From a virus: a stretch of 64,000 nt of DNA. Both the position numbers and the translations under genes were made by a program. The stretch's first letter is position 1. Each line of letters begins with the position of its first letter. The stretch spans positions 39,637 through 103,636 of IMG/VR virus record IMGVR_UViG_3300047325_000130. One strand, written 5' to 3'. The notes under the pieces were generated by a model that was given only the letters and a program-made list of their open reading frames with translations, was not told where the DNA came from and did no database searches. Positions 1-64,000 of this stretch are shown piece by piece.

Positions 1-13
1 CAGCATAGATATA

Positions 14-556
14 ATGCATCAAAATTATTGTATTTCATCTGCTATACAACAAGTTGAGAGAACTGAACTAAATCAGCTCTTAATTAGCGGAAATTGTCAA
101 CAATATCAATGGGCTACATTCCTAAATAATCAAAGAGCTTGTCATGCTGCAATTGAAGCAAAAAAGGTAATAACCCAAGCCGAATTAATGAGAACAGGGC
201 GGTTAAGTCAAGATTTAAGTAAGATGGGATATAACTGCAAAAATCCAAAATTGCCATTAAGTTATATTACCCAAGCATTTGTAAATTATGTATCTAGTAT
301 TTCGGTTTCAAAACTATGGGCACATATATACTTAAGATATTTAATTGATATCGGAACATCGTCCCTTATAAAAGTTTCTATTAATTTACCATCCGTATCG
401 TTAGACTTTGACAATAGTGATTTATGTCTTAATTATATAAGAGAACATATGATAGATATAGATGAAGAAGAGATGAATTCGGCATTAAATTGGTTATTAA
501 CTGGATACGATCAATTATATTGGTTAATTAAAAATCCATCGGAAATAACAACATGA
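14..556 (+). CDS. Heme-oxygenase-like fold protein
   Basis: 180 residues. The pattern matches heme oxygenases: an N-terminal helix reading AIQQVERTELN followed by a helix with RACHAAIEAKK, then LWAHIYLRYLIDIG near residues 102-115, which corresponds to the (A)HxYVRYLGD helix of the family. The length is a little short (family about 200-230). Two functional signatures look lost: the proximal heme-ligating His at the N terminus is Ile/Gln here, and the Gly-rich GDxxGGQ distal segment reads IDIGTSS. It is therefore probably not a classical biliverdin-forming enzyme. Bona fide heme oxygenases occur in cyanophages. The fold assignment is inferred from the motif order; function unknown. Its stop overlaps the next start (ATGA). 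Confidence 0.55.
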   Translation: MHQNYCISSAIQQVERTELNQLLISGNCQQYQWATFLNNQRACHAAIEAKKVITQAELMRTGRLSQDLSKMGYNCKNPKLPLSYITQAFVNYVSSISVSKLWAHIYLRYLIDIGTSSLIKVSINLPSVSLDFDNSDLCLNYIREHMIDIDEEEMNSALNWLLTGYDQLYWLIKNPSEITT

Positions 557-1197
557 CCAGATTTTTGACTGACGAAGAACAGATAAGAGCTTGGATAAAT
601 GTAAATTGTAATGATAGAGCGCAACAAATTCGTCGCGATGATATTGAAATAAAAGATGACTGTGTCAGGGTCAACTCGACATTAAATATTTCGAATGACA
701 ACCTAAAAGAAATACTGGTGCAATTTTCTTTTTCAAAAAATTTTTACTGCTATAATACCAAACTTACTACATTGGTTGGTTCTCCGATAGTAGTACAAGG
801 AAATTTTGAATGTAGCGATACTGCTATAACATCGTTAAAAGGACCAGAACTAGTATATGGTAACTTTATTTGCAAAGGAACAAAAATAACAAATTTTATT
901 GGATGTCCTAATGTTACTGGTTATATAGATGCATATAATAACAAATTAACATCTATAGATGGACTTCCATCAAATTTTGATAATATTTCTATTTCATATG
1001 ATCCAAATCTGGCAGTATTAAAATTTATAAAATTAAACATATCCGAAGTATATCTCATTGTTGGCAGCATACTTCTTAGTAAAAGTTCTACAATTATTAA
1101 TAAATATTTACAAAATTATGAGCCACTTAAAAAAAGAATATTAGCTTGTCAAAAAGAACTAATAGATAATGGCTTTATAGGCAATGCCTTATGGTAA
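553..1197 (+). CDS. Repeat protein, LRR-like family, paralogue 1
   Basis: 214 residues. Three to four degenerate 21-residue units of the type (F-x-C-x-x-N-x-L-T-S-L-x-G-x-P-x-x-V-x-G) lie at about residues 70-135. The C-terminal domain ends CQKELIDNGFIGNALW and is shared by all paralogues here. Repeats of this leucine-rich-like type recur in phage genomes, usually as proteins of unknown function; binding by a solenoid surface is a reasonable inference. The start overlaps the previous stop by 4 bases. This is the most divergent copy of the array and its N terminus (MTRFLTDEEQIRAW) differs from the others. Confidence 0.75.
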   Translation: MTRFLTDEEQIRAWINVNCNDRAQQIRRDDIEIKDDCVRVNSTLNISNDNLKEILVQFSFSKNFYCYNTKLTTLVGSPIVVQGNFECSDTAITSLKGPELVYGNFICKGTKITNFIGCPNVTGYIDAYNNKLTSIDGLPSNFDNISISYDPNLAVLKFIKLNISEVYLIVGSILLSKSSTIINKYLQNYEPLKKRILACQKELIDNGFIGNALW

Positions 1198-1703
1198 AAA
1201 TAGAAGAGTATTTTCAAATAGGTGATTATACAATCAAAGATGGATTGATTTCCACTGGTGATAATGTCAAATTAATTAAAAAAGTTAAAAAATTACCAGT
1301 TCAATTCGGTCATGTTGGTGGTAGTTTTAGTTGTTATAACAATCAACTCACTTCTTTAGTTGGATGTCCTGAATCAGTTGGTGATTATTTTAGTTGTGAT
1401 AAAAATCAACTCATTTCTTTAGAAGGAGCTCCTAAATCAGTTAGTGGTGGTTTTTATTGTGGTAATAATAAACTCACTTCTTTAGAAGGTGCACCTAAAG
1501 AAGTTGGTGGTTATTTTTATTGTGATTGGACAGAAAATCTACCTTTACTAAGATTGGTAAGATATAAAAAAATAGAAACATACAATAATCAAGTGAATAC
1601 AATTATAAGAAAATATTCCAATCATACTCCATTAAAAGAAGCCATTTTATTATGTCAGAAAGAACTGATTGATAACGGCTTTGTAGGAAATGCAGCGTGG
1701 TAG
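1191..1703 (+). CDS. Repeat protein, LRR-like family, paralogue 2
   Basis: 170 residues, the shortest intact copy. The N-terminal segment (MVKIEEYFQIGDYTIKDG) is shared with paralogues 3 and 4, followed by three LTSL-type repeats and the common C-terminal tail ending GNAAW. The ATG lies inside the last codons of the preceding gene: the heptamer ATGGTAA encodes both the terminal Trp-stop of one gene and the Met-Val start of the next. This arrangement suggests translational coupling and growth of the array by duplication of whole units. Function unknown. Confidence 0.75.
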   Translation: MVKIEEYFQIGDYTIKDGLISTGDNVKLIKKVKKLPVQFGHVGGSFSCYNNQLTSLVGCPESVGDYFSCDKNQLISLEGAPKSVSGGFYCGNNKLTSLEGAPKEVGGYFYCDWTENLPLLRLVRYKKIETYNNQVNTIIRKYSNHTPLKEAILLCQKELIDNGFVGNAAW

Positions 1704-2401
1704 ATATAAAAGAATATTTTGAAATAAAAAATTACACTATAAAAGATGGATTGATTTCCGTCGATGGTAATGTTTCATTAATCAAGAAAGTAAAAAAACT
1801 ACCTTTTAAATTTGGTCAAATTGGTGGTTATTTTTATTGTTCTGAAAATCAACTAACTTCGTTAGTTGGGTGTCCAAATGAAGTTGGTGGTGATTTTTAT
1901 TGTAATAATAATAAACTTACTTCTTTAGTTGAGAGTCCAAATAAAGTTGGAGGTAATTTTGATTGTTACAATAATAAACTTATGTCTTTAGCCGGAGCTC
2001 CAAAATCCGTTGGAGGTTATTTTGATTGTGCTAATAATCAACTCACCTCTTTAGAGGGAGCTCCGCAATCAGTTGGCGGTTATTTTTATTGTGCTTATAA
2101 TCAACTCACTTCTTTAGAAGGAGCTCCAAATTCAGTTGGTATTTATTTTGATTGTCGTTATAATAAACTCACTTCTTTAGAAGGAGCTCCTAAAGAAGTT
2201 GGTGGTAGTTTTTATCTTTCCTGGTCAAAAGATTTACCTTTACTAAGATTGGTAAGATATAAAAAAGTAGAAACATATAATAATGATCAAGTAAATGATA
2301 TTATAAACAAATATTCTAATCATAAGCCATTAAAAGAAGCCATCATTGGTTGTCAGAAAGAACTAATAGATAATGGCTTTATAGGTAATGCAGCATGGTA
2401 G
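1697..2401 (+). CDS. Repeat protein, LRR-like family, paralogue 3
   Basis: 234 residues with about six full 21-residue repeats (residues 45-165) and the shared tail ending GNAAW. The start codon is GTG, within the 7-base overlap with the previous gene (GTGGTAG where the others have ATGGTAG). Repeat units differ mainly at the residues flanking the conserved Cys and Asn, the positions expected to face outwards in a solenoid. One unit (ENQLTSLVGCPNEVGG) is also present nearly base for base in paralogue 4, which points to recombination between copies. Confidence 0.75.
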   Translation: MVDIKEYFEIKNYTIKDGLISVDGNVSLIKKVKKLPFKFGQIGGYFYCSENQLTSLVGCPNEVGGDFYCNNNKLTSLVESPNKVGGNFDCYNNKLMSLAGAPKSVGGYFDCANNQLTSLEGAPQSVGGYFYCAYNQLTSLEGAPNSVGIYFDCRYNKLTSLEGAPKEVGGSFYLSWSKDLPLLRLVRYKKVETYNNDQVNDIINKYSNHKPLKEAIIGCQKELIDNGFIGNAAW

Positions 2402-3093
2402 ATATAAAAGAATATTTTAGAATAGATGATTATACAATCAAAGATGGATTAATTTCTACCAATGATGATGTTGAATTAATCAAGAAAGTAAAAGAATTAC
2501 CAGTTCAATTCGGTTATGTTGGCGGTTATTTTTATTGTTATGATAATCAACTCACTTCTTTAGAAGGATCTCCGGAATCCGTTGGTGACGATTTTTATTG
2601 TTCTGAAAATCAACTAACTTCGTTAGTTGGGTGTCCAAATGAAGTTGGCGGCGGTTTTGTTTGTCGTGATAATCAACTCACTTCTTTGGAAGGATCTCCA
2701 CAATCGGTAGGTAATGGTTTTTACTGTCATAATAATCAACTCACTTCTTTAGACGGAGCTCCTGAATCCGTTGACGGTGATTTTGATTGTCGTAATAATC
2801 TACTTACTTCTTTAGCTGGATCTCCGCAATCCGTTGGTGGTAGTTTTAATTGTTCTAATAATAAACTCACCTCTTTAGAAGGAGCTCCAAAATTCGTTGG
2901 CGGTTATTTTTATTGTGGTTGGTCAGAAAATTTACCATTACTAAGATTAGTAAGATATAAAAAAGTACAAACATATAGTCGAGTAAATGAAATTATAAGA
3001 AAATATTCTTATCATAAGCCATTAAAAGAAGCTATATTATTATGTCAGAAAGAACTAATTGATAATGGCTTTGTAGGAAACGCAGCATGGTAG
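2395..3093 (+). CDS. Repeat protein, LRR-like family, paralogue 4
   Basis: 232 residues, same plan as paralogue 3: MVDIKEYFRIDDYTIKDG at the N terminus, about six repeats, the LPLLRLVRYKK segment, and the C-terminal tail CQKELIDNGFVGNAAW. It overlaps the previous gene by 7 bases (ATGGTAG). Last intact member of the tandem array; the next unit is frameshifted. Function unknown. Confidence 0.75.
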   Translation: MVDIKEYFRIDDYTIKDGLISTNDDVELIKKVKELPVQFGYVGGYFYCYDNQLTSLEGSPESVGDDFYCSENQLTSLVGCPNEVGGGFVCRDNQLTSLEGSPQSVGNGFYCHNNQLTSLDGAPESVDGDFDCRNNLLTSLAGSPQSVGGSFNCSNNKLTSLEGAPKFVGGYFYCGWSENLPLLRLVRYKKVQTYSRVNEIIRKYSYHKPLKEAILLCQKELIDNGFVGNAAW

Positions 3094-3585
3094 ATATAAA
3101 AAATATTTTCAAATAGAAAATTATACCATAAAAGATGGATTAATTTCTACTGATGATGATGTCAGATTAATCAAGAAAGTTGAAAAATTACCTTTTAAAT
3201 TCGGTCATATTGGTGGTTATTTTGATTGTCGTAATAATAAACTCATTTCTTTAGAGGGTGCTTCAAAATACGTTGGCGGCAGTTTTTCTTGCGCTTATAA
3301 TAAACTCACTTCTTTAGAAGGAGCTCCGCAATCAGTTGGTGTTATGATAATAAACTCACTTCTTTAGAAGGAGCTCCGCAATCAGTTGGTGGCAGTTTTT
3401 ATCTTACTTGGTCAGAAAATTTACCATTACTAAGATTGATAATATATCAAACTGTACAAACATTCAATAGTCAAGTAGATAAAATTATAGGAAAATATTG
3501 TAATCATAAACCATTAAAAGAAGCCATATTATTATGTCAGAAAGAACTAATAGATAACGGCTTTATAGGGAATGCAGCATGGTAA
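3087..3585 (+). pseudogene. Decayed fifth repeat-protein copy
   Basis: The start heptamer ATGGTAG overlaps paralogue 4, but compared with the other copies one base is missing after ATAAAA (about 3101), so the frame stops at a TAG after nine codons. In other frames the expected elements follow in order: YTIKDGLIST, two LTSLEGAP repeats, LPLLRL, and the tail QKELIDNGFIGNAAW ending at 3585. A second lesion lies at about 3340, where part of a repeat unit is lost (GGTGTTATGATAATAAAC). The copy is a pseudogene, or needs at least two corrections. Confidence 0.7.
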
Positions 3586-3606
3586 AGCCGGGGTTACCCC
3601 GGCTTT
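3584..3606. terminator. Bidirectional hairpin terminator
   Basis: A perfect 10-bp stem AAAGCCGGGG / CCCCGGCTTT with loop TTA, sitting between the converging repeat-protein array and the hsp20-like gene. It can serve both directions. Confidence 0.8.
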
Positions 3607-3616
3607 ACTTTTAAAC

Positions 3617-4081
3617 TTATTCGCTTTTAGCGATAAGCTCTGGTTCTAATTTAGGTAAAATTTTTGTTGTATCAATTGGTATCAATCTTGCTTTTCGAGC
3701 TTCCGGTATCTCTCTTGTAAGATCAATTGTCAACAAACCATTTGTCAAACTAGCCGAAACAACATTTACATGTTGTTCTAGATAGAATGATCGTTTAAAC
3801 GATCTACCTGCAATACCTCTATACAAGATTTGTTTTGATTCTTCTTCTTTTTTCTTACCTTCTATAGTAAGACGATTTTCTTCCTGAGAAACATCAATTT
3901 CAGATTCACCAAAACCTGCAACCGCAAGCGTAAGTCTGTATTGATTTTCAGAAACTTCCTCTAAATCATAGTGAGGATATGAAGAAGTATCATATCTAAA
4001 ATTGTTTAGAGCTCGAATTGTTGGTGAGAAACCAATTGCAAAACGATGTAGGTCATCAAATAGTTCATTAAATGTAGTCAT
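3617..4081 (-). CDS. Small heat-shock protein, Hsp20/alpha-crystallin (IbpA-like)
   Basis: 154 residues. The N terminus (FNELFDDLHRFAIGF) resembles IbpA, followed by an alpha-crystallin domain at about residues 38-130 with the core YRLTLAVAGF, LTIEGKK and the hallmark strand ASLTNGLLTIDL. A short acidic C-terminal tail follows. ATP-independent holdase chaperone of the cytoplasm; T4-like cyanophages commonly carry an Hsp20 gene, possibly for capsid or polymerase folding. A clear Shine-Dalgarno AAGGAGA lies 7 bases before the ATG. Single gene facing the array, with a shared terminator. Confidence 0.9.
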   Translation of the reverse strand: MTTFNELFDDLHRFAIGFSPTIRALNNFRYDTSSYPHYDLEEVSENQYRLTLAVAGFGESEIDVSQEENRLTIEGKKKEEESKQILYRGIAGRSFKRSFYLEQHVNVVSASLTNGLLTIDLTREIPEARKARLIPIDTTKILPKLEPELIAKSE

Positions 4082-4228
4082 TTTATTGTCTCCTTAAAAA
4101 GCGAGTTTAGTTTTTAAGACCTCTTATGAGCATCTTATAATGACAAGTTTATGTCGTCCAATATAAGTTGTCAAGTAACTTGATAAAATTTTTCAATAAA
4201 TTTAATTTGATTTCTATAAATTAATCAT

Positions 4229-4321
4229 TATAAATATATTTAATGCTCGAAGTGAGCAGGTTATGAGGCAGCGAAGACCATTCGGTGATGAGTGGCAGTA
4301 AAGACCTCAAAGGACAATAGA
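4229..4321 (+). promoter_or_regulatory. TATAAATA late-type promoter and structured leader
   Basis: TATAAATA (4229-4236) matches the T4 late-promoter consensus. It is followed by a hairpin TGCTC/GAGCA (4244-4258), then a longer fold closed by TGAGG (4264-4268) and CCTCA (4305-4309), then a Shine-Dalgarno AAAGGAC before the ATG at 4322. The hairpin reading is by eye. Confidence 0.4.
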
Positions 4322-5116
4322 ATGAACAACAATGGTAATCTACCAAATGCGTTTCCTGGCGCGCCAAATTTAAATTTAAATATTCAGGTAAATCAAAACG
4401 TACCAACCGGTACATCAACTACATCAGTACCATATATTGGTTATAAATTTCAAAAAGCAGGAACAAATGGCAATTTAATTGCAGTTCTACTTGATGAAAG
4501 TGGCAGTATGAATTCTTGTAGACATGCAACCATTGCAGGTTTTAATGAGTTTGTATTAGGACAAAAATCAGTTTCTAATGCCGGTGCTGCATATCTAACT
4601 CTTAATAAATTTGATTCACCCAAAATTACAACTGTTTACGCTGACAGAATTATTTCCGAAGTACCAGAATTAACAACATCAACTTATACACCAAACGGTG
4701 GTACTAATTTGTATGATGGTATTGGTTATACTATCGAACAAGTAAATAATGCACTTGCAAAAATCCCAGAAGATTCTCGTCCAGGTGTAACAATTGTTAT
4801 TACAACTGATGGACAAGAGAATTCTAGCAATAAATTTACCAGCGCAAAAATTAAAGAAATGGTTGCTGCTACTGAAGAAGCTGGGTGGAGCTACCTATTT
4901 TTAGCTGCTAACCTGGATTCATTTGCAGTTGGGTCTGCATTCGGTATGAATGCAATGAATTCTGTTAATTATAGCACATCTAAAATGGGTGCAACAATGA
5001 CTGCATTAAATTCTACTGTAACTAAAATGAGAGTAGCAAAAACAGCTGGTTTAGGTACTGAAGCAGTATATGCATCTGCTATGTTTACTGACCAAGAACG
5101 CAATGATATAGTTTAA
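4322..5116 (+). CDS. VWA-domain protein
   Basis: 264 residues. After a low-complexity Asn/Pro-rich N terminus (1-35) comes a von Willebrand A domain with the MIDAS motif DESGS (residues 58-62), the threonine loop TPNGGTNLYDG and the aspartate strand VTIVITTDGQEN. VWA domains bind a divalent metal and a protein partner. ATG 4322 is chosen because AAAGGAC precedes it; an in-frame upstream GTG has no ribosome site. Whether it belongs functionally with the MoxR/VWA pair at 60.6-63.1 kb is not known. Confidence 0.85.
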   Translation: MNNNGNLPNAFPGAPNLNLNIQVNQNVPTGTSTTSVPYIGYKFQKAGTNGNLIAVLLDESGSMNSCRHATIAGFNEFVLGQKSVSNAGAAYLTLNKFDSPKITTVYADRIISEVPELTTSTYTPNGGTNLYDGIGYTIEQVNNALAKIPEDSRPGVTIVITTDGQENSSNKFTSAKIKEMVAATEEAGWSYLFLAANLDSFAVGSAFGMNAMNSVNYSTSKMGATMTALNSTVTKMRVAKTAGLGTEAVYASAMFTDQERNDIV

Positions 5117-5127
5117 GGAGAAGAAAC

Positions 5128-5925
5128 ATGCAAAGTTCAGATACACTTTACTCACTACAAGTACGACCAAATGGTCGTACTATAGCAGACGAATATTTAC
5201 ATCAAAATGCAACATGGATAGAAGGAAGAGATGGGTCAAAATATGATGTCATTATCGGAAATAAAAGCTCTACCAAAGCGTTATTCATTGTTGCGATCGA
5301 TGGGTTAGATGTAATAGAAGGCAAACCAGCAGGAACTCAAAGTCAGGGTTATGTTGTTAATCCTTATAGTACCGTAACTATTCCTGGCTGGAAACTTAAT
5401 AATCAAGAAGCTGCTGAATTTTATTTCAGCAGGAAATCTGAAAGTTATGTAAATGCAATAGGCGGCAATACTGCAAATACTGGCGTTATTGGTGCAATGA
5501 TATTTCGTGAGAAGCAACAACAAACCATTTGGCCTTTTCTCATGAATGGTTATCCTTATTCAACAGGAACAGCAGCTAACCCAGGTATATGGCGTTCTTA
5601 TTCTAATCAAGTAGGATCGGGTGTAAGTTTAAATCAATCTTGTGTTGCTAACTCAATTGCATCAATAAGTGCAAATAATGCAGTAACACAAGACGTTGGT
5701 ACTGGTTTTGGTGAGGCAACAGGATTTAATACTTCTCAAGTATCATTTATCAGAGAGGATGAAAATAATCCAACTGCTATTTTAGCAATGTACTACAATA
5801 CAGCTAAAAACTTGCAGAAAATGGGAATACAATTACGTTCTAAAAACAACGTAGGATATAGTCCTAATCCTTTCCCGGCGGTTACCGGAACAGGGTGTGT
5901 TCCTCCAACAGACTGGGTTAAATAA
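5128..5925 (+). CDS. Conserved phage protein, VRPNGR / DGLDVIEGK type
   Basis: 265 residues, starting 12 bases after the VWA gene with a strong AAGGAGAAG ribosome site, so co-transcribed with it. Recognisable conserved blocks are VRPNGRTIADEYLH (12-25), WIEGRDGSKYDVII, AIDGLDVIEGKPAG, TVTIPGWKLNN and IGAMIFRE. I recognise this pattern from phage and bacterial hypothetical proteins but know no assigned function. No signal peptide or membrane segment. Possibly a virion-associated beta-rich protein (inference). Confidence 0.6.
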   Translation: MQSSDTLYSLQVRPNGRTIADEYLHQNATWIEGRDGSKYDVIIGNKSSTKALFIVAIDGLDVIEGKPAGTQSQGYVVNPYSTVTIPGWKLNNQEAAEFYFSRKSESYVNAIGGNTANTGVIGAMIFREKQQQTIWPFLMNGYPYSTGTAANPGIWRSYSNQVGSGVSLNQSCVANSIASISANNAVTQDVGTGFGEATGFNTSQVSFIREDENNPTAILAMYYNTAKNLQKMGIQLRSKNNVGYSPNPFPAVTGTGCVPPTDWVK

Positions 5926-5934
5926 CCTTTGTAT

Positions 5935-5960
5935 AGAAAGGGTCTTTTAAGACCCTTTCT
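5935..5960 (+). terminator. Intrinsic terminator
   Basis: 12-bp stem AGAAAGGGTCTT / AAGACCCTTTCT with a 2-base loop and a pyrimidine-rich end, directly after the VWA operon. Confidence 0.8.
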
Positions 5961-5986
5961 TCTTGAATAGTTATTATATTATTAAT

Positions 5987-6377
5987 ATGAAAATCATAAT
6001 AACATCGCATGATGAAGCTGCAATACATAAATTAAATGCAAATTATATTCTTAGTTTGACAGAATATCGACCACTATTTTATAGTGGCGGAGAGCTTATA
6101 GACAACGCAGATTGTCTTGCTCCAAATCGAAACTTTGATTGTTCATTGTCACGCAGGTGTCAGTCGTAGTACCGCAATATCTGTTGCAATTTTAATTCAG
6201 GATGGAATGACATACGAAGATGCATTCCATTATGTGATTACAATAAGAAATTCCGCATACCCTAATAAAAAATTAGTCGAATTAACTGATAAGCATTTTG
6301 GGCTAAACAGCAATTACATTAAGTTTTACAATAAATGGTTGAATACAAATCAAACTGATAAATTGATCTTGTCATAA
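5987..6377 (+). pseudogene. Broken dual-specificity/tyrosine phosphatase
   Basis: The first frame (from ATG 5987) gives MKIIITSHDEAAIHK...SLTEYRPLFYSGGELIDNADCL and then runs into a stop. The second frame, open from about 6117, carries the catalytic P-loop HCHAGVSRST (Cys-x5-Arg) and a normal C terminus. Only about 25 residues separate the two halves, whereas phosphatases of this fold usually have roughly 50-60 there, including the general-acid Asp loop. So there is probably an internal deletion plus a frame change near 6110, not just a sequencing slip. The intact family dephosphorylates Tyr/Ser/Thr. Confidence 0.65.
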
Positions 6378-6398
6378 ACCCACTCCGAGTCGAAGTAA

Positions 6399-7385
6399 TT
6401 AAACAGCAAATCCATTATGTATAAAACAAGCTATTTGCGTAGAGCTTAATACCGTAAAAGATAAAATATCAATTGAATTTGATGCTGTACTTAAAATTGG
6501 AGTTATCCCACCAGGAAATAGCCAATTTGATCCAAAGGATATAGTCCTATGTCCTGTTGCATCTTGGGTACAAACTATTTGTCCTGAATTTCCTACGGTA
6601 ACAGATGTCGGATTCAGTAATGTTACGTTTCCTGTTAAAGTAAAAAAGAAATTACTTGTGTTTGATAAATTTAATGATATATTTGATGATGCAGTAATAA
6701 CATTTGGAACAAGTATACTAGTTGATGCAATAACATTAGATGCATTTACGGTATTAGTTACATTAACATTCCCACTAAATTGCCCATTAAATGCATTAAC
6801 AACAAAATTGCCATTTGTAGTAAACGTAACATTTTGTTGAGTCTGAGTGTTACCTGTATAGGTAAGACCTTGGCTTTCAGCGTCTTCTATATCAAAATTT
6901 ATATTTCCTGCTTGGAAATATATTCCCGCGCCCGGCAAACTACCAGCGCCAATTTCAACTTCCGAATAACCAGAATAGATATATTGATCGCCATCTGAAC
7001 CAGCCCAATAGAATTGACTTGGACTCATAGTTAACATAGTTGTTGTATTTACAAATGAACTACCTGAGAAATTTTGTGTGCTTACTACCAATCCGTTTGG
7101 ACCAGTAGTGATAACGCCATTTAGATTTGTGCTATCAGACGAATAAAAAGTTTCAGCTGAATTTGGAGTGGTTGTTGAACCAATTGCAGGTAGTGATGAT
7201 GCAGTAAAAAAATTGGGTAACGATACATTGCTCCCGCCATTACTACCAACCACTATACCACCTGGGGTAATTCCGTCATGAAGTGACAAAGTATTGTTCA
7301 ATGGATTGATAATTAAAGTTCCATTCTCAGCGACATATGTATTGCCGTTTTCATATATTCTTTTAGTTACTACTTTATCTACCAT
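6399..7385 (-). CDS. Fibre- or virion-like structural protein
   Basis: 328 residues from ATG 7385 (an upstream TTG at 7397 is in frame but less likely). The N-terminal segment KRIYENGNTYVAENGTLIIN followed by LSLHDGITPGGIVVG resembles the start of phage baseplate/fibre proteins. The rest is Ser/Thr/Asn-rich with alternating beta-type patterns (VNVTNTVNASNVIAS, ISLNLSNTSNFFFTLTGNV), typical of fibrous virion proteins. No enzymatic motif seen. Exact location in the virion cannot be assigned. Confidence 0.6.
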   Translation of the reverse strand: MVDKVVTKRIYENGNTYVAENGTLIINPLNNTLSLHDGITPGGIVVGSNGGSNVSLPNFFTASSLPAIGSTTTPNSAETFYSSDSTNLNGVITTGPNGLVVSTQNFSGSSFVNTTTMLTMSPSQFYWAGSDGDQYIYSGYSEVEIGAGSLPGAGIYFQAGNINFDIEDAESQGLTYTGNTQTQQNVTFTTNGNFVVNAFNGQFSGNVNVTNTVNASNVIASTSILVPNVITASSNISLNLSNTSNFFFTLTGNVTLLNPTSVTVGNSGQIVCTQDATGHRTISFGSNWLFPGGITPILSTASNSIDILSFTVLSSTQIACFIHNGFAV

Positions 7386-7730
7386 ATTTTTTACCAATTA
7401 ATTTTAAACTATTTATTTGAATTTGTGACTTAATGATGAAAGGTGTAAACACCTAATTCACTATTCGTTTTTCGATAAATCTCAAACTCATACGTTCATT
7501 AATTTAGATATAACGATAGTTTTCTTTTTCTTTTTGATATGGAATGGTAGCCATAAGATCCCCGTTGCCGGGAAATCTTATTTTGTTGGACGTATAGCCT
7601 TGGTAATCATATTGTTCATGTGTTCTCTGGCGGTTGTCCGGTACCAGATATCTTATATAAGAAAATCATTATTACATGATGCCATATAAGAAATATGTGC
7701 TTAGATCTGAGATAAACTCAACAGCGGCAA
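7386..7730. other. Intergenic stretch, no convincing gene
   Basis: About 345 bases without a supported reading frame. It holds a small inverted repeat AGGTGT/ACACCT near 7440-7453 and a fold AAGAT-CCCCG-TTGC-CGGG-AA-ATCTT near 7556-7580. On the minus strand it is the upstream region or leader of the fibre-like gene. Confidence 0.4.
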
Positions 7731-7761
7731 AATAAACAACATTACCAACAAGTTGTTTATT
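7731..7761 (-). terminator. Hairpin terminator for the minus-strand small gene
   Basis: 10-bp perfect stem AATAAACAAC / GTTGTTTATT with an 11-base loop. Read on the minus strand it ends in TTTATTTTG, right after the stop of the small gene at 7773. Confidence 0.6.
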
Positions 7762-7772
7762 CCTGAACAGTG

Positions 7773-7934
7773 TCATGTCTGACAAGTTCCTTTTGTTTTG
7801 AAAATTAAATTTCTTTCGGTTGCGTCATAAGGTGATACATATTGTCCCTTATTGTCCTTCGAGCTGTCGACAGCCATTCGTGCTTTTTTCGCTTCGCACA
7901 ATGCATGATTTAATAGTCTAATAAATGTTCTCAT
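7773..7934 (-). CDS. Small hypothetical protein
   Basis: 53 residues from ATG 7934, reading MRTFIRLLNHALCEAKKARM and then DSSKDNKGQYVSPYDATERN. The composition looks like a real small phage protein, and a terminator follows its stop. The reading frame extends upstream to 8051, but that part lacks protein-like composition and collides with the plus-strand gene. No family recognised; ribosome site weak. Confidence 0.45.
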   Translation of the reverse strand: MRTFIRLLNHALCEAKKARMAVDSSKDNKGQYVSPYDATERNLIFKTKGTCQT

Positions 7935-8011
7935 CGATCGCAATATCAAAACTAGCAATTGATCGAATGAAAAAACATTATATCGAGCTTTAATGATAAA
8001 TAGAATTGAAT

Positions 8012-8206
8012 ATGAAGGCGGCTGCAAATGCAGCATTTGGCGAGATTGCACAATTGTATGAAGATGAACAATATAAAATATTGAAGTTATCTGGCATTAA
8101 AACTACCGCTTCTGTTGGTGATGTTTCATTGTCTGATAAAGATATTGAAAAAGCTGTATATGCTCATGCCAGGTTAGAAGCTGCTAGATTAGTTGGTAGC
8201 AGATGA
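8012..8206 (+). CDS. Small hypothetical protein
   Basis: 64 residues from ATG 8012: an acidic/helical protein ending KAVYAHARLEAARLVGSR. No Shine-Dalgarno is visible, but GATAAATAG lies about 15 bases upstream and a bidirectional hairpin terminator follows at 8249. Function unknown. Confidence 0.4.
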   Translation: MKAAANAAFGEIAQLYEDEQYKILKLSGIKTTASVGDVSLSDKDIEKAVYAHARLEAARLVGSR

Positions 8207-8248
8207 TATTGGTATAACTATGATCAAAACTTTTGAATTTTAAATAGG

Positions 8249-8275
8249 ATAGGGATACCCATTGGGTATTCCTAT
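8249..8275. terminator. Bidirectional hairpin terminator
   Basis: 12-bp stem ATAGGGATACCC / GGGTATTCCTAT (one G-T pair), loop ATT, between converging genes. Confidence 0.7.
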
Positions 8276-8281
8276 CTATAG

Positions 8282-8637
8282 CTATTTTGGAAATAAATCT
8301 TCTAAGATTTCTGGAACTCGATAATTAATACTACCAAAGGCAAGAGCGATCGCTAATATTAGAGATTCTGCTTCTTGTTTGGTTAACGGACCTTTGGTAG
8401 CCGGCAATAATGCCGCACGCAAAATATCTTCAGCATACTTTGAAGCAGATATTGTAGCGTGTGCTATATCCTGAAATTTGCCGTAAGTAACTTTGTTGGC
8501 TTCGCGTTTTGCGCGTTTTACTAGTTCGGGCTCACATTCTTTACATAGGCGGGGAAAGCCTTGTCCACCTTCAAGCAAGTTGCCGGCATTGCTCGCACAT
8601 ATCGCCATTCAAAACCATGTCAGAATATTCGCCCATT
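8282..8637 (-). pseudogene. Zinc-ribbon phage protein, frameshifted
   Basis: Reading from ATG 8637 (ribosome site AGGAGA) gives MGEYSDMVLNGDMCEQC and then a stop 4 codons later. The frame open from 8608 to 8282 continues NLLEGGQGFPRLCKECEPEL and so on. Removing one base from GCCGGC at 8583-8588 joins them into one protein of about 117 residues with two CxxC pairs (MCEQC and LCKEC). This layout, MGEY...CxxC...GFPRxCxxC, matches a small zinc-binding protein seen in many phages. Either a sequencing error or a recent mutation; function unknown. Confidence 0.65.
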
Positions 8638-8674
8638 TTACTCTCCTGCCCTATATCATCTAATATCATTTCAA

Positions 8675-8708
8675 AAAGAAATAGTAGGGGTAACCCTACT
8701 ATTTCTTT
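8675..8708 (-). terminator. Terminator of the NAD salvage operon
   Basis: 15-bp perfect stem AAAGAAATAGTAGGG / CCCTACTATTTCTTT with a 4-base loop, just after the stop of the nicotinamide phosphoribosyltransferase gene on the minus strand. Confidence 0.8.
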
Positions 8709-8716
8709 CTTGACCG

Positions 8717-10102
8717 TTATACTTGATTAGATCTGGCTCTAACTTCTGCAAAGGTGTGGTCGACAAGCAATTCGCCGTTCTTCCAAACCGGCTGCAAGAT
8801 ATCTGCTGCACCGTTCATATCTTCGATCTTGACAGTCTCATACTTATCGTTTTTGCGGATTAATGCAAGACGACCCTTTTTGCTGGTCTTACCAGGATCA
8901 GTAATCGGGTTCTTAAAGATATCCCGCCATTCACCTTCAATACAAATTGCACTTGCCTTCTGAGCAAATCTTAGAGTATCTCGATTTACCATTTGGGTAA
9001 GTCCGCCGCCCATACCGAGAGCAAGGTTATCGGTAGAGTAGCCCGCATCGTTTAGGTTTTTTAAAATTACCGGAATGCTTTCTGCTGTAATACCATCACC
9101 TTGGATACAACGAACATGGTTAAGTACTTTGTAACCTTTCTTGTTTACAACAGATCCAAACTTGGCATCTAGTTTGGTAATAACCTCTGTCGGGACAGTA
9201 TTTGGATCGCCGGAGTCTGGACGTACAACAAGAAGTGCGCCGCTTTCAACAATCTCGGTCTTCAAACGCTCGCCCCAAATATAATCAATAGCATTCCAAA
9301 GGTCGTATGTATCAGACACACATGCTAGCAATGCACCAGGTTTTGCGAATTGATTTAGCATGTTTTTAAATGCATCAAATTCGCCGTTTCGGCCATAGCT
9401 ACTAATTGTGCTATGTTCGGAAGCTGGGATAGAAAATCCAGGCATCTCTCCGCCATAGAAGTTCATTGCGTACAACAAACCTTCAACAGTATCAGATCCC
9501 ATGAAGTTTACTAAATGTGCTGCACCACCGATTCCTGCAGACTCGCTACTGGAAACACCACGAGCACTAAAATCGTGAAGTTTGAAGGCAATCTGCCCTT
9601 CTGGATCATCACTGGTTAGCTGCAAACTTTTCATTATCGCTTGTTTGCAAGTCCAACTATTGGTTGCAACCGTAGTTGGAAACCATACTGCACGCAAAAT
9701 TGCAGTTTCCATAAAGCTCACTAACCAAGCAAATCCTGGTTCGGTATTAGTGATTTGTACTAATACATTATGACCCGGTATAATAGTACCTTCGGGTACT
9801 GCTGTAATAAGCAATGGTAGCTTACCGTTAAGACGTACTGCAATATCCATCCAGCCATCGTAGTCGAAAATACCCGGACCCATATGACTATCGACAATAA
9901 GTTTTGCTTCTTCAACGTCGGCGACCGTAATCGGTGCCATACCTTTTAAAAACATCTGCAGGCCAAAGAATACAGTGCGGTCCCATTTGCCGCCTCGACT
10001 TTCAATATAAGCGGATAGATATTCGGACTTGTTAGGGTACTGCTTGTGATGAGAATATTTGTAAGAATCTGTCTTCAGAATTGTGTTCTTTAAATTATAC
10101 AT
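8717..10102 (-). CDS. nadV: Nicotinamide phosphoribosyltransferase (NAMPT/NadV)
   Basis: 461 residues, full family length. Converts nicotinamide plus PRPP to NMN. Active-site landmarks are all present: DFSARGVSS (Phe178 and Arg181 stack and bind as Phe193/Arg196 in human NAMPT), NFMGSDTVEG (Asp204), the catalytic IPASEHST (His230) and VVRPDSGDP (Arg294). A good ribosome site AAAGGAGTT precedes the ATG. It lies downstream of the NMN adenylyltransferase gene on the same strand with about 40 bases between, so the two form one operon. A matching NadV is known from Vibrio phage KVP40 and others. Together the pair regenerates NAD from nicotinamide, the product left by NAD-cleaving defence enzymes. 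Confidence 0.95.
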   Translation of the reverse strand: MYNLKNTILKTDSYKYSHHKQYPNKSEYLSAYIESRGGKWDRTVFFGLQMFLKGMAPITVADVEEAKLIVDSHMGPGIFDYDGWMDIAVRLNGKLPLLITAVPEGTIIPGHNVLVQITNTEPGFAWLVSFMETAILRAVWFPTTVATNSWTCKQAIMKSLQLTSDDPEGQIAFKLHDFSARGVSSSESAGIGGAAHLVNFMGSDTVEGLLYAMNFYGGEMPGFSIPASEHSTISSYGRNGEFDAFKNMLNQFAKPGALLACVSDTYDLWNAIDYIWGERLKTEIVESGALLVVRPDSGDPNTVPTEVITKLDAKFGSVVNKKGYKVLNHVRCIQGDGITAESIPVILKNLNDAGYSTDNLALGMGGGLTQMVNRDTLRFAQKASAICIEGEWRDIFKNPITDPGKTSKKGRLALIRKNDKYETVKIEDMNGAADILQPVWKNGELLVDHTFAEVRARSNQV

Positions 10103-10128
10103 TGCAAAAACTCCTTTTGCGGGTTTAT

Positions 10129-10147
10129 CTTAAGGTCTATCCTTAAG
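10129..10147 (-). repeat. Short hairpin between the NAD genes
   Basis: CTTAAGG / CCTTAAG with a 5-base loop, overlapping the stop of the NMN adenylyltransferase gene. It may moderate read-through or protect the downstream message. Confidence 0.4.
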
Positions 10148-11240
10148 AATTTATAAAATATTTGATTATATCCATATGGTCTTCGAACATCATATCTCGA
10201 CGAACTTTATGGATAGGAAACCATTTGGCCTTTTCAGCATCATCGCCACCTTTTACGCGAACTAAGTTTACTTCGTTTGGCAGCTTGATATGAAATGCAT
10301 GAGTAATAGTTCTACCTCTGGCACTTCGATTTGGCGAATCAAACACGCATTGATTTACAATGCTTCCACGTAAAACTGGTTCGGGTAATTTAATTGCGGT
10401 TTCTTCTCGCAATTCACGCATTGCTGCATCAATAATCCATTCATCCTTATTGATAAATCCTCCGGGAAGGGCATAAAGTCCTCTGCCCGGAACAGCACGC
10501 CGCTTGATAAGTAGAATATGTCCAGACTGTTCTACCAAACAGTCAACAGTTACAAATGTTGGCGGATAAGGAGAATTAATCCACTGCCGATGATAATCGG
10601 TAATGTGTTCATACTCTTCTACAATATATTTGTATCCCTCAGTCTTCATAAACTTTGTGAGAAATTCCTTAACACCGGTTGGGATAAGTTTTTGGCAATC
10701 CTTATCACCTACATTATGTCCATCAGCGTCTTTTAACCAAAGGTCGCCAATATTGGAGAAATATGCCTGACGCATCGGCGTACTGCTGAGTCCGGTTGTA
10801 TCAGGGACTTCGATATTATCTCCCCATTGCGGGAAGAGTTTTAGGTAATAGCTAGTATGGTCTTTGCTATGTCCAATAAGAGAAATTTTTGGAAAATTAA
10901 TCTCATTTTCGCGTTGGTTGTAGATTTTATTGACCGTTTCGTCTACCACTCTTTGAACGGAAGTAATCCATCCGGTATCATCATATGCGGTATCCTCAAC
11001 TACTGCAAAATGCACACGATCAAGCTCATCACTACAAAGAGATGATTCAATCATCTTAATTCGTTCGATTGTGGAAAAAGGATTACGATGGCCTCGTGGC
11101 ATATTTGCCGAGCCGATGATAATCAATAAATTGTCTGCTTTTTCTAGTGCTCGATGTACAACGCCGAGATGACCTAAGTGAAAAATTTGAAATCTGCCCA
11201 TAAACACAGCCAGATCGATAATTTTAACTCGTTTGCTCAT
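10143..11240 (-). CDS. nadM: Bifunctional NMN adenylyltransferase / Nudix hydrolase (NadM-Nudix)
   Basis: 365 residues, two domains. Residues 8-195 form a nucleotidyltransferase with MGRFQIFHLGH (HxGH, 21-24) and the second motif SSTPMR (152-157), which makes NAD from NMN and ATP. Residues 225-365 carry a Nudix hydrolase box at about 260-283 (GGFINKDE...RELREE), typical of ADP-ribose pyrophosphatase; the box Gly after EE is Ala. A GTGGAGCA ribosome site precedes ATG 11240. First gene of the operon with the NAMPT gene. The architecture equals that of the cyanobacterial and phage NadM-Nudix proteins. Confidence 0.93.
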   Translation of the reverse strand: MSKRVKIIDLAVFMGRFQIFHLGHLGVVHRALEKADNLLIIIGSANMPRGHRNPFSTIERIKMIESSLCSDELDRVHFAVVEDTAYDDTGWITSVQRVVDETVNKIYNQRENEINFPKISLIGHSKDHTSYYLKLFPQWGDNIEVPDTTGLSSTPMRQAYFSNIGDLWLKDADGHNVGDKDCQKLIPTGVKEFLTKFMKTEGYKYIVEEYEHITDYHRQWINSPYPPTFVTVDCLVEQSGHILLIKRRAVPGRGLYALPGGFINKDEWIIDAAMRELREETAIKLPEPVLRGSIVNQCVFDSPNRSARGRTITHAFHIKLPNEVNLVRVKGGDDAEKAKWFPIHKVRRDMMFEDHMDIIKYFINS

Positions 11241-11364
11241 TGTAATAGTGCTCCACTATTGATGTCTAAGAAAGTCTATCTTTCTATGTTGTATTTATAG
11301 TATCATGTAGCATTAAATGCAAATATAATAAAAAATTATTTTATCTGATTTGATCTGCCTCGGG

Positions 11365-11655
11365 CTATGTCAATGCGGGTTCGCGGGGAATTATGGTAAT
11401 ATCACTCCCCTTATAAGGGCCATCCAGAAGAACTGCCCTGTACCAGTTACACATACGGTCGTGAAATGTTAGAGGCATGACCCGCACCATGCATCCGTCG
11501 AGCGTGTCATATTCCGGCCCCAGCGCGAACTCTTTTCCAACATGATCTTCAGAAACGATGGGCTCTTCTGGCCACGGCAGGGTGTTGTCTAGCCGCCCGT
11601 ATTTGTCGATCATGATGTTATCTATGGCACACTTCAGGGACTGTATGATGTTCAT
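11365..11655 (-). CDS. Hypothetical protein of the GC-rich island
   Basis: 96 residues from ATG 11655. Contains LPWPEEPIVSEDHVGKEFAL and a C-terminal CNWYRAVLLDGPYKGSDITI that looks like a beta-barrel (SH3-like) strand pattern. No family recognised. Last gene of the island cluster. Confidence 0.55.
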   Translation of the reverse strand: MNIIQSLKCAIDNIMIDKYGRLDNTLPWPEEPIVSEDHVGKEFALGPEYDTLDGCMVRVMPLTFHDRMCNWYRAVLLDGPYKGSDITIIPREPALT

Positions 11656-11675
11656 TTGATCTATATAGCTACTAG

Positions 11676-12039
11676 TTAAGAAAATTCGTATGGGCAAAGA
11701 TCATATGCGCCTTTGCCCGGCGTCGCCTTATCATCGAAGCCTTCATGGCGTCGCCAGTTTTCGCCGCGACAAGTGATGACCATAAGCATTTCTTCCGGCC
11801 TCACCTCACGGTGGTATTCATCAAGGATTTTTGTGCAGGGTTGCGACCAGGAATACCCAATCCGAAAGCTCTTTGTGGCGGTTATCAACGTAGGGCAAAC
11901 GCCCATCCCGCGCTGCTTTTGCCAATATGTTCGCTTGTATCGCCGCGCCCGCAACAGTCGCAGACGTTTTCGTGTAGATAGTAATTCGTTCCCATTTTTG
12001 GCTCCGGGGGTTAAGTTGAGTGGTTAAGGCAGCAGCCAT
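11676..12039 (-). pseudogene. Hypothetical island gene with a homopolymer frameshift
   Basis: From ATG 12039 the frame reads MAAALTTQLNPRSQKWERIT and on to SDWVFLVATLHK, then stops three codons later. Deleting one base in the five-base A run (minus strand; 11828-11832) continues into ILDEYHREVRPEEMLMV and on to the end at 11676, giving about 120 residues. The sense of the joined text supports a single gene. Phage proteins with a similar ELSDWVYxLxIL segment exist; function unknown. Its start overlaps the zinc-finger gene upstream. Confidence 0.6.
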
Positions 12040-12242
12040 GAATCATCTGAACCGAGACCCATAGCAATATTTAATTCAGCTTGGATTGCTCGCTCAGCGA
12101 AACTTTCGTCATATTCTCTAGTTGTACGTTGAGGCTCTCCATTTCCACCGTGTTTGGCGTTGATGTGTTGCTTGCAGTCGTTAATTTGTTTGAAATATTT
12201 TCCGCAGCGGGGGCAGGTACAGGTTTTGTCTGTCTGGCTCAT
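12024..12242 (-). CDS. C2H2 zinc-finger small protein
   Basis: 72 residues with one classical C2H2 finger near the N terminus: CPRCGKYFKQINDCKQHINAKH (Cys-x2-Cys-x12-His-x4-His pattern). Likely nucleic-acid binding. ATGA overlap with the preceding island gene (12239) and a 16-base overlap with the next gene indicate one operon. Confidence 0.65.
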   Translation of the reverse strand: MSQTDKTCTCPRCGKYFKQINDCKQHINAKHGGNGEPQRTTREYDESFAERAIQAELNIAMGLGSDDSWLLP

Positions 12243-12487
12243 AGGTCGAGGTCTTCCAGGGTGAGGTTTGGGTGGATGGTGCGGCCAGTTTTGGTGAAGT
12301 GGGAGATTTGGTTAGGGGAATAGGTTGGGAAGCTGGGCGTCGCAGACGCATGGGCTGGAGGTGGTGGGGTGAGGAGTTTGCGGAGTGTGGCCTCCGCTGT
12401 GTCGCGTTTGAGGGAAAGTTCTCGGCCGGATGGGAGGGTTACTACCAGCTCGCCTTGGAGGCCGAGGGAAACGAGGAGGGCAGTCAT
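12239..12487 (-). CDS. Hypothetical protein of the GC-rich island
   Basis: 82 residues, beginning MTALLVSLGLQGELVVTLPSG, with a Pro-rich middle (TPPPPAHASATPS). AGGAG ribosome site upstream. Its ATG overlaps the end of a truncated upstream frame (ATGA), as expected for an operon fragment. Function unknown. Confidence 0.5.
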   Translation of the reverse strand: MTALLVSLGLQGELVVTLPSGRELSLKRDTAEATLRKLLTPPPPAHASATPSFPTYSPNQISHFTKTGRTIHPNLTLEDLDL

Positions 12488-12553
12488 TGGGGTTCTCCTG
12501 GTTGATGGTCAAGGAGGTTTTGGAGGAGGTTGGCGATATCGAGGGCGGTGACA

Positions 12554-12883
12554 TTATCTAAATAAAAAATAATTGTTTAATAGCCCATTGATATTGTCGG
12601 CACCTGCGTTATTAGCACTATGTACTTTAAATGAAAAATTATCAGGCATGCTGTTTGTATCAAGGTCAAGATTAACAAGGTACTTAGCAAAATCAAATCC
12701 GCTTGGAACATGACCATTTAAATCTTCGCCCAAATCATGATCAAACGAAACTTCAATTGGCCAACCGCGAACAGATATCAATGCCACTGCTTCGTTCATA
12801 GACCTGCATACTACCCAATTGATGTCATTTGGATATGTCCATTTTGGATCACGAATATCGTCAAGAAATAAACGGTAAGTCAT
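12554..12883 (-). CDS. cREC-like receiver-fold protein (cyclic-phosphate processing)
   Basis: 109 residues from ATG 12883, which has an excellent AAAGGAGAT site; an upstream in-frame ATG at 12916 lies inside the previous small gene. The order YRLFLDDIRDPK (N-terminal strand with Asp pair), VVCRSMNEA, FDHDLGED, and HSANNAGADNI before the last helix matches the cyclic-phosphate-processing receiver domain family predicted by comparative genomics. That family is thought to act on cyclic phosphate ends of RNA or nucleotides; experimentally little is known. Confidence 0.65.
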   Translation of the reverse strand: MTYRLFLDDIRDPKWTYPNDINWVVCRSMNEAVALISVRGWPIEVSFDHDLGEDLNGHVPSGFDFAKYLVNLDLDTNSMPDNFSFKVHSANNAGADNINGLLNNYFLFR

Positions 12884-12884
12884 A

Positions 12885-13004
12885 TTATCTCCTTTTAGTT
12901 TTGCCTTGCAATACAACTTTTGCTACAGTAATTACTATAGACAACGTTGCTAATCCTGCTCCAATATATGCATAATTAAGAAGTTCTTGAATTGCCGCCG
13001 CCAT
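12885..13004 (-). CDS. 39-residue single-pass membrane peptide
   Basis: MAAAIQELLNYAYIGAGLAT followed by LSIVITVAKVVLQGK: one hydrophobic helix with a basic C terminus (KTKRR). A strong AAAGGAG ribosome site precedes ATG 13004, and the gene ends in the Shine-Dalgarno of the cREC-like gene, 2 bases past its ATG. Co-transcribed with it. Small membrane peptides of this kind are common in phages; function unknown. Confidence 0.6.
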   Translation of the reverse strand: MAAAIQELLNYAYIGAGLATLSIVITVAKVVLQGKTKRR

Positions 13005-13093
13005 TTAATTCTCCTTTAATTTTTTAACATGTTTTTGGTTCAATTGCAAACAAAATACGTCCTGTATTTTTATTATGTCTGCGACTTTATTTT

Positions 13094-13306
13094 TCACACT
13101 TCACCTACATCGTGCAGCAAACGATCTGAGGCTTGAATTTTGTTTTTAGTTACATTTGCGCGCATACGAGAAAGGTCATTGCCCAATGATTTGGCTTCGT
13201 CTAAATCTTCCGGCTTCAAACGTCCTCCGAGAGCTTTCAAAATAAGACGAAGCTCGGCAGTATCAACGTTAAGCGACCAAATCTCTTTCATACCAACTTC
13301 AGCCAT
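13094..13306 (-). CDS. Small hypothetical protein
   Basis: 70 residues, helical and charged (ELRLILKALGGRLKPEDLDE). It begins 4 bases after the stop of the 378-residue zinc/OB gene, so the two are co-transcribed. No family recognised. Confidence 0.6.
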   Translation of the reverse strand: MAEVGMKEIWSLNVDTAELRLILKALGGRLKPEDLDEAKSLGNDLSRMRANVTKNKIQASDRLLHDVGEV

Positions 13307-13309
13307 TTC

Positions 13310-14446
13310 CTAAGCCTCCAAAAATTTGCAACGTGTAACCAGCGTGCTTTTTACACCGCGGAACTCATCGTGCTTCTTAACCGTACCTTTTAGCACTGCG
13401 GTTGTTCCATCCGCCGGCCCATTGGACGTAGTAGCAAACCAAGTCAAAACGTTTTGATTTTCATCCTCGAACTTCCAAAGAATGCTTCCGGTGTCGAGAG
13501 GTTTACGAAGAAGCACCGTTACTTGTACTTCGATTTTATCACCAATCTTACCAATAAAATCAGATACGTTAGTTTGCTTTGGTGCAGCATTTTTCTGGTT
13601 CATCATGTAAACGCCTACAATGCTTGCCGCAAGTCCAACTGACCGATTGGTAATAAATTCGGCATCAGCAATAACACTGATATTATGCTCATAATCGTTC
13701 TTATCTTGTTTATCTGCAATCTGCTGAGCCCATTCAATTGCAGAAGCTGCAACGGCTTGATCTTCGGGGAGAATCTCTAGTTTAACAAAATCCTCAAATC
13801 TAGAATAGTAAAAATCAATTGCCATATCTGAGGTTGAGCGCATTCCGGTTTCAGTAGCCTTTTTACGAGAAACCCAACCATATTTGCGGACAATTGCCGC
13901 GGTACATGCGGTGAATTTTTCCATATCGATTGTCGGAAAGTTTGGGGTAAAGGACTGTGCTGTATGTAGTTTAGAAACGTCCTCCTGCATTTGACTAATA
14001 ATTACAGCCAAGCGAGCCATTTTAGCAGGATCGTGTCCGGCACCAATAAAATCATTTAAACAAGTTTTGCCGACCTGTTTATAAGTGGTTTCGTTCCGCA
14101 ATACATATGTGTTACGGCGAAACCGATTTACATGGCAATGTTCGCATACCGGATCCTCAGTCCGGAAATTTTCCGGAACGGTTTCGCACGGCATGCACCT
14201 GACAATATTACCTGTATCATGTGTATGATCAATTGTTGCAACAAAGTCCCAACCATTAATTTTGAATGCAGGGGTATCGATGTAAATTTTAAAAAATTCG
14301 CCTTTTGCAGGGCTAATTATGCGTGCAGAAACAATATATTGGATGTGATCAAACCCAAGCTTAACAGACTTGCGGTCCACTTTAAGCATAAGAGTCTTGA
14401 ATTTCATCAGATTTGACGCTGGAATTTCAAACTCAAAACGGCTCAT
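13310..14446 (-). CDS. Zinc-ribbon plus OB-fold-like nucleic-acid-binding protein
   Basis: 378 residues. Central cysteine cluster: CMPCETVPENF (CxxC), CEHCHVNRFRR (CxxCH), then TYKQVGKTCLNDFIG. The C-terminal third, GDKIEVQVTVLLRK...WKFEDENQNVLTWFATTS...LKGTVKKHDEFRGVKST, has the strand pattern of an OB fold as in single-strand-binding domains. I recognise this architecture from phage and plasmid hypothetical proteins. Ribosome site TAGGAGCAG before ATG 14446 and a good promoter upstream (14471-14498). DNA or RNA binding is inferred. Confidence 0.6.
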   Translation of the reverse strand: MSRFEFEIPASNLMKFKTLMLKVDRKSVKLGFDHIQYIVSARIISPAKGEFFKIYIDTPAFKINGWDFVATIDHTHDTGNIVRCMPCETVPENFRTEDPVCEHCHVNRFRRNTYVLRNETTYKQVGKTCLNDFIGAGHDPAKMARLAVIISQMQEDVSKLHTAQSFTPNFPTIDMEKFTACTAAIVRKYGWVSRKKATETGMRSTSDMAIDFYYSRFEDFVKLEILPEDQAVAASAIEWAQQIADKQDKNDYEHNISVIADAEFITNRSVGLAASIVGVYMMNQKNAAPKQTNVSDFIGKIGDKIEVQVTVLLRKPLDTGSILWKFEDENQNVLTWFATTSNGPADGTTAVLKGTVKKHDEFRGVKSTLVTRCKFLEA

Positions 14447-14470
14447 TTTCTGCTCCTATATCGTCCGCGT

Positions 14471-14498
14471 ATAATAGCATATTGCAGCCAAAAGTCAA
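14471..14498 (-). promoter_or_regulatory. Sigma70-type promoter (extended -10)
   Basis: TTGACT, 16-base spacer, TGCTATTAT. The spacer text CTGCAATATG is shared with the promoter at 15219-15246. Confidence 0.7.
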
Positions 14499-14522
14499 CC
14501 AAATTTTGAACTATTTTTAAGC

Positions 14523-14807
14523 CTACAACTGCTTTTTAGGTTCGTATGCTATTGCAAGCTTTCCGGATTTTGTGCGTTCTGTTCCATAACCAATGATTTC
14601 GCCGGTATTACCGCCGATGCGAATTATAACATTGGTATCGGCATGTGCAACGCTAATTACTTGCGTTTGTCCGGTAATATACGTTCTATTCCCGCTAGCA
14701 GTATCAAACTCACGAATTGCCATCGCAACTTTTTTGCCAAAAGTTGGATCTCTCTCGATCTCATCGAGGCGATCCAATAGAATAACTAAAGATGCATTAA
14801 AACCCAT
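14523..14807 (-). CDS. Conserved small phage protein
   Basis: 94 residues: MGFNASLVILLDRLDEIERD, a helix, then IISVAHADTNVIIRIGGNTG and a C-terminal strand. Similar MGFNxxxVxxxDxLxxIExDPxFG proteins occur in T4-like and other myoviruses; the role is unknown. Own ribosome site (TAGGAGTTTT). Confidence 0.6.
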   Translation of the reverse strand: MGFNASLVILLDRLDEIERDPTFGKKVAMAIREFDTASGNRTYITGQTQVISVAHADTNVIIRIGGNTGEIIGYGTERTKSGKLAIAYEPKKQL

Positions 14808-14868
14808 TGTAAAACTCCTATTTTATCGCACTTGCGAATTTGGACAATGTTTGAACTTTTTATTTAGG

Positions 14869-15213
14869 TTATGCTCCGGCCATTTCGCGTATATCGCTAT
14901 TCAAAGTAGGTTTCAGTTGCGAAATAAGCTGCCGCTCAATTTTATGTGCAGGAGCTTTACCTCTCACAGTATCAAGTACTACAAAAGTAAAAGCTTCTGG
15001 ACCATGCTCGCGTATAGCAACGCAAAGAGACCAATTCTTGTCTTCATTTATAGCGCGCCCAACATGTTTAGCAAAGCGTCTACGGACACTTGCATCAATG
15101 CCGCCGTCTTTATGCGTTATGCCAATATAAAAATCCCCGTTTGGTGCTTCAAGCTGATAGATAATGTGGGTTCTATCGGAGCGTTTTTTGCGGGGTTTAG
15201 CTTGCTTGTCCAT
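14869..15213 (-). CDS. GIY-YIG-type nuclease domain protein
   Basis: 114 residues from ATG 15213. After a basic N terminus (KQAKPRKKRSD) come the GIY-YIG strands THIIYQLEAPNGDFYIGIT, then RRRFAKHVGRA and an E-containing helix HKIERQLISQLKPTLN. Single-domain size. It could be a free-standing homing or repair-type endonuclease; the first GIY tripeptide reads IIYQ. The -10 box of its promoter lies only 6 bases upstream of the ATG, so the message may be leaderless. Confidence 0.65.
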   Translation of the reverse strand: MDKQAKPRKKRSDRTHIIYQLEAPNGDFYIGITHKDGGIDASVRRRFAKHVGRAINEDKNWSLCVAIREHGPEAFTFVVLDTVRGKAPAHKIERQLISQLKPTLNSDIREMAGA

Positions 15214-15218
15214 TCCGT

Positions 15219-15246
15219 ATAATAACATATTGCAGTCAAACGTCAA
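15219..15246 (-). promoter_or_regulatory. Sigma70-type promoter
   Basis: TTGACG, 16-base spacer, TGTTATTAT; nearly identical to the promoter at 14471-14498. Confidence 0.65.
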
Positions 15247-15301
15247 CCAAAAAAACGTCCAATTTTCTCACAAAATTTCGATATTTTGAATGTTTTTTTG
15301 G

Positions 15302-15329
15302 TTGACAGGACGAAAATCCATGTTAAAAT
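15302..15329 (+). promoter_or_regulatory. Sigma70-type promoter
   Basis: TTGACA, 16-base spacer ending in TG-T, then TAAAAT; 21 bases before ATG 15351. Confidence 0.65.
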
Positions 15330-15350
15330 CCAAGCCTTGGAGAACTAAAA

Positions 15351-15787
15351 ATGCCATCTATTTTACGCGATGATCAGCTAATACAAAAGCTTAAAATTCA
15401 GTTAAGGGCACAAGATAGTTATATAGCGTTTAAAAGCGCACAGAGCACCGTACAAGTGCGCGAAGTGCTTTTATGGTATAGTGACTACGCTATTGTTGCA
15501 GGTACTGTAGCAGACGATTTTCCAAGTGTTGGACCTGCAAATCCGGACGGTGATTGCTTAATTTGTGTGCCGTTTATGGATATTTTGACGATTTTAACGT
15601 CTATCGAATACAGAAATTTAGTATTGATATATCTGTTGAAACAGCTGAAGAGATTTGCCAAGAGTTTTGGAAGAGCGAATTATTTTTTAATTTACCGCCT
15701 ATGCCTTGTGCTAAAGCAGTTCTTCCTCACCTTATAATGCATTTTTTGGTTGACTGTGGACAAAATGGTGCTAGTGTCCGAGCGTAA
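15351..15787 (+). pseudogene. Hypothetical protein, frameshifted in a T run
   Basis: From ATG 15351 (TTGGAG site) the frame reads through DDFPSVGPANPDGDCLICVP to FMDI. Adding one T to the run at 15583-15586 moves into the second frame, which continues FDDFNVYRIQKFSIDISVE and ETAEEICQEFW, ending at 15787; the first frame by contrast becomes hydrophobic and Leu-rich and overlaps. The joined protein would have about 145 residues. No family recognised. Confidence 0.55.
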
Positions 15788-15833
15788 TTGAAATAAAAAC
15801 AAATAACAATTTAGCATTTTGGTTATTTTTTGG

Positions 15834-15862
15834 TTGACCAATATGTCCAAAACTGCTAAATT
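15834..15862 (+). promoter_or_regulatory. Sigma70-type promoter
   Basis: TTGACC, 17-base spacer, TAAATT, about 50 bases before ATG 15915. Confidence 0.55.
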
Positions 15863-15914
15863 GGACTTGTAAGACGTGCTTAAAACTTTCAAAACTTTTA
15901 AAAAGGAAAATCAT

Positions 15915-16370
15915 ATGTCGACTGATAAAAAGCTTTTTACGATTGCTGGTACTTCCGTTCATGAAGGTAAGCTGAGTGTTCGTGTTGCAACCGGTAAGAT
16001 TTCTGTACGCGAAGGTGTGTTGCGCCGGAATGATCATACCGAAATTAAACTTTTTGAATTGCCGCAGCCGATGACGCGCGCGGATGCTGCTGCGTATATC
16101 GAAACGCTGAATGGTAACTTCCCTGCACCTGCTCCGAAGCCCGCAAAGGCGAAAAAGGAGAAGATTGCAAAGGAGAAGAAGGAGAAGCTCGCAAAGCCTG
16201 CGAAGATTGAAGCGAAGGCAGTTAAGGCCGAAGTTGTCGAAGCGCCGCCGGCGCCCCTTGCACTAACTCCGGAGCAGAAGATTGCGGCGAAGCGCGAGCG
16301 TGATGCTGCTCGTAAGCGTGAGCAGCGTGCAAAGGCTAAAGAAGCTAAGGCGGAGGCTATTGCTGCTTAA
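15915..16370 (+). CDS. Basic Lys/Ala-rich protein, paralogue A
   Basis: 151 residues from ATG 15915 (AAAAAGGAAA site). Residues 5-62 form a small domain: LFTIAGTSVHEGKLSVR...RRNDHTEIKLFELPQPMTRADA. The rest is a Lys/Ala/Pro-rich tail (KKEKIAKEKKEKLAKPAK) ending in a predicted helix of RER/KAKEAK repeats, reminiscent of histone-like tails and of GC-rich codon use unlike the neighbours. The N-terminal domain is shared with the gene at 16960. Binding of nucleic acid by the tail is inferred from charge only. Confidence 0.6.
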   Translation: MSTDKKLFTIAGTSVHEGKLSVRVATGKISVREGVLRRNDHTEIKLFELPQPMTRADAAAYIETLNGNFPAPAPKPAKAKKEKIAKEKKEKLAKPAKIEAKAVKAEVVEAPPAPLALTPEQKIAAKRERDAARKREQRAKAKEAKAEAIAA

Positions 16371-16397
16371 AATACGCAAACAAACCTAAGGTTTTTA

Positions 16398-16427
16398 GAA
16401 AATGCTCCGTAATTACGGAGCATTTTC
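16398..16427 (+). terminator. Intrinsic terminator
   Basis: 15-bp perfect palindrome GAAAATGCTCCGTAA / TTACGGAGCATTTTC after the basic-protein gene. Confidence 0.8.
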
Positions 16428-16959
16428 ATGAGTAACATAGATTTTACCATGCGTTAACATGTATCACCGTGAATTTAATGGGAGTGCGTAACAACCAAAA
16501 ATCACATAAATTTGGTAAAATCAATTATATTTTTTGATATTTTTTGGTAAGTTTTTAAAATTAAACACTATTTAAATAAAAACACAAAATCGTTATAAGC
16601 AAAACGAAAATAGATAGTTTGATTTACATTTAGTAAAATAGCAGTTGCTATCTATAAACTTTTAAAACACGCGAAATTTACATATATATTATTTTTCGCT
16701 AATACGAAAAAATTACTGTTTGTCAAACAGTTTGATGAAATATTACAAAATTTTAACTTGGAAAATTAATTAAGGCTGTTACTTAAAGAGTATGGCACAG
16801 GTGAACCAAATGTTGGTTAGAATTTTGCAATAGACTGTTAAAAAGACTTGATAGTTTAAGTAAAAGAAACTAATATTTGGTTACTAAATGCTTACAACGA
16901 TTGTGCATTATATGGTATAATGTACAAGTCAATAACAGACTATATACGGAGTAAGACTT
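16428..16959. other. AT-rich intergenic region
   Basis: About 530 bases, very AT-rich, without a supported gene on either strand. Only the promoter at 16892-16921 is recognisable. An origin or regulatory role is possible but nothing specific (no iteron series, no strong hairpin) was seen. Confidence 0.4.
16892..16921 (+). promoter_or_regulatory. Sigma70-type promoter
   Basis: TTACAA, 18-base spacer, perfect TATAAT, 38 bases before ATG 16960. Confidence 0.6.
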
Positions 16960-17310
16960 ATGGAAAATACGGAAAATACGGAAAATGCTGAGCGCACCTT
17001 CAATGTGGTTGGGACCTCAATGCTCGAACGTCAACGTAAGCTACGGTTTGCGTCTGGTTCGGCAAGGACCCGTGCAAACATACTGAAGAGACACAATCAC
17101 CGCGAAGTTCAGCTAATTGAACTTCCGAAGCCGATGACCAAGGCTGAGGCAATTGCGTGGTTGCAGAATAAAGTTGGTATCAAGCCGGCAGCTGATGTAG
17201 CTGATATAGATTTGAAGCAGATAGCTACCGGACTAAAGGAAGTGATGAAGAGCTTGCCGCCGCAGCAAGCACCAAAACGAGGTCGCCCGGTAAAAGAGAC
17301 GACCGCGTAA
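16960..17310 (+). CDS. Small DNA-binding-like protein, paralogue B
   Basis: 116 residues. The N terminus starts with ENTENTENAE, encoded by a tandem repeat GAAAATACG. Residues 13-70 (TFNVVGTSMLERQRKLRF...HNHREVQLIELPKPMTKAEAIAWL) align with the N-terminal domain of the gene at 15915. The C-terminal QAPKRGRPVKE contains an AT-hook-like KRGRP motif. Flanked by its own promoter and terminator. Function unknown. Confidence 0.65.
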   Translation: MENTENTENAERTFNVVGTSMLERQRKLRFASGSARTRANILKRHNHREVQLIELPKPMTKAEAIAWLQNKVGIKPAADVADIDLKQIATGLKEVMKSLPPQQAPKRGRPVKETTA

Positions 17311-17337
17311 CAGTAGTTACGTGACTTCCGTAAAAGG

Positions 17338-17359
17338 TAGGCGGCTTACTGGCCGCCTA
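17338..17359 (+). terminator. Intrinsic terminator
   Basis: 8-bp GC-rich stem TAGGCGGC / GCCGCCTA, loop of 6, followed by TTCTTTT. Confidence 0.8.
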
Positions 17360-17425
17360 TTCTTTTGCCTGAATTTTGAATACAACCATACCGTGTAAAA
17401 ATTTGAAATACAACCATAAATATAT

Positions 17426-17454
17426 TTGACAACTATTACATGTTAGACTAACTT
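17426..17454 (+). promoter_or_regulatory. Possible promoter
   Basis: TTGACA, 17-base spacer, TAACTT (weak -10), upstream of the gene at 17522. Confidence 0.35.
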
Positions 17455-17521
17455 CTAGTTAAGTTTGTGTAATTGCAAAAAATTAACAGACCCAACGGTT
17501 ATAAAAATTGGGGTAGGTTGT

Positions 17522-17785
17522 ATGATTCGAAAATTTTCAACTGCGGTTACTAGCATTCAATATAATGATGAAGACTTAACTAGAGTTTATATCGAGCTCT
17601 ATGATAGAGCATTTACTTTAGAAGGACCGAATGCCGTTGTTCTTTTAAAAGAATGCTTTGTTGCCGTAAACATGTTTGCACATGGCGGTAATGAAGAATT
17701 TGAATTTGAACATGATAACTTTCATAATTGGCTAGACGATACTATTTCGGCATTAGTAGATATGCCGGCGATTGTTATGCATTGA
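17522..17785 (+). CDS. Hypothetical protein
   Basis: 87 residues from ATG 17522 (the frame is open from a TTG at 17465). Starts MIRKFSTAVTSIQYNDEDLT, with acidic C-terminal half (NEEFEFEHDNFHNWLDDTIS). No motif recognised. Confidence 0.5.
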   Translation: MIRKFSTAVTSIQYNDEDLTRVYIELYDRAFTLEGPNAVVLLKECFVAVNMFAHGGNEEFEFEHDNFHNWLDDTISALVDMPAIVMH

Positions 17786-17907
17786 ATCTATGAAAGTTAC
17801 TTCTAATCTTTTGAGGGCCAAATCATCAAAGCCTGACCTGCCATCGATTTACTTATTTGATAATTGATCAAATAATAGCAAATATATATTTGATCAGGAT
17901 TTATTGC

Positions 17908-18147
17908 ATGTTATTGTATTTCTTTTATATTGCTGCATCTGTTGTACTTCTATGGTTTTTTGTAAAAAACTATTGGTTTTTAATTTTTGGACGAAGAAAT
18001 TCTGTCAATAAGACTGGGTTACCGGCCCACCAACGATATAGAAATGCTTTGCTAGACGAGGTTGCTAATGCCATTTCGTCCAAAACAGAATTAATGAATA
18101 GTAAATATTTTTCTGATTTTGTCCTGTCATTAAAAGACATTCAATAA
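17908..18147 (+). CDS. Single-pass membrane protein
   Basis: 79 residues from ATG 17908: an N-terminal hydrophobic helix (LLYFFYIAASVVLLWFFV) and a soluble C-terminal part of about 55 residues. AGGA ribosome site. The upstream region contains two TTGATCA-type inverted repeats (17865-17900). Function unknown. Confidence 0.5.
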   Translation: MLLYFFYIAASVVLLWFFVKNYWFLIFGRRNSVNKTGLPAHQRYRNALLDEVANAISSKTELMNSKYFSDFVLSLKDIQ

Positions 18148-18151
18148 TTGG

Positions 18152-18180
18152 TTTACTTTAGTAATGTTTTATGCTACATT
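18152..18180 (+). promoter_or_regulatory. Extended -10 promoter
   Basis: TTTACT, 17-base spacer, TGCTACATT; the -10 ends only 5 bases before the preferred ATG 18186, so the transcript may be leaderless. Confidence 0.45.
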
Positions 18181-18185
18181 GTAGT

Positions 18186-18746
18186 ATGAATATTGTTGAA
18201 AAAATGGATATATTTGCAACAGCGGCTCATGCTGCTGTTGGACAGGTACGAAAATACACAGGTGAACCATATATTGTTCATCCAAGACATGTACGAGAAA
18301 TCTTACTTAAATTTTGTACAAGTGAGGTTACTCCGGAAATGGAAGCAATTGCCCTTGGACATGATGTATGCGAAGATACTGATGTAACAATTGAATTGAT
18401 TGACGAAATTTTTGGAAAAGAAATTGCCGAAGGCATTGGTTGGTTAACTGATGTCAGTAAACCGAGCGACGGTAATCGAAAAGTACGTAAGGAAATTGAT
18501 AGGCAGCATACCGTTCAAGCTCCGGTTAGATTCAAAAATATTAAAATATCTGACTTGATCAGTAATACGTATAGTATACGCGAGCATGATCCAAATTTTG
18601 CCGAAGTGTACTTAAAAGAAAAAGCTGCATTGCTTGCGAGTTGTGATGATGCTGATCCCGGACTACTAGCAGAAGCTCATCGAATTTTGACAGAATCGAT
18701 TTCTATTTTAGAAAACGAGCGGTTACAAGCTTCTCTTAAGAAATAG
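18186..18746 (+). CDS. HD-domain phosphohydrolase (SpoT/MESH1-like)
   Basis: 186 residues from ATG 18186. Residues 10-150 match single-domain (p)ppGpp hydrolases: AAHAAVGQVRKYTGEPYIVHPRHV, the HD motif GHDVCEDTDV, and KNIKISDLISNT. In the family this would remove the 3'-pyrophosphate of (p)ppGpp or act on NADPH. A phage copy could blunt the host stringent response or an alarmone-based defence. There is no synthetase domain. Converges with the small gene on the minus strand (11-base overlap). Confidence 0.8.
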   Translation: MNIVEKMDIFATAAHAAVGQVRKYTGEPYIVHPRHVREILLKFCTSEVTPEMEAIALGHDVCEDTDVTIELIDEIFGKEIAEGIGWLTDVSKPSDGNRKVRKEIDRQHTVQAPVRFKNIKISDLISNTYSIREHDPNFAEVYLKEKAALLASCDDADPGLLAEAHRILTESISILENERLQASLKK

Positions 18747-18942
18747 AATCGTAAAATTGTTCGGCTCTTGCGCGTGTAGCAAAGTTTTTTGTTTCCACAT
18801 CTCGGTCACTATCCCATGTAACTGAAAAATGAGAACCTTCGTCGGTTAGTTGTTTAACTCCGATTCGGCGCATGGTTCTAGTATCGTATAACGGATGTTC
18901 CTCTAGAACCGTACCTTCGATTATTAAATCTTTTACTTTCAT
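18736..18942 (-). CDS. Small hypothetical protein
   Basis: 68 residues from ATG 18942, MKVKDLIIEGTVLEEHPLYD and a C-terminal TWDSDRDVETKNFATRARAE. Likely a small beta/alpha protein; similar short phage proteins begin MKVKDLI. Overlaps the end of the HD gene. Confidence 0.5.
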   Translation of the reverse strand: MKVKDLIIEGTVLEEHPLYDTRTMRRIGVKQLTDEGSHFSVTWDSDRDVETKNFATRARAEQFYDSIS

Positions 18943-19031
18943 ATTTTTATCCAAGTTAAAACTATATTTATCTATCCAATAAAAGTTTTGCCTGGTTGAT
19001 CTTTTATAAAAATTTTGTTAAATATATCGTT

Positions 19032-19196
19032 ATGAGTAAGAAATCGATATCGCGCGAAATTAAAATCGCACCTATTCAAAAGCGGCGGCGCGCGATTGAA
19101 CTCTTTGCGGTTGATTCTCCGTTTCGTGCAAAAATTACACCAGTTAAAAAGCCTTATAAACGTAAACCAAAGCATCAAAATCAACCTCCGGAGTAG
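19032..19196 (+). CDS. Possible ArfA-like ribosome-rescue peptide
   Basis: 54 residues, very basic. The segment RRRAIELFAVDSPFRAKITP followed by KKPYKRKPKH resembles the ArfA core (AIEALLHDPLFRQRV, then KKGKGSYxRKxKH). ArfA recognises stalled ribosomes with an empty A site and recruits RF2. The known ArfA terminator-hairpin control is not evident here; the gene ends in a normal TAG. A short match, so only moderately sure. Confidence 0.5.
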   Translation: MSKKSISREIKIAPIQKRRRAIELFAVDSPFRAKITPVKKPYKRKPKHQNQPPE

Positions 19197-19202
19197 GTAA
19201 CT

Positions 19203-19430
19203 ATGATACCGATTGACTTGCAAAAAGAGTATTATAACAAAATTCGAAAATTTTGGAACACTGTCATTCCTGGACTAGAAGATCAAACTCTGGAGTTTGA
19301 TATAAAAACATCAATTTTTAATGCTCTTCAAAAGCGCGGCCATTATGCTTTAGGTATTTCTGGTGGTCCGGACGATATACTTAATGCTTTACGTGACGAC
19401 GGATTTGAAATTACACGTAAAAAGAAATGA
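19203..19430 (+). CDS. Small hypothetical protein
   Basis: 75 residues: MIPIDLQKEYYNKIRKFWNT, then LEFDIKTSIFNALQKRGHYAL and a C-terminal DILNALRDDGFEITRKKK. Seven bases after the ArfA-like gene. The GHYALxISGGPDDILNxLxxDGF part looks like a small phage-specific domain. Function unknown. Confidence 0.5.
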   Translation: MIPIDLQKEYYNKIRKFWNTVIPGLEDQTLEFDIKTSIFNALQKRGHYALGISGGPDDILNALRDDGFEITRKKK

Positions 19431-19470
19431 TCCCGTCAAAGCCTTCTATTGAGGGCGCTTGGGGTGAGCG

Positions 19471-19478
19471 TATAAATA
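19471..19478 (+). promoter_or_regulatory. TATAAATA late-type promoter
   Basis: Perfect match to the T4 late-promoter consensus, 24 bases before ATG 19502, with an AAGGATAT ribosome site in between. Confidence 0.45.
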
Positions 19479-19501
19479 GTATATCATTACAAGGATATAC
19501 T

Positions 19502-20134
19502 ATGTCGCACACCGAAGATATGAGAAAACTAATCAAGTTATTAGAAGCATCTGAACCATATGTCGGTCCGGACAAATACCTTCTTGACCCTGATGTAGAA
19601 TATAGTGCAGAAGGTAAGAAAAAAGGCGAAATAAACAAAGTCGTTGCAAGATTAAAAAGTATTGCAAGCGGACGTTATACTCGTCTTGCAAATAATGTAA
19701 GAAGAATCGGTGAACTACAAACAGAGATTGAAAAATTAGATCAAGAAGCTAAAGAAGATGCTCGCGAAGCAATTGCTGATTTGTTTCATGCTAAAGATAG
19801 TATCTATACACGAGTTGTTGAGACTGTGAGTTTTGTAATCAAATTAACCGCTGATCCAAAACCTACCACAACAGTAAAATATGAAAAAGTTTTAACTGAT
19901 TTAGAACAACATTTGACTCCGCAACTACGGGTAATTTTAGAAGATCTTAAAGTCAAATATTCTACTGAAACAACTAAAGCGGCTGCGTTAACTATTCAAG
20001 GCCCTGGGCCAAAAAAGAAAGTAGAAGAATCTTTTGAAAATGATCCGTTTGCAGCTTATCTTAATAAGATTGAAAATTGGGCTAGGAAATATGATCAAGT
20101 TTTAGATTCTTTGGAAAACGAAGTCTTCAATTGA
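19502..20134 (+). CDS. Coiled-coil protein
   Basis: 210 residues from ATG 19502. The N terminus MSHTEDMRKLIKLLEASE resembles that of the gene at 48351 (VDEIRKLINLLENI), a pattern I associate with phage virion or head-associated proteins. The central part, about residues 35-100, is Glu/Lys/Arg-rich and helical (GELQTEIEKLDQEAKEDARE). TATAAATA upstream suggests late expression. Structural role inferred only. Confidence 0.5.
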   Translation: MSHTEDMRKLIKLLEASEPYVGPDKYLLDPDVEYSAEGKKKGEINKVVARLKSIASGRYTRLANNVRRIGELQTEIEKLDQEAKEDAREAIADLFHAKDSIYTRVVETVSFVIKLTADPKPTTTVKYEKVLTDLEQHLTPQLRVILEDLKVKYSTETTKAAALTIQGPGPKKKVEESFENDPFAAYLNKIENWARKYDQVLDSLENEVFN

Positions 20135-20165
20135 CATTTTTAAAAGCGTAACATACGCTTTGTAA

Positions 20166-20609
20166 ATGTTGATATTATTAGTATATGTTTTTTTTATTTT
20201 AGCGATTGCATGTTGTAATTATTCAATAATATATAAACGCAATTATCCTGCTCGACAACTCAAAAAAGATTTAAAATCCGGGCAAGCAAAACATGTAGAA
20301 TTATTTCATTGGAATGGTAAGATAGTAGCTGTTATTGCATATAAAATTAACAATATATGGGTTGCACCTTTCACTGACGGAACTTGTTATAAACAGCAGG
20401 ACCATAAGTTTTTAGTAAAATTAAACGATGATGGCAGTACTGTACCATATACAGGGGAGAAGTTAGATTTTGTTAAATGTTGGTTACCTGTTGACGATGA
20501 TGAAAAAATATTGATGTTACTTAAAAATGAAGACTATATAAGAAATCATTTTAAAAATATTGATAATTCCTGGCTACACGAATCTTTTAGAAAAAGATAT
20601 GGTAGATGA
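20166..20609 (+). CDS. Membrane-anchored protein, paralogue 1
   Basis: 147 residues: one N-terminal membrane helix (LILLVYVFFILAIACCNYS), then a soluble domain with VAVIAYKINNIWVAPFTDGT and a charged C-terminal half. Same layout as the following gene, with which it overlaps by 4 bases (ATGA). Function unknown. Confidence 0.55.
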   Translation: MLILLVYVFFILAIACCNYSIIYKRNYPARQLKKDLKSGQAKHVELFHWNGKIVAVIAYKINNIWVAPFTDGTCYKQQDHKFLVKLNDDGSTVPYTGEKLDFVKCWLPVDDDEKILMLLKNEDYIRNHFKNIDNSWLHESFRKRYGR

Positions 20610-21152
20610 AAATTCTATTACTTGAAATATTTAAATTACTATCATCTATAATTATATCTATATTATATATTTCATATATGGTATCAACATTACATTCTGG
20701 TTTTTATATTGGATGTATTATCACTATTGTATATTCGTTCTTATTGGTTTTTATAAACGTTAATACGTTTAAGAGAGTTAAACGAATTATACGACTTATA
20801 AAAGGTATAGAATATCAAGTAATATTGGTCGATTTCGATGGAGACTCGTATCTTGCAAGTGCAGTAAAAATTAAGGATGATATTTTTGCAAAATATTATT
20901 ATTACACAGATAGCAATTACTTACGTTTATTAGATGGACGGCACTGTTCTTCACCCGGATTTAGATAACCATCATATTAGCTTTTGGGAACCAGGTCATA
21001 TTAGATTTTGGGAACCAAGTAGTATAGATGATAAAATACAGATGCGGTTAACTGTAGGCAATTACATTGGGGATTATCTAATGTCATTAAATGACGGTGG
21101 TTACGAAATTAAAAAGAAGAACTTAAAAAAGTACTGCGGAAAAGAGTCCTAA
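20606..21152 (+). pseudogene. Membrane protein, paralogue 2, frameshifted
   Basis: From ATG 20606: two close membrane helices, then VILVDFDGDSYLASAVKI up to YLRLLDG, where the frame ends 10 codons later. The second frame from 20934 reads DGTVLHPDLDNHHISFWEPG and ends at 21152. Removing one G from GATGGACGG (about 20935-20943) joins them as LLDDGTVLHP, which lines up with the intact paralogue at 20166 (YKQQDHKFLVKLNDDGSTVP). Contains a tandem SFWEPGHI / RFWEPSSI repeat. Confidence 0.55.
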
Positions 21153-21158
21153 ATTTGG

Positions 21159-21187
21159 TTGACATATAGTTCAATGTATGCTATTGT
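21159..21187 (+). promoter_or_regulatory. Sigma70-type promoter of the ligase gene
   Basis: TTGACA, 17-base spacer, TATTGT (preceded by TGC), 24 bases before ATG 21212. Confidence 0.65.
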
Positions 21188-21211
21188 GAACAACATATAA
21201 GGGGTTTAAAT

Positions 21212-22645
21212 ATGAAAACAGCGACCGATGTAATTGCAAAGCTTGAAGCTCATAATGGTAAACTCGAAAAAGAGCAAATTGTTAAGGATGCATTTGCAGC
21301 TGGTATTTTTGAGTTTTTTGAAGCCGCTGCAATGGCATATAATAAACTACGCAGTTTTGGTGTTAAGCAAGTTCCGCTGATTGAGGATGAGGACGAGCCC
21401 GGGTTTGTTTCAACTTTTACTTGGGATCATTTTAAGATACTTGTTGCCAAACTTGAATCTCGCGAATTGACAGGTAATGCTGCGCGGGATGCGCTTCGTG
21501 CCGCAGCCGATAAATGCACTGTTCGTGATTGGAATGGATTTTATCGTCGAGTACTTATCCGTGATTTTAAATGTGGTGCGGGTGAGGGTACAATCAATCG
21601 TGCTCTTGCGGATTTAATGAAAGCAACAAAAGACAAGAAAATTAAGGCTGAATTGCTTAGGCACATGGTTCCTGAATTTAGTGTGCAACTTGCTAAGAAC
21701 GGCGACGATCATCCAAAGAAAATGACCGGTATCAAATTGCTTGATCCCAAGTTGGATGGTTGTCGATTAACTACGATAATTGATATCGTCGATAAAACAG
21801 TAACTCAATATACCCGCCATGGAGCAATTAACGATCGCTTCACTAATATTACAACTGCACTTGCTAAACTAATCCCTCTTCTAAAACGTAGTGTTGTTCT
21901 AGACGGCGAAGTAGTTAGTCAAAACTTTCAGCAGATGATGACTCAGCTAAATCGAAAAACTGCTGACACGCGCGATGCTAAGCTTGCATTGTTTGATATT
22001 ATCGCATTGGATGATTTTAAAAAGCTTCAAGACCCGGATCCTGAAGTAAAAAGTACTGCAAGCAAAATTACTCAAACAAAACGTCACGAAGAATTGGTCG
22101 AACTTATTCCTTTGTTGCAGCAAGTGTCAGGTGATACAGTTTACGTTATTCCTAAGTTGTCGGTAGATTTGAATACCGTCGAAGGACAACAGACCTTCAA
22201 AGAATTCAATAATACAACGGTCGCTGCTGGGTTTGAAGGTATTATGGTTAAGGATCCGATGGCGTCATATGAATGTGATCGCACATTTGCTTGGCTAAAA
22301 ATAAAACCGTTCATTACCGTTGATCTAGAAATTATCGACGTTCTCCCTGGTAACGCAGGCAGTAAGTATGAAAAGACTTTGGGCCGACTTGTTTGTAAAG
22401 GTGAAGAACAAGGAAAGAAAGTCAAAACCAAGTGCGGTGGCGGGTTTAGCGACAAGCAACGTGATGAAATTTGGACAGCATTTAAAAAGAATCCAAAGTC
22501 GGTTATTGGTTTAATTGTTGAGATCAAGGGAGACTGCTTGACCCTTAGTGCGGATGATGATTTAGATTTAGCAGAAGACGAATGGAGTGTACGTTTTCCG
22601 GTGTTTATGCGGTTCCGTGGGCAAGTACGGGGAGAAAAGATTTGA
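21212..22645 (+). CDS. ATP-dependent DNA ligase (T4 gp30-like)
   Basis: 477 residues, about the length of T4 ligase (487). Nucleotidyl-transfer motifs in order: motif I KLDG (Lys180 forms the AMP adduct), motif III LDGEVV, motif IV GFEGIMVKDP, motif V WLKIKP, then a C-terminal OB fold. Seals nicks during replication and repair. Ribosome site AAGGGG, with a strong promoter upstream. Heads a group with the two small genes downstream. Confidence 0.95.
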   Translation: MKTATDVIAKLEAHNGKLEKEQIVKDAFAAGIFEFFEAAAMAYNKLRSFGVKQVPLIEDEDEPGFVSTFTWDHFKILVAKLESRELTGNAARDALRAAADKCTVRDWNGFYRRVLIRDFKCGAGEGTINRALADLMKATKDKKIKAELLRHMVPEFSVQLAKNGDDHPKKMTGIKLLDPKLDGCRLTTIIDIVDKTVTQYTRHGAINDRFTNITTALAKLIPLLKRSVVLDGEVVSQNFQQMMTQLNRKTADTRDAKLALFDIIALDDFKKLQDPDPEVKSTASKITQTKRHEELVELIPLLQQVSGDTVYVIPKLSVDLNTVEGQQTFKEFNNTTVAAGFEGIMVKDPMASYECDRTFAWLKIKPFITVDLEIIDVLPGNAGSKYEKTLGRLVCKGEEQGKKVKTKCGGGFSDKQRDEIWTAFKKNPKSVIGLIVEIKGDCLTLSADDDLDLAEDEWSVRFPVFMRFRGQVRGEKI

Positions 22646-22647
22646 AC

Positions 22648-22836
22648 ATGAAACTCCGGCATTTTTTGCAGACGGTTGTAAATCAATTTGAGAGTTATCC
22701 TGACGATGAAGTGCTAACGCTGGGTGATTGGCTTGAGTCCAACGACCCTGCCGAGCCGGACCTGTGTTTCCGGGGTGTTTTCAAAATTAAGGTGGGAGAC
22801 TTTCGCGCTTGGCTTAATGAAACCAATGATAGTTAG
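22648..22836 (+). CDS. Small hypothetical protein
   Basis: 62 residues from ATG 22648, 2 bases after the ligase stop, with GGGGAGAAAAG upstream. MKLRHFLQTVVNQFESYPDD then DWLESNDPAEPDLCFRGVFK: acidic. The ligase gene's downstream partner; function unknown. Confidence 0.55.
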   Translation: MKLRHFLQTVVNQFESYPDDEVLTLGDWLESNDPAEPDLCFRGVFKIKVGDFRAWLNETNDS

Positions 22837-23166
22837 ATGGCAAGTGCTCGCAGTACCATATCGGACCGATCTATGATTCTTTTCAAATTGACTTTAACGA
22901 ATCCGTTTATTAAAGAGAAATTTATTTCTGGTTGGGATAAATTTTATAAACTTAATAAACATAAAGTATTTGAGATTGATACTCATTATTATTCTAAATC
23001 TTTGTTCGAATTAGATGTAGATTTAAATTGGCTAGGGAGGGATCATGCTGGTCCAGAAATCTCAATAGCACTGTTTGGGTTTACTATTCGTTTAGTAATT
23101 TATGACATTCGGCATTGGGATTATGATAAAAACACCTGGCTTACGGAGAAGAGTAATGCGTTTTAA
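22837..23166 (+). CDS. Conserved phage protein, DHAG/RHWNYD type
   Basis: Up to 109 residues; ATG 22873 (97 residues) is an equally good start. Conserved blocks LTLTNPF, RDHAGPEISIALFGFTIRLVIYD, RHWDYDKNTW match a small protein I recognise from many myoviruses. No function known. The downstream membrane gene starts 11 bases before its stop. Confidence 0.6.
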   Translation: MASARSTISDRSMILFKLTLTNPFIKEKFISGWDKFYKLNKHKVFEIDTHYYSKSLFELDVDLNWLGRDHAGPEISIALFGFTIRLVIYDIRHWDYDKNTWLTEKSNAF

Positions 23167-23434
23167 ACAGTTGTCTCCCAAGTTCTTTCCATTTTTAGGA
23201 GCAATAATTTTACTTGTATTTTCAATTAAATGGACTACAAATTGGACACAAGATGAACTTGGTTGGGTCTGCAGCGGTCTCAAAATGATTTTTCAGCATT
23301 TAACAGGTACTCCGTTAATTAACGATACAGTGCATATTTCATTCGTTGTGGCATTGCTCATAAATGTATTTACATGCTTTAGTATGTTGGTATTTGATTT
23401 TTGGATTTGGGTTGTACATGCAATTTTTGGATAA
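23156..23434 (+). CDS. Two-helix membrane protein
   Basis: 92 residues from ATG 23156 (CGGAGAAG site), overlapping the previous gene. Hydrophobic segments at about 9-25 (FFPFLGAIILLVFSIKW) and 62-88. Location inner membrane (inferred). Could be a holin-like or other host-membrane protein but no lysis genes are nearby. Confidence 0.5.
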   Translation: MRFKQLSPKFFPFLGAIILLVFSIKWTTNWTQDELGWVCSGLKMIFQHLTGTPLINDTVHISFVVALLINVFTCFSMLVFDFWIWVVHAIFG

Positions 23435-23442
23435 AATATCCA

Positions 23443-23596
23443 AATAAATATTATTGTGGTAAGGAAAGTCTACCTACCGGTTGGCGCCGACAGAGTAGGT
23501 AGAGCAGGGATTGCAACTCTGTAAACGGAGAATGGGAAAACGGAGCGGACTTAACGTAGTTTGATACCTCACCGGCCACATGTTAAATAAATATAG
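23443..23596 (+). ncRNA. Structured intergenic region, possible small RNA or leader
   Basis: About 130 bases, richer in G/C than the surroundings, bounded by AATAAATAT motifs on both sides (23443 and 23586). It can form CTACCTAC/GTAGGTAG (23470-23477 with 23495-23502) or, alternatively, ACAGAGT/ACTCTGT (23490-23496 with 23516-23522); the two stems compete. ACGGAG occurs twice downstream. No ORF. A tRNA was considered and rejected. Confidence 0.4.
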
Positions 23597-23613
23597 GATA
23601 ACTTGGGTATTAT

Positions 23614-24714
23614 ATGAGAATTAGTGACTTAACAGAAAATTTAGTAGAATCGTATAGTTTGAATAGTTCTCGTATAGAACATCCGGAAGACCTGGTCTTA
23701 GAAGCTGCTGGATCAGGTGCAATCCAAGCGGTTAGAGCATTAGAGTACGCAGTATCAAATCCAGATTCAATAACTTTTAAACCAGACGGCAAGCCTGCTA
23801 TTATTTGGGGGAAAGACGAGAACGGATTTACAATGGGCGACAAATATATGTTCAAAAAACAAACAATGCCCAGGTCAGTAACTGAAATCGACGCTATACT
23901 ATTAAGTCGCCGCGGTGGCGGCCGAGAAGACTTAATTGATATGTATAAAAGACTTTGGCCAATATTTGAACAATCACTTAAACCAGAATTTAAAGGTTTT
24001 GTGATGGGAGATTTAATGTGGAATAAAACTCCCACCATTGTCAAATCAAATTATGAATTTAAACCAAATACGGTAACATATACTGTAGAAGTTAATTCTG
24101 AATTAGGGCAAGAAATTAGTAAGAGCATTGCTGGTATTGTCGCTCATAGTTATTTTTCTAGTATAGGCGGCACTGGATCACATATTCTTGATTTTAACCA
24201 ATTGAATACAAATGGTAAATTATTGATAATTAGTGATCATTTTACCAGCTCACCAAACATAGTAAGACCTATTAAGCTAACTCAATTGGAAGATTTTGTA
24301 TTGCAACAAAGACCTTTAATCAATGCATTCTTTCAATCCGGTATACAAGATCTCGGCGGAATATTAAAAAGATATGTCAATTTTAGAGTAAGAAGTTTAA
24401 GTTACTCTGGGTTCACCAAAGAGTTTTTGCCTTGGTTAGATACAACAGAAACTGGCGCCTTTAAAAAATTATCTATTAAAAAATGGATCAAATCTCATGC
24501 AAAAGAATTTGATGCAGTAGCTAACGTATTTTTAGGTATTACTACCGTAAAGAATGAAATTATTGCGCAGCTAGATAAATTACCAACCGAATTACATCCT
24601 TCTGTAAATGGTGTGCCTGGACACGAAGGGTATATTGTAAGTAGTAATACACAACCAATTAAATTGGTGAACAGATTTCATTTCAGTTCTGCTAATTTTA
24701 AAGAAAATCCATAA
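23614..24714 (+). CDS. Ligase-like nucleotidyltransferase (DUF6267-like)
   Basis: 366 residues. Motif order suggests the covalent nucleotidyltransferase superfamily of DNA/RNA ligases: KPDGKPAIIWG (K-x-D-G, residue 56 on), GFVMGDLMW, then near the C terminus GHEGYIVSS and IKLVNRFHFS as motifs IV and V. Long middle helical insert. T4-like cyanophages have a conserved protein of this kind (DUF6267 by my recollection), function unproven. RNA ligase or capping-type activity is an inference. Confidence 0.6.
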   Translation: MRISDLTENLVESYSLNSSRIEHPEDLVLEAAGSGAIQAVRALEYAVSNPDSITFKPDGKPAIIWGKDENGFTMGDKYMFKKQTMPRSVTEIDAILLSRRGGGREDLIDMYKRLWPIFEQSLKPEFKGFVMGDLMWNKTPTIVKSNYEFKPNTVTYTVEVNSELGQEISKSIAGIVAHSYFSSIGGTGSHILDFNQLNTNGKLLIISDHFTSSPNIVRPIKLTQLEDFVLQQRPLINAFFQSGIQDLGGILKRYVNFRVRSLSYSGFTKEFLPWLDTTETGAFKKLSIKKWIKSHAKEFDAVANVFLGITTVKNEIIAQLDKLPTELHPSVNGVPGHEGYIVSSNTQPIKLVNRFHFSSANFKENP

Positions 24715-24715
24715 T

Positions 24716-24943
24716 ATGAAAGCCGGCGATCACGTAATTATAAAAAATAAATTTTGCAAAACAGAACTTGTTTGCAAAATAACTGGTGTCATTAAAGAAT
24801 TTAATGACCAATCTAGAGTATATTTTAACATAAAACCGTATAATAGGAATATTGAATTCAATATGTATTTAGATACATCGACGAAATACAATATAGATTA
24901 TTATAAGCACGTTGTTGACCTTATGCTAAAAATAGGTAAATAA
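24716..24943 (+). CDS. Small hypothetical protein
   Basis: 75 residues, one base after the ligase-like gene (TAATATG). MKAGDHVIIKNKFCKTELVC then beta strands: SH3-like barrel possible. Function unknown. Confidence 0.5.
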   Translation: MKAGDHVIIKNKFCKTELVCKITGVIKEFNDQSRVYFNIKPYNRNIEFNMYLDTSTKYNIDYYKHVVDLMLKIGK

Positions 24944-24949
24944 CGTAAC

Positions 24950-25537
24950 ATGAAATTAACTGAATTATTTGAACAAAACAAAATAACAAACCCAACACAT
25001 GTTGTTTGGAGTTTTGGCCGTTTCAGCGTCCCGCATCGGGGGCATTCAGGTCTTATAAGAATTATAATAAAAACTGCAAAAACAGCCAAATGCAATTGGC
25101 GTTTATTTGCAAGTAAAACACACGATTCTCAACGTAATCCGTTAACCTATGCGCAAAAGGTAAGTTGGCTTTATAAGTTATTTCCGGTTCTTAAAGGACA
25201 TCTTGTTGAAGACGAAAATGTCCGTACTTATTTGCAAGCGGCTGAATATCTTTATAAGAAAGGTTTCAGAAGTGCAACAATCGTAGTTGGCGAAGATGAT
25301 ATTGATAATATTAGAGATCTTTTAACGAAATACAATTCAATTGACGAAGAAGGGAATGGCTATAAATTTGCACCTATAACATTTATACCTGCACCAAGAA
25401 TTACTTCTGCAACAATAGCTCGTTTAGATGTAGCAAATAACGATCCGGCTAAGTTTCAAAAGGATACAGGTGTTGATCCGTCACTTAAAGTTGATGGCGA
25501 AACACTCTTTCAAGCAATTAAATACGGTCTCTCTTAG
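24950..25537 (+). CDS. Cytidylyltransferase-like nucleotidyltransferase
   Basis: 195 residues. WSFGRFSVPHRGHSGLI carries the HxGH signature (H29-x-x-H32) of the cytidylyltransferase/NMNAT superfamily; ATIVVGEDDID and PRITSATIARL supply the later motifs. T4-like phages often carry such a protein, usually annotated only as a nucleotidyltransferase. Its substrate is unknown; a second role in NAD synthesis is possible but the NadM at 10.1 kb already covers it. Confidence 0.75.
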   Translation: MKLTELFEQNKITNPTHVVWSFGRFSVPHRGHSGLIRIIIKTAKTAKCNWRLFASKTHDSQRNPLTYAQKVSWLYKLFPVLKGHLVEDENVRTYLQAAEYLYKKGFRSATIVVGEDDIDNIRDLLTKYNSIDEEGNGYKFAPITFIPAPRITSATIARLDVANNDPAKFQKDTGVDPSLKVDGETLFQAIKYGLS

Positions 25538-25647
25538 GATTTATTGGACAAGTATCCTCCGGTGTCCATCAAAATACCTGATGTTAACGGTGCTCAGTAG
25601 GCAATGCAACTTGGTAAATAATAGTAGTATTTTATTTAGGATCCATC

Positions 25648-25980
25648 ATGACAATTACATACGCTTGGACTTTTCCATTTTTTGAAACAATTCCTGTAGC
25701 TGCTAACGGATTAAAAAATGTAGTTGCTATTGTTCATTGGACGTACACTGCACAAAGCGGAACTGGGGATTCAATAACAACTGCAAAGTCATACGGTACA
25801 TTTAATCTTCCAACAGCGGAACCAGATCTTTTTATTCCGTACGAGGATATTACATTTCAAATGACTGTAAACTGGGCAAATGCAATGATGGATGTTCCTG
25901 CATTAGAAGCAAGTTTAGCAAATGAGATCAATCAACAATTAAATCCTGTAAATATTGCTTTGCCTCCATTTAGTAGTTGA
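25648..25980 (+). CDS. Virion-associated-type small protein (DUF7936-like)
   Basis: 110 residues: MTITYAWTFPFFETIPVAAN, VVAIVHWTYTAQSG, a Tyr-Gly-Thr strand and a Pro-rich end (NPVNIALPPF). This layout matches a small phage family found beside tail-fibre genes. Its GATCC-adjacent leader (25538-25647) holds no gene. Ribosome site TTAGGATCC. Confidence 0.5.
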   Translation: MTITYAWTFPFFETIPVAANGLKNVVAIVHWTYTAQSGTGDSITTAKSYGTFNLPTAEPDLFIPYEDITFQMTVNWANAMMDVPALEASLANEINQQLNPVNIALPPFSS

Positions 25981-26028
25981 TTTAATATTACTTTGCAATA
26001 ATAATAAAAATAAAAAGTGAGATTTAAA

Positions 26029-26442
26029 ATGAAAAGGTTTTTAGCTCCTGTAAATAAATTTAATGATTGGATTGCCATTAGAGCTAATCAATTATTTTCT
26101 ACAATGGTATGTTTTTGGGTATTTTTACTTATAACACTAATACCATTGAAGTGGCCAGTTACAATGCCATTTTTACAATATCTATCAAGTGGAATATTGC
26201 AATTATGCAGCTTACCGCTATTAGCAGTCGGAACGGTTTTAGCTGCAAAAAGTAGCGACAAACTAGCACAAGAACAACACGCTGCTGTAATTGAGAGTCA
26301 CGAAGAGATTAAGAAATTAATTGCGGAAGATGATCAAATTGAAGCTCGGTTAGATCGCATAGAAGCACTACTTGCAAAACTTGTACCAACAACAGAAAGT
26401 CTATCAAAAACTTGTGATAAAAATATCTGCGATTGTAAATGA
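26029..26442 (+). CDS. Membrane protein with coiled-coil tail
   Basis: 137 residues from ATG 26029 (upstream GTG at 26017 is also in frame). Two membrane helices (about 25-75), then a helical charged tail (EEIKKLIAEDDQIEARLDRIEAL) and a Cys-rich end CDKNICDCK. Overlaps the GDPD gene by 4 bases (ATGA). Similar small proteins often precede lysis or membrane-active genes, but function is not shown. Confidence 0.55.
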   Translation: MKRFLAPVNKFNDWIAIRANQLFSTMVCFWVFLLITLIPLKWPVTMPFLQYLSSGILQLCSLPLLAVGTVLAAKSSDKLAQEQHAAVIESHEEIKKLIAEDDQIEARLDRIEALLAKLVPTTESLSKTCDKNICDCK

Positions 26443-26921
26443 AATACATCTCCCACAGAGGAAATTTATTTGGTTCTAATCCAGAGACTGAAAATTCTCC
26501 TGCTCAAATTGAAAAAGCATTATCATTAGAATTTGACGTAGAAATTGATCTGTATGTAATTGATAATAAATTATTACTTGGTCATGATTATGGTCAATAT
26601 GAAGTAGATTATTCATTTATAACACAACCTGGTCTTTGGATACATGCAAAAAATTTAGCTGCATTAGAATATTTGTCAAATCTATATGTGCAAACACATT
26701 ATTTTTGGCATCAAAATGATGATTTAACTTTAACTTCTAGAAATGTTATATGGACGTTTCCCGGAAAACCCCTTGCATCCAATGCGATCGCTGTCATGCC
26801 CGAAACGGTTCTTGCTTTAGAAGACATAGTTAAGCTACAATGCGGCGGATTCTGTAGTGATATCATAGCTGATATAAGGAAAGGTTATGACAAAATCCGA
26901 AAACTATGTTACTCAACGTGA
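26439..26921 (+). CDS. Glycerophosphodiester phosphodiesterase-like protein
   Basis: 160 residues, shorter than typical GDPD (about 240). Active-site elements of the family: ISHRGN (His-Arg), ENSPAQIEKAL, FDVEIDL (Glu-x-Asp) and LLLGHD. The rest of the TIM barrel is abbreviated, as in other phage versions. Would cleave glycerophosphodiesters or act on a phosphosugar. Overlaps both neighbours. Confidence 0.7.
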   Translation: MKYISHRGNLFGSNPETENSPAQIEKALSLEFDVEIDLYVIDNKLLLGHDYGQYEVDYSFITQPGLWIHAKNLAALEYLSNLYVQTHYFWHQNDDLTLTSRNVIWTFPGKPLASNAIAVMPETVLALEDIVKLQCGGFCSDIIADIRKGYDKIRKLCYST

Positions 26922-27117
26922 TCCAATTAATACAGAATATATAATTGATCTTGTTCGAAAAGAACTTGTCACAAGATTACAAAATGGCTTTGAGTTAGAT
27001 GGGTCTTCTTTAGAGGCAGAATATTATTGGTTGGCACATAATAGAAATTGCAATTTCACTGATTTAATTCAAGCAATTGCTGGTACGATCGAAAATGCAG
27101 TCTTAAAAGGTAGGTAA
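26887..27117 (+). CDS. Small helical hypothetical protein
   Basis: 76 residues, overlapping the GDPD gene by 35 bases. MTKSENYVTQRDPINTEYII, then ELDGSSLEAEYYWLAHNRNC. Function unknown. Confidence 0.5.
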   Translation: MTKSENYVTQRDPINTEYIIDLVRKELVTRLQNGFELDGSSLEAEYYWLAHNRNCNFTDLIQAIAGTIENAVLKGR

Positions 27118-27119
27118 AT

Positions 27120-27142
27120 ACTGCTATCAATAAGGTAGCAGT
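27120..27142 (+). promoter_or_regulatory. Start-site hairpin of the large fibre gene
   Basis: ACTGCTA / TAGCAGT perfect 7-bp stem abutting ATG 27143; the loop (TCAATAAGG) contains the only Shine-Dalgarno-like AAGG. Confidence 0.45.
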
Positions 27143-30100
27143 ATGACAGATTTAATTTTCGCTCTTGGGCAAAACCTGAGCGACCCGCTAAGCAACGTAG
27201 TAGTATATCAATCAGATGACGGAGTTAGTTGGACAAATCCAACAACTCCTTTTTCTAGATATCAATCTGCATCTAGCATTTCTTACGGATTAGTTGATTC
27301 TGTACCAACACTTATTACTATAAGTTCGGTTGGAAATGTCGCAGTTAGCACGAATTTTATAAATTGGGAAATAACTACGCAATTGGAAGGTGGGTATTTC
27401 TCACCTCTTTCTATTGATTACGGTAATAGTATATTTGCTACTTGTGGATTTAATAAAAACAATTCATCGTTTAATGAAACTGCAATAATATTTCATAGTG
27501 CAGACGGATCTACTTGGAATAATTCATACACAAATAGTATATCACCCAGCATATTATACAGTATCAAATATATTAACGCAATGTGGGTAGCTGTTGGCCA
27601 AAGTAATAATACTCCGTTGGTAATTTACAGTACAGATGCAGTTAACTGGACGGTTCTTGATGTTCCAGATGAATTTAATGGTTTTATTTTCTACGACGTA
27701 GATTATTTTGATAATTATTATTATTTTAGTTCAAACAGCTACATTGTTAATAACTTAAATTTAAGTTCTACTTGGGGTGCTAGTGCAAAATTAGAAAGTG
27801 ATTACAGCAATACTAATTTTACAAAAATAGGTATTAATTCAAACGGACAAGCAGTTGCAGTTAGTAGTGGTGCAATTTACTCTAGTACCGATTTAACAAC
27901 TTGGAACAAATTTCAATATCCGGGATATGCATTTATAAGTGTTGCATATTTTAATAATAATTGGTTAGTAGGCTCTTATAGTACATTAAATCAATTTACA
28001 TTATTTACAAGTACCAACGGGATTGCTTGGTCCGCAAGTAATAATGGTGTTCAAACTATCGAATTTGTATCAAATTATATACCTGTAACGCCAACACCCC
28101 CTGTTCCGGTATCAAATATAACTATTGTAAGTTCGCCTCCGGCCGTTTCGGTAAACAGCATCTTCGGTGTAACCGGTAACATAAAAAATGTAAGCGATCA
28201 GGTTTTAGTTTTTGTTTCTTCGTCTGACACGTCAAGCTTGTTTATAAGTGACTTGATCGGATTAGATAGTACTCCAGCAATTCCATATAGCAGCGGAAAT
28301 TGGATAGAGCCAAAAGTAACACTATTTGAAGGCTCTGTTGGTCCGGCATATATCGTTGCTATTGATTACACGCAATTTGCTGCAAATGGTGGTACTACAT
28401 TAACCGGAGTTGATTATGCGGTTACTCCGATTAATATCATATCAACCCCTACTCCGTATTTTGTTATTTCTATATATAATACTGCAAACGTAAACCAAAC
28501 ACCATTTTACTATGCGGGGTTTGCTCAAAATTATTTGGTGCAAATGTATAATACTACTTTTGCCCAAACCTCTGCAGGTTTATCAACTACACCGAGTCTT
28601 GAAGGTCTTCTTCAAAATCAAACTTCTGATTCATACACGCCTTTTGCAGTAAACCCACAGGGCATAATATCAGCTACAGTAATTACCACACCCCCAACTG
28701 CCGGAACATATTACGTTGTAGTATGGGTTACTGATAATCCTTTATATTTTAGTGCAAGTGCTGCTTTAGTTGTTACTGAAAATGATTCTGGTGGTAATGC
28801 CTTATCAAGCATTGCTTCGCAATCAAATCCTCCTATGTTCTCTAATTGGGGAGTAAATGAAAAAAATCTAGCAGCAGGACCTTATCCAACAACATTAGCA
28901 GTTGAACCGGCTGCAATTCTGCTACCCGGCGAATCATACCAAAGCGGAAACATGTATATATATCCTGCATTGGCAGAATCTACTGGGCTTGTAGCACCAA
29001 CTGGACCGGTACCTATTGTTAATGCATATTGGACAAATTTTTCACCAACCACAACAGAACCAACGCCTGATAATAGTACGACATATTTGATGGCTACATC
29101 AGATTCTACTAGCCCATTTTTTGCATTTGCATTGCTTGCATTTCCGGACCAATATACGGTTGTTACTTCACACTTTAGTGGTTCAATTCGAACACTTTTC
29201 GCTGATTTACCTGCTCCACCAACTGCCGGAACTTGGTATCTTTCATATTGGTTAAATAATTCTTCCGGTGAAAATATTGCATGGTGTGTATTTGAACCAT
29301 TTAATGTTACCGCCCCTAATGTTTTGTTTATAACATCAACGACCGGCGAATATACGTTACCTTCTGATTTTTCAGGTACAAGTCCGTGGACCATAGAGAT
29401 GATTGGTGCAGGCGGCGGCAGCACATTTTCAATTAATCCTGCCGGTGCTGGTGGCGGCGGCGGCGCCTACTCTAAGATCTCTTCTTCCGACGGATATTCA
29501 TTATCAGCAAATCAAACAATATATGTCAATGTAGGTTTAGCTACTGATAGCTGGGTTAATTTTTCAGCTAACTCTCCGCCAACAGCTCGTTATGAAGGAG
29601 CATTGGCAAAAGCTGGTGCAAACGCAATAGGAACAACAGGCGGTGTCGGCGGACAAGCCTCTGAATCAATTGGTACAATAGTTTATTCGGGCGGCAATGG
29701 CGGCGACTGTACTGATAACTACGGCCTCGGAGGCGGAGGTGGAGGTTCTGCTGGACCAAACGGTAATGGGCAAAATGGCGGCTCTGGCGGTAACACATCA
29801 GGCACTGGCGGCGGTGGCGGCGGAGGAGCAAATGGGGGGTTATCTACTGCAGGTGGGAGCTCAACTAGTTCAACCGGCGGTCTCGGCGGCCTTGGACCAA
29901 CTGGTAGTGGGCCAGCGCAACCAGGTGTAAATGGTACAAATGGCGGCGGCGGCGGCGGCAGTAGCAGTAGTGGTTTTACATATGCCGGTAACGGTGGCTC
30001 ACAAAATGTTTGGGTTCAAACATCTGATGGTTCAATCGCAGGACCAGGGGGAGGGGGAGGCGCCTTTTATATCGGTATATCTAATACGCTTCGCGGTGCA

Positions 30101-30193
30101 GGAGGCAATTACGGTGGCGGATCTGGCGGCGGCGGGTATGCTGACGTAACAATTAATGGTGCACCAGGAATTATTGTCATAACTTATAAATGA
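27143..30193 (+). CDS. Large virion/fibre protein with beta-propeller and glycine-rich tip
   Basis: 1016 residues. Residues 1-310 contain at least five propeller-type units with the sialidase/Asp-box-like signature S-x-D-G-x-x-W (SDDGVSW, SADGSTW, STDAVNW, SSTDLTTW, STNGIAW). Residues 320-720 are Ig-like or CARDB-like beta domains, with a repeated PPTAGTWYLSYW / PPTAGTYYVVVW element. Residues about 740-1016 form a glycine-rich domain (IEMIGAGGGS then many GGGGG runs), as in phage adhesins and the polyglycine tips of T-even-type receptor-binding proteins. Likely a receptor-binding or fibre tip protein, probably host-range determining. Confidence 0.75.
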   Translation: MTDLIFALGQNLSDPLSNVVVYQSDDGVSWTNPTTPFSRYQSASSISYGLVDSVPTLITISSVGNVAVSTNFINWEITTQLEGGYFSPLSIDYGNSIFATCGFNKNNSSFNETAIIFHSADGSTWNNSYTNSISPSILYSIKYINAMWVAVGQSNNTPLVIYSTDAVNWTVLDVPDEFNGFIFYDVDYFDNYYYFSSNSYIVNNLNLSSTWGASAKLESDYSNTNFTKIGINSNGQAVAVSSGAIYSSTDLTTWNKFQYPGYAFISVAYFNNNWLVGSYSTLNQFTLFTSTNGIAWSASNNGVQTIEFVSNYIPVTPTPPVPVSNITIVSSPPAVSVNSIFGVTGNIKNVSDQVLVFVSSSDTSSLFISDLIGLDSTPAIPYSSGNWIEPKVTLFEGSVGPAYIVAIDYTQFAANGGTTLTGVDYAVTPINIISTPTPYFVISIYNTANVNQTPFYYAGFAQNYLVQMYNTTFAQTSAGLSTTPSLEGLLQNQTSDSYTPFAVNPQGIISATVITTPPTAGTYYVVVWVTDNPLYFSASAALVVTENDSGGNALSSIASQSNPPMFSNWGVNEKNLAAGPYPTTLAVEPAAILLPGESYQSGNMYIYPALAESTGLVAPTGPVPIVNAYWTNFSPTTTEPTPDNSTTYLMATSDSTSPFFAFALLAFPDQYTVVTSHFSGSIRTLFADLPAPPTAGTWYLSYWLNNSSGENIAWCVFEPFNVTAPNVLFITSTTGEYTLPSDFSGTSPWTIEMIGAGGGSTFSINPAGAGGGGGAYSKISSSDGYSLSANQTIYVNVGLATDSWVNFSANSPPTARYEGALAKAGANAIGTTGGVGGQASESIGTIVYSGGNGGDCTDNYGLGGGGGGSAGPNGNGQNGGSGGNTSGTGGGGGGGANGGLSTAGGSSTSSTGGLGGLGPTGSGPAQPGVNGTNGGGGGGSSSSGFTYAGNGGSQNVWVQTSDGSIAGPGGGGGAFYIGISNTLRGAGGNYGGGSGGGGYADVTINGAPGIIVITYK

Positions 30194-30263
30194 AATCATA
30201 ATTTATATAGATTCCTGTCTTACTAGTTGATTAATATTAGTAAAAGAAGATAGGAGTTTATAA

Positions 30264-30536
30264 ATGAGCATTGGTTCACTAGGTCCAGCAGAAAAAGCAA
30301 AAATTCAACATATTATAGATGAAGGCGTTCGCGTTCTTGCAGATATTTCAGTACTTAAGGAAGGTCTTAAGGAAACCGTAGATGCTATTGCAGAAGAACT
30401 TGATATTAAAAAGACTGTGATTTCAAAAGCGATTAGAATGGCACATAAGCTAAGCGAGAACCGTGATAGTCTTACAGAAGGTCGTGAAGAGTTTGAAGAG
30501 ATTGAAGAACTTCTGATGCATGCCGGGAAAGCATAA
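30264..30536 (+). CDS. dsbA: dsDNA-binding late transcription protein, DsbA-like
   Basis: 90 residues. Alignable over most of its length with T4 DsbA: LKEGLKETVDAIAEELDIKK, then a helical VISKAIRMAHKLSENRD and an acidic C-terminal helix (EEFEEIEELL). T4 DsbA binds double-stranded DNA at late promoters. TAGGAG ribosome site before ATG 30264. Sits just before the small genes leading to DNA polymerase, consistent with late-promoter TATAAATA motifs in this window. Confidence 0.75.
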   Translation: MSIGSLGPAEKAKIQHIIDEGVRVLADISVLKEGLKETVDAIAEELDIKKTVISKAIRMAHKLSENRDSLTEGREEFEEIEELLMHAGKA

Positions 30537-30831
30537 TGAGTAGGTTGCAATTAATTCAAACTATTAACCAGGGTAATGAATACGAATACAAAGGTATAAA
30601 ATTAAAAATGCCAACTGAATTATTCAAGATGTATTGGAATATCAAGGAATAAATGTATTCGTTGCATTTCCTAAAATGATTGATTACCTAATAGCTGCAG
30701 GTAAAGTAGTTGTTGGAGACTCAGTAAGAGTTCGAGTAGAAAATCACTGTATTACAAACAAAGATGGAACCGCTTATACAAATAGCGAAGGTGCATCATT
30801 CTCAGTTTCAATGTTTAAGAAAGAGGTATAA
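30536..30831 (+). pseudogene. Hypothetical protein, apparent one-base deletion
   Basis: ATG 30536 overlaps the DsbA stop by one base. This frame gives MSRLQLIQTINQGNEYEYKG and ends at 30652. The second frame, open to 30831, reads QDVLEYQGINVFVAFPK and continues GDSVRVRVENHCIT. Adding one base near 30620 (GAATTATTCAAG) joins them as KMPTELIQDVLEY. Joined length about 98 residues. Same operon as the next gene; function unknown. Confidence 0.5.
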
Positions 30832-30833
30832 CA

Positions 30834-31085
30834 ATGACAATAATAGCAAGAGTAAGAGTTCAATCTGTGCAAGATAATATGCAGGGTGACAATACAAAGT
30901 GGTCTGAAAATATTAGACTATCAGCAGTCTATTCAAATGACAAAAATTCGCCAAACTATTCTTTCAGTGAGGCAACACCATATGCTGATTTTACTATGAG
31001 CATATCTAATCCGGGTGCATTTGGATTTTTTGTTGAAGGTAAGGAATATGATTTAACTTTCACTCCGGCACCTAATAATTCCTAA
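30834..31085 (+). CDS. Conserved small phage protein
   Basis: 83 residues: MTIIARVRVQSVQDNMQGDN, SAVYSNDKNSPNYSFSEATP, and GKEYDLTFTPA at the end. This arrangement (beta-rich, FxxxTPxAxFxxxIxNPxA, GxxYxVxFTPA) recurs in phage genomes, often in structural neighbourhoods. Function unknown. Confidence 0.6.
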   Translation: MTIIARVRVQSVQDNMQGDNTKWSENIRLSAVYSNDKNSPNYSFSEATPYADFTMSISNPGAFGFFVEGKEYDLTFTPAPNNS

Positions 31086-31106
31086 TATTGATTTTATTAA
31101 AATCAA
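31086..31106 (+). terminator. AT-rich hairpin before the polymerase gene
   Basis: TTGATTTT / AAAATCAA stem with a 3-base loop. Weak, may be a partial terminator. Confidence 0.35.
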
Positions 31107-31144
31107 TTAATTATAATTTATAGTAATAATAAGAAGGAAAATGA

Positions 31145-34100
31145 ATGTCGTATATAGATGCCATTATAGATAAAGAAAAGAATCAGATTGTTGTTGTTGA
31201 ACGAAGAAATGATGGCAAACGATATTATAAGACATACCCAACTGAATACTTAACGTATTGGCCGAGCGAAAAAGGAAAATTTGAATCAATATTTGGAAAT
31301 AAATTAGAAAAATATAAAACCAATAATTGGAAAGAATTTCAAAAAGAAATTAAATTATTATCTGGTAAGAAATTACACGAATCAGATATTAATCCAATAT
31401 TTAGATGCTTATACGAGAATTATAGATCTCTACCCGCTCCTGATTTAAACATTGGATATTTTGATATAGAAACTGATTTCTCTAAAGATCGGGGGTTTTC
31501 TTCATCAGAAGAAGCTTTTATGCCTATAACTGCAATAACTATTTTTGTAAGTAATCATAATAAAAATTATACATTGGTTGTAGCACCTAAAGGAATAACA
31601 TCTGGTGCAGCACAATCTATTGTAGATAAATTTGAAAATACATTACTTTGCGAAAACGAAAAACAATTACTTGAAACATTCTTAATGTTAATTGAGGATG
31701 TTGATATATTAACTGGCTGGAATTGTCTTGACGAAAATTCTCCAATCTTTTTAGAAGATAGAATTATTAAAATTAAAAATTGTAAATCAAATCAAAAGCT
31801 AATTTCTGGAGAACAAATACTTAAGACGCACAATTCTGGTAAAAAAGAAAAACTTGTGATCGAATTAGATAACGGGTTGATAATTAATTCATCTGAGGAT
31901 CATAAATTTCCAATAATAAGTAAAAAATTTGAAAAATATACAAATTTAAATCAGATGAAAAATAATGGTCAAGTTATGAATTTAAAATCAATCGAAAAGC
32001 ATATCACTGATAATCATGTATATTTTAAATTAGAACTAAAAGGTAACAACAATTTAGACTTAACTTGGGGACAATATATAAAAAATAATTTAAATCTTTT
32101 ATTGGAATATCATTGGTTTGATATAGTTATTACAGAAAAAAACTTAAAAAATAAAATATGGAATTTTTATAAAGATTGTGGTAAATTAGAATCATCTGGT
32201 TTTACCCGGAGTGAGTATAAAAATCAAACTGTACCAAAATTATGGTCCTTTAAAAAGCATAAAGGTATTTTGACAACAGAAGATATAGAATTATTGTTGA
32301 ATCAAGACGTAATGCCGATTTACCTGAATAAAGTAAGAGGTGTTATAAATGTCAATATGAACGAAGTAATTGATAAAACTTATTGGAAATTGCTTGGATT
32401 TATATTTACTGATGGATTTTATTCAAAATATGATAATTGCTTTTCTATTTGTAATAAAAGAGAGGATGTAATTAGTTATTACGCTGAACTATTGAATACT
32501 CAATATAAATTAAAACGTCAAGATAATTGCTACTACGCAAATCGAAATAATGGTATGTTGAAGTTATTATCACCGTTTATCTATACAAATGAATGGAAAA
32601 AAGTTATTAATATAGAACTTTTTAGTAGATGTTCTATTTCTCAATTCTCACAATTTATATCGTCATCAATTGATGGTGATGGTAGTGTAGGAGATTCATC
32701 AGTATCTATATGTGAATTTCAAAATAATTCAGAATCTTTTCAAACACTGTTTTCATGGTTTGGTATATATAGTAATCGTCGCGCCGATAATATATCAGTT
32801 CCTTTTCATGAACATAACAATCAATTTTTAAATATGCTTGAATTATCACATGGCGATAAAAAGGCAAAACTTTTAGAAAGAAGAATGTTTGTAACAGTAG
32901 GCGCTCCAAATAAAAAGTTAAAACAAGTATATGATAAAGTTGAGAAATCTTTTTATATAAGAATTCGTAATATAAAACGAACAGGACTAATGGTTTGTAT
33001 GTTTGATATTATGACTGAATCACAATATTTTATATGTAACGGTGCGAAGGTACATAACAGTACCTCTTATGATGTACCTTATACACATAATAGAATTATT
33101 CAAGTTTTAGGAAAAGAGGAAACTCGCAAACTCTGTCTATTAGGTAAATTCCCAAAGAAAAGAGAATATACCCAATATGGTAAAGAGCAAATAACATATG
33201 ATTTGATAGGTAGAGTTCATATCGATTATCTGGATTTATATAAGAAACACGTAACTCATGAAATGCATAGTTATAGACTTGACTATGTGGGTGAGGTAGA
33301 AGTTGGTGATAGAAAGACTCCTTACGAGGGTACTTTAGATCAATTATATAATAATGATTTCGAAAAGTTTATTGAATATAACAGGCAGGACGTGTTGCTG
33401 CTGGTTAAGATTGATAAAAAATTAAAATTTATTCAACTTGCAAATGAAATTGCACATACCAATACAGTTTTAATACCAACAACAATGGGCGCGGTTGCGC
33501 TTATTGACCAAGCAATTGTTAACTTTGCGTGGAATAAAAATCTACATGTTCCTACAAGAGAACGAGAAACAATTGAAGAAAGAAACATACGACATCTTGA
33601 AGAAGAAGAGTCCGGTGTAGTTGGCATAGTAGGTGCATATGTTGCTGATCCAAAACCCGGATTGCATGATTGGATAGGCGGCGTTGATATTAACAGTCTA
33701 TATCCAAGTACTATTAGAGCGTTGAATATGAGTCCCGAAACTGTAATAGGGCAGATACGTTCAGATTTTACTGATGAATTAATAAAATCTAGAATGTCCT
33801 CTAAAATTTTAATTGACGATGCAAAAGTTAATTTATTTGGTCCAGACACTTATCAGAAATTGTTGATTGATGCACGAACAAGCAAAGAACTGTCATTTGC
33901 AGACGCGTGGCATGAAATGTTTGGTACTCTTGAATATAATTGGATTATGGATCAGACTGATACTGTTCTTACAATAGATTTTGAAGATGGTAGTGAAGTA
34001 CGAGCAACAGCAGCAGAGATATATGAATTAATATTTGATGGCACAAACAAATGGATGTTAAGCGCAAATGGCACGATACTTGATATTTCTAAAGCAGGTT

Positions 34101-35320
34101 TAATCCCAACAGTTTTATCAACTTGGTATGCCGAACGAAAAAGTCTACAGGCCAAAGCAAAGGAATTTGATGCACTTGCATCAGCCGAAACTGATCCAGA
34201 TAAAAAGAAAGAACTATTGGCTCAATATGAGCATTATGATAGATTGCAATATATTAAGAAAATTCTTTTGAATTCTCTATATGGCGCGGTGGGAAATATG
34301 GGGTCGAGGTGGTTCGATGTTCGTATAGCTCAAAGTACAACTCTTAGTGGTAGATGCATTGCTAAGCATATGAATGGTAAAATTAATGATATCTTGACCG
34401 GAGACTATAATCATAAAGGCGCTGCGGTGATTTACTCGGATACAGATTCATCTTATTTCTCAGCCTACAAAGTAATGATGGACGAACCAGAGTTTGCTGA
34501 TTATGAATGGACACCGGAGAACGTTATTAAGTTATATGATAGCATAGGTGATATGACCAACGCATCATTCCCAGAATTTATGAAGCAAGCATTTAATTGT
34601 CCAGAAGAAAACGGTAAGCTTATTAAAGCATCTCGAGAACTTTGTGCAAGCAAAGGATTGTTTATTACCAAGAAACGTTATGCAGTTATGATTTTTGATA
34701 AGGAAGGCAAGAGAAAAGATAAAAACGGCCCCGGCGAAGTTAAAGTTATGGGTATGGATCTTAAAAGAAGTGACACACCCAAACCGGTACAAGAATTCTT
34801 ATTTGAAGTCTTAACTTCGGTTCTTACCGGCGGAACAAAAGAAACTGTTTTACAACAGATAGCTGATTTTAGAATTAAATTTAAAGATTGGCCAAGTTGG
34901 GAAAAAGGTAGTCCAAAGCGTGTTAATAATTTGACTTATTATGGTAATGTGAAAAACAATCAAGAGTCACCTGACGTAAGAAAAAGTTCAGTTAAGAAAA
35001 TGATTCCCGGGCATGTTCTAGCAAGTATTAACTGGAATAACCTAAAGAAAATATATAATGACGCATATAGCGTTCCTATTATGGATGGCGCAAAGGTTAT
35101 TGTTTGCAAGGTAAAGCCTAACCCCGCGGGTATCACAAGTGTAGCTTATCCAACAGATCAACATGTCTTACCAGAGTGGTTTAGAACCTTACCATTTGAT
35201 ACCGATTTAATGGAAACGACTCTGATTGATAAAAAAATTGGAAATTTATTAGATGTATTAAATTGGGATCTAAGTCAAGCCAAAAGTGATTCGAGTTTTT
35301 CAGATTTATTTCAATTTTAA
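31145..35320 (+). CDS. Family B DNA polymerase (T4 gp43-like) with intein
   Basis: 1391 residues; 946 after removal of the intein at residues 194-638. Exonuclease motif I is FDIETD (residues 106-111); motif II is restored by splicing as GWN-STSYDVPY. Polymerase motifs: A, DINSLYPST; B, KKILLNSLYGAVGN; C, YSDTDSSYF; plus KKRYA. The last residues FSDLFQF resemble the clamp-binding tail of T4 gp43. Replicates the phage genome with 3'-5' proofreading. AAGGAAA ribosome site. The clamp gene follows by 85 bases, the usual replication grouping. The lengths and order of motifs make the family assignment firm. Confidence 0.95.
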   Translation: MSYIDAIIDKEKNQIVVVERRNDGKRYYKTYPTEYLTYWPSEKGKFESIFGNKLEKYKTNNWKEFQKEIKLLSGKKLHESDINPIFRCLYENYRSLPAPDLNIGYFDIETDFSKDRGFSSSEEAFMPITAITIFVSNHNKNYTLVVAPKGITSGAAQSIVDKFENTLLCENEKQLLETFLMLIEDVDILTGWNCLDENSPIFLEDRIIKIKNCKSNQKLISGEQILKTHNSGKKEKLVIELDNGLIINSSEDHKFPIISKKFEKYTNLNQMKNNGQVMNLKSIEKHITDNHVYFKLELKGNNNLDLTWGQYIKNNLNLLLEYHWFDIVITEKNLKNKIWNFYKDCGKLESSGFTRSEYKNQTVPKLWSFKKHKGILTTEDIELLLNQDVMPIYLNKVRGVINVNMNEVIDKTYWKLLGFIFTDGFYSKYDNCFSICNKREDVISYYAELLNTQYKLKRQDNCYYANRNNGMLKLLSPFIYTNEWKKVINIELFSRCSISQFSQFISSSIDGDGSVGDSSVSICEFQNNSESFQTLFSWFGIYSNRRADNISVPFHEHNNQFLNMLELSHGDKKAKLLERRMFVTVGAPNKKLKQVYDKVEKSFYIRIRNIKRTGLMVCMFDIMTESQYFICNGAKVHNSTSYDVPYTHNRIIQVLGKEETRKLCLLGKFPKKREYTQYGKEQITYDLIGRVHIDYLDLYKKHVTHEMHSYRLDYVGEVEVGDRKTPYEGTLDQLYNNDFEKFIEYNRQDVLLLVKIDKKLKFIQLANEIAHTNTVLIPTTMGAVALIDQAIVNFAWNKNLHVPTRERETIEERNIRHLEEEESGVVGIVGAYVADPKPGLHDWIGGVDINSLYPSTIRALNMSPETVIGQIRSDFTDELIKSRMSSKILIDDAKVNLFGPDTYQKLLIDARTSKELSFADAWHEMFGTLEYNWIMDQTDTVLTIDFEDGSEVRATAAEIYELIFDGTNKWMLSANGTILDISKAGLIPTVLSTWYAERKSLQAKAKEFDALASAETDPDKKKELLAQYEHYDRLQYIKKILLNSLYGAVGNMGSRWFDVRIAQSTTLSGRCIAKHMNGKINDILTGDYNHKGAAVIYSDTDSSYFSAYKVMMDEPEFADYEWTPENVIKLYDSIGDMTNASFPEFMKQAFNCPEENGKLIKASRELCASKGLFITKKRYAVMIFDKEGKRKDKNGPGEVKVMGMDLKRSDTPKPVQEFLFEVLTSVLTGGTKETVLQQIADFRIKFKDWPSWEKGSPKRVNNLTYYGNVKNNQESPDVRKSSVKKMIPGHVLASINWNNLKKIYNDAYSVPIMDGAKVIVCKVKPNPAGITSVAYPTDQHVLPEWFRTLPFDTDLMETTLIDKKIGNLLDVLNWDLSQAKSDSSFSDLFQF
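31724..33058 (+). mobile_element. Intein with LAGLIDADG endonuclease in DNA polymerase exonuclease motif II
   Basis: 445 residues from Cys194 to Asn638 of the polymerase. Starts CLDENSPIFLED, has an SSEDHKF block (block B region), two LAGLIDADG-like motifs LLGFIFTDG and FISSSIDGDG, and ends GAKVHN with Ser as the +1 extein residue. All splice-critical residues (Cys1, penultimate His, terminal Asn, Ser+1) are present, so splicing is expected. Insertion is inside the Exo II motif between GWN and STSYDVPY. Confidence 0.9.
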
Positions 35321-35404
35321 AATTGATTACCGTAACAGTATATAGACACAATAGAATTAACAGATAGATAAAATTACAAAATAATAAAACGGAGCGTAAT
35401 AATA

Positions 35405-36157
35405 ATGGCAACAATTAAAGATGTAGCACAGGACTTAGTTAAGACTGTGATCAGCACAGGGTTTTTTGAAAAGATTAAAGTAGATGCAAGTACAAACGGT
35501 GTTGTAATCGAAGCAATGGATAACGAAAGAGAAGTAATCCTTAAGGGCAGTTTTAATGCGCCGTTGACAGAATTAACTGGTGCATTTGGTTTAAGTAATC
35601 TTAGTTTGCTAAGTCATATTACAAGTGATCCGGAATTTACTCATAAGGACAGTGATTTGTCTATTGTGTATAAAAAAGATTCTACATCTGGTGATGATGT
35701 TCCAACGGAATTTGCATATACAAACAAGAGTAAGAGTTATATTAACTATCGTTTCATGCCACAACAGTTGGTCCCGGCCCAACCTAAGTTTATTGAACCG
35801 TCTTGGGATGTAGTTATTACTCCGACAAAGAGTAATATTCAGCAGTTTGGCTGGGCAGCAAACGGACTTAGTCAATATGAACAATATTTCATACCTAAGA
35901 TTAAAGATGGCCAATTAAAATTCTTTATTGGTGATGATAACGCTGCAAGCCAACGGGGCGGCGTGGTATTTGCAGCTGATAGAACTGAAAAGTTTGACGG
36001 AGTTCACAAGTGGAAGATTGGCCATATTATGAGCGTTCTTAAGCTAGCTGATAGTACAGATTGTGAGATGGCATTTTCAACAAAGGGTGCAATTCAGATC
36101 ACTGTTAAGAGCGGCGTTGGTGCATATCGTTACATATTCCCAGCAAAGGTGAACTAA
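35405..36157 (+). CDS. Sliding clamp (T4 gp45-like)
   Basis: 250 residues (T4 gp45 is 228). MATIKDVAQDLVKTVISTGF then two-domain clamp pattern: DREVILKGSF, TELTGAFGLSNLSLLSHIT, and a C-terminal EMAFSTKGAIQITVKSGVGA with RYIFPAK. Trimeric processivity factor for the polymerase, and, in T4, the activator of late transcription. GGAGCG ribosome site. Directly downstream of the polymerase gene. Confidence 0.9.
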   Translation: MATIKDVAQDLVKTVISTGFFEKIKVDASTNGVVIEAMDNEREVILKGSFNAPLTELTGAFGLSNLSLLSHITSDPEFTHKDSDLSIVYKKDSTSGDDVPTEFAYTNKSKSYINYRFMPQQLVPAQPKFIEPSWDVVITPTKSNIQQFGWAANGLSQYEQYFIPKIKDGQLKFFIGDDNAASQRGGVVFAADRTEKFDGVHKWKIGHIMSVLKLADSTDCEMAFSTKGAIQITVKSGVGAYRYIFPAKVN

Positions 36158-36158
36158 A

Positions 36159-36447
36159 ATGCATATTCAAACATGCAATTGCACAGTTTCATTATAAAAC
36201 ATCTGTATACTCTCCCACATCACTACCCTCGTCATCAGCACAGTACTATTATGATAGTTTTTCTTCCGAATGGATTAAAATGTATGCGTTAGCATCTGCA
36301 AAAGAACTTTTAGGACTTGCATATCAAAATAATATTAAATCTGTGGGAGCAGATGTAGCAAAATTATTATTATTATCTGATGCACAAGATATGAAAAAAA
36401 CTTTAGAAAACAAAAATGGAAAATGGAAAGAAAGATGTCTGATATAA
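36159..36447 (+). pseudogene. Small phage protein, start uncertain or frameshifted
   Basis: The frame ending at 36447 reads SVYSPTSLPSSSAQYYYDSF, then SSEWIKMYALASAKELLGL, a protein-like composition, but it has no start codon of its own. ATG 36159, two bases after the clamp stop, is in another frame; one extra base near 36163-36166 would join them. Length would be about 95 residues. Function unknown. Confidence 0.35.
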
Positions 36448-36842
36448 TGCCTATACACCAATATCAAAGAGAGGCGGATGCAACAAAATCAACAACTTTT
36501 GTTATGCCGGGTCAAGAAAATAACCCAGCTTCGGTTCCTATTGATGTGCTACATGCTATGATAGGTATTGCAACAGAAAGTGGTGAGTTTCTAAATCCTG
36601 CAAAGAAAGCAATGTTTTACGGGTCTCCGATTGATTTTGTGAATCTGGATGAAGAAATTGGCGATCTTATGTGGTATATTGCAATCTATTGTAATTATAG
36701 AAACGTTGATATTGAGAAGATTTGTAAAACCAATAATGAAAAGTTAAAAGCTCGTTTTCCTAATAAGTTTACTGAGTTTCATGCCAATAACAGAGACTTG
36801 AATAAAGAAAGAGGTATATTGGAGTCAGGTAGTCATTCATAA
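36435..36842 (+). CDS. MazG-like nucleotide pyrophosphohydrolase
   Basis: 135 residues from ATG 36435 (36423 or 36447 also possible). HAMIGIATESGEFLNPAKKA and NLDEEIGDLMWYIAIY form the metal-binding E-x-x-E and E-x-x-D signature of the MazG/PRA-PH family. Would hydrolyse NTPs or a related nucleotide to the monophosphate; in phages proposed to adjust nucleotide or alarmone pools. Overlaps the previous frame. Confidence 0.8.
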   Translation: MSDIMPIHQYQREADATKSTTFVMPGQENNPASVPIDVLHAMIGIATESGEFLNPAKKAMFYGSPIDFVNLDEEIGDLMWYIAIYCNYRNVDIEKICKTNNEKLKARFPNKFTEFHANNRDLNKERGILESGSHS

Positions 36843-36850
36843 ATAGTTGA

Positions 36851-37084
36851 GTGTATTACTTTTTTGTTAAGCTTTTTGAAACAATTGTTGGATTTTCCAG
36901 GTCCCCGTTATTCTGGATATTCCTTATAAGTGCTGGGGTTTTTTCAGATAATTCAAATATAAATGGTTGGTCAAGCGAGTTAGCATTGCTTTTTGCAGCA
37001 TTTGCTACCTTGCTTTATCATGGCGGAAAGGCTATATTTAAAGAACTTATGAAACAAATTAAAATTCGAAAGAGAAAACCTTGA
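36851..37084 (+). CDS. Two-helix membrane protein
   Basis: 77 residues, GTG start. Hydrophobic segments at about 19-33 and 43-60, basic C terminus KIRKRKP. No motif known. Eight bases after the MazG-like gene. Confidence 0.5.
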   Translation: MYYFFVKLFETIVGFSRSPLFWIFLISAGVFSDNSNINGWSSELALLFAAFATLLYHGGKAIFKELMKQIKIRKRKP

Positions 37085-37148
37085 AAGCCAACGTAGTTAG
37101 TGAACTTAACGGTAATCAAATTGACAGCGCGTGTAGAGAAGTTTGGTT

Positions 37149-37958
37149 ATGAAAAATTATTATAAGTCTATTTTTATATCGGATATACATTTAGGAACAA
37201 CTGCTTGTAATGCTGATGCACTAAATGCATTTTTGAAAGAAAGTAAAAGCGATAATTTGTTTTTAATCGGCGATATAATTGATATGACTTCGTTAAAGAG
37301 ATCATGGAAATGGCCACAATCGCATAGTGATGTAATTAAGAAAATAATTAATCGTGCTAAAAATGGAACCAACGTCGTTTATATAATTGGTAACCATGAT
37401 TATCCTTTAAGAAACTGGTTGAATCACGGACTTGAGTTTGGAAATATCAAATTCTGTAATGAATACGACTATGTTTCTGTATCAGGAGATAATTGGTTAC
37501 TAACCCACGGAGATTTATTCGACAGTGTAATGTTGCATTCCTGGTTGGTAAGTTTAGGTGATCATTTATATACGATATTGTTAAAAACAAATACAGCGGT
37601 AAATTGGTTTAGATATAAATTTGGTTTAGGATTTTGGAGTTTAAGTAAGTGGGCTAAAGCCAACACTAAACAAGCGCTAAATTTTATTTTAAAATTTGAA
37701 GACCATTTAGCAAAATATGCAAAAGATAATGGATATGTTGGAGTTTTCGCCGGGCATATCCATTCTCCTGTAATGAAAGAATTGCATGGTATTATGTATA
37801 TGAATGATGGCGATTTTTGTGAAACATGCTCTGCGATAGTAGAACGTTTAGATGGTGTGTTTGAATTAAAAATTCTTCATTCAAATGGAAAAATGGAAAC
37901 CGTTACAGAATATAATCCAATTTATAAATCTATAATAAACGTCAAAAACATCGATTGA
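37149..37958 (+). CDS. Calcineurin-type metallophosphoesterase, LpxH-like
   Basis: 269 residues from ATG 37149. Full metal-binding set: SDIHLG (motif 1), GDIIDM (2), GNHDYP (3), THGDLFD (4), GHIHSP (5). Closest by pattern to UDP-2,3-diacylglucosamine hydrolase and relatives; substrate in the phage unknown. No promoter seen, so probably read through from the upstream genes. Confidence 0.8.
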   Translation: MKNYYKSIFISDIHLGTTACNADALNAFLKESKSDNLFLIGDIIDMTSLKRSWKWPQSHSDVIKKIINRAKNGTNVVYIIGNHDYPLRNWLNHGLEFGNIKFCNEYDYVSVSGDNWLLTHGDLFDSVMLHSWLVSLGDHLYTILLKTNTAVNWFRYKFGLGFWSLSKWAKANTKQALNFILKFEDHLAKYAKDNGYVGVFAGHIHSPVMKELHGIMYMNDGDFCETCSAIVERLDGVFELKILHSNGKMETVTEYNPIYKSIINVKNID

Positions 37959-37982
37959 CTTAACGTTCTTCTTGGTTACAAT
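37955..37982 (+). promoter_or_regulatory. Sigma70-type promoter
   Basis: TTGACT, 16-base spacer, TACAAT, followed by TTGGAGTTT ribosome site and ATG 38010. Confidence 0.65.
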
Positions 37983-38009
37983 AGAAATGTTGCAACCATT
38001 GGAGTTTAT

Positions 38010-38270
38010 ATGTCAAAAATTAAGATTGAAACTGGTATTCCGGTAGTAAACGCTCGAGCTTCGGTTAGTTTGTACGGTCCTAGAACCGAACTCACAATTG
38101 CTCTTCATAATCTTCAGAAGTCAGAATCTATTTTTGTTAAGAAGGGTAATCATCTAACGATTAAATCAGAACTACAAAGTGCTCGCAGAACTAAGGAAAA
38201 AGCTAAGTCAAAGACCCGTTTTGTTACACGTTTGGTAGATGGCGGCATTCGAATTTGGCGTACAAAGTAA
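38010..38270 (+). CDS. Small basic hypothetical protein
   Basis: 86 residues with its own promoter and terminator, so expressed as a single unit. TELTIALHNLQKSESIFVKKG and a basic tail (RRTKEKAKSKTRFVTRLV, then GGIRIWRTK). Possibly nucleic-acid binding; unproven. Confidence 0.6.
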   Translation: MSKIKIETGIPVVNARASVSLYGPRTELTIALHNLQKSESIFVKKGNHLTIKSELQSARRTKEKAKSKTRFVTRLVDGGIRIWRTK

Positions 38271-38304
38271 AGTAAGTTCTATAACTTAGAGAATGTCATC
38301 ACAA

Positions 38305-38332
38305 TATAGACCCGAATTAATCCGGGTCTATA
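38305..38332 (+). terminator. Intrinsic terminator
   Basis: 10-bp stem TATAGACCCG / CGGGTCTATA, loop of 8, followed by ATTTTG. Confidence 0.8.
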
Positions 38333-38352
38333 ATTTTGAGTAGGTATATCAT

Positions 38353-39357
38353 ATGAAGATTAGCATTGTTACTGATACTTCCCCTGCAATAAGTATTAAT
38401 GGTGTTTCTACGACTCTAAAAAATACAGTTTTGTGTTTAACCGAGTTGGGACATAATGTTCAAGTTATTGATCCGACTCAATTTAAAACAACTGGTAGCC
38501 CCGGATATCCGGAAGTACGATTGTCTCTAAATCCTTGGAAAATGTCAAAATTAATCAATGATTTCAAACCCGATGCTATCCATATTTCTACAGAAGGTCC
38601 ATTAGGCTTATTTGCTATTTTATATTGTCGTTATAAGAAAATTGAATACACTACCTCTTATCATACTAAGTTTCCAGAATATCTAAATCAATATTTTAAA
38701 TTACCGGTTGGTATTGGGTACACCTTCTTACGTTGGTTTCACAATAAAAGCTCTGCTGTATTAGTAACAACCGAAACTATGAAGAATGAACTTACTGCTC
38801 GCAAGTTTAAGAATATGGTAGTTTGGAATAGAGGTGTCGATCGTAAAATATTCAAACCACATTATCGCATTAGTACAAATCCTAAACCTATTTTGCTTTG
38901 CGTGAGTAGAATAAGTTCAGAGAAAAACCTAGAAGCATTTCTTAACATTTCAATGGATGCAGAAATGATTATGGTAGGCGATGGTCCTGATAGAGCAATG
39001 CTTGAAAAGAAATATCCGCATGTTAAATTTCTCGGGTATAAGCATGGAGAAGAATTGGCTAAGCTTTATGCACAAGCTGATGTTTTTGTATTTCCTAGCC
39101 TTACTGATACGTTTGGCATTGTGATGATCGAAGCTCTTTCTACAGGAACACCAGTAGCTTCATATCCTGTAACTGGACCAATTGATATTATTGAACAAGA
39201 TGTCAATGGATATATGAGTGACAATTTAGAAGAAGCTGTAGGTCACGCATATTATTTGAGTAGGAAGCAAGTTTACGAAAGTAGTCTTAAATGGACTTGG
39301 GAAGCAGCTACTAAAATATTTTTGGATAATTTAGCTGTAAATGCTAAAACAAATTAA
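38353..39357 (+). CDS. Glycosyltransferase family 4 (GT-B)
   Basis: 334 residues. INGVSTTLKNTVLCLTELGH in the N domain; C domain with LLCVSRISSEKNLEAFL, VGDGPDRAMLE, FLGYKHGEELAKLYAQADVFVFPSLTDT in outline, and the EALSTGTPVASYP donor-binding loop. Retaining GT4 type as in alpha-mannosyltransferases. First of three glycosyltransferases in 5 kb. Substrate could be a modified DNA base, a phage structural protein or a host glycan; not decidable here. Confidence 0.85.
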   Translation: MKISIVTDTSPAISINGVSTTLKNTVLCLTELGHNVQVIDPTQFKTTGSPGYPEVRLSLNPWKMSKLINDFKPDAIHISTEGPLGLFAILYCRYKKIEYTTSYHTKFPEYLNQYFKLPVGIGYTFLRWFHNKSSAVLVTTETMKNELTARKFKNMVVWNRGVDRKIFKPHYRISTNPKPILLCVSRISSEKNLEAFLNISMDAEMIMVGDGPDRAMLEKKYPHVKFLGYKHGEELAKLYAQADVFVFPSLTDTFGIVMIEALSTGTPVASYPVTGPIDIIEQDVNGYMSDNLEEAVGHAYYLSRKQVYESSLKWTWEAATKIFLDNLAVNAKTN

Positions 39358-39378
39358 ATTATAGCCAAAGTTACAATC

Positions 39379-39621
39379 ATGGATGGAATAAAATTATTAA
39401 CACTTGATGTAGGGCAATGGTTTAAATTAATATCAACGTCAGATGCCGAAGCACATGCAGGATATATAGTTATTACAAATAATTTAGAGACGGTAGTTAA
39501 ATTGTATTGGCCTGATAATTCTTCGGGTCTGCGACATATTACCAAAAATAATTCATCGACGATGGATTTTGAACTTATGTCTGAGGAAGAAACAATACAG
39601 TTTAAATTAAGCCAATTTTAA
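39379..39621 (+). CDS. Small hypothetical protein
   Basis: 80 residues: MDGIKLLTLDVGQWFKLIST, beta-rich middle, ending IQFKLSQF. No motif. Co-oriented with neighbours. Confidence 0.45.
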   Translation: MDGIKLLTLDVGQWFKLISTSDAEAHAGYIVITNNLETVVKLYWPDNSSGLRHITKNNSSTMDFELMSEEETIQFKLSQF

Positions 39622-39672
39622 AATTGTAAATTTATATCCTAATACGTCATAATAAAATAAAAAGAAGAGAGT

Positions 39673-40053
39673 ATGATGACACAAAAAACGTTTGTTTACA
39701 CAACCTTTCAAAAATCAGGGTACCATTACTTTCCTGGGGCCGATACGAACCCTGTTACAGCAACAGGAGATCAATACGATGTCTCCCATTTAGGTACAAG
39801 GCATATGCACTATTTTAATTTTAAGGTTTGGGTAGAAGTGACACATTCTAATCGTCAAATCGAATTCATACAGTTACGTCGTTGGATTGAAAATTTATAT
39901 TCAGAAAAACAAATTGAAGTAGATCATAAATCATGCGAAATGCTTGCAGAGGATTTATATACAAAACTATCTGCAAAATATCCTGGGGTTGAAATACGAA
40001 TTGATGTAAGCGAAGAAGGTATAAATGGGGCATATGTTGAGTTTACTGTATGA
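39673..40053 (+). CDS. QueD-like 6-carboxytetrahydropterin synthase family protein
   Basis: 126 residues, QueD size. YDVSHLGTRHMHYFNFKVWV gives three His ligands (His39, His44, His46) matching the QueD zinc site, then SNRQIEFIQLRRWIENLY (DF.xL-type segment), and DHKSCEMLAEDLY in the position of the acidic E loop. The catalytic Cys normally before HGH is absent. In the pathway QueD converts dihydroneopterin triphosphate to carboxytetrahydropterin, which QueE uses. FolE (50.6 kb), QueE (52.8 kb) and the DpdA-like gene (44.3 kb) are in the same window. Confidence 0.7.
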   Translation: MMTQKTFVYTTFQKSGYHYFPGADTNPVTATGDQYDVSHLGTRHMHYFNFKVWVEVTHSNRQIEFIQLRRWIENLYSEKQIEVDHKSCEMLAEDLYTKLSAKYPGVEIRIDVSEEGINGAYVEFTV

Positions 40054-40755
40054 CCTGGTTAGACAGCAGAGAAAAATTTGACAAAAGTTTTTTAATTGAA
40101 AGTCTAGAAAAAACTGGACCAAGAAATGACTTTAGTTTTTTATTAACTCTTATAAATGAAAAGAAGCAATATTTTCCAAATTCTGTAACCAAAGTAAAAG
40201 ATAATTGGATAAAATACCAAAGTAAGGAAATTTTATTATTTTGGTATGAGGATAATAATGAAATTTATATTGCGGCAGAATTTTCTATAGATCCATATAT
40301 TTTAACTGTCAACATAATAGGTAAGAATCTAAAATTTAAAAAATCATATCCATATGCATCAGATTTATATAGTGAAGTTTTAGAAGATTCTAAATCTAAT
40401 AATCCGGCAATTAAATTGTATAGTGATAAAAGTTTAAGTGAAGAAGGATTTAAAATTTGGCAAAGATTATTAGATAAAGGACATAAAATTTCGGTATATG
40501 ATGTTTCAGATAAAAATCATATTGAATTACAAAAAATTACAAATATTGATGATTTAAAAAAATATCATATGCAAGATCCAGAATTTCAAAAATATAGATA
40601 TGTTATTTCAGAAACTTCATATACTTCTGATTTAAATCATTTTTTTGTATTAAGAGAGTATCGTAGATTATCTGGAATTCTTTAATGAAACAGGAAAAAT
40701 ACGCTTTAAAACTTTAGAAATTTTATATACTGAAGATGATAGGATGGAAAAATAA
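40050..40755 (+). pseudogene. Conserved phage protein, frameshifted near its end
   Basis: From ATG 40050 (overlapping the QueD-like stop) the frame runs 211 residues, including AIKLYSDKSLSEEGFKIWQR, a block recurring in T4-like phages, and ends RRLSGIL. A second frame covers 40665-40755 (VDYLEFFNETGKIRFKTLEI). One missing base near 40662 would join them as one protein of about 234 residues. Role unknown. Confidence 0.5.
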
Positions 40756-40827
40756 ATGACGAAAAAACAAATAATTATTGTACCTATTGAAAAACTTGAA
40801 TCTGTTAAACTTTTGAAATTTTATTAA
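40756..40827 (+). pseudogene. N-terminal fragment of a glycosyltransferase paralogue
   Basis: MTKKQIIIVPIEKLES then frame end. The first 16 residues parallel MAKNIFVCPIEKLES of the gene at 41228. It is cut at about 40804 by the start of the minus-strand endonuclease remnant. Confidence 0.55.
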
Positions 40828-41173
40828 TAATATATTTTCCGTAACAAGGTCCTTTACCATTATTAACATAAGCTGTTTTTGAATAATCATATTTGTTTCC
40901 GTGAACATTAGTTGCATGGTTAATAAAAACTGATGTTGTAAATTTTGCTTTATTATTTTCATGCTTTTTTATTTTATGATAACATTCATAACAGCCTTGG
41001 CCGTTCATATGGCTAGCTGGTGTTTGTTCAAACTCTCCATGTGCTACACAGGTTATCTTGACTTTGCTATGTGCATCTTTATACTTAACATTATCATATA
41101 AGTATCTACCATGTGTATGCACATTTTTGAATCGAGATATCGCTTCTTCCTGTGTAAGTTTTCTTCTACTCAT
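40805..41173 (-). CDS. Homing-endonuclease-type DNA-binding protein (DUF723-like repeats), truncated
   Basis: 122 residues, ATG 41173 with AGGAACC site. Two copies of a phage homing-endonuclease repeat: VKITCVAHGEFEQTP...QGCYECYHK and the start of another, VHGNKYDYSKTAYVN. Full proteins of this type end in a Vsr/EDxHD nuclease domain, which is missing. Sits on the opposite strand between two glycosyltransferase 5' ends, like a mobile insertion. Confidence 0.6.
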   Translation of the reverse strand: MSRRKLTQEEAISRFKNVHTHGRYLYDNVKYKDAHSKVKITCVAHGEFEQTPASHMNGQGCYECYHKIKKHENNKAKFTTSVFINHATNVHGNKYDYSKTAYVNNGKGPCYGKYIINKISKV

Positions 41174-41227
41174 TATGGTTCCTATTTTTATCGTTCTGCT
41201 TGAAACATTTATACTTAAGGTTAGACA

Positions 41228-42340
41228 ATGGCAAAAAATATTTTCGTATGTCCTATAGAAAAATTAGAAAGCCGTTATTCTTGGAATTGGTATGACCATA
41301 TACCAAAACTATTAGACGCTGCAATCAAAACAAGAAATCTTGACATAGACGTAACCGTTATAGATGGTGACGATGTACCGCCTACACCCACCCCAGGCGC
41401 CTTTCTGGATTTTGGTGCCACCAACATATTCAAGAGTTCTCAACTGCTTATAATAGCTCAACTCTTTAGAGAAAACCGTGTAAAATCAGGGGATAAATTC
41501 TTATATACAGACGCTTGGAACCCTAATGTTATGCAGCTTCGTTATATGAGTAAATTATTAGGAATTGATGTAGAAATACATGGGTTGTGGCATGCCTCCT
41601 CCTCCGATCCTCAAGATTTTCTAGGGCGTTTAATAGGCGATGTGCCTTGGATAAGACATGCCGAAAAAGCAATGTTTGAATGTTTTGATACGAATTGGTA
41701 TGCAACCAAATTTAGTCGAGATTTACTAGATCCGTATTTGCACGATTACAGATACTCTACATCTGAAAAGATGATTACCTCCGCAAAAAAAACTAAGTTA
41801 ACTGGTTGGCCGATGGAATATCTAAAAGATATACTACAGCCATATGTAGCAACACCAAAAAAGAATCAAATTGTATTTCCCCATAGGTTAGCACCAGAAA
41901 AGCAATTGAATATTTTTAAAGATTTGGCTGCCTCTATGCCAGAATATGATTGGGTTGTATGTCAAGAACAAAAACTATCTAAGCCTAAATATCATCAAAT
42001 GTTAGCCGAAAGTAAAATATGTTTTTCTGCTAGCTTGCAAGAAACACTTGGAATCTCCCAATGCTTAGAAGCACCATTAGTAAATACTCTTCCTTTTACA
42101 CCAGATAGATTAAGTTATTCTGAAATATTTAACGATCATAAAGAGTTTTTATATCCAAGTAACTGGACTATTAATTGGGAAAGTTATTTGGTTAATAAAG
42201 AAAAGTTGATGTACAAAATATCTCAGCTCATGCAAGCATCAGATGAAACTATTAAGACTCTAACTCAATTCTATGTATCAGAAACCTTTAATCAATTTGG
42301 GTCATCGCATAATCTGGTAAATGAATTAATAAAAGACTAG
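41228..42340 (+). CDS. Glycosyltransferase (GT-B type)
   Basis: 370 residues, AAGG site before ATG 41228. C-terminal half has FPHRLAPEKQLNIFKDLAAS, DWVVCQEQKLSKP and the donor-site segment SLQETLGISQCLEAPLVNTLP. N-terminal domain with PTPTPGAFLDFGATNIFK and HGLWHASSSDP. This type occurs in other myoviruses, where the acceptor is generally unknown. Confidence 0.75.
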   Translation: MAKNIFVCPIEKLESRYSWNWYDHIPKLLDAAIKTRNLDIDVTVIDGDDVPPTPTPGAFLDFGATNIFKSSQLLIIAQLFRENRVKSGDKFLYTDAWNPNVMQLRYMSKLLGIDVEIHGLWHASSSDPQDFLGRLIGDVPWIRHAEKAMFECFDTNWYATKFSRDLLDPYLHDYRYSTSEKMITSAKKTKLTGWPMEYLKDILQPYVATPKKNQIVFPHRLAPEKQLNIFKDLAASMPEYDWVVCQEQKLSKPKYHQMLAESKICFSASLQETLGISQCLEAPLVNTLPFTPDRLSYSEIFNDHKEFLYPSNWTINWESYLVNKEKLMYKISQLMQASDETIKTLTQFYVSETFNQFGSSHNLVNELIKD

Positions 42341-42348
42341 TCCGCCTT

Positions 42349-43386
42349 TTGTATAAAATTTGTGTATATACAATTTCATTGAATGAAGAACAAAATGTAG
42401 ATGACTGGTATAAATCTTGTCAAGACGCTGATTATATCTTGGTAGGGGATACCGGTTCAGTTGATAATACTGTTAAGAAATTTAAAGATCTAAATATACC
42501 TGTATATCCAATATCAATTAAACCTTTTAGATTTGATATTGCTCGTAATACGGTTCTTGCAATGGTACCAAACGATATTGATATATGTGTTTGTTTAGAT
42601 CTGGATGAAAGATTAGAAGATGGTTGGAGAAAAAAGATTGAGGATGTGTGGACCCCAACGACAACCAAATTGCAATATACCAGCTATTATAACTTTGCTC
42701 AAAATCCAAATTTGGTTACCAAATTAGATCGTATTCATAAAAGATATAATTATGTTTGGAAAAGAGCTGTACACGAATGTATTATGCCTATTGGTATAGA
42801 TGAAGTTATTACACAATCAGACCTTAACATTTATCAATTTCAAGATACTTCAAAATTTAGAAATTATCTGCCAATGATGAAAATGACATGCGAAGAATAT
42901 CCGGATGATCAAAATTTTTTACATTGGTATGGTAGAGAGTTACGAAGTAGAAATGATAAATCTTGTGTAGAAATATTTAAAAAATATTTGTCTCATCCAA
43001 ATGCAACTTGGAAAGAAGAGAGAGCTGATGCAATGAGATCAATAGGATTATTTGAGAATCAAGAATATTGGCTAAAATTAGCTGTTGAAGAATCAAAATT
43101 ATATCGTAAACCATATGTAGAATTAGCATTGATTTATTATTCTAGATTAGACTGGAGTAAATGTCTTACTCAATGTCTGCACGCGATAAATTTACCAAAA
43201 ACTAATACATATTTAGATGATCAAAATGATTTTGGCCCAATACTTGATGATTTGGCATCAATATCTTATTGGAATTTAAATATGAAAGAAAAATCACTCG
43301 AACATGCTCAAAAAGCATTTGATTTATCTCCAAACGACGAAAGACTCAAAAATAATCTAATTGCAATTAAAAACTCAATAAACTGA
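42349..43386 (+). CDS. Family 2 glycosyltransferase with TPR-like C terminus
   Basis: 345 residues. TISLNEEQNVDDWYKSC, VGDTGSVDNT and the metal-binding DLDERLEDG give a GT-A fold, family 2. C-terminal half helical with TPR-like repeats (LNMKEKSLEHAQKAFDLSPND). No ATG in a good place; the frame opens after a stop at 42322, so TTG 42349 is taken as start. Ends of the cluster of three glycosyltransferases. Confidence 0.75.
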   Translation: MYKICVYTISLNEEQNVDDWYKSCQDADYILVGDTGSVDNTVKKFKDLNIPVYPISIKPFRFDIARNTVLAMVPNDIDICVCLDLDERLEDGWRKKIEDVWTPTTTKLQYTSYYNFAQNPNLVTKLDRIHKRYNYVWKRAVHECIMPIGIDEVITQSDLNIYQFQDTSKFRNYLPMMKMTCEEYPDDQNFLHWYGRELRSRNDKSCVEIFKKYLSHPNATWKEERADAMRSIGLFENQEYWLKLAVEESKLYRKPYVELALIYYSRLDWSKCLTQCLHAINLPKTNTYLDDQNDFGPILDDLASISYWNLNMKEKSLEHAQKAFDLSPNDERLKNNLIAIKNSIN

Positions 43387-43416
43387 TTGTTTTTTACAAT
43401 ATAATATCATAGATAG

Positions 43417-43650
43417 ATGAGCATGAAAATCGGCGATGTAATTAAATGGACGAATAATGAATATTTTTATATTACACATTTAGGCAACTCTGACATAGGT
43501 ACCAAAATAACTGGTTTATGGTTGATCAAACCAAATAATTTATCTGTTGAGGTAATACATTTAACCCATACAGATATATTTCGTTCTCATGCAATCGAAA
43601 ATATCGATAATACAACTCAATTCATTTTGAAATACGTAGATAGCAATTAA
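43417..43650 (+). CDS. Small hypothetical protein
   Basis: 77 residues: MSMKIGDVIKWTNNEYFYIT, small beta-barrel-like composition. Function unknown. Confidence 0.45.
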   Translation: MSMKIGDVIKWTNNEYFYITHLGNSDIGTKITGLWLIKPNNLSVEVIHLTHTDIFRSHAIENIDNTTQFILKYVDSN

Positions 43651-43735
43651 TCATTGTTTATCCATATATTTTAGCAATATTGTTGCAATTTCTTTATTCT
43701 TATAATAAAGTTACTTTAACACTTTAGGAAAAACA

Positions 43736-44002
43736 ATGACCGACAACATTTTAATTTGTCAATGCGGTAGTGTAGAACATCAAATTATTTGGATTTATGA
43801 TCCAAGCGACGAAGAAACCCTTGCCTGCCTACGGATTCATTTGTCTGAACAAAATTTCTGTCAAAGATTAATTAAAGGTATCAAATATATTTTTGGTTAT
43901 AAATGTAAACACGGGCATTGGGACGAAGTTCATTTAGATAAATCTAAGGTAAAGGAGCTAAAGACTCTTTGCGAAAATGCATTGAACTCTGATACCAACT
44001 AA
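43736..44002 (+). CDS. Small conserved phage protein with CxCxSxEH motif
   Basis: 88 residues. ILICQCGSVEHQIIWIYDP, then LACLRIHLSEQNFCQRLIKG and KYIFGYKCKHGHWDE. The same plan (CQCxSxEH...IRYIFGYxxxxGxWDE) recurs in many phage genomes; function unknown. TTAGGAAAA ribosome site. Confidence 0.6.
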   Translation: MTDNILICQCGSVEHQIIWIYDPSDEETLACLRIHLSEQNFCQRLIKGIKYIFGYKCKHGHWDEVHLDKSKVKELKTLCENALNSDTN

Positions 44003-44007
44003 ATTAT

Positions 44008-44099
44008 AAAAGATAATTAGATAAAACTACATTGTTTTCAAAGACAGGTGTTGAGATGAGCTCACTCAATACCATACTTTTAACCAAAAGATAATTAGA
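44008..44099 (+). repeat. 14-bp direct repeat and hairpin
   Basis: AAAAGATAATTAGA at 44008-44021 and again at 44086-44099; a TTGAG/CTCAA hairpin lies between them (about 44051-44069). Upstream of the DpdA-like transcription unit. Confidence 0.4.
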
Positions 44100-44129
44100 C
44101 TTTCTTTTATAATAAGATCATAATTGTTT

Positions 44130-44249
44130 ATGACCTGTAATTTACATCCAGAAGAAACAAAGAAAATATTACAGTCTTTAGCTGGAAAATCAAAAGTGAA
44201 GAACACAGAAAAAGATATGTCAGAAAAAGAAAGAATATTGGAAAAATAA
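44130..44249 (+). CDS. Very short hypothetical peptide
   Basis: 39 codons, MTCNLHPEETKKILQSLAGK then Lys/Glu-rich end; immediately before the DpdA-like gene (3 bases). May be a leader peptide or a gene fragment. Confidence 0.35.
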   Translation: MTCNLHPEETKKILQSLAGKSKVKNTEKDMSEKERILEK

Positions 44250-44252
44250 AAA

Positions 44253-45884
44253 ATGCATGATTTATCAAGAACTGATATAAATCCAAACGCAAAAAACTTC
44301 TCAACAAATATGAATGACATGGCAGTATATTTGCCTTCTATTTCTGCGATCTATGCGAAAATAGTTAGCATGCCTGAATATAAAATACGTGATTCTATGC
44401 CAAAAGGGTTGCCATTAGGTTTAGAAGATCTAAATTTTTTAAACCCTAAAAATAATCTATATTATTATCCGGCTGCCTTATACAGTGCCGGACATGCAAT
44501 TTTAGACGTAGATTGCAGTAATGAACAAGAATCTATGATTCAGAAAAGAGATAGAAAAAATACAATTATGATAGGGGATTCGGGAGGATTCCAAGTTGCA
44601 ACCGGCGTATTAAAATGGCCGTGGGAACAAAAAAATAAAACAAATGACGAATGGAATTCAGATAAAAATGACATAAGATTGACTATATTAAGATGGCTTG
44701 AAGCTACTTCGGATTATGCAATGCCGTTAGATTTCCCAACTTATGGGTTAGTAAAGTTTGGTTTAGATCCCGTAACAGGCGAAAGCTTGCACCCAGGTAT
44801 GAAAACGTTTAACGATTGCTTAACACAAAGCTTAGAAAATCATCATTTTTTTATTAAGCATAGAAAAGAAGGTGCTACTAAATTTATGAACGTTCTGCAA
44901 GGGCGTAACCAAGAGGAAGGTGATATTTGGTGGGAAGCTGTAAAGGATCTTCCATTTGAAACTTGGAGCTTCTCAAACGTTCAAGCAAGTAATTTTAATA
45001 TCAATTTACGTCGTTTAATTATAATGCGAGACAATGGCTATTTAGAAAATAGGGAATGGTTGCATTATCTAGGTAATGGTAAGATTAAAGCAGGTTGTGC
45101 ATTAACAACATTGCAACGTTCGCTAAGACAATATGTTGATCCAAATTTGACACTGAGTTATGACGCGGCATCTCCTTTTGTCATGTCATCCCGGGGCCAA
45201 GGTTACGAAGGTTATGAACTATCGAATAGAAATATGGGATTTAAAGGCGGTTCATTTGTCGATGATAAATCATTGAAAGGTAATAAAGAATTATTTAATG
45301 ACTGGATTGCAAGAACATCAAAAAATACAAAATTTCTAAAAAGAACCAATGTAGGTGATAGGATAACAGTTGGTGATATTTGTGTTCGTGGGTATGAGGA
45401 TCTCAAATACAAAAAAGTTGCATGGACTAAGAAAGAACTTGAAACCGATCTATATAAAAACAGTCCTGAAGGGAGAGTCGGCGATCAATTCAGATGGTCG
45501 AAAGAATATCATGATTATCTAACACATCATAGCGATCACGGCGGTCTATTTGATTTCAGTGAATCCAGATTTGAAAAAGAAACAGAAAAGTATCAGGTTA
45601 AGTGGCCATCGTCTATGGACGGGTTTAGTTATTTGTTGTCGATGTGTCATAATTGTGAATTACATATACAAGCAATTCAAGAGGCGAATAATTGGCAAGA
45701 TCAGGAATTATCAATTGCAAATCAATATGTAACCCCCGACCTACTTGAATTTAAAGATCTGTGTCCTGAAATATTCAAGTCAGAGAAGCCAATGGATCTA
45801 ATCGCAAAACATACTAGATTGCTTCAAAATATTACCGGGATGGATGCTTCAAATACTACCCCTATTGACATCGAAAATTTCTAA
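44253..45884 (+). CDS. dpdA: DpdA-like DNA/tRNA-guanine transglycosylase
   Basis: 543 residues. The signature [14 protein letters not shown] (Asp109-Gln114) is the TGT motif, with MPLDFPTYG (Asp160) and NVLQGRN as the following substrate-pocket elements. TGT enzymes exchange guanine for 7-deazaguanine; the phage DpdA family does this in DNA. The C-terminal half has no canonical TGT zinc site that I could recognise, as expected for DpdA. Queuosine-pathway genes in the same window (FolE, QueD-like, QueE) support a DNA-modification role. Its 3' end overlaps the opposite-strand GIY-YIG gene by 23 bases. Confidence 0.8.
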
Positions 45885-47025
45885 CCTTGCAATTATCAAA
45901 ATGAAACATTGACATACCACCGCTAGCAGGACCGGATTTTTTACAGTGAGGACAAGTTCTTAAAGGTTGAACATAGTCAGGATTCATCTTACATTTGTCA
46001 AAATGATTCATCAGCATGCCTGCACTATAAACACCTTCTAACTCACAATGTGGACAAATAACCATATTTTTAGGTTTCTTAGGTGTTGGTTCAGGCTCTA
46101 CATAGTCAGGATTTTGTTTGCAATTATCAAAGTGATAACGAGTCATGCCTGAACCTCGACCAGTTAAGTCACAATGCGGGCATTGGCTTTCTTTTATAAC
46201 CTTCGGTTCTAGTTTGATATGATCTGTCTTTTGTTTACAATAGTCGAAATGATATCTAGTCATATTGGCTGACCCTCCGGTTAAATTACAATGCGGACAA
46301 GTTAATTTTACAGCTTTACTCTTGCTTTTGTCCGGAGGAACATAACCAGGATTCTTTTTACAATTATCGAAATGACATTTATTATAAGAACCTCTAGCAA
46401 TTAATTTTTTATCACAATGGGGACATATCACTTTTAGTTTATTTTCATCATAATTAGGTGCCGATTTGCAGTTATCAAAATGCCATCTTTTCATTAATAT
46501 AGAGCCACCTGTTTCTTTACAATGTGGGCAAGTTTCCTGAATTTTATTTGGATGTTCATCACTTAGAAAAAAGTGGGTTCCGTCTTCTACTTCTTTTCTA
46601 ACTCTGGCCACACATTCTTCTCTGAAAACAGTATCGAAAAAATTATGATTGCCGGCTTTAATTCTTTTCAAGTTATTTTTCGATTTGAGTTTTTGAGTTT
46701 TTTTCGATGTTATTACACCTGATGCACCATCGCCACCGTCACTCATATTTCTTAAAATACCAGTACCATTATCAATTCTTCCGAACCAATTAATTAATCT
46801 TCTTTCTAAAGCTAACGAACCAGTTTCGGTTAAATTTCGTTCTAAAATTATAATGAATTTTTTATCAGGTAGTTTAACTCTATGTTTTCCCCATGCTCTT
46901 TTACCTTTACCTTTTCCAATATAATAAGGTGTACCAGCTTTTGCTGTTTTTGAATCTTTACTTCTTATATAAGCATAAACATAATATGAAAGTGATAGTT
47001 TATAGTCATAAATAATTTTAGACAT
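45862..47025 (-). CDS. GIY-YIG homing endonuclease with six zinc-finger-like repeats
   Basis: 387 residues. N-terminal GIY-YIG nuclease: [10 protein letters not shown] then [18 protein letters not shown], with a later Glu ([13 protein letters not shown]). From about residue 165 on, six copies of C-P-H-C-x(4-8)-G-x-x-M-x-R-x-H-F-D-N-C-K, a repeated C2HC zinc finger likely for DNA recognition. Leader region has GATAAATA and the covarying hairpin described at 47041, then AGGAATT. Converges with dpdA, typical of free-standing homing endonucleases. Confidence 0.85.
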
Positions 47026-47040
47026 GCTGTAATTCCTGTA

Positions 47041-47092
47041 AGGTTATAGAATGGTTGGAGACTGTGAATCTCGCGAACCATACTTATTTATC
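47041..47092 (-). promoter_or_regulatory. Leader element A of the GIY-YIG gene
   Basis: Minus-strand GATAAATA (47092-47085) then a hairpin ATGGTT/AACCAT (47051-47056 with 47076-47081), inner GAGA/TCTC. Same architecture with compensatory changes at 55671-55718. Confidence 0.5.
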
Positions 47093-47130
47093 AGGTATCG
47101 TCATTGAAAAAAGAATCAAAAGAAAGAAAA

Positions 47131-47265
47131 ATGTTCAACGATATGAGTGAACAATTGCAAAAATTAGGTTATAATCAACCTAATAAGGTTCAATGTCCAT
47201 GGTGTCTTAAATTTAAAAATTCCAGAAATATTCAAGTCAGAAAGATCAAACTAAATAATTCATGA
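47131..47265 (+). CDS. Small CPWC protein or gene remnant
   Basis: 44 codons: MFNDMSEQLQKLGYNQPNKV then QCPWCLKFKN. Its DNA contains 17 bases identical to the 3' part of dpdA (47225-47241 and 45768-45784). It overlaps the start of the next gene by 4 bases. It may be real or a relic of the dpdA 3' region. Confidence 0.4.
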   Translation: MFNDMSEQLQKLGYNQPNKVQCPWCLKFKNSRNIQVRKIKLNNS

Positions 47266-48347
47266 CAAAATCAATTGATCCAACTACATATCCATTTAAA
47301 GGAAAAATAAAAAAATATTATATTGCATTAAGGACTTACCTAAAATCTTTAGGTATATCTTTAGACAAAATGGTGGTAAGAAAATATGGGTTTGATCTTT
47401 ATACAAGCGTTAAGAATGTAAAAACCGGTGAGCCTTTGATTTTGTGGAAGTATGAGATAATTGACCAATATACAACTATGTTTAATGATGTACGTTATGG
47501 AAATACTGCATATAAAATATCAATAGAAGATTTTCTATCTAAGCCAGAATATAAACAAGAGTTTGAAAATATTTTAAAAGCTAATCAAACTATCAAGATT
47601 ACCGACAATAACATATTTAAATATTTTATTGGCGATATAAATACCGTTATTACTAAATCAAAAGGCCGTCTAAATGTAAAAACGGCATTATTTGGTAAAA
47701 ATACAATCTCTGGTAAAATACCAAATTTAAATTTGGGTATTGTTGGCGGAAATTTTTCTGTAGGAAGCTTAAAATTAACAACTCTGGAAAATTGTCCGTA
47801 TGAGGTTCGAAATGGATTTAACTGTTCGTTCAATTTATTAACATCATTAGAGTATTGTCCGTTGGTTAAAGGTGACTTTACTTGCGAACATAATAAATTA
47901 ACATCATTAGAGTATTGTCCGCCAGTTATCACTGGCGATTTTAATTGTTCTAATAATTTGATATCATCATTTGATCATTTCCCTAAATTTGCCAATGAGT
48001 ACTATGTCGATTGTTCTAATAACAACATTGTAACTTTTGACGGATGTCCAAAAGTATATTATCTAAACGTTCGTAAAAATCCACTTAAGAGCTTTTCTTC
48101 TTTACCTGCAACTGTACAAAACATCGAGTTTACATATAATAATGATTTAAAATTATTAGCTCTTATTCCATTAATGATGAAAGGGTTAATTATTGATCCA
48201 TATGATTGGCCAGCGGCGATAGATAAATTCTTTGATATAGACACTCTTGATGAAATGTACAAAGAACACAAAAATATGAAATCATTTATTTTGTATATTC
48301 AAAAAGAATTAATAGATAACGGTTTTGTAGGCAATGCAGGCTGGTAA
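47262..48347 (+). CDS. Repeat protein, LRR-like family, paralogue 6 (dispersed)
   Basis: 361 residues. The C-terminal 180 residues share the array's signature: repeats with LTTLENCP, LTSLEYCP, C-S-N-N elements, and the tail QKELIDNGFVGNAGW. The N-terminal 180 residues are new: SIDPTTYPFKGKIKKYYIAL and LYTSVKNVKTGEPLILWKYE. So the family also exists in a longer architecture, 44 kb from the array. Function unknown. Confidence 0.75.
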   Translation: MTKSIDPTTYPFKGKIKKYYIALRTYLKSLGISLDKMVVRKYGFDLYTSVKNVKTGEPLILWKYEIIDQYTTMFNDVRYGNTAYKISIEDFLSKPEYKQEFENILKANQTIKITDNNIFKYFIGDINTVITKSKGRLNVKTALFGKNTISGKIPNLNLGIVGGNFSVGSLKLTTLENCPYEVRNGFNCSFNLLTSLEYCPLVKGDFTCEHNKLTSLEYCPPVITGDFNCSNNLISSFDHFPKFANEYYVDCSNNNIVTFDGCPKVYYLNVRKNPLKSFSSLPATVQNIEFTYNNDLKLLALIPLMMKGLIIDPYDWPAAIDKFFDIDTLDEMYKEHKNMKSFILYIQKELIDNGFVGNAGW

Positions 48348-48350
48348 ATA

Positions 48351-48791
48351 TTATTTGGAAACGTTAAAAATATAACCAGTACTTGTTTGAACAAATTCAA
48401 CATTGAGTCTTTTAAGTTCTTTAACAAATGCAGCTTTATCTTTTCTATATGGCCATTGTGGTTCTTGAACTTTAACTGACCCCATTGGACTACGACCATT
48501 GCCGCCTGCTCTATAGGTAACATAAATTTTCTTATGAACATTAAAAAAATCTTCAACTATTTCTTTTACCATCTCAATTTTATCAAGATACGCATCATCA
48601 AAGAATTCTGGATTAGATCTTACAGCCTGAGCACTACGTTCTTTTGCATCAGACCAAGCAGCAAACCCATTATATGACTTTCTAGTATTCTTTACTTTGT
48701 CTACATCCAGATCTTCTAATAAAATATTTTCTTTGACTGAAATATTTTCTAGTAGATTAATAAGTTTTCTAATTTCATCAACATTGCTCAT
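48351..48791 (-). CDS. Hypothetical protein, possibly virion-associated
   Basis: 146 residues from ATG 48791. N terminus SNVDEIRKLINLLENISVKE resembles the gene at 19502. C-terminal part: IYVTYRAGGNGRSPMGSVKV, FVKELKRLNVEFVQTSTGY. Convergent with the repeat gene. Function unknown. Confidence 0.5.
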   Translation of the reverse strand: MSNVDEIRKLINLLENISVKENILLEDLDVDKVKNTRKSYNGFAAWSDAKERSAQAVRSNPEFFDDAYLDKIEMVKEIVEDFFNVHKKIYVTYRAGGNGRSPMGSVKVQEPQWPYRKDKAAFVKELKRLNVEFVQTSTGYIFNVSK

Positions 48792-48888
48792 CAATTATTT
48801 ATCCATAATTTGTTTCTTGGTCGGTGGTATATTATATTTACCAATTTTAAATTAGACATTGGTTACACATATCTATCATACTTAAAAA

Positions 48889-49392
48889 ATGAAACGAGAT
48901 TATTCAACAGGCGAAGCAACCGCAGTAGATTTTTTTGTCGGAGTCGAAATTGAAAAAACTCCGGCTTATGGATTAAAGACATTATTCGTAACTGGAATTC
49001 ATACCGTAGAAAAAATAATAGAATTGTATAATGAACATTCTTGTTCTCATATATTTTTGGGAGCAAATCAAAGTTATAATTATTCATTGGATAAATGGAA
49101 TCAAATGATAACAGGTGTTCTTGATTACGAGATATTAGTTACTTTAGATTTTGATATTGATAAACTATCATGGATTAAAAATCAACCTTGGTTTAATCGG
49201 GAAAATTTTATTCCGCAAATATCATTTAAAATACCGAACATAAAAAATCTAAATAAAAACACAATGTTGAAATTAGATGATATAGACTTCAAAGCAACAA
49301 ACCCAGGTGTATGGTGTCATAAACTCAGTGATTTACAAACTGATGAAACTTTTACCGGATGGGAAGAATATAAAGGAGATACACCGTTATGA
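48889..49392 (+). CDS. Conserved T4-like phage protein
   Basis: 167 residues: MKRDYSTGEATAVDFFVGVE, IEKTPAYGLKTLFVTG, SHIFLGANQSYN, VTLDFDI and TFTGWEEY. I recognise this order from T4-like cyanophage proteins without assigned function. Overlaps the next gene by 4 bases (ATGA). Confidence 0.65.
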   Translation: MKRDYSTGEATAVDFFVGVEIEKTPAYGLKTLFVTGIHTVEKIIELYNEHSCSHIFLGANQSYNYSLDKWNQMITGVLDYEILVTLDFDIDKLSWIKNQPWFNRENFIPQISFKIPNIKNLNKNTMLKLDDIDFKATNPGVWCHKLSDLQTDETFTGWEEYKGDTPL

Positions 49393-49775
49393 CAACAGAG
49401 ACTACACCAGAAGAAGACTTCTTAGCACATCGCGAAGAATTGTTTAAAGAATACAAAAATGTTAAAAATCAATTGGACCTCGAATGCAACGATCTGGATG
49501 TGTTTCTTAAAACATTAGAAGAAAAGAGAAATGTTATAAGAACTTTATCTACAAAAGAAGATTATCTTAAATCAATTATTAATATAGTATTAAAAGATGA
49601 AATTGATCCATATCTTGCCAAATTACAATATGATCACGAGAAACAACAAAAGGATGACGGATATGCATATGATGACGCCCCCGTCGCCAAATCATATAAA
49701 AAATTCGATTCTAGACATCCCAGAACAAAAATTGGTAGAGTATTTAACCATTTATTAAAGACTTGGAAAGTTTAA
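49389..49775 (+). CDS. Coiled-coil small protein, trio member 1
   Basis: 128 residues, helical and charged: FLAHREELFKEYKNVKNQLD in the first half, DEIDPYLAKLQYDHEKQQKD in the second. Shares the HREELF segment and IxPxxAKLQxD block with the next gene. Function unknown. Confidence 0.5.
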   Translation: MTTETTPEEDFLAHREELFKEYKNVKNQLDLECNDLDVFLKTLEEKRNVIRTLSTKEDYLKSIINIVLKDEIDPYLAKLQYDHEKQQKDDGYAYDDAPVAKSYKKFDSRHPRTKIGRVFNHLLKTWKV

Positions 49776-50101
49776 TGAAGTTAACTAATTTGGATAACGA
49801 TGGTTTGCAACATAGAGAAGAACTATTTTGTGAACTTAGAAAGAAATTGATTGAGAAAAAATCTCTTGAACTAGAATTTGACAATTTTAGAAAATTGGCT
49901 GAAGAATTAAATCATAAAAATGATAGTTTAGAAAAACAGATATTCAATATTAGAAATATTATTCAAAAGGTAATAGAAGATGATATTCATCCTATACAAG
50001 CAAAATTGCAGCATGACCAAAATTTAAAAAATGAAGAAATATACGAAGAAATGAATAGACCAAAGTCTTCTTCATATGGTGCATCAAAGGCATTTAGATG
50101 A
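49775..50101 (+). CDS. Coiled-coil small protein, trio member 2
   Basis: 108 residues from ATG 49775 (TAATG overlap with the previous stop). LQHREELFCELRKKLIEKKS, then DDIHPIQAKLQHDQNLKN. Paralogue of member 1. Confidence 0.5.
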   Translation: MKLTNLDNDGLQHREELFCELRKKLIEKKSLELEFDNFRKLAEELNHKNDSLEKQIFNIRNIIQKVIEDDIHPIQAKLQHDQNLKNEEIYEEMNRPKSSSYGASKAFR

Positions 50102-50469
50102 ATACTGAATATTTTGAAAAATATAAATCTGAATTAGATTTAATGAATTCTTTGACAGCTGAAGCAAAAAGAATAAATGCGCAAAGTATAGAATTAAAAA
50201 AAGCAGCACTTAATATTTTACAACATGCTAAGGATCAATCAAAAGTTGTTCATCACATGCGCAAAGTAATAAGTTATGCACTTGACTCCGGACGCGATCC
50301 GGTAGAGATTTCACTAAGTGACGAAATACAGATTACAAATATAGAAGATGATTCGTCGTGTGCCACACTATGGACAAATATATATTCATTAGAAGAAGAA
50401 TTTAGAAAAGAACAAGAACGTGTCACTAGAAATAGTGGGTATGCAGTTGATCCTCTAAATTATCCTTAG
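50098..50469 (+). CDS. Coiled-coil small protein, trio member 3
   Basis: 123 residues; overlaps member 2 by 4 bases. Helical: YKSELDLMNSLTAEAKRINA, later SLSDEIQITNIEDDSSCATL. More divergent than the other two but same size, context and coiled-coil plan. Confidence 0.5.
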   Translation: MNTEYFEKYKSELDLMNSLTAEAKRINAQSIELKKAALNILQHAKDQSKVVHHMRKVISYALDSGRDPVEISLSDEIQITNIEDDSSCATLWTNIYSLEEEFRKEQERVTRNSGYAVDPLNYP

Positions 50470-50504
50470 GTTCTAAATAGTTTTTCAATAACCAATGACT
50501 GTAC

Positions 50505-50586
50505 AATAAATATAGTTGTCACACAAAGGTGACAATATAGGGTGTAACCCTCGTTGAGCGTGAACGATAGACGCTTTGAAAAGGAG
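50505..50586 (+). promoter_or_regulatory. Late-type motif and three-hairpin leader of folE
   Basis: AATAAATATAG (50505-50515), then hairpins TTGTCAC/GTGACAA (50516-50535), AGGG/CCCT (50539-50551) and AGCGT/ACGCT (50557-50575), then AAAAGGAG ribosome site. Compact structured 5' region. Confidence 0.5.
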
Positions 50587-50594
50587 AATATATT

Positions 50595-51266
50595 ATGTCG
50601 TTTAATAAAAATAAATCAGATCCAGAACTGGGAAAGCGTGTTAATCAACACTTAATTAAAGTCGGAGTCGAAACTCCCACTACGCCAAATAATTTAAGTC
50701 GTACAGATAAAATTGATATTATTGAAACCAAATTTAGAGATATAATGGAAACATTGGGTCTAGATTTAACTGATGATAGTCTAGAAGAAACACCAAAACG
50801 AGTCGCTAAGATGTATGTTGGCGAAATTTTTTATGGTCTTGATTATGATGCATTTCCTAAATGCACCACTGTTGATAACAAAATGAATTATGATGAGATG
50901 GTAATTGAAAGAAATGTAAATGTTCAATCTTCATGCGAACATCATTTTATTACAATATCAGGCGTAGCGACAGTTGCTTATATTCCTAACAAAAAAGTAT
51001 TAGGTCTGAGCAAGTTGAACAGGTTAGTAGAATTTTTTAGCAAGAGACCTCAGATACAAGAAAGATTAACTTCTCAAATATATCATGCTTTACAATATAT
51101 TTTAGAAACAGATAATATCGCAGTAGTTATTGATGCAAAACATTTCTGCGTCGCCGCTAGAGGCGTAGAAGATACAGGCAGTACCACAATTACAAGTAAA
51201 TTAGGCGGGGGCTTTAAGACTGATCCTGCGCTACGAGCCGAATTTATGAATTTTACAAAATCTTAA
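50595..51266 (+). CDS. folE: GTP cyclohydrolase I
   Basis: 223 residues (E. coli FolE 222). Zinc ligands SCEHHF (Cys114, His117) and HFCVAARG (Cys185); substrate elements GLSKLNR and RPQIQERLT all present. Makes dihydroneopterin triphosphate from GTP, the first step to 7-deazaguanines (and folate). With QueD-like, QueE and DpdA-like proteins this indicates phage-encoded deazaguanine supply. Its leader is highly structured. Confidence 0.95.
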   Translation: MSFNKNKSDPELGKRVNQHLIKVGVETPTTPNNLSRTDKIDIIETKFRDIMETLGLDLTDDSLEETPKRVAKMYVGEIFYGLDYDAFPKCTTVDNKMNYDEMVIERNVNVQSSCEHHFITISGVATVAYIPNKKVLGLSKLNRLVEFFSKRPQIQERLTSQIYHALQYILETDNIAVVIDAKHFCVAARGVEDTGSTTITSKLGGGFKTDPALRAEFMNFTKS

Positions 51267-51282
51267 CTTCTTGGTTTAAAGT

Positions 51283-51310
51283 TTGGATTTGGGTTTAAAC
51301 CCAAATCCAA
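51283..51310 (+). terminator. Long palindromic terminator-like hairpin
   Basis: 28-base perfect palindrome TTGGATTTGGGTTT/AAACCCAAATCCAA after folE. No U run, so termination strength unclear. Confidence 0.6.
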
Positions 51311-51451
51311 CTTCCATCTACTTGAATTTTCAATTAATCTTTTGTAATAGGTGAATTGTTATTCACAAATAGAAATTCCATGACATTTATCAAATAAAAA
51401 TTGATATTTTATCAAAGCTTGTCATAATAATATATAGAGGATGGATAGAAG

Positions 51452-51793
51452 ATGTTAGAAATAAAATCATTTAATGAAGTACCTTGGAAAGATATTAGTT
51501 TTGAAAATGAATGGTATAGTTCATTTCATGCACCGGTGCCAATTTCCCCAGGGCATCTTATCTATGTCCCAAAAGACACGCAAGCATCTAGTATGGCAAT
51601 TGCGTTAAAAGCTGCTCTCGAGGTTGGCGAGTTCATGGTAAAAAGTAAGAAATGGGATGGTTTTAATTTGGGAATTAACTACGGCGAAGCCGCCGGCCAA
51701 AATACAAATTATCCGCACGCTCACTTGATTCCGCGTTTTAACGGTGATAAAGAAAATCCAAAGGGCGGTATAAAAACCATACTCAAAAGTTGA
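51452..51793 (+). CDS. HIT-family nucleotide hydrolase-like protein
   Basis: 113 residues. FHAPVPISPGHLIYVPKD in the first half; GINYGEAAGQNTNYPHAHLIPR carries the HIT signature with the first His replaced by Tyr and the last two His retained. HIT proteins hydrolyse nucleotide phosphoramidates or diadenosine polyphosphates. Whether it belongs to nucleotide modification in this phage is speculative. Confidence 0.8.
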   Translation: MLEIKSFNEVPWKDISFENEWYSSFHAPVPISPGHLIYVPKDTQASSMAIALKAALEVGEFMVKSKKWDGFNLGINYGEAAGQNTNYPHAHLIPRFNGDKENPKGGIKTILKS

Positions 51794-51810
51794 AATATAA
51801 GGAAAAGAAT

Positions 51811-52269
51811 TTGACATATCTATCTAATGTAAACGGACTATCTGGTAATTATACTAATGTAAACGGACTATCATCTGGTAATTATATTATGGTACCAAAT
51901 GGCGGATATATAAATACGTTGCAAAACACATATTATCAGTCTTCTTATACATCTTATCCAAGTACTGTAAATGTAACTGATATGTATGGAAAAAACTGTT
52001 TAAGTATAGATTATGAGGGAAATATCAAATATAGTGGTACCCCTAGTAAAGCTGCTAATGAGTTTGTAAAAGCAATTGGCGTAACATTTGATAAGACGTC
52101 CAAGAAATCAATGCTTGCTCGTGCATATATCAGAGCAAATGATAGAATTTTAAAATTAGCTAAAAAAATGACAAAAGAAGAATTGATTGCAAAGCTAGAG
52201 GAAGAACAAAATAATAGAGAATGTACGGAAATTTTTAATAGATTATCCGAATCCGAGGAAGATATTTAG
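51811..52269 (+). CDS. Hypothetical protein
   Basis: 152 residues from TTG 51811, which has AAGGAAAA upstream; the frame is open to TTG 51790. N-terminal part has two NVNGLSxGNY repeats and Tyr/Ser-rich low complexity; C-terminal part (KEELIAKLEEEQNN) is coiled-coil. Possibly structural. Confidence 0.45.
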   Translation: MTYLSNVNGLSGNYTNVNGLSSGNYIMVPNGGYINTLQNTYYQSSYTSYPSTVNVTDMYGKNCLSIDYEGNIKYSGTPSKAANEFVKAIGVTFDKTSKKSMLARAYIRANDRILKLAKKMTKEELIAKLEEEQNNRECTEIFNRLSESEEDI

Positions 52270-52276
52270 AAATTTA

Positions 52277-52768
52277 ATGCAACGTCAGCATTTTATTCAA
52301 AAATACAATCAATTTATCAAGAAGAAAACAATCTCAATCCGACCAGATATAAACCTCTACCAAAGGCAAAGTGTTGGCGTTTGATACAATCGAAAAAAAG
52401 AATATATTGATTGATCAAAAAGAGTTTGATGGTGTCAGATATGTCGGACAAACTAAAAATTTAACAACGGTATTTGATACGGTTGAACAGAAATATGTGC
52501 AAATAGATAAAGAACTTGCAAAAGATGCCAGGTATCAAGGACCTTGCACTGGCAAAAAGAATGTGATTAATTTCATAACTGGTAAAAGATCTCAAATCAA
52601 TTCGACAGATTTTGATTCAACTAAAACATAAATGTACGTTTTTACCAAAAAATAAAATCAAAAATATTCATATATACGAATGGAATCATATTGATCAAAC
52701 TCAATATAAAATTATAGATATTGAAAAATTTAATGAATTATATAATACTTACTTAGGAGATAATAGAA
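52277..52768 (+). pseudogene. Decayed homing-endonuclease remnants
   Basis: No complete gene. One frame (52371-52631) has three tandem units (FDTIEKKNILIDQKEFDGVR, FDTVEQKYVQIDKELAKDAR, FITGKRSQINSTDFD) like the DNA-binding repeats of phage HNH/homing endonucleases. A further frame ends IHIYEWNHIDQTQYKIIDI and IEKFNELYNTYLGD near 52765. Upstream, 52277-52384 has a short open frame. Interpreted as leftover of a lost selfish gene between the HIT region and queE. Confidence 0.45.
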
Positions 52769-53620
52769 ATGAGTGAAATAAAAATAGCGGAAAATTTCTG
52801 GTCGTGTCAGGGTGAAGGACAATATGTAGGTGTTCCTAGTATATTCCTGAGAACGTTTGGGTGCAATTTTACATGTAGCGGATTTGGTCTACCTAAAGGT
52901 GAAATTAGTAAAGAACGTGATATTGTGGCATCTAATATTGATCAATATGACGAATATATGAAATTGCCTCTTGTTACAACAGGTTGCGACAGCTATGCGT
53001 CATGGGATCCTAGGTTCAAGCATCTGTCACCTACATATACTATTTCTCAAATAGTAGATAAATTTCAAGAATTATTACCAGATAGTAAATTCAGTCAAGA
53101 TAAGCATTTAATTATAACTGGCGGTGAGCCACTATTACCAAAATGGCAGAAGTCGTATGTTGAATTACTTAAAGAAATTCAAAACAGAGATATGGAATTA
53201 TCACACCTGACATTTGAAACAAACGGCACCAAGAAACTAGATCCTGTATTGAAAGAATATTTGTGTGAGTCTGGGTTGGAGATTACTTTCTCTGTATCGG
53301 CTAAACTGCCGTGCAGTGGCGAGAAATGGGAAAAAGCCATCTTACCAGAAGTAGTGAAGACTTACTTAGAAGTATCTAATCATAAGAGTTATTTTAAATT
53401 TGTTGTATCGACACAAGATGATATTGACGATGCAAAGAAGGCTGTCAAAGAATATAGAGACGCTGGCATAACAATACCGGTTTATTTAATGCCTGTAGGG
53501 GGAGTTAATTCAATATATGAATTAAACGAAAGACAAGTGGCCGATTTTTGTCGAGATAATGGGTTTAGATTTTCTCCCAGAATTCAAGTACCTTTATACA
53601 AGAACGCCTGGGCGACATGA
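52769..53620 (+). CDS. queE: 7-carboxy-7-deazaguanine synthase (QueE), atypical cluster motif
   Basis: 283 residues. Radical SAM enzyme: WSCQGEGQYVGVPSIFLRTF (substrate and start motif), GCNFTC with Cys32 and Cys36, then 36 residues later TGCDSYASWD with Cys73 (C-x3-C-x36-C instead of C-x3-C-x2-C). ITGGEPLL and FETNGT are the SAM-binding motifs. Converts 6-carboxytetrahydropterin to CDG. TTAGGAGAT ribosome site before ATG 52769. Downstream gene overlaps by 4 bases. Confidence 0.85.
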   Translation: MSEIKIAENFWSCQGEGQYVGVPSIFLRTFGCNFTCSGFGLPKGEISKERDIVASNIDQYDEYMKLPLVTTGCDSYASWDPRFKHLSPTYTISQIVDKFQELLPDSKFSQDKHLIITGGEPLLPKWQKSYVELLKEIQNRDMELSHLTFETNGTKKLDPVLKEYLCESGLEITFSVSAKLPCSGEKWEKAILPEVVKTYLEVSNHKSYFKFVVSTQDDIDDAKKAVKEYRDAGITIPVYLMPVGGVNSIYELNERQVADFCRDNGFRFSPRIQVPLYKNAWAT

Positions 53621-53820
53621 TTTTAAGATCGGTAGAAAAGCTAAATATTGGAGATATTGTTAAATTATCGAATGATTTCAGTATTATAGAAAACATTCTT
53701 GTAGGAGATGGCATAGCTTACTTCCCAGGTAATAAAACATCAAAAATAACAATAATTACAGAGGATGGCAGGCAAACTGCCAACCTCAATTTTAATGATC
53801 TTGTGGAGATTAAACTATGA
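53617..53820 (+). CDS. Small hypothetical protein
   Basis: 67 residues, beta-rich (KLNIGDIVKLSNDFSIIENI). Overlaps queE and the next gene by 4 bases each, so translationally coupled to both. Function unknown. Confidence 0.5.
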   Translation: MILRSVEKLNIGDIVKLSNDFSIIENILVGDGIAYFPGNKTSKITIITEDGRQTANLNFNDLVEIKL

Positions 53821-54518
53821 AAAAAAATAAATTAATACCATTTCATCTATTACCAGCGTCCTGGGGATTATCTGGCAAGACACGAAAGATGGCAGAAGCT
53901 GAATATTATTTTGATGGATATGATTTAGATATAGCATTAGTTAATATTCATCATGATGGATATGATGCTCATGTAGCTAAGTTGGGAGTTGATCTTAAAT
54001 ACGGAAAAATAACGCAGTATGAGCACGATATTAAGTTATCTGAAGTTAAAACTTCAAAAGATGAAGATACTGCTTTAGCTACAATGGCAGATATTATATC
54101 AGATGAAAAATTAACAGACGAAGTTGCTAATAAAAAAATAGATGAAATTAAAGCTGCTTATGAAGATAAGAAATTAATTAATAAATTAGATGTTGATTTA
54201 TTGCATGGTAAGATATCTAAGATTGATTATGATAAAAAGTTGGCTGAAATAACAGGCGCACCATGGGTGAGTATACCAAAAATTAATTGGGACCCAACCA
54301 ATAATAAGCAAACTTATTTTGAATTAGATTATAATCCTGCTTTCGTAGAAGATTTACGTGAAAATGGTTACTCTGGTACCGAAGAAGAAGTAATTGATCA
54401 ATGGCTTAATGATGTTTGCGGAAGTATTGCAAACGAAATGAATGACGAGTTAGTTAATAATACCTTTGTTTCTGTAAATCGAAAGAAACGTAATGGTGGC
54501 TTAACTGAACATTCGTGA
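53817..54518 (+). CDS. Conserved phage protein, FHLLPASWGL type
   Basis: 233 residues. LIPFHLLPASWGLSGKTRKM at the start is a conserved phage block; then acidic helical segments, two related (HDGYDAHVAKLGVDLKYGKI / INKLDVDLLHGKISKIDYD). C-terminal FVSVNRKKRNGG. Function unknown; part of the queE transcription unit. Confidence 0.55.
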   Translation: MKKNKLIPFHLLPASWGLSGKTRKMAEAEYYFDGYDLDIALVNIHHDGYDAHVAKLGVDLKYGKITQYEHDIKLSEVKTSKDEDTALATMADIISDEKLTDEVANKKIDEIKAAYEDKKLINKLDVDLLHGKISKIDYDKKLAEITGAPWVSIPKINWDPTNNKQTYFELDYNPAFVEDLRENGYSGTEEEVIDQWLNDVCGSIANEMNDELVNNTFVSVNRKKRNGGLTEHS

Positions 54519-54601
54519 TTAATTTTTCAATAAGAGAACATGCTTGGTTACTTTTAGGATTGATAAGCATTTATTGCTTTTATTCATTGTTTAGCACATA
54601 A
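54515..54601 (+). CDS. 28-residue membrane peptide
   Basis: GTG start overlapping the previous stop (CGTGATT). One hydrophobic helix, WLLLGLISIYCFYSLFST. Small phage membrane peptide; function unknown. Confidence 0.4.
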   Translation: MINFSIREHAWLLLGLISIYCFYSLFST

Positions 54602-54607
54602 TTAATT

Positions 54608-55609
54608 ATGACATATATGATATTAGATTTGCAGAATTTATTCTTACGTGTACGTTACGGTATGCGAGCCCCAGATATTGATGCTCAAGTTGGAATGAGT
54701 TTACATATTTGTTTAACAAGCATAAAGAAAGTTTGGAATCAATTTAACGGACAACATTTAGTCGTTTGCTTAGAAGGCCGATCTTGGCGAAAAGATGTAT
54801 ATCCAATTTATAAAAATAATAGAAAAGCTATTGCATTAGCGAGAACTCCGCGAGAAGTGGAGGATGATAAAGTCTTTTTTGAAATAATGGACGATTTTAT
54901 TCAGTTTATGAAAACGCAAACTAATGCAACTGTTTTACAGCATCAAAATGCAGAAGCAGATGATTTAATCGCTCGCTGGATATTTCTTCATCCGGAGGAT
55001 GACCATGTGATCATTAGTACAGATAGTGATTTTCAACAATTGATAGCACCAAATGTAAAAATTTATAATGGTATAGCAGGTTTGCTTTATACAGACACTG
55101 GAATTTTTGATAAGGATAATAATCCTGCCTTAGATAAAAAAAATCAACCATTGCCTGCACCAAACCCGGGATGGTTACTATTTGAAAAATGCATAAGAGG
55201 CGATGCCGGAGATAATGTAATGAGTGCATTTCCCGGTGTTAGAAAAAATCGTATGCAAGCAGCATGGGATGATAGAACCAATAAAGGTTTTGATTGGAAT
55301 AATCTTATGCTCAGCAAGTGGACAGATCAAGACGGTGTTGAACATCGAGTAAAAGATGACTACGAGCGCAACTGTCTTCTTGTGGATTTAACCAAAATTC
55401 CTCCGGATCTCGTCGATAAATTTGATAGAATGATTGTCGATGCAGTATTAGAACCTGTTAAGAAACAAGTTGGTATCAATTTAATTAGATTTTGCAATAA
55501 GCACGGTTTAGTTAGAATTGAAAAAAACTCGAGTGAATTTAGTTCGTGTTTAAGTAGTTCATATCAAGGATATCTTCTTAGCTATCGCCAAGTAGAGAAT
55601 GACGAGTAA
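54608..55609 (+). CDS. rnh: RNase H / 5'-3' exonuclease (T4 Rnh-like, FEN family)
   Basis: 333 residues (T4 RNase H 305). Metal-binding motifs: ILDLQN at the start, AEADDLIARW, STDSDFQQLI and IRGDAGDNV. Removes RNA primers during lagging-strand synthesis, before ligase (21.2 kb) seals. T4-like phages keep it near other replication genes. Confidence 0.85.
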   Translation: MTYMILDLQNLFLRVRYGMRAPDIDAQVGMSLHICLTSIKKVWNQFNGQHLVVCLEGRSWRKDVYPIYKNNRKAIALARTPREVEDDKVFFEIMDDFIQFMKTQTNATVLQHQNAEADDLIARWIFLHPEDDHVIISTDSDFQQLIAPNVKIYNGIAGLLYTDTGIFDKDNNPALDKKNQPLPAPNPGWLLFEKCIRGDAGDNVMSAFPGVRKNRMQAAWDDRTNKGFDWNNLMLSKWTDQDGVEHRVKDDYERNCLLVDLTKIPPDLVDKFDRMIVDAVLEPVKKQVGINLIRFCNKHGLVRIEKNSSEFSSCLSSSYQGYLLSYRQVENDE

Positions 55610-55670
55610 TTCTTTTATACCTTTTAAGGTATTAGGTATTTTCTTTTAATTCTTGTCCTGTAACTCCTCT

Positions 55671-55718
55671 AGTTATAGAATGGATAGGGCGGTAACCCGT
55701 GATCCATACTTATAAATA
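55671..55718 (-). promoter_or_regulatory. Leader element B (partner of the one at 47041)
   Basis: Read on the minus strand, ATAAGTATGGAT...ATCCATTCTATAAC, with stem ATGGAT/ATCCAT (55680-55685 with 55702-55707) and inner GGG/CCC. TATAAATA (plus strand, 55711-55718) is adjacent. No endonuclease follows here, unlike at copy A. Confidence 0.45.
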
Positions 55719-55722
55719 ATAT

Positions 55723-56226
55723 ATGAGTTTTAATTTTCATAATGTTGATAATGTATTGAGAACACATAGAAACCCTGAAATATGGCACTATTCTGCAAGT
55801 CTTCATCCCGGGGTAAACTGGTACATCAAAACAATATTACCAAATCACCCAGCAAATAATAATGCTACTGATATAGTTAGGTTTTGGCATAAACTAGAAT
55901 CTTTATATCCGAAACAAATTCTTATAACAGAAACTGCATTTGATTGGAATGGCAATAAAATTCAATTTTGTAATACCATATGGTTAAACAAGAAGATCGA
56001 TATCAAAATTAAAATTGATGATCTTGGTAAATTTGATTATGATATTTTAGACTATGATGAAGGTTTACATGATTCGGCTAAAGAATTATTGCTTTTAGAA
56101 CCATTAACTCCGGAATTATTAGATGCTGTTGAATTTTTAATTCGCTTTACGCCTGACAAAAAGAGTAAACTATTAAGAAGCAAACTAAAGGTTCTAGATG
56201 TCTTACAGCATAAAACAAATAAGTGA
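55723..56226 (+). CDS. Hypothetical protein
   Basis: 167 residues. MSFNFHNVDNVLRTHRNPEI, WYIKTILPNHPANNNATDIV, LITETAFDWNGNKIQ. No family recognised. Has no clear Shine-Dalgarno; preceded by element B. The next gene starts 29 bases before its stop. Confidence 0.5.
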   Translation: MSFNFHNVDNVLRTHRNPEIWHYSASLHPGVNWYIKTILPNHPANNNATDIVRFWHKLESLYPKQILITETAFDWNGNKIQFCNTIWLNKKIDIKIKIDDLGKFDYDILDYDEGLHDSAKELLLLEPLTPELLDAVEFLIRFTPDKKSKLLRSKLKVLDVLQHKTNK

Positions 56227-56674
56227 CCAAAGTTATATTCTAAGTGAATTAGGTACCAGAATAGCAATACTTACCAAAACTGAAGAAGGCATAACTGCAA
56301 TAGGAAAATTGTCGGTTAAACAATTTAAAAATTGGGATGTCTTTGAAAAATATTTAGGTAAACCGTTAGAATTTGAAACAGATAATGATAACGACGACAA
56401 TAGTACAAAAGAAACAGTTCAATTATCTGGCTTACCAGTTAAGCATTCCCCTATTTTTGATACACAAGAAAATCCAGTATCATATACTAAAATTGCAGGT
56501 AGTAAGGTAAGATATGCCGCTGGCTATTGGGGCATATCTTTTCGAGAAGGGTGGGTACCTTCATTTTGTCCAAAGTTGTCAACTTTAGATAATATTGAAA
56601 CCATTGGTCCGTTCACGTCTAAATTAGAACTTAACACTTTTTTGAGTAGTGTTAAAAATAAAACAAATATATGA
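56198..56674 (+). CDS. Conserved T4-like phage protein
   Basis: 158 residues. The C-terminal half (SGLPVKHSPIFDTQENPVSY, then RYAAGYWGISF) and KLSTLDNIETIGPF are strongly conserved in myoviruses. Overlaps both neighbours. Function unknown. Confidence 0.65.
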   Translation: MSYSIKQISDQSYILSELGTRIAILTKTEEGITAIGKLSVKQFKNWDVFEKYLGKPLEFETDNDNDDNSTKETVQLSGLPVKHSPIFDTQENPVSYTKIAGSKVRYAAGYWGISFREGWVPSFCPKLSTLDNIETIGPFTSKLELNTFLSSVKNKTNI

Positions 56675-57060
56675 CAAATAAAATTACATCTTTTTCTGGT
56701 AAGTATAATTTCCTTAGTAATTTCTACCCGGTAGAAATTAGCTACGAAGGAATTATATATCCTACAACCGAACATGCGTATTGCGCTGCCAAAAACTCTT
56801 AGTATAGAAGATCGATTGGTAATTAAAAGTTGCGAAACTCCTGGCCTTGCAAAGAAATTATCTAAGTCATTAACGCTAAGAGAAAATTGGGATAATTACA
56901 AACTTATTGTGATGGCAAATATATTATCTCAAAAATTTGATCTAAATGGAAGCAATGAACAAAAAGTTCTTGCTCAAAAATTAATTGATACAGGTGATGC
57001 TGAATTAATAGAAGGCAATTATTGGGGTGATGTATTTTGGAGTAAAATTTTTAATCTTCA
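56671..57060 (+). pseudogene. NADAR (YbiA-like) gene, frameshifted and interrupted by a tnpB element
   Basis: ATG 56671 overlaps the previous stop. Reads FSGKYNFLSNFYPVEISYEG and YPTTEHAYCAAK, then a stop caused by one extra A in the five-A run 56791-56795. In the corrected frame: IEDRLVIKSCETPGLAKKLS, ENWDNYKLIVMANIL, GDAELIEGNYWGDVFWSKI: all NADAR landmarks. The last part of the domain is missing: the frame enters the left end of the tnpB element, and a possible continuation (SRIFISILPSQF) appears after its right end near 58335. NADAR proteins remove ADP-ribose from guanine or act on riboflavin intermediates. Confidence 0.75.
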
Positions 57061-58335
57061 TGTCGTAAGTCCGCTAGAGCTCGCTCGGCGGATACAAGAC
57101 ATATTTTTTAACCAACCGAATTTAAATTATAAATACATTTGTGTATAAAGCATTTAAATATAAATTAAATCCGACCAAACAACAAATAACCGAACTAACA
57201 AAATGGTTTGGTTGTGCAAGATGGATTTGGAATTGGGCTTTAACAACAAATACTCAACAATATCAATTGAATAAAAAATTTGTATTTAAATTTGACTTAA
57301 CAAATCAATTGCCGAAACTGAAACAAGATAAAGATTGGCTTAAAGATATACCAGCACATGGGCTATTAAATAGATTAATTGACTTCGATGTGGCACTAAG
57401 ACGAGTTTGGAAATTAGGTGCTGGATTTCCTAAATATAAATCAAAATTAATTGAACACCATAACACATTTAAAATAAATCAAATCAATAAACATATTAAA
57501 TTATTTGATAAACAAATACAAATACCAAAAATAGGCTTAGTCAAATACCGATATCATAGACCTATAGAAGGAATACTTAAATCCATTACAATCAAAAAAG
57601 AAAATGATATGTATTGGGTTGTTTGTCTTTGTGATTTAGGTGATATCCAACCAATACATCCAAACGAAGATGTTGTTGGTATTGATCTAGGACTTAAAGA
57701 TTTTGCTGTTACTTCAGATGGTGTAGTATTTGCTACACCAAAACTATACAGAAAGAAACAAAAGAAATTAAAATGGCTGCAACAAAGATTATCAAAAAAG
57801 AAAAAAGGAAGTAAAAACAAAGAAAAAGCACGTAAAAAATTAAATCGTTTGCATTATAAAATTAAATGCCAACGAAACGATTTTACTCATAAAATAAGTA
57901 ATCAAATAACCAACGATTACAAATACATAGCTATTGAAGACTTAAATGTTAAAGGAATGATTAAAAATCATAACTTAGCAAAAAGTATTCAAGATCAAGC
58001 ATGGAGTAGTTTTACATTGCAGTTAGCATATAAGAGTTTATATAAGGGTGGGATAACGAAAAAGATTGATCGTTTCTACCCTTCAAGTAAAACTTGCTCA
58101 TGCTGTGGGAATGTTCAGACTATTTCATTATCAGAACGAATATATAATTGCGATGCATGTGAAATTTCTATTGACCGAGACCTAAATGCAGCAATTAACA
58201 TCAAAAATAGGGCTGGGATAGCCCAAATTAACGCCTGTGGAAATACCTCTAGCGGGGACGATGTCATGACGTCATCTAGTTATGTATTGATGAAGCAGGA
58301 AGCCGCTTGAGCTCGCTCAGCGGTGGTTCAAAATA
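57060..58335 (+). mobile_element. IS200/IS605-type element (tnpB only)
   Basis: Both ends carry a related subterminal hairpin: left CCGCTAGAGCTCGCTCGGCGG (57081-57101 or so) and right CCGCTTGAGCTCGCTCAGCGG (58302-58322 or so). Between them is one tnpB and no tnpA, so the element would need a transposase in trans. No target duplication seen, as expected. Exact edges uncertain by tens of bases. Confidence 0.7.
57141..58310 (+). CDS. tnpB: TnpB RNA-guided nuclease
   Basis: 389 residues, GTG start. RuvC-like residues: GIDLGLKDFAV (Asp182), IAIEDLNVKGM (Glu266), DRDLNAAINI (Asp347). Zinc finger CSCC (Cys319, Cys322) and CDAC (Cys337, Cys340). A basic helical region lies between. All catalytic elements look intact, so it should be an active omega-RNA-guided nuclease or a homing-type maintenance factor. 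The guide RNA would lie at the right end. Confidence 0.93.
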   Translation: MYKAFKYKLNPTKQQITELTKWFGCARWIWNWALTTNTQQYQLNKKFVFKFDLTNQLPKLKQDKDWLKDIPAHGLLNRLIDFDVALRRVWKLGAGFPKYKSKLIEHHNTFKINQINKHIKLFDKQIQIPKIGLVKYRYHRPIEGILKSITIKKENDMYWVVCLCDLGDIQPIHPNEDVVGIDLGLKDFAVTSDGVVFATPKLYRKKQKKLKWLQQRLSKKKKGSKNKEKARKKLNRLHYKIKCQRNDFTHKISNQITNDYKYIAIEDLNVKGMIKNHNLAKSIQDQAWSSFTLQLAYKSLYKGGITKKIDRFYPSSKTCSCCGNVQTISLSERIYNCDACEISIDRDLNAAINIKNRAGIAQINACGNTSSGDDVMTSSSYVLMKQEAA

Positions 58336-58427
58336 TCGCGTATTTTCATTAGTATTCTACCGAGCCAGTTTTCTCCAGACAAAGTGCCATCTTTAGTAAA
58401 TGGACATGATATTTTAAAGGATTTGAA

Positions 58428-58655
58428 ATGATAACACCATCACCAGTAGAAGCATTTTTAGTAAAATATAAAACGGCTAAAAGTGTAAACAGTAAAGATT
58501 TAAGGCTCACAATTTTAGAAGCTGAGCAATTATCGATAGGTATTTCATTATTATTAGCACAAGAATCAAAGCTAACTACCAAAATAATCGAGCTGCAAGA
58601 TGCATTATTAGCTGAAAAACAGATTGTAGAGGTTAGCGGCGGAAGTTTTGATTGA
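58428..58655 (+). CDS. Small coiled-coil phage protein
   Basis: 75 residues: VEAFLVKYKTAKSVNSKDLR, LEAEQLSIGISLLLAQESK, coiled coil, ending VSGGSFD. AAAGGATT ribosome site. Same pattern in other T4-like phages; function unknown. Confidence 0.5.
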   Translation: MITPSPVEAFLVKYKTAKSVNSKDLRLTILEAEQLSIGISLLLAQESKLTTKIIELQDALLAEKQIVEVSGGSFD

Positions 58656-58685
58656 CTACAACCAAAAAATTTTTATCATGTAAAT

Positions 58686-59297
58686 ATGACAGAAATTGAT
58701 AATTATTGGACAGGTATACTACCTTTTGATAAAAACTTTAATAAATTTATCCTCAAGCTTGGAAGATTTGATATAGATTCTGGTCCATGGATTGCAGGCG
58801 GATCTGTCAGAAAGCTATGGCAGGGCAAAGATTGGGACGATGGTGATATAGATGTTTGGTTTAGATATAAGGAACAATATTTAGATTTTTGCAAAAGAAT
58901 GATGAAAAAAGGTAAGTGTGTTAGCGTAACTGATAATGCAATTACATTTAAAATTCGATTTAAATTCAAATATATCACTGTTCAAGCTATTTCGACATTT
59001 AGCGATAACATACACGATTTATTAAACAAATTTGATTTTACAATATGTCAGTTCGCCACTGCCAATGGTAATATATATGCAACTCAAAATGCAATCGATG
59101 ATTGCCAAAAAAATAAAATCACACTTAACCCAACTCGATATAGTTCTCAAATAGATTTAAAAAGACTAGTAAAATATTGCGAATATGGATTTAACCCAGA
59201 TCATGAATTGGTTACAGAAGGTTTCAAATTTATCCAAACACACAATTCAAACAATTTCCTTTCTGGATTTGCGGCAAAATCGCAATTATATCGTTGA
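58686..59297 (+). CDS. Nucleotidyltransferase-fold protein (pol beta type)
   Basis: 203 residues. PWIAGGSVRKLWQGKDWDDG with DIDVWF gives the G-S-x-x-R...D-x-D pattern of pol-beta-type nucleotidyltransferases; the later acidic residue lies in LLNKFDFTICQFA. Function unknown; perhaps an RNA or protein modifier. The next frame overlaps its end by up to 113 bases. Confidence 0.6.
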   Translation: MTEIDNYWTGILPFDKNFNKFILKLGRFDIDSGPWIAGGSVRKLWQGKDWDDGDIDVWFRYKEQYLDFCKRMMKKGKCVSVTDNAITFKIRFKFKYITVQAISTFSDNIHDLLNKFDFTICQFATANGNIYATQNAIDDCQKNKITLNPTRYSSQIDLKRLVKYCEYGFNPDHELVTEGFKFIQTHNSNNFLSGFAAKSQLYR

Positions 59298-59640
59298 TTT
59301 TTCCGAATATTTGCTTCAAGCAAAATTAGCAGGAGGTCCTATTACATTTATTGAAAATGATAAAAAATATGTAATATGTGATAATGTTATAATTCCGTAT
59401 CCTGTTTTTATAGTTATTTCGATGTATCTTGTTTGGATGTTACATAATAGAAAGACTAACCAACAACATTATCTTATATCTAAAATTAGTGCAAAAGATA
59501 TAAAGAAATACAACCCATCTATGTTTAGATATACCAAATTAAAACATATTAATTTCAAAATTTTAAATTTATTTAACGATTATTTTCTTAAATATAATCA
59601 AGATGAATTAATTAAAATGTTGGTTGATTTGTCTAGGTAA
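59185..59640 (+). CDS. Hypothetical protein, start uncertain
   Basis: Up to 151 residues. The part after about residue 38 (VDFSEYLLQAKLAGGPITFI, YPVFIVISMYLVWMLHNRKT) is protein-like with one hydrophobic segment. The first part overlaps the nucleotidyltransferase gene and may not be translated; a one-base shift could also fuse the two genes. Confidence 0.4.
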   Translation: MDLTQIMNWLQKVSNLSKHTIQTISFLDLRQNRNYIVDFSEYLLQAKLAGGPITFIENDKKYVICDNVIIPYPVFIVISMYLVWMLHNRKTNQQHYLISKISAKDIKKYNPSMFRYTKLKHINFKILNLFNDYFLKYNQDELIKMLVDLSR

Positions 59641-59697
59641 TACCATGTTGTGACCAAATTTGCTAAATATACAGAGTTAGCAAATTAAAGGTGTATA

Positions 59698-60015
59698 ATG
59701 TCCAGGCCAAAACCACAAGTTCTTTTAAGCTATGTAGATAAGAAAACCTATCAAAATCAAGAAGTTTTAGCAGCATCCGGTATCTATGCAGTTTTTTATA
59801 ATGGCGCACCTGTAAACTTACGTAAGATGCATAGTCTTATCAGTTCTCCATCACCTAAGTATCAAAAGTCGTCTTTTGGAAATTACGGGCATGCCTTTAA
59901 TTTGGCCGAAAAATTAAACAAATTATTTAAGACAGACAAGTTTGAAGTTTATGAGTTAACCGGCGGTAAACCAATTATCGAAGATGAAATCAAAAAAATC
60001 AAAGAGGATAAATAA
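59698..60015 (+). CDS. Conserved T4-like phage protein
   Basis: 105 residues: MSRPKPQVLLSYVDKKTYQN, IYAVFYNGAPVNLRKMHSLI, SPKYQKSSFGNYGHAFNLAE. Strongly reminiscent of a small protein conserved in T4-like cyanophages; function unknown. AAAGGTG site. Confidence 0.65.
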   Translation: MSRPKPQVLLSYVDKKTYQNQEVLAASGIYAVFYNGAPVNLRKMHSLISSPSPKYQKSSFGNYGHAFNLAEKLNKLFKTDKFEVYELTGGKPIIEDEIKKIKEDK

Positions 60016-60053
60016 CCTATCAAAAAAAATCGTTGAGGTAACAAAAGACGATT

Positions 60054-60470
60054 ATGGTAATAGCTCAATCAAAATATGATTTACCTGATATAAGTGCCAA
60101 TGCAGATATTTTAGATTTTTGCACCAATATCAGAAATTCTGTTCAATCAATTTCTGGTCCTTTTTGGTTTGAAGGACAAGACGTTACGTTTATACGAAAA
60201 ACCTTATTCATTAATAAAGGTTGGCGCCTTACCTATGGCGGCGTATTACAATTAGCTTACTATTTCAAAAGTTACAGCATTTCAAATATAGAAAACCAAA
60301 CTCTTACCGCAAAAGTCTTACTTAATATTGATAGCTGCATAAACAGCCCATGGTATGTTGGTTCTAAAGGCAAAGTTACATTATTCGATAGTATACCATT
60401 TTTTGAATTATCGATGTTTGATGGTAATTTGAATAATTTTATTAAATCAATTGCCGTAAATTTACGGTGA
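60054..60470 (+). CDS. Hypothetical protein
   Basis: 138 residues: DISANADILDFCTNIRNSVQ, SGPFWFEGQDVTFIR, alternating beta pattern to the end. No family recognised. Confidence 0.5.
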   Translation: MVIAQSKYDLPDISANADILDFCTNIRNSVQSISGPFWFEGQDVTFIRKTLFINKGWRLTYGGVLQLAYYFKSYSISNIENQTLTAKVLLNIDSCINSPWYVGSKGKVTLFDSIPFFELSMFDGNLNNFIKSIAVNLR

Positions 60471-60611
60471 ACTGTCACGCTCTAAAGAGTTTCATACTTC
60501 TTATGCGAAGAGATAAAATTAAACCAAAGTTTGACTAGACAAATATAAGACCTGCGAGTACAAAAGAGTATAGGCATTTTAAACAACACAACACCAAAGG
60601 AAAGGCGTTAA

Positions 60612-61790
60612 ATGAGCAAAACTAAAACTAGAATTGCAGATGATAGCACAGTATCACCTAGTCGTTTAAAGATGGCAATTCAACATTGCACTACCATTAA
60701 ACACCCATTGATGATCTGGGGTGCACCTGGTATTGGTAAGAGTGATATCGTTGCAGAAGTGGCTCGTGAACAAAAGCGTCCTCTTATTGACATTCGGTTG
60801 CCGTTACTTGAACCAACTGATTTGCGTGGCATTCCGCATTTGATTGATATTAAGATTACAAGTGCAGACGGAAAGATTTTGCGTGACGATCATGGGGTAG
60901 AACTTACTGAGAAACTATTTAAGTGGTCTAACCCAAGCGATTTGCCTACTGATCCGCTTAGTAATGCATTAGTGTTTTTTGACGAAATGAGCGCAGCATC
61001 CCCTAGCGTACAGGTTGCTACATATCAGATTATTTTAAATCGTAAGATCGGCGATTATACACTACCTGATAATGTTGTAATTGTTGCAGCCGGCAACCGA
61101 GTTAAAGATAAAGGCGTTGCATATAACATGCCTCTGCCGCTTGGTAATAGATTCTCACATCTTACACTTGCTGTTGATTTTGATGATTGGCAGGAATGGG
61201 CTCTATTAAATCGCGTTCATCAAGACATTGTTGGATATTTGAGCTTTTGTCCGGGTGATTTGAATCAGTTTGGTGCAGATGTTGCAACACTTGCTTTTGC
61301 TACACCGCGTAGTTGGTCATTTGTTGATAAGATCATTTCATCCGGTTCTTTGCCCGATGAAGTTTTATCAGACTTGATTAAAGGTACGGTTGGTGACGGG
61401 CCAGGCTTCAAGTTTATGACTTATCGAAAGAGTGCTGCTAATCTACCTGCTGCGAGAGATATTTTAGAAGGCAAAGTTACTAAACTAGCTCTTAAGCAAA
61501 TTGACATCATGTACGCATTGACTACATCATTGTGCTATGGGGTTGTTGATAGCTTTAAGCGTGCAGAAAAAGCAGGTATTACTTCTCAAGAAAGAGAGCA
61601 GGCTGTAGTAAAAGCTCATGCAGATACTGATAATTTCCTACGCTTTACAATGGATAACTTTGAAGATGAGTTGACCGTTATGGGAGCTAAGACGCTTCTA
61701 AGCGTTCATAAGATTCAGATGGAAGCTAAACGGTTGAAAAATTGGAAAGAGTTCTGCAGTCGATTCAAAGAATTAATTCCAAGTATGTAA
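60612..61790 (+). CDS. MoxR-type AAA+ ATPase
   Basis: 392 residues. Walker A GAPGIGKS (37-44), Walker B ALVFFDEM, sensor region VVIVAAGNRV. MoxR-type ATPases typically remodel or activate a partner bearing a VWA domain; the next gene is such a partner. GGAAAGG site before ATG 60612. Confidence 0.9.
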   Translation: MSKTKTRIADDSTVSPSRLKMAIQHCTTIKHPLMIWGAPGIGKSDIVAEVAREQKRPLIDIRLPLLEPTDLRGIPHLIDIKITSADGKILRDDHGVELTEKLFKWSNPSDLPTDPLSNALVFFDEMSAASPSVQVATYQIILNRKIGDYTLPDNVVIVAAGNRVKDKGVAYNMPLPLGNRFSHLTLAVDFDDWQEWALLNRVHQDIVGYLSFCPGDLNQFGADVATLAFATPRSWSFVDKIISSGSLPDEVLSDLIKGTVGDGPGFKFMTYRKSAANLPAARDILEGKVTKLALKQIDIMYALTTSLCYGVVDSFKRAEKAGITSQEREQAVVKAHADTDNFLRFTMDNFEDELTVMGAKTLLSVHKIQMEAKRLKNWKEFCSRFKELIPSM

Positions 61791-61802
61791 GAGAAACTAC
61801 AT

Positions 61803-61835
61803 AACCCTTACTGTATCAAAAGTGCAGTAAGGGTT
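61803..61835 (+). terminator. Hairpin between moxR-like and VWA gene
   Basis: 11-bp stem AACCCTTACTG / CAGTAAGGGTT, followed by TATTT. Attenuation between the two genes is likely. Confidence 0.65.
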
Positions 61836-61857
61836 TATTTAAAATGTGGGAATAAAA

Positions 61858-63150
61858 ATGACAGATAAGATTTCAGAAAAAGTTACATTTAAAATTAAGA
61901 AGATGAGAATGGAAATGCTATTTCAGCAGCCATTTTTTGGAAACTTAACCATGCAGCTAAAATTAGTAGATGCAACAGATGCTGGTTGGTGTCCTACTGC
62001 GGCAGTTGATGGCATGAACATTTATTATAATCGAGATTTCTTTCATGATATGGAAGAACAGGAGGTTAAATTTGTTCTTGCGCACGAAGTAATGCACGTT
62101 GCTTTAGACCATTTAGGTCGTAGATCTCATAGAGATCCAGAATGGTGGAATATGGCAGCCGACTATGTTATCAACGCGCTGCTGATTGAAGAAAAAATTG
62201 GTAAAATGCCAACTAAGCCTGTCCAGGATAAAGATGGTACAGGAGCAACTGTACAGCGTGTCGGCTTGTACGATCCAAAGTACATAGGTTGGACTAGCGA
62301 AGCTGTATATGATGATCTTGAAAAACGCAAGGTCAAAAAACAAATGACACTTGATGTACATCTTCAACTAGGTAAAGATGGTGACGGTAAGGAAGGTCAG
62401 AAGCAAAGAGGGCAAGGTATGCCCGTCAATATTAGCGAAGAAGATCTAAAGAAAATTCGCGAAGAAATGAAGAATAAGGTTCAACAAAGTGCTCAGGCAG
62501 CAAAAGCGGCAGGTAAAATGCCGGGTAACATTGCACGATTGGTTGATGAGTTAGTTGAACCAAAAATTAGCTGGCGCGATCTTTTGCAGGATACTATTCA
62601 ATCTTGCCTAACTGATGATTTTACATTTATGAAGCCTAATAGACGCTATATGAACAGCGGCATTTTTATGCCGTCGTTAAAGAAAGATAACACTATCGAT
62701 TTAGAAATTTGCATAGATGTTTCTGGATCTATTAGCGATGAAATGGCAAAAGACTTCTTATCTGAAATTTACGGAATTTCAGAAACTTATTCTGATTTTT
62801 CGATAGGTATTTTATGTTTTGATACGCAGATTCATAATCATCAAAAATTTACAAAAGAAGATAATATTTTGGACTATAAAATTACAGGAGGTGGTGGGAC
62901 CGATTTTGGTAATTCATTCATGAAATATTATAGAGACCATGCCGTTGTTCCCAAAAAGCTTATTGTATTTACAGATGGTTACGATTCTAGTCCAGATTGG
63001 GGAATGTCAATTTATGACGGTAGACCACCATTTGATATACTATGGATAATTACAGAGGGCGCTAAGACACATGTCAAAGCGCCGCCGGGCGCCGGCAGAT
63101 GGGTTTGGTATACACATGGTGATGGTGTCGACGATGTTGGAGAATCATAA
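61858..63150 (+). CDS. Metallopeptidase-VWA protein (DUF2201-like)
   Basis: 430 residues from ATG 61858. N-terminal HEVMHVALDH (His76-His80 of HExxH) indicates a zinc-peptidase-like domain; the C-terminal half has a VWA domain with DVSGS (287-291), GGGGTDFGNS and VFTDGYDSS. The pair with MoxR is common in bacteria and in large phages; the process it serves is unknown. The last codons overlap the end of the minus-strand HNH remnant. Confidence 0.88.
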   Translation: MTDKISEKVTFKIKKMRMEMLFQQPFFGNLTMQLKLVDATDAGWCPTAAVDGMNIYYNRDFFHDMEEQEVKFVLAHEVMHVALDHLGRRSHRDPEWWNMAADYVINALLIEEKIGKMPTKPVQDKDGTGATVQRVGLYDPKYIGWTSEAVYDDLEKRKVKKQMTLDVHLQLGKDGDGKEGQKQRGQGMPVNISEEDLKKIREEMKNKVQQSAQAAKAAGKMPGNIARLVDELVEPKISWRDLLQDTIQSCLTDDFTFMKPNRRYMNSGIFMPSLKKDNTIDLEICIDVSGSISDEMAKDFLSEIYGISETYSDFSIGILCFDTQIHNHQKFTKEDNILDYKITGGGGTDFGNSFMKYYRDHAVVPKKLIVFTDGYDSSPDWGMSIYDGRPPFDILWIITEGAKTHVKAPPGAGRWVWYTHGDGVDDVGES

Positions 63151-63931
63151 AACAAACCGATTACGTACTAATTTCCACTCCGGATAAAGTTTTTCAAACT
63201 TTATAATTTCCTCATATAGTTCGACTATAGTAAGAGATGAAAGTCTACCTTTCTTAGAATTTTCATCTCTTGTTATAATTTTACAATTGGCCGGATGAGA
63301 TATCAAATTAGGTTCAATTGAATAACCAACCGTAATTTCTAGAAAGTCTATGATCTCTAACTACACCCTTTATTACTTGTACCCGGCGAAAACCAACCTA
63401 ACTTCTTAAGTAAATCAAGATCAAACCAATTTGGAAAATCATATACATTAAACCTAAATTCAACCATTTCATAATATTTTTCTTTTTCTGATTTTCATAG
63501 AAATTATGTTCTGAAAAACATTTAACGCTACAGAATTTCTTACTTATTGGCGTGCCAGATGAAATTTTAATTAAATTTATACAATGTTCATTTTTGCATT
63601 TAATGTTATATGGTTCAAACCAATCACCATTACGTTTTAGATAACATTCTCTACAACAATATACTTGATCGGGTTCTTTATTTGGCACTTCAAATGTTTC
63701 GTTACAAGTTAAACAATCACGTGTAATAGGTTTTGAATAACCGACACCTACCCGATAACATTCCCAACTACAATAACGTTTCTTATCACCTATTGTAAAA
63801 ATATTTCCACATGTATCACAATTAGCTTTGGGTTGATTATTTCTTTTATATTCATAATGACATTTTCTACTACAATAGTTAACAATCTCATAGTATTTTA
63901 TTACTTGGATTGATTTTTGTGACGTGGGCAC
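63145..63931 (-). pseudogene. Decayed HNH homing endonuclease
   Basis: Minus strand. 63931-63398: four treble-clef zinc fingers (CDTCGNIF, YCSWECY, CLTCNETF, YCCRECY). The next frame reads YYEMVEFRFNVYDFPNWFDL and LGWFSPGTSNKG, and a third frame carries the HNH-like LISHPANCKIITRDENSKKG, ending at 63145. At least two frameshifts, and a 5' end that runs into the tnpB remnant. Confidence 0.6.
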
Positions 63932-64000
63932 TATTTGTCCCTCGATGTAATATATTAATAGCTGCGTTCAAATCAGCATCTATTTCTACACCACATGAAT
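63888..64000 (-). CDS. tnpB: Second TnpB, C-terminal end (partial)
   Basis: The last 37 residues only: SCGVEIDADLNAAINILHRG followed by TNSAHVTKINPSNKIL. DADLNAAINI matches the third RuvC motif and SCG the second zinc half. The gene continues beyond the window. Confidence 0.75.
   Translation of the reverse strand, partial: SCGVEIDADLNAAINILHRGTNSAHVTKINPSNKIL

Follow-up and report, generated by a model that had tools for sequence, protein, structure and literature searches.

Inteins of family B DNA polymerases (PolB) are classically known from 3 insertion positions, all of them in the polymerase domain (PMC549080). At these positions, I-III (the pol-a, pol-b, and pol-c alleles), LAGLIDADG inteins of archaeal PolI and Mimivirus PolB sit in polymerase active-site motifs. 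For the PolB of Halobacteria, PMC4071816 names 4 intein alleles, a, b, c, and d. Among T4-like phages, the Aes123 PolB1 intein of Aeromonas phages is inserted in polymerase motif C at DTD/SVY (a slash marks the insertion point throughout) and is cysteine-less and split (PMC11923092). The intein described here shares the LAGLIDADG type with the classical inteins and a T4-like phage PolB with Aes123 PolB1, but unlike either of these it lies in the exonuclease domain, at motif Exo II, and is thus none of the pol-a, pol-b, or pol-c alleles. The published positions, including that of Aes123 PolB1, agree with the expectation of the sequence-only reading, made without database searches, that most PolB inteins occupy polymerase-domain motifs.

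The DNA analyzed, hereafter the window, is a stretch of 64,000 nucleotides from an uncultured virus record of 103,636 bases (IMG/VR IMGVR_UViG_3300047325_000130). A single uninterrupted ORF on its plus strand (31145-35320) encodes the polymerase and the intein together in 1391 aa. We identified the polymerase as a T4-type family B enzyme (gp43) from its homology to the RB69 and T4 enzymes, with a match to RB69 gp43 at E 8e-49, and the alignment with RB69 showed Exo I, Exo II, Exo III, and the polymerase motifs all to be intact in the exteins. The N-extein (31145..31723, plus strand) contains the Exo I motif FDIE and the first half of Exo II (...LTGWN), and the C-extein (33059..35320, plus strand) begins with Ser+1 and contains STSYDVPY with the Exo II Asp, the Exo III motif YNRQDV, and the motifs DINSLYPS, KILLNSLYG, and YSDTDS. 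Without the intein, the polymerase measures 946 aa and aligns end to end and unbroken with its 80 best IMG/VR relatives. The nearest cultured polymerases belong to jumbo phages, including Sinorhizobium phage Phosso, whose polymerase has no interruption, Agrobacterium phage Atu_ph07, and PA5oct- and Rak2-like phages. In cultured PA5oct-like phages, a homing endonuclease gene splits the homologous polymerase into 2 ORFs after about 800 aa (L263:498-5724, OR805293.1, Deifobo); the polymerase of Pseudomonas phage Deifobo was rejected as a candidate for a break at Exo II, its first fragment of about 800 aa reaching far beyond that motif. Elsewhere in the window we observed a transposase-like gene (57141-58310; phrog_506, E 2e-114) and a 1016-aa protein (27143-30193) with a long glycine-rich C-terminal stretch, tail-fibre or adhesin-like in appearance.

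The intein spans 31724..33058 on the plus strand and has 445 residues; the ORF, the junctions, and the relatives give exactly the coordinates and length proposed from the letters. Both junctions are codon-exact, with an N-extein ending in DILTGWN, an intein running from CLDENSPIF to GAKVHN, and a C-extein starting with STSYDVPY. In the alignment with RB69 gp43, the insertion point falls between the equivalents of N217 and V218, 4 residues before D222, the Exo II catalytic residue, and the earlier placement in Exo II of a T4-type polymerase is thereby confirmed. Some of the RB69 structures among the matches carry Ala at D222, as expected of exonuclease-minus mutants.

We aligned the window intein with 23 other inteins (alignment A1, 24 sequences) and found 25 invariant columns, including C1, S57, H60, G225, T229, D230, G231, K293, D317-G320, D428, H444, and N445. 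The residues of a class 1 intein (C1, S57-x-x-H60, H444-N445, and S+1) are all present, and none of the 17 conserved positions of the splicing domain deviates. All blocks lie on the plus strand: block A (CLDENSPIFLEDR, 31724..31762) forms the N-terminal splice junction with Cys1, block B (GLIINSSEDHKFPI, 31874..31915) contains Ser57 and His60, and block G (AKVHN, 33044..33058) ends in His444-Asn445. Block F (CMFDIMTESQYFICNG, 32996..33043) keeps Asp428 and has Gln434 in place of the usual His, which is present in 19 of the 23 relatives. The endonuclease is of the LAGLIDADG (DOD) type, with motif 1 (block C, LLGFIFTDG, residues 223-231, 32390..32416) carrying the catalytic-type Asp230, a Lys293 of the block D type (32600..32602), and motif 2 (block E, ISSSIDGDG, residues 312-320, 32657..32683) keeping Asp319. 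At otherwise conserved endonuclease positions, the window intein shows 3 substitutions, namely G314S in the second LAGLIDADG helix, where it is the only sequence of A1 with Ser in place of the family Gly, N331E, and N346F. The match to the Pfam Intein_splicing profile scored 25 bits, below the curated threshold of 35.8 bits.

The AlphaFold model of the intein, computed from A1, reached a mean pLDDT of 93.0 and a pTM of 0.91. Its top Foldseek matches in the PDB were TliVMA, PI-SceI, the intein endonuclease 2cw7, and PI-PfuI (E 1e-11 to 1e-7), with further matches to the gp41-1 intein in the splicing domain and to I-DmoI in the endonuclease, and the HINT fold of the splicing domain is found in the model and in its structural matches. 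At the sequence level, the intein by itself had only weak matches in the PDB. The presence of both a splicing fold and a LAGLIDADG endonuclease fold is thus well supported by the model, and the intact Cys1, His-Asn, Ser+1, and 2 LAGLIDADG motifs noted in the sequence-only reading were borne out. A chance resemblance is excluded by the full-length relatives (E down to 4e-69), the 25 invariant columns, and the model taken together.

We scanned IMG/VR for the junction patterns GWN/C and G...HN/xxx[FY]D.PY and, after clustering at about 90% identity, obtained 23 complete phage inteins. The count of nonredundant complete inteins at precisely this codon junction of other T4-type polymerases is thus at least 23, a lower bound because the patterns fixed some of the residues. 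All 23 are related to the window intein, from L109 as the best match (E 4e-69; 32.7% identity) to the weakest at about 1e-16, so that insertion at GWN/xxx[FY]D goes together with homology to the other inteins there. A second IMG/VR scan started from A1 and searched in effect for one LAGLIDADG motif only, Fx[SA]G[LMC][ILV]DGDG, which made it independent of the insertion site. It returned 48 confirmed relatives, with every readable junction at the Exo II site; nearly all were placed automatically at GWN/...HN/[CS]xxFD, and L224 (the contig of L114) and L244/L246 were placed there on inspection. The family is therefore an allele of one site. Like the window intein, the other phage members (L109, L110, L083, L122, L132, and others, all from uncultured contigs) have the GWN junction, full-length homology, the same block structure, and a LAGLIDADG endonuclease; they differ from it in being only about 23-35% identical and, for most of them, in having Cys at +1, whereas the window intein, L109, L110, and L118 have Ser. 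Phage Exo II inteins range from about 341 to 474 aa (L123, L132, L136, L114, and L127 in A1). Most of this variation comes from an additional segment lying between block B and LAGLIDADG motif 1, which the window intein has and the short members lack. No second intein of this family was found in the 103.6-kb record.

The same junction is occupied in archaea. A pattern scan of genome contigs identified a 449-aa intein at the Exo II junction in the PolB of Natronomonas aquatica (L152), and close relatives turned up in 19 of 292 sampled Halobacteria genomes, with all readable junctions following GWN/C...HN/C[DEN]DFD (haloarchaeal Exo II inteins: L149, L152, and L194-L212). In genome G040 (L211/L213), the matching region contains in-frame stops, which suggests a decayed copy. 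The C-junction pattern alone, run against GTDB genomes, returned mostly unrelated proteins (ends ...GHN/xKEFD) and 2 archaeal PolB inteins. The haloarchaeal inteins resemble the window intein in their position within a family B polymerase and in their LAGLIDADG type, and they differ from it in their archaeal host and in sharing only about 20% identity with it over the endonuclease half (E 4e-8). Exo II is probably the polB-d site of PMC4071816, because the alleles named there for Halobacteria number 4, against 3 classical polymerase-domain positions. With at least 23 distinct phage inteins and the haloarchaeal relatives at one junction, the view that the site is unusual does not hold: in substance it is an established pol intein allele, for archaea and also for phages in public data that lack its annotation, and this is the finding that the sequence-only reading had set against its own claim.

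The window intein, used directly as a query, retrieved no relative from cultured phages at the protein level, and its peptide patterns retrieved none from IMG/VR; the reason is that the relatives are only about 25-35% identical, and taken by themselves these searches would give a false impression of a unique element. Protein-level searches of cultured phages with 6 other family members likewise gave no match, for a total of 7 Exo II inteins searched, and an isolate could still harbor an Exo II intein of greater divergence. The literature we searched yielded no description of an Exo II intein site in phages. Judged by sequence comparison, the window intein is new at the sequence level, and its family is widespread and site-specific.

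The distribution of the intein among related polymerases is patchy. All 80 best polymerase relatives of the window in IMG/VR lack it, including the 3 nearest (L001-L003, 58-61% identical), which read GWN/SEGFDIPY across the empty site. The occupied L109 falls in the same 5-member clade as the window and the empty L001-L003, and at least 7 changes of occupancy, gains or losses, are needed on the polymerase tree. The intein tree groups the window intein with L109 and L110 (support 86, not starred), all 3 with Ser+1; both trees come from quick searches, and the inner branches of the intein tree are weakly supported. The native residue at +1 is Ser in empty relatives of the window's clade and Cys in empty relatives of other clades (L085, L090, L093, and L106, found with a pattern that requires Cys). 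From this clade-by-clade agreement we conclude that the +1 residue comes from the host gene, with Ser or Cys at Exo II inteins following the host residue. The occupied L091 has, at the codon junction, a 1032-bp intein that is precisely absent from the empty L090; downstream, their polymerase DNA is 92.8% identical over 1929 nt. The two form a natural occupied/empty pair on which homing could be tested. The occupancy pattern and this pair give indirect support to the presumed cleavage of the empty target site by the endonuclease. The proposal that the homing target is a conserved DNA stretch holds for the protein motif and less for the DNA.

We consider it highly likely (probability of about 0.9) that the window carries a mobile LAGLIDADG intein belonging to a site-specific allele family at Exo II (GWN/[SC]xx[FY]D) of T4-type phage polymerases, self-excising and spread by homing. 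The gene would be translated into the 1391-aa precursor, from which the intein would be released by class 1 splicing, with formation of the Cys1 thioester, transfer to Ser+1, and cyclisation of Asn445 assisted by His444. Ligation of GWN to STSYDVPY would then restore the normal 946-aa proofreading polymerase. During co-infection, we infer, the uninterrupted Exo II coding sequence of a related phage would be the target that the endonuclease recognises and cleaves, and the intein would be copied into that phage by gene conversion.

A sub-case of the mobile-intein reading, tentative at best, is that splicing competence persists while the endonuclease is decaying and no longer mobile, the intein being retained as only its precise deletion restores the polymerase. 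The Ser at the LAGLIDADG helix Gly, Glu331, and Phe346, set beside a splicing domain without deviations, point this way, as do the empty sites of the window's nearest polymerase relatives; against it, the intein retains Lys293 and the catalytic-type Asp230 and Asp319, its frame is open, the domain is modelled at high confidence, and in some other members the number of deviating positions is equal or higher. From the alignment, the 3 substitutions and the absent block F His are mild hints that the endonuclease may be drifting toward decay and that splicing could be slow. The G+C content of the intein (26.0% vs 34.0% in the extein) places it among the 0.8% of same-sized window segments with the least G+C; this agrees with the mobile-intein reading, although relaxed constraint, rather than recent transfer, may be the cause.

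Because the insertion lies 4 residues away from the catalytic Asp of Exo II, the intein could also be read as regulatory, with conditional splicing setting when the phage has proofreading and thereby producing a transient mutator polymerase, and the absent block F His could slow splicing or make it conditional. It is plausible that unspliced polymerase lacks proofreading, as the sequence-only reading supposed, but the 445-aa insert could disable the whole enzyme and is likely to affect more than the exonuclease, and a patchy allele with many empty close relatives fits a selfish element better than a needed switch. We therefore regard regulation by splicing as very improbable, and slightly more improbable still a mutator switch in which slow or conditional splicing leaves a pool of proofreading-less polymerase during infection and the intein is kept for its Exo II position; a special regulatory or mutator role of this intein is unsupported. 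The least credible reading is an artefact, either a pseudogene or a chimeric assembly, in which a piece of an intein was attached to the polymerase. An uncultured IMG/VR contig makes this conceivable, but the reading frame is single and open, both junctions are exact to the codon, and dozens of independent contigs show the arrangement too.

Taken alone, the intein of the window adds a further case to the inteins found in replication genes. The same intein family recurs at the same site in many uncultured phages, together with the haloarchaeal inteins, and the window intein therefore represents a recurring selfish element rather than a new kind. Since none of the 7 Exo II inteins searched matched a cultured phage, the family would be missed by isolate-based annotation and intein lists. 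Exo II is thus a recurrent intein site of family B polymerases beyond the 3 classical ones, common to uncultured phages and haloarchaea.
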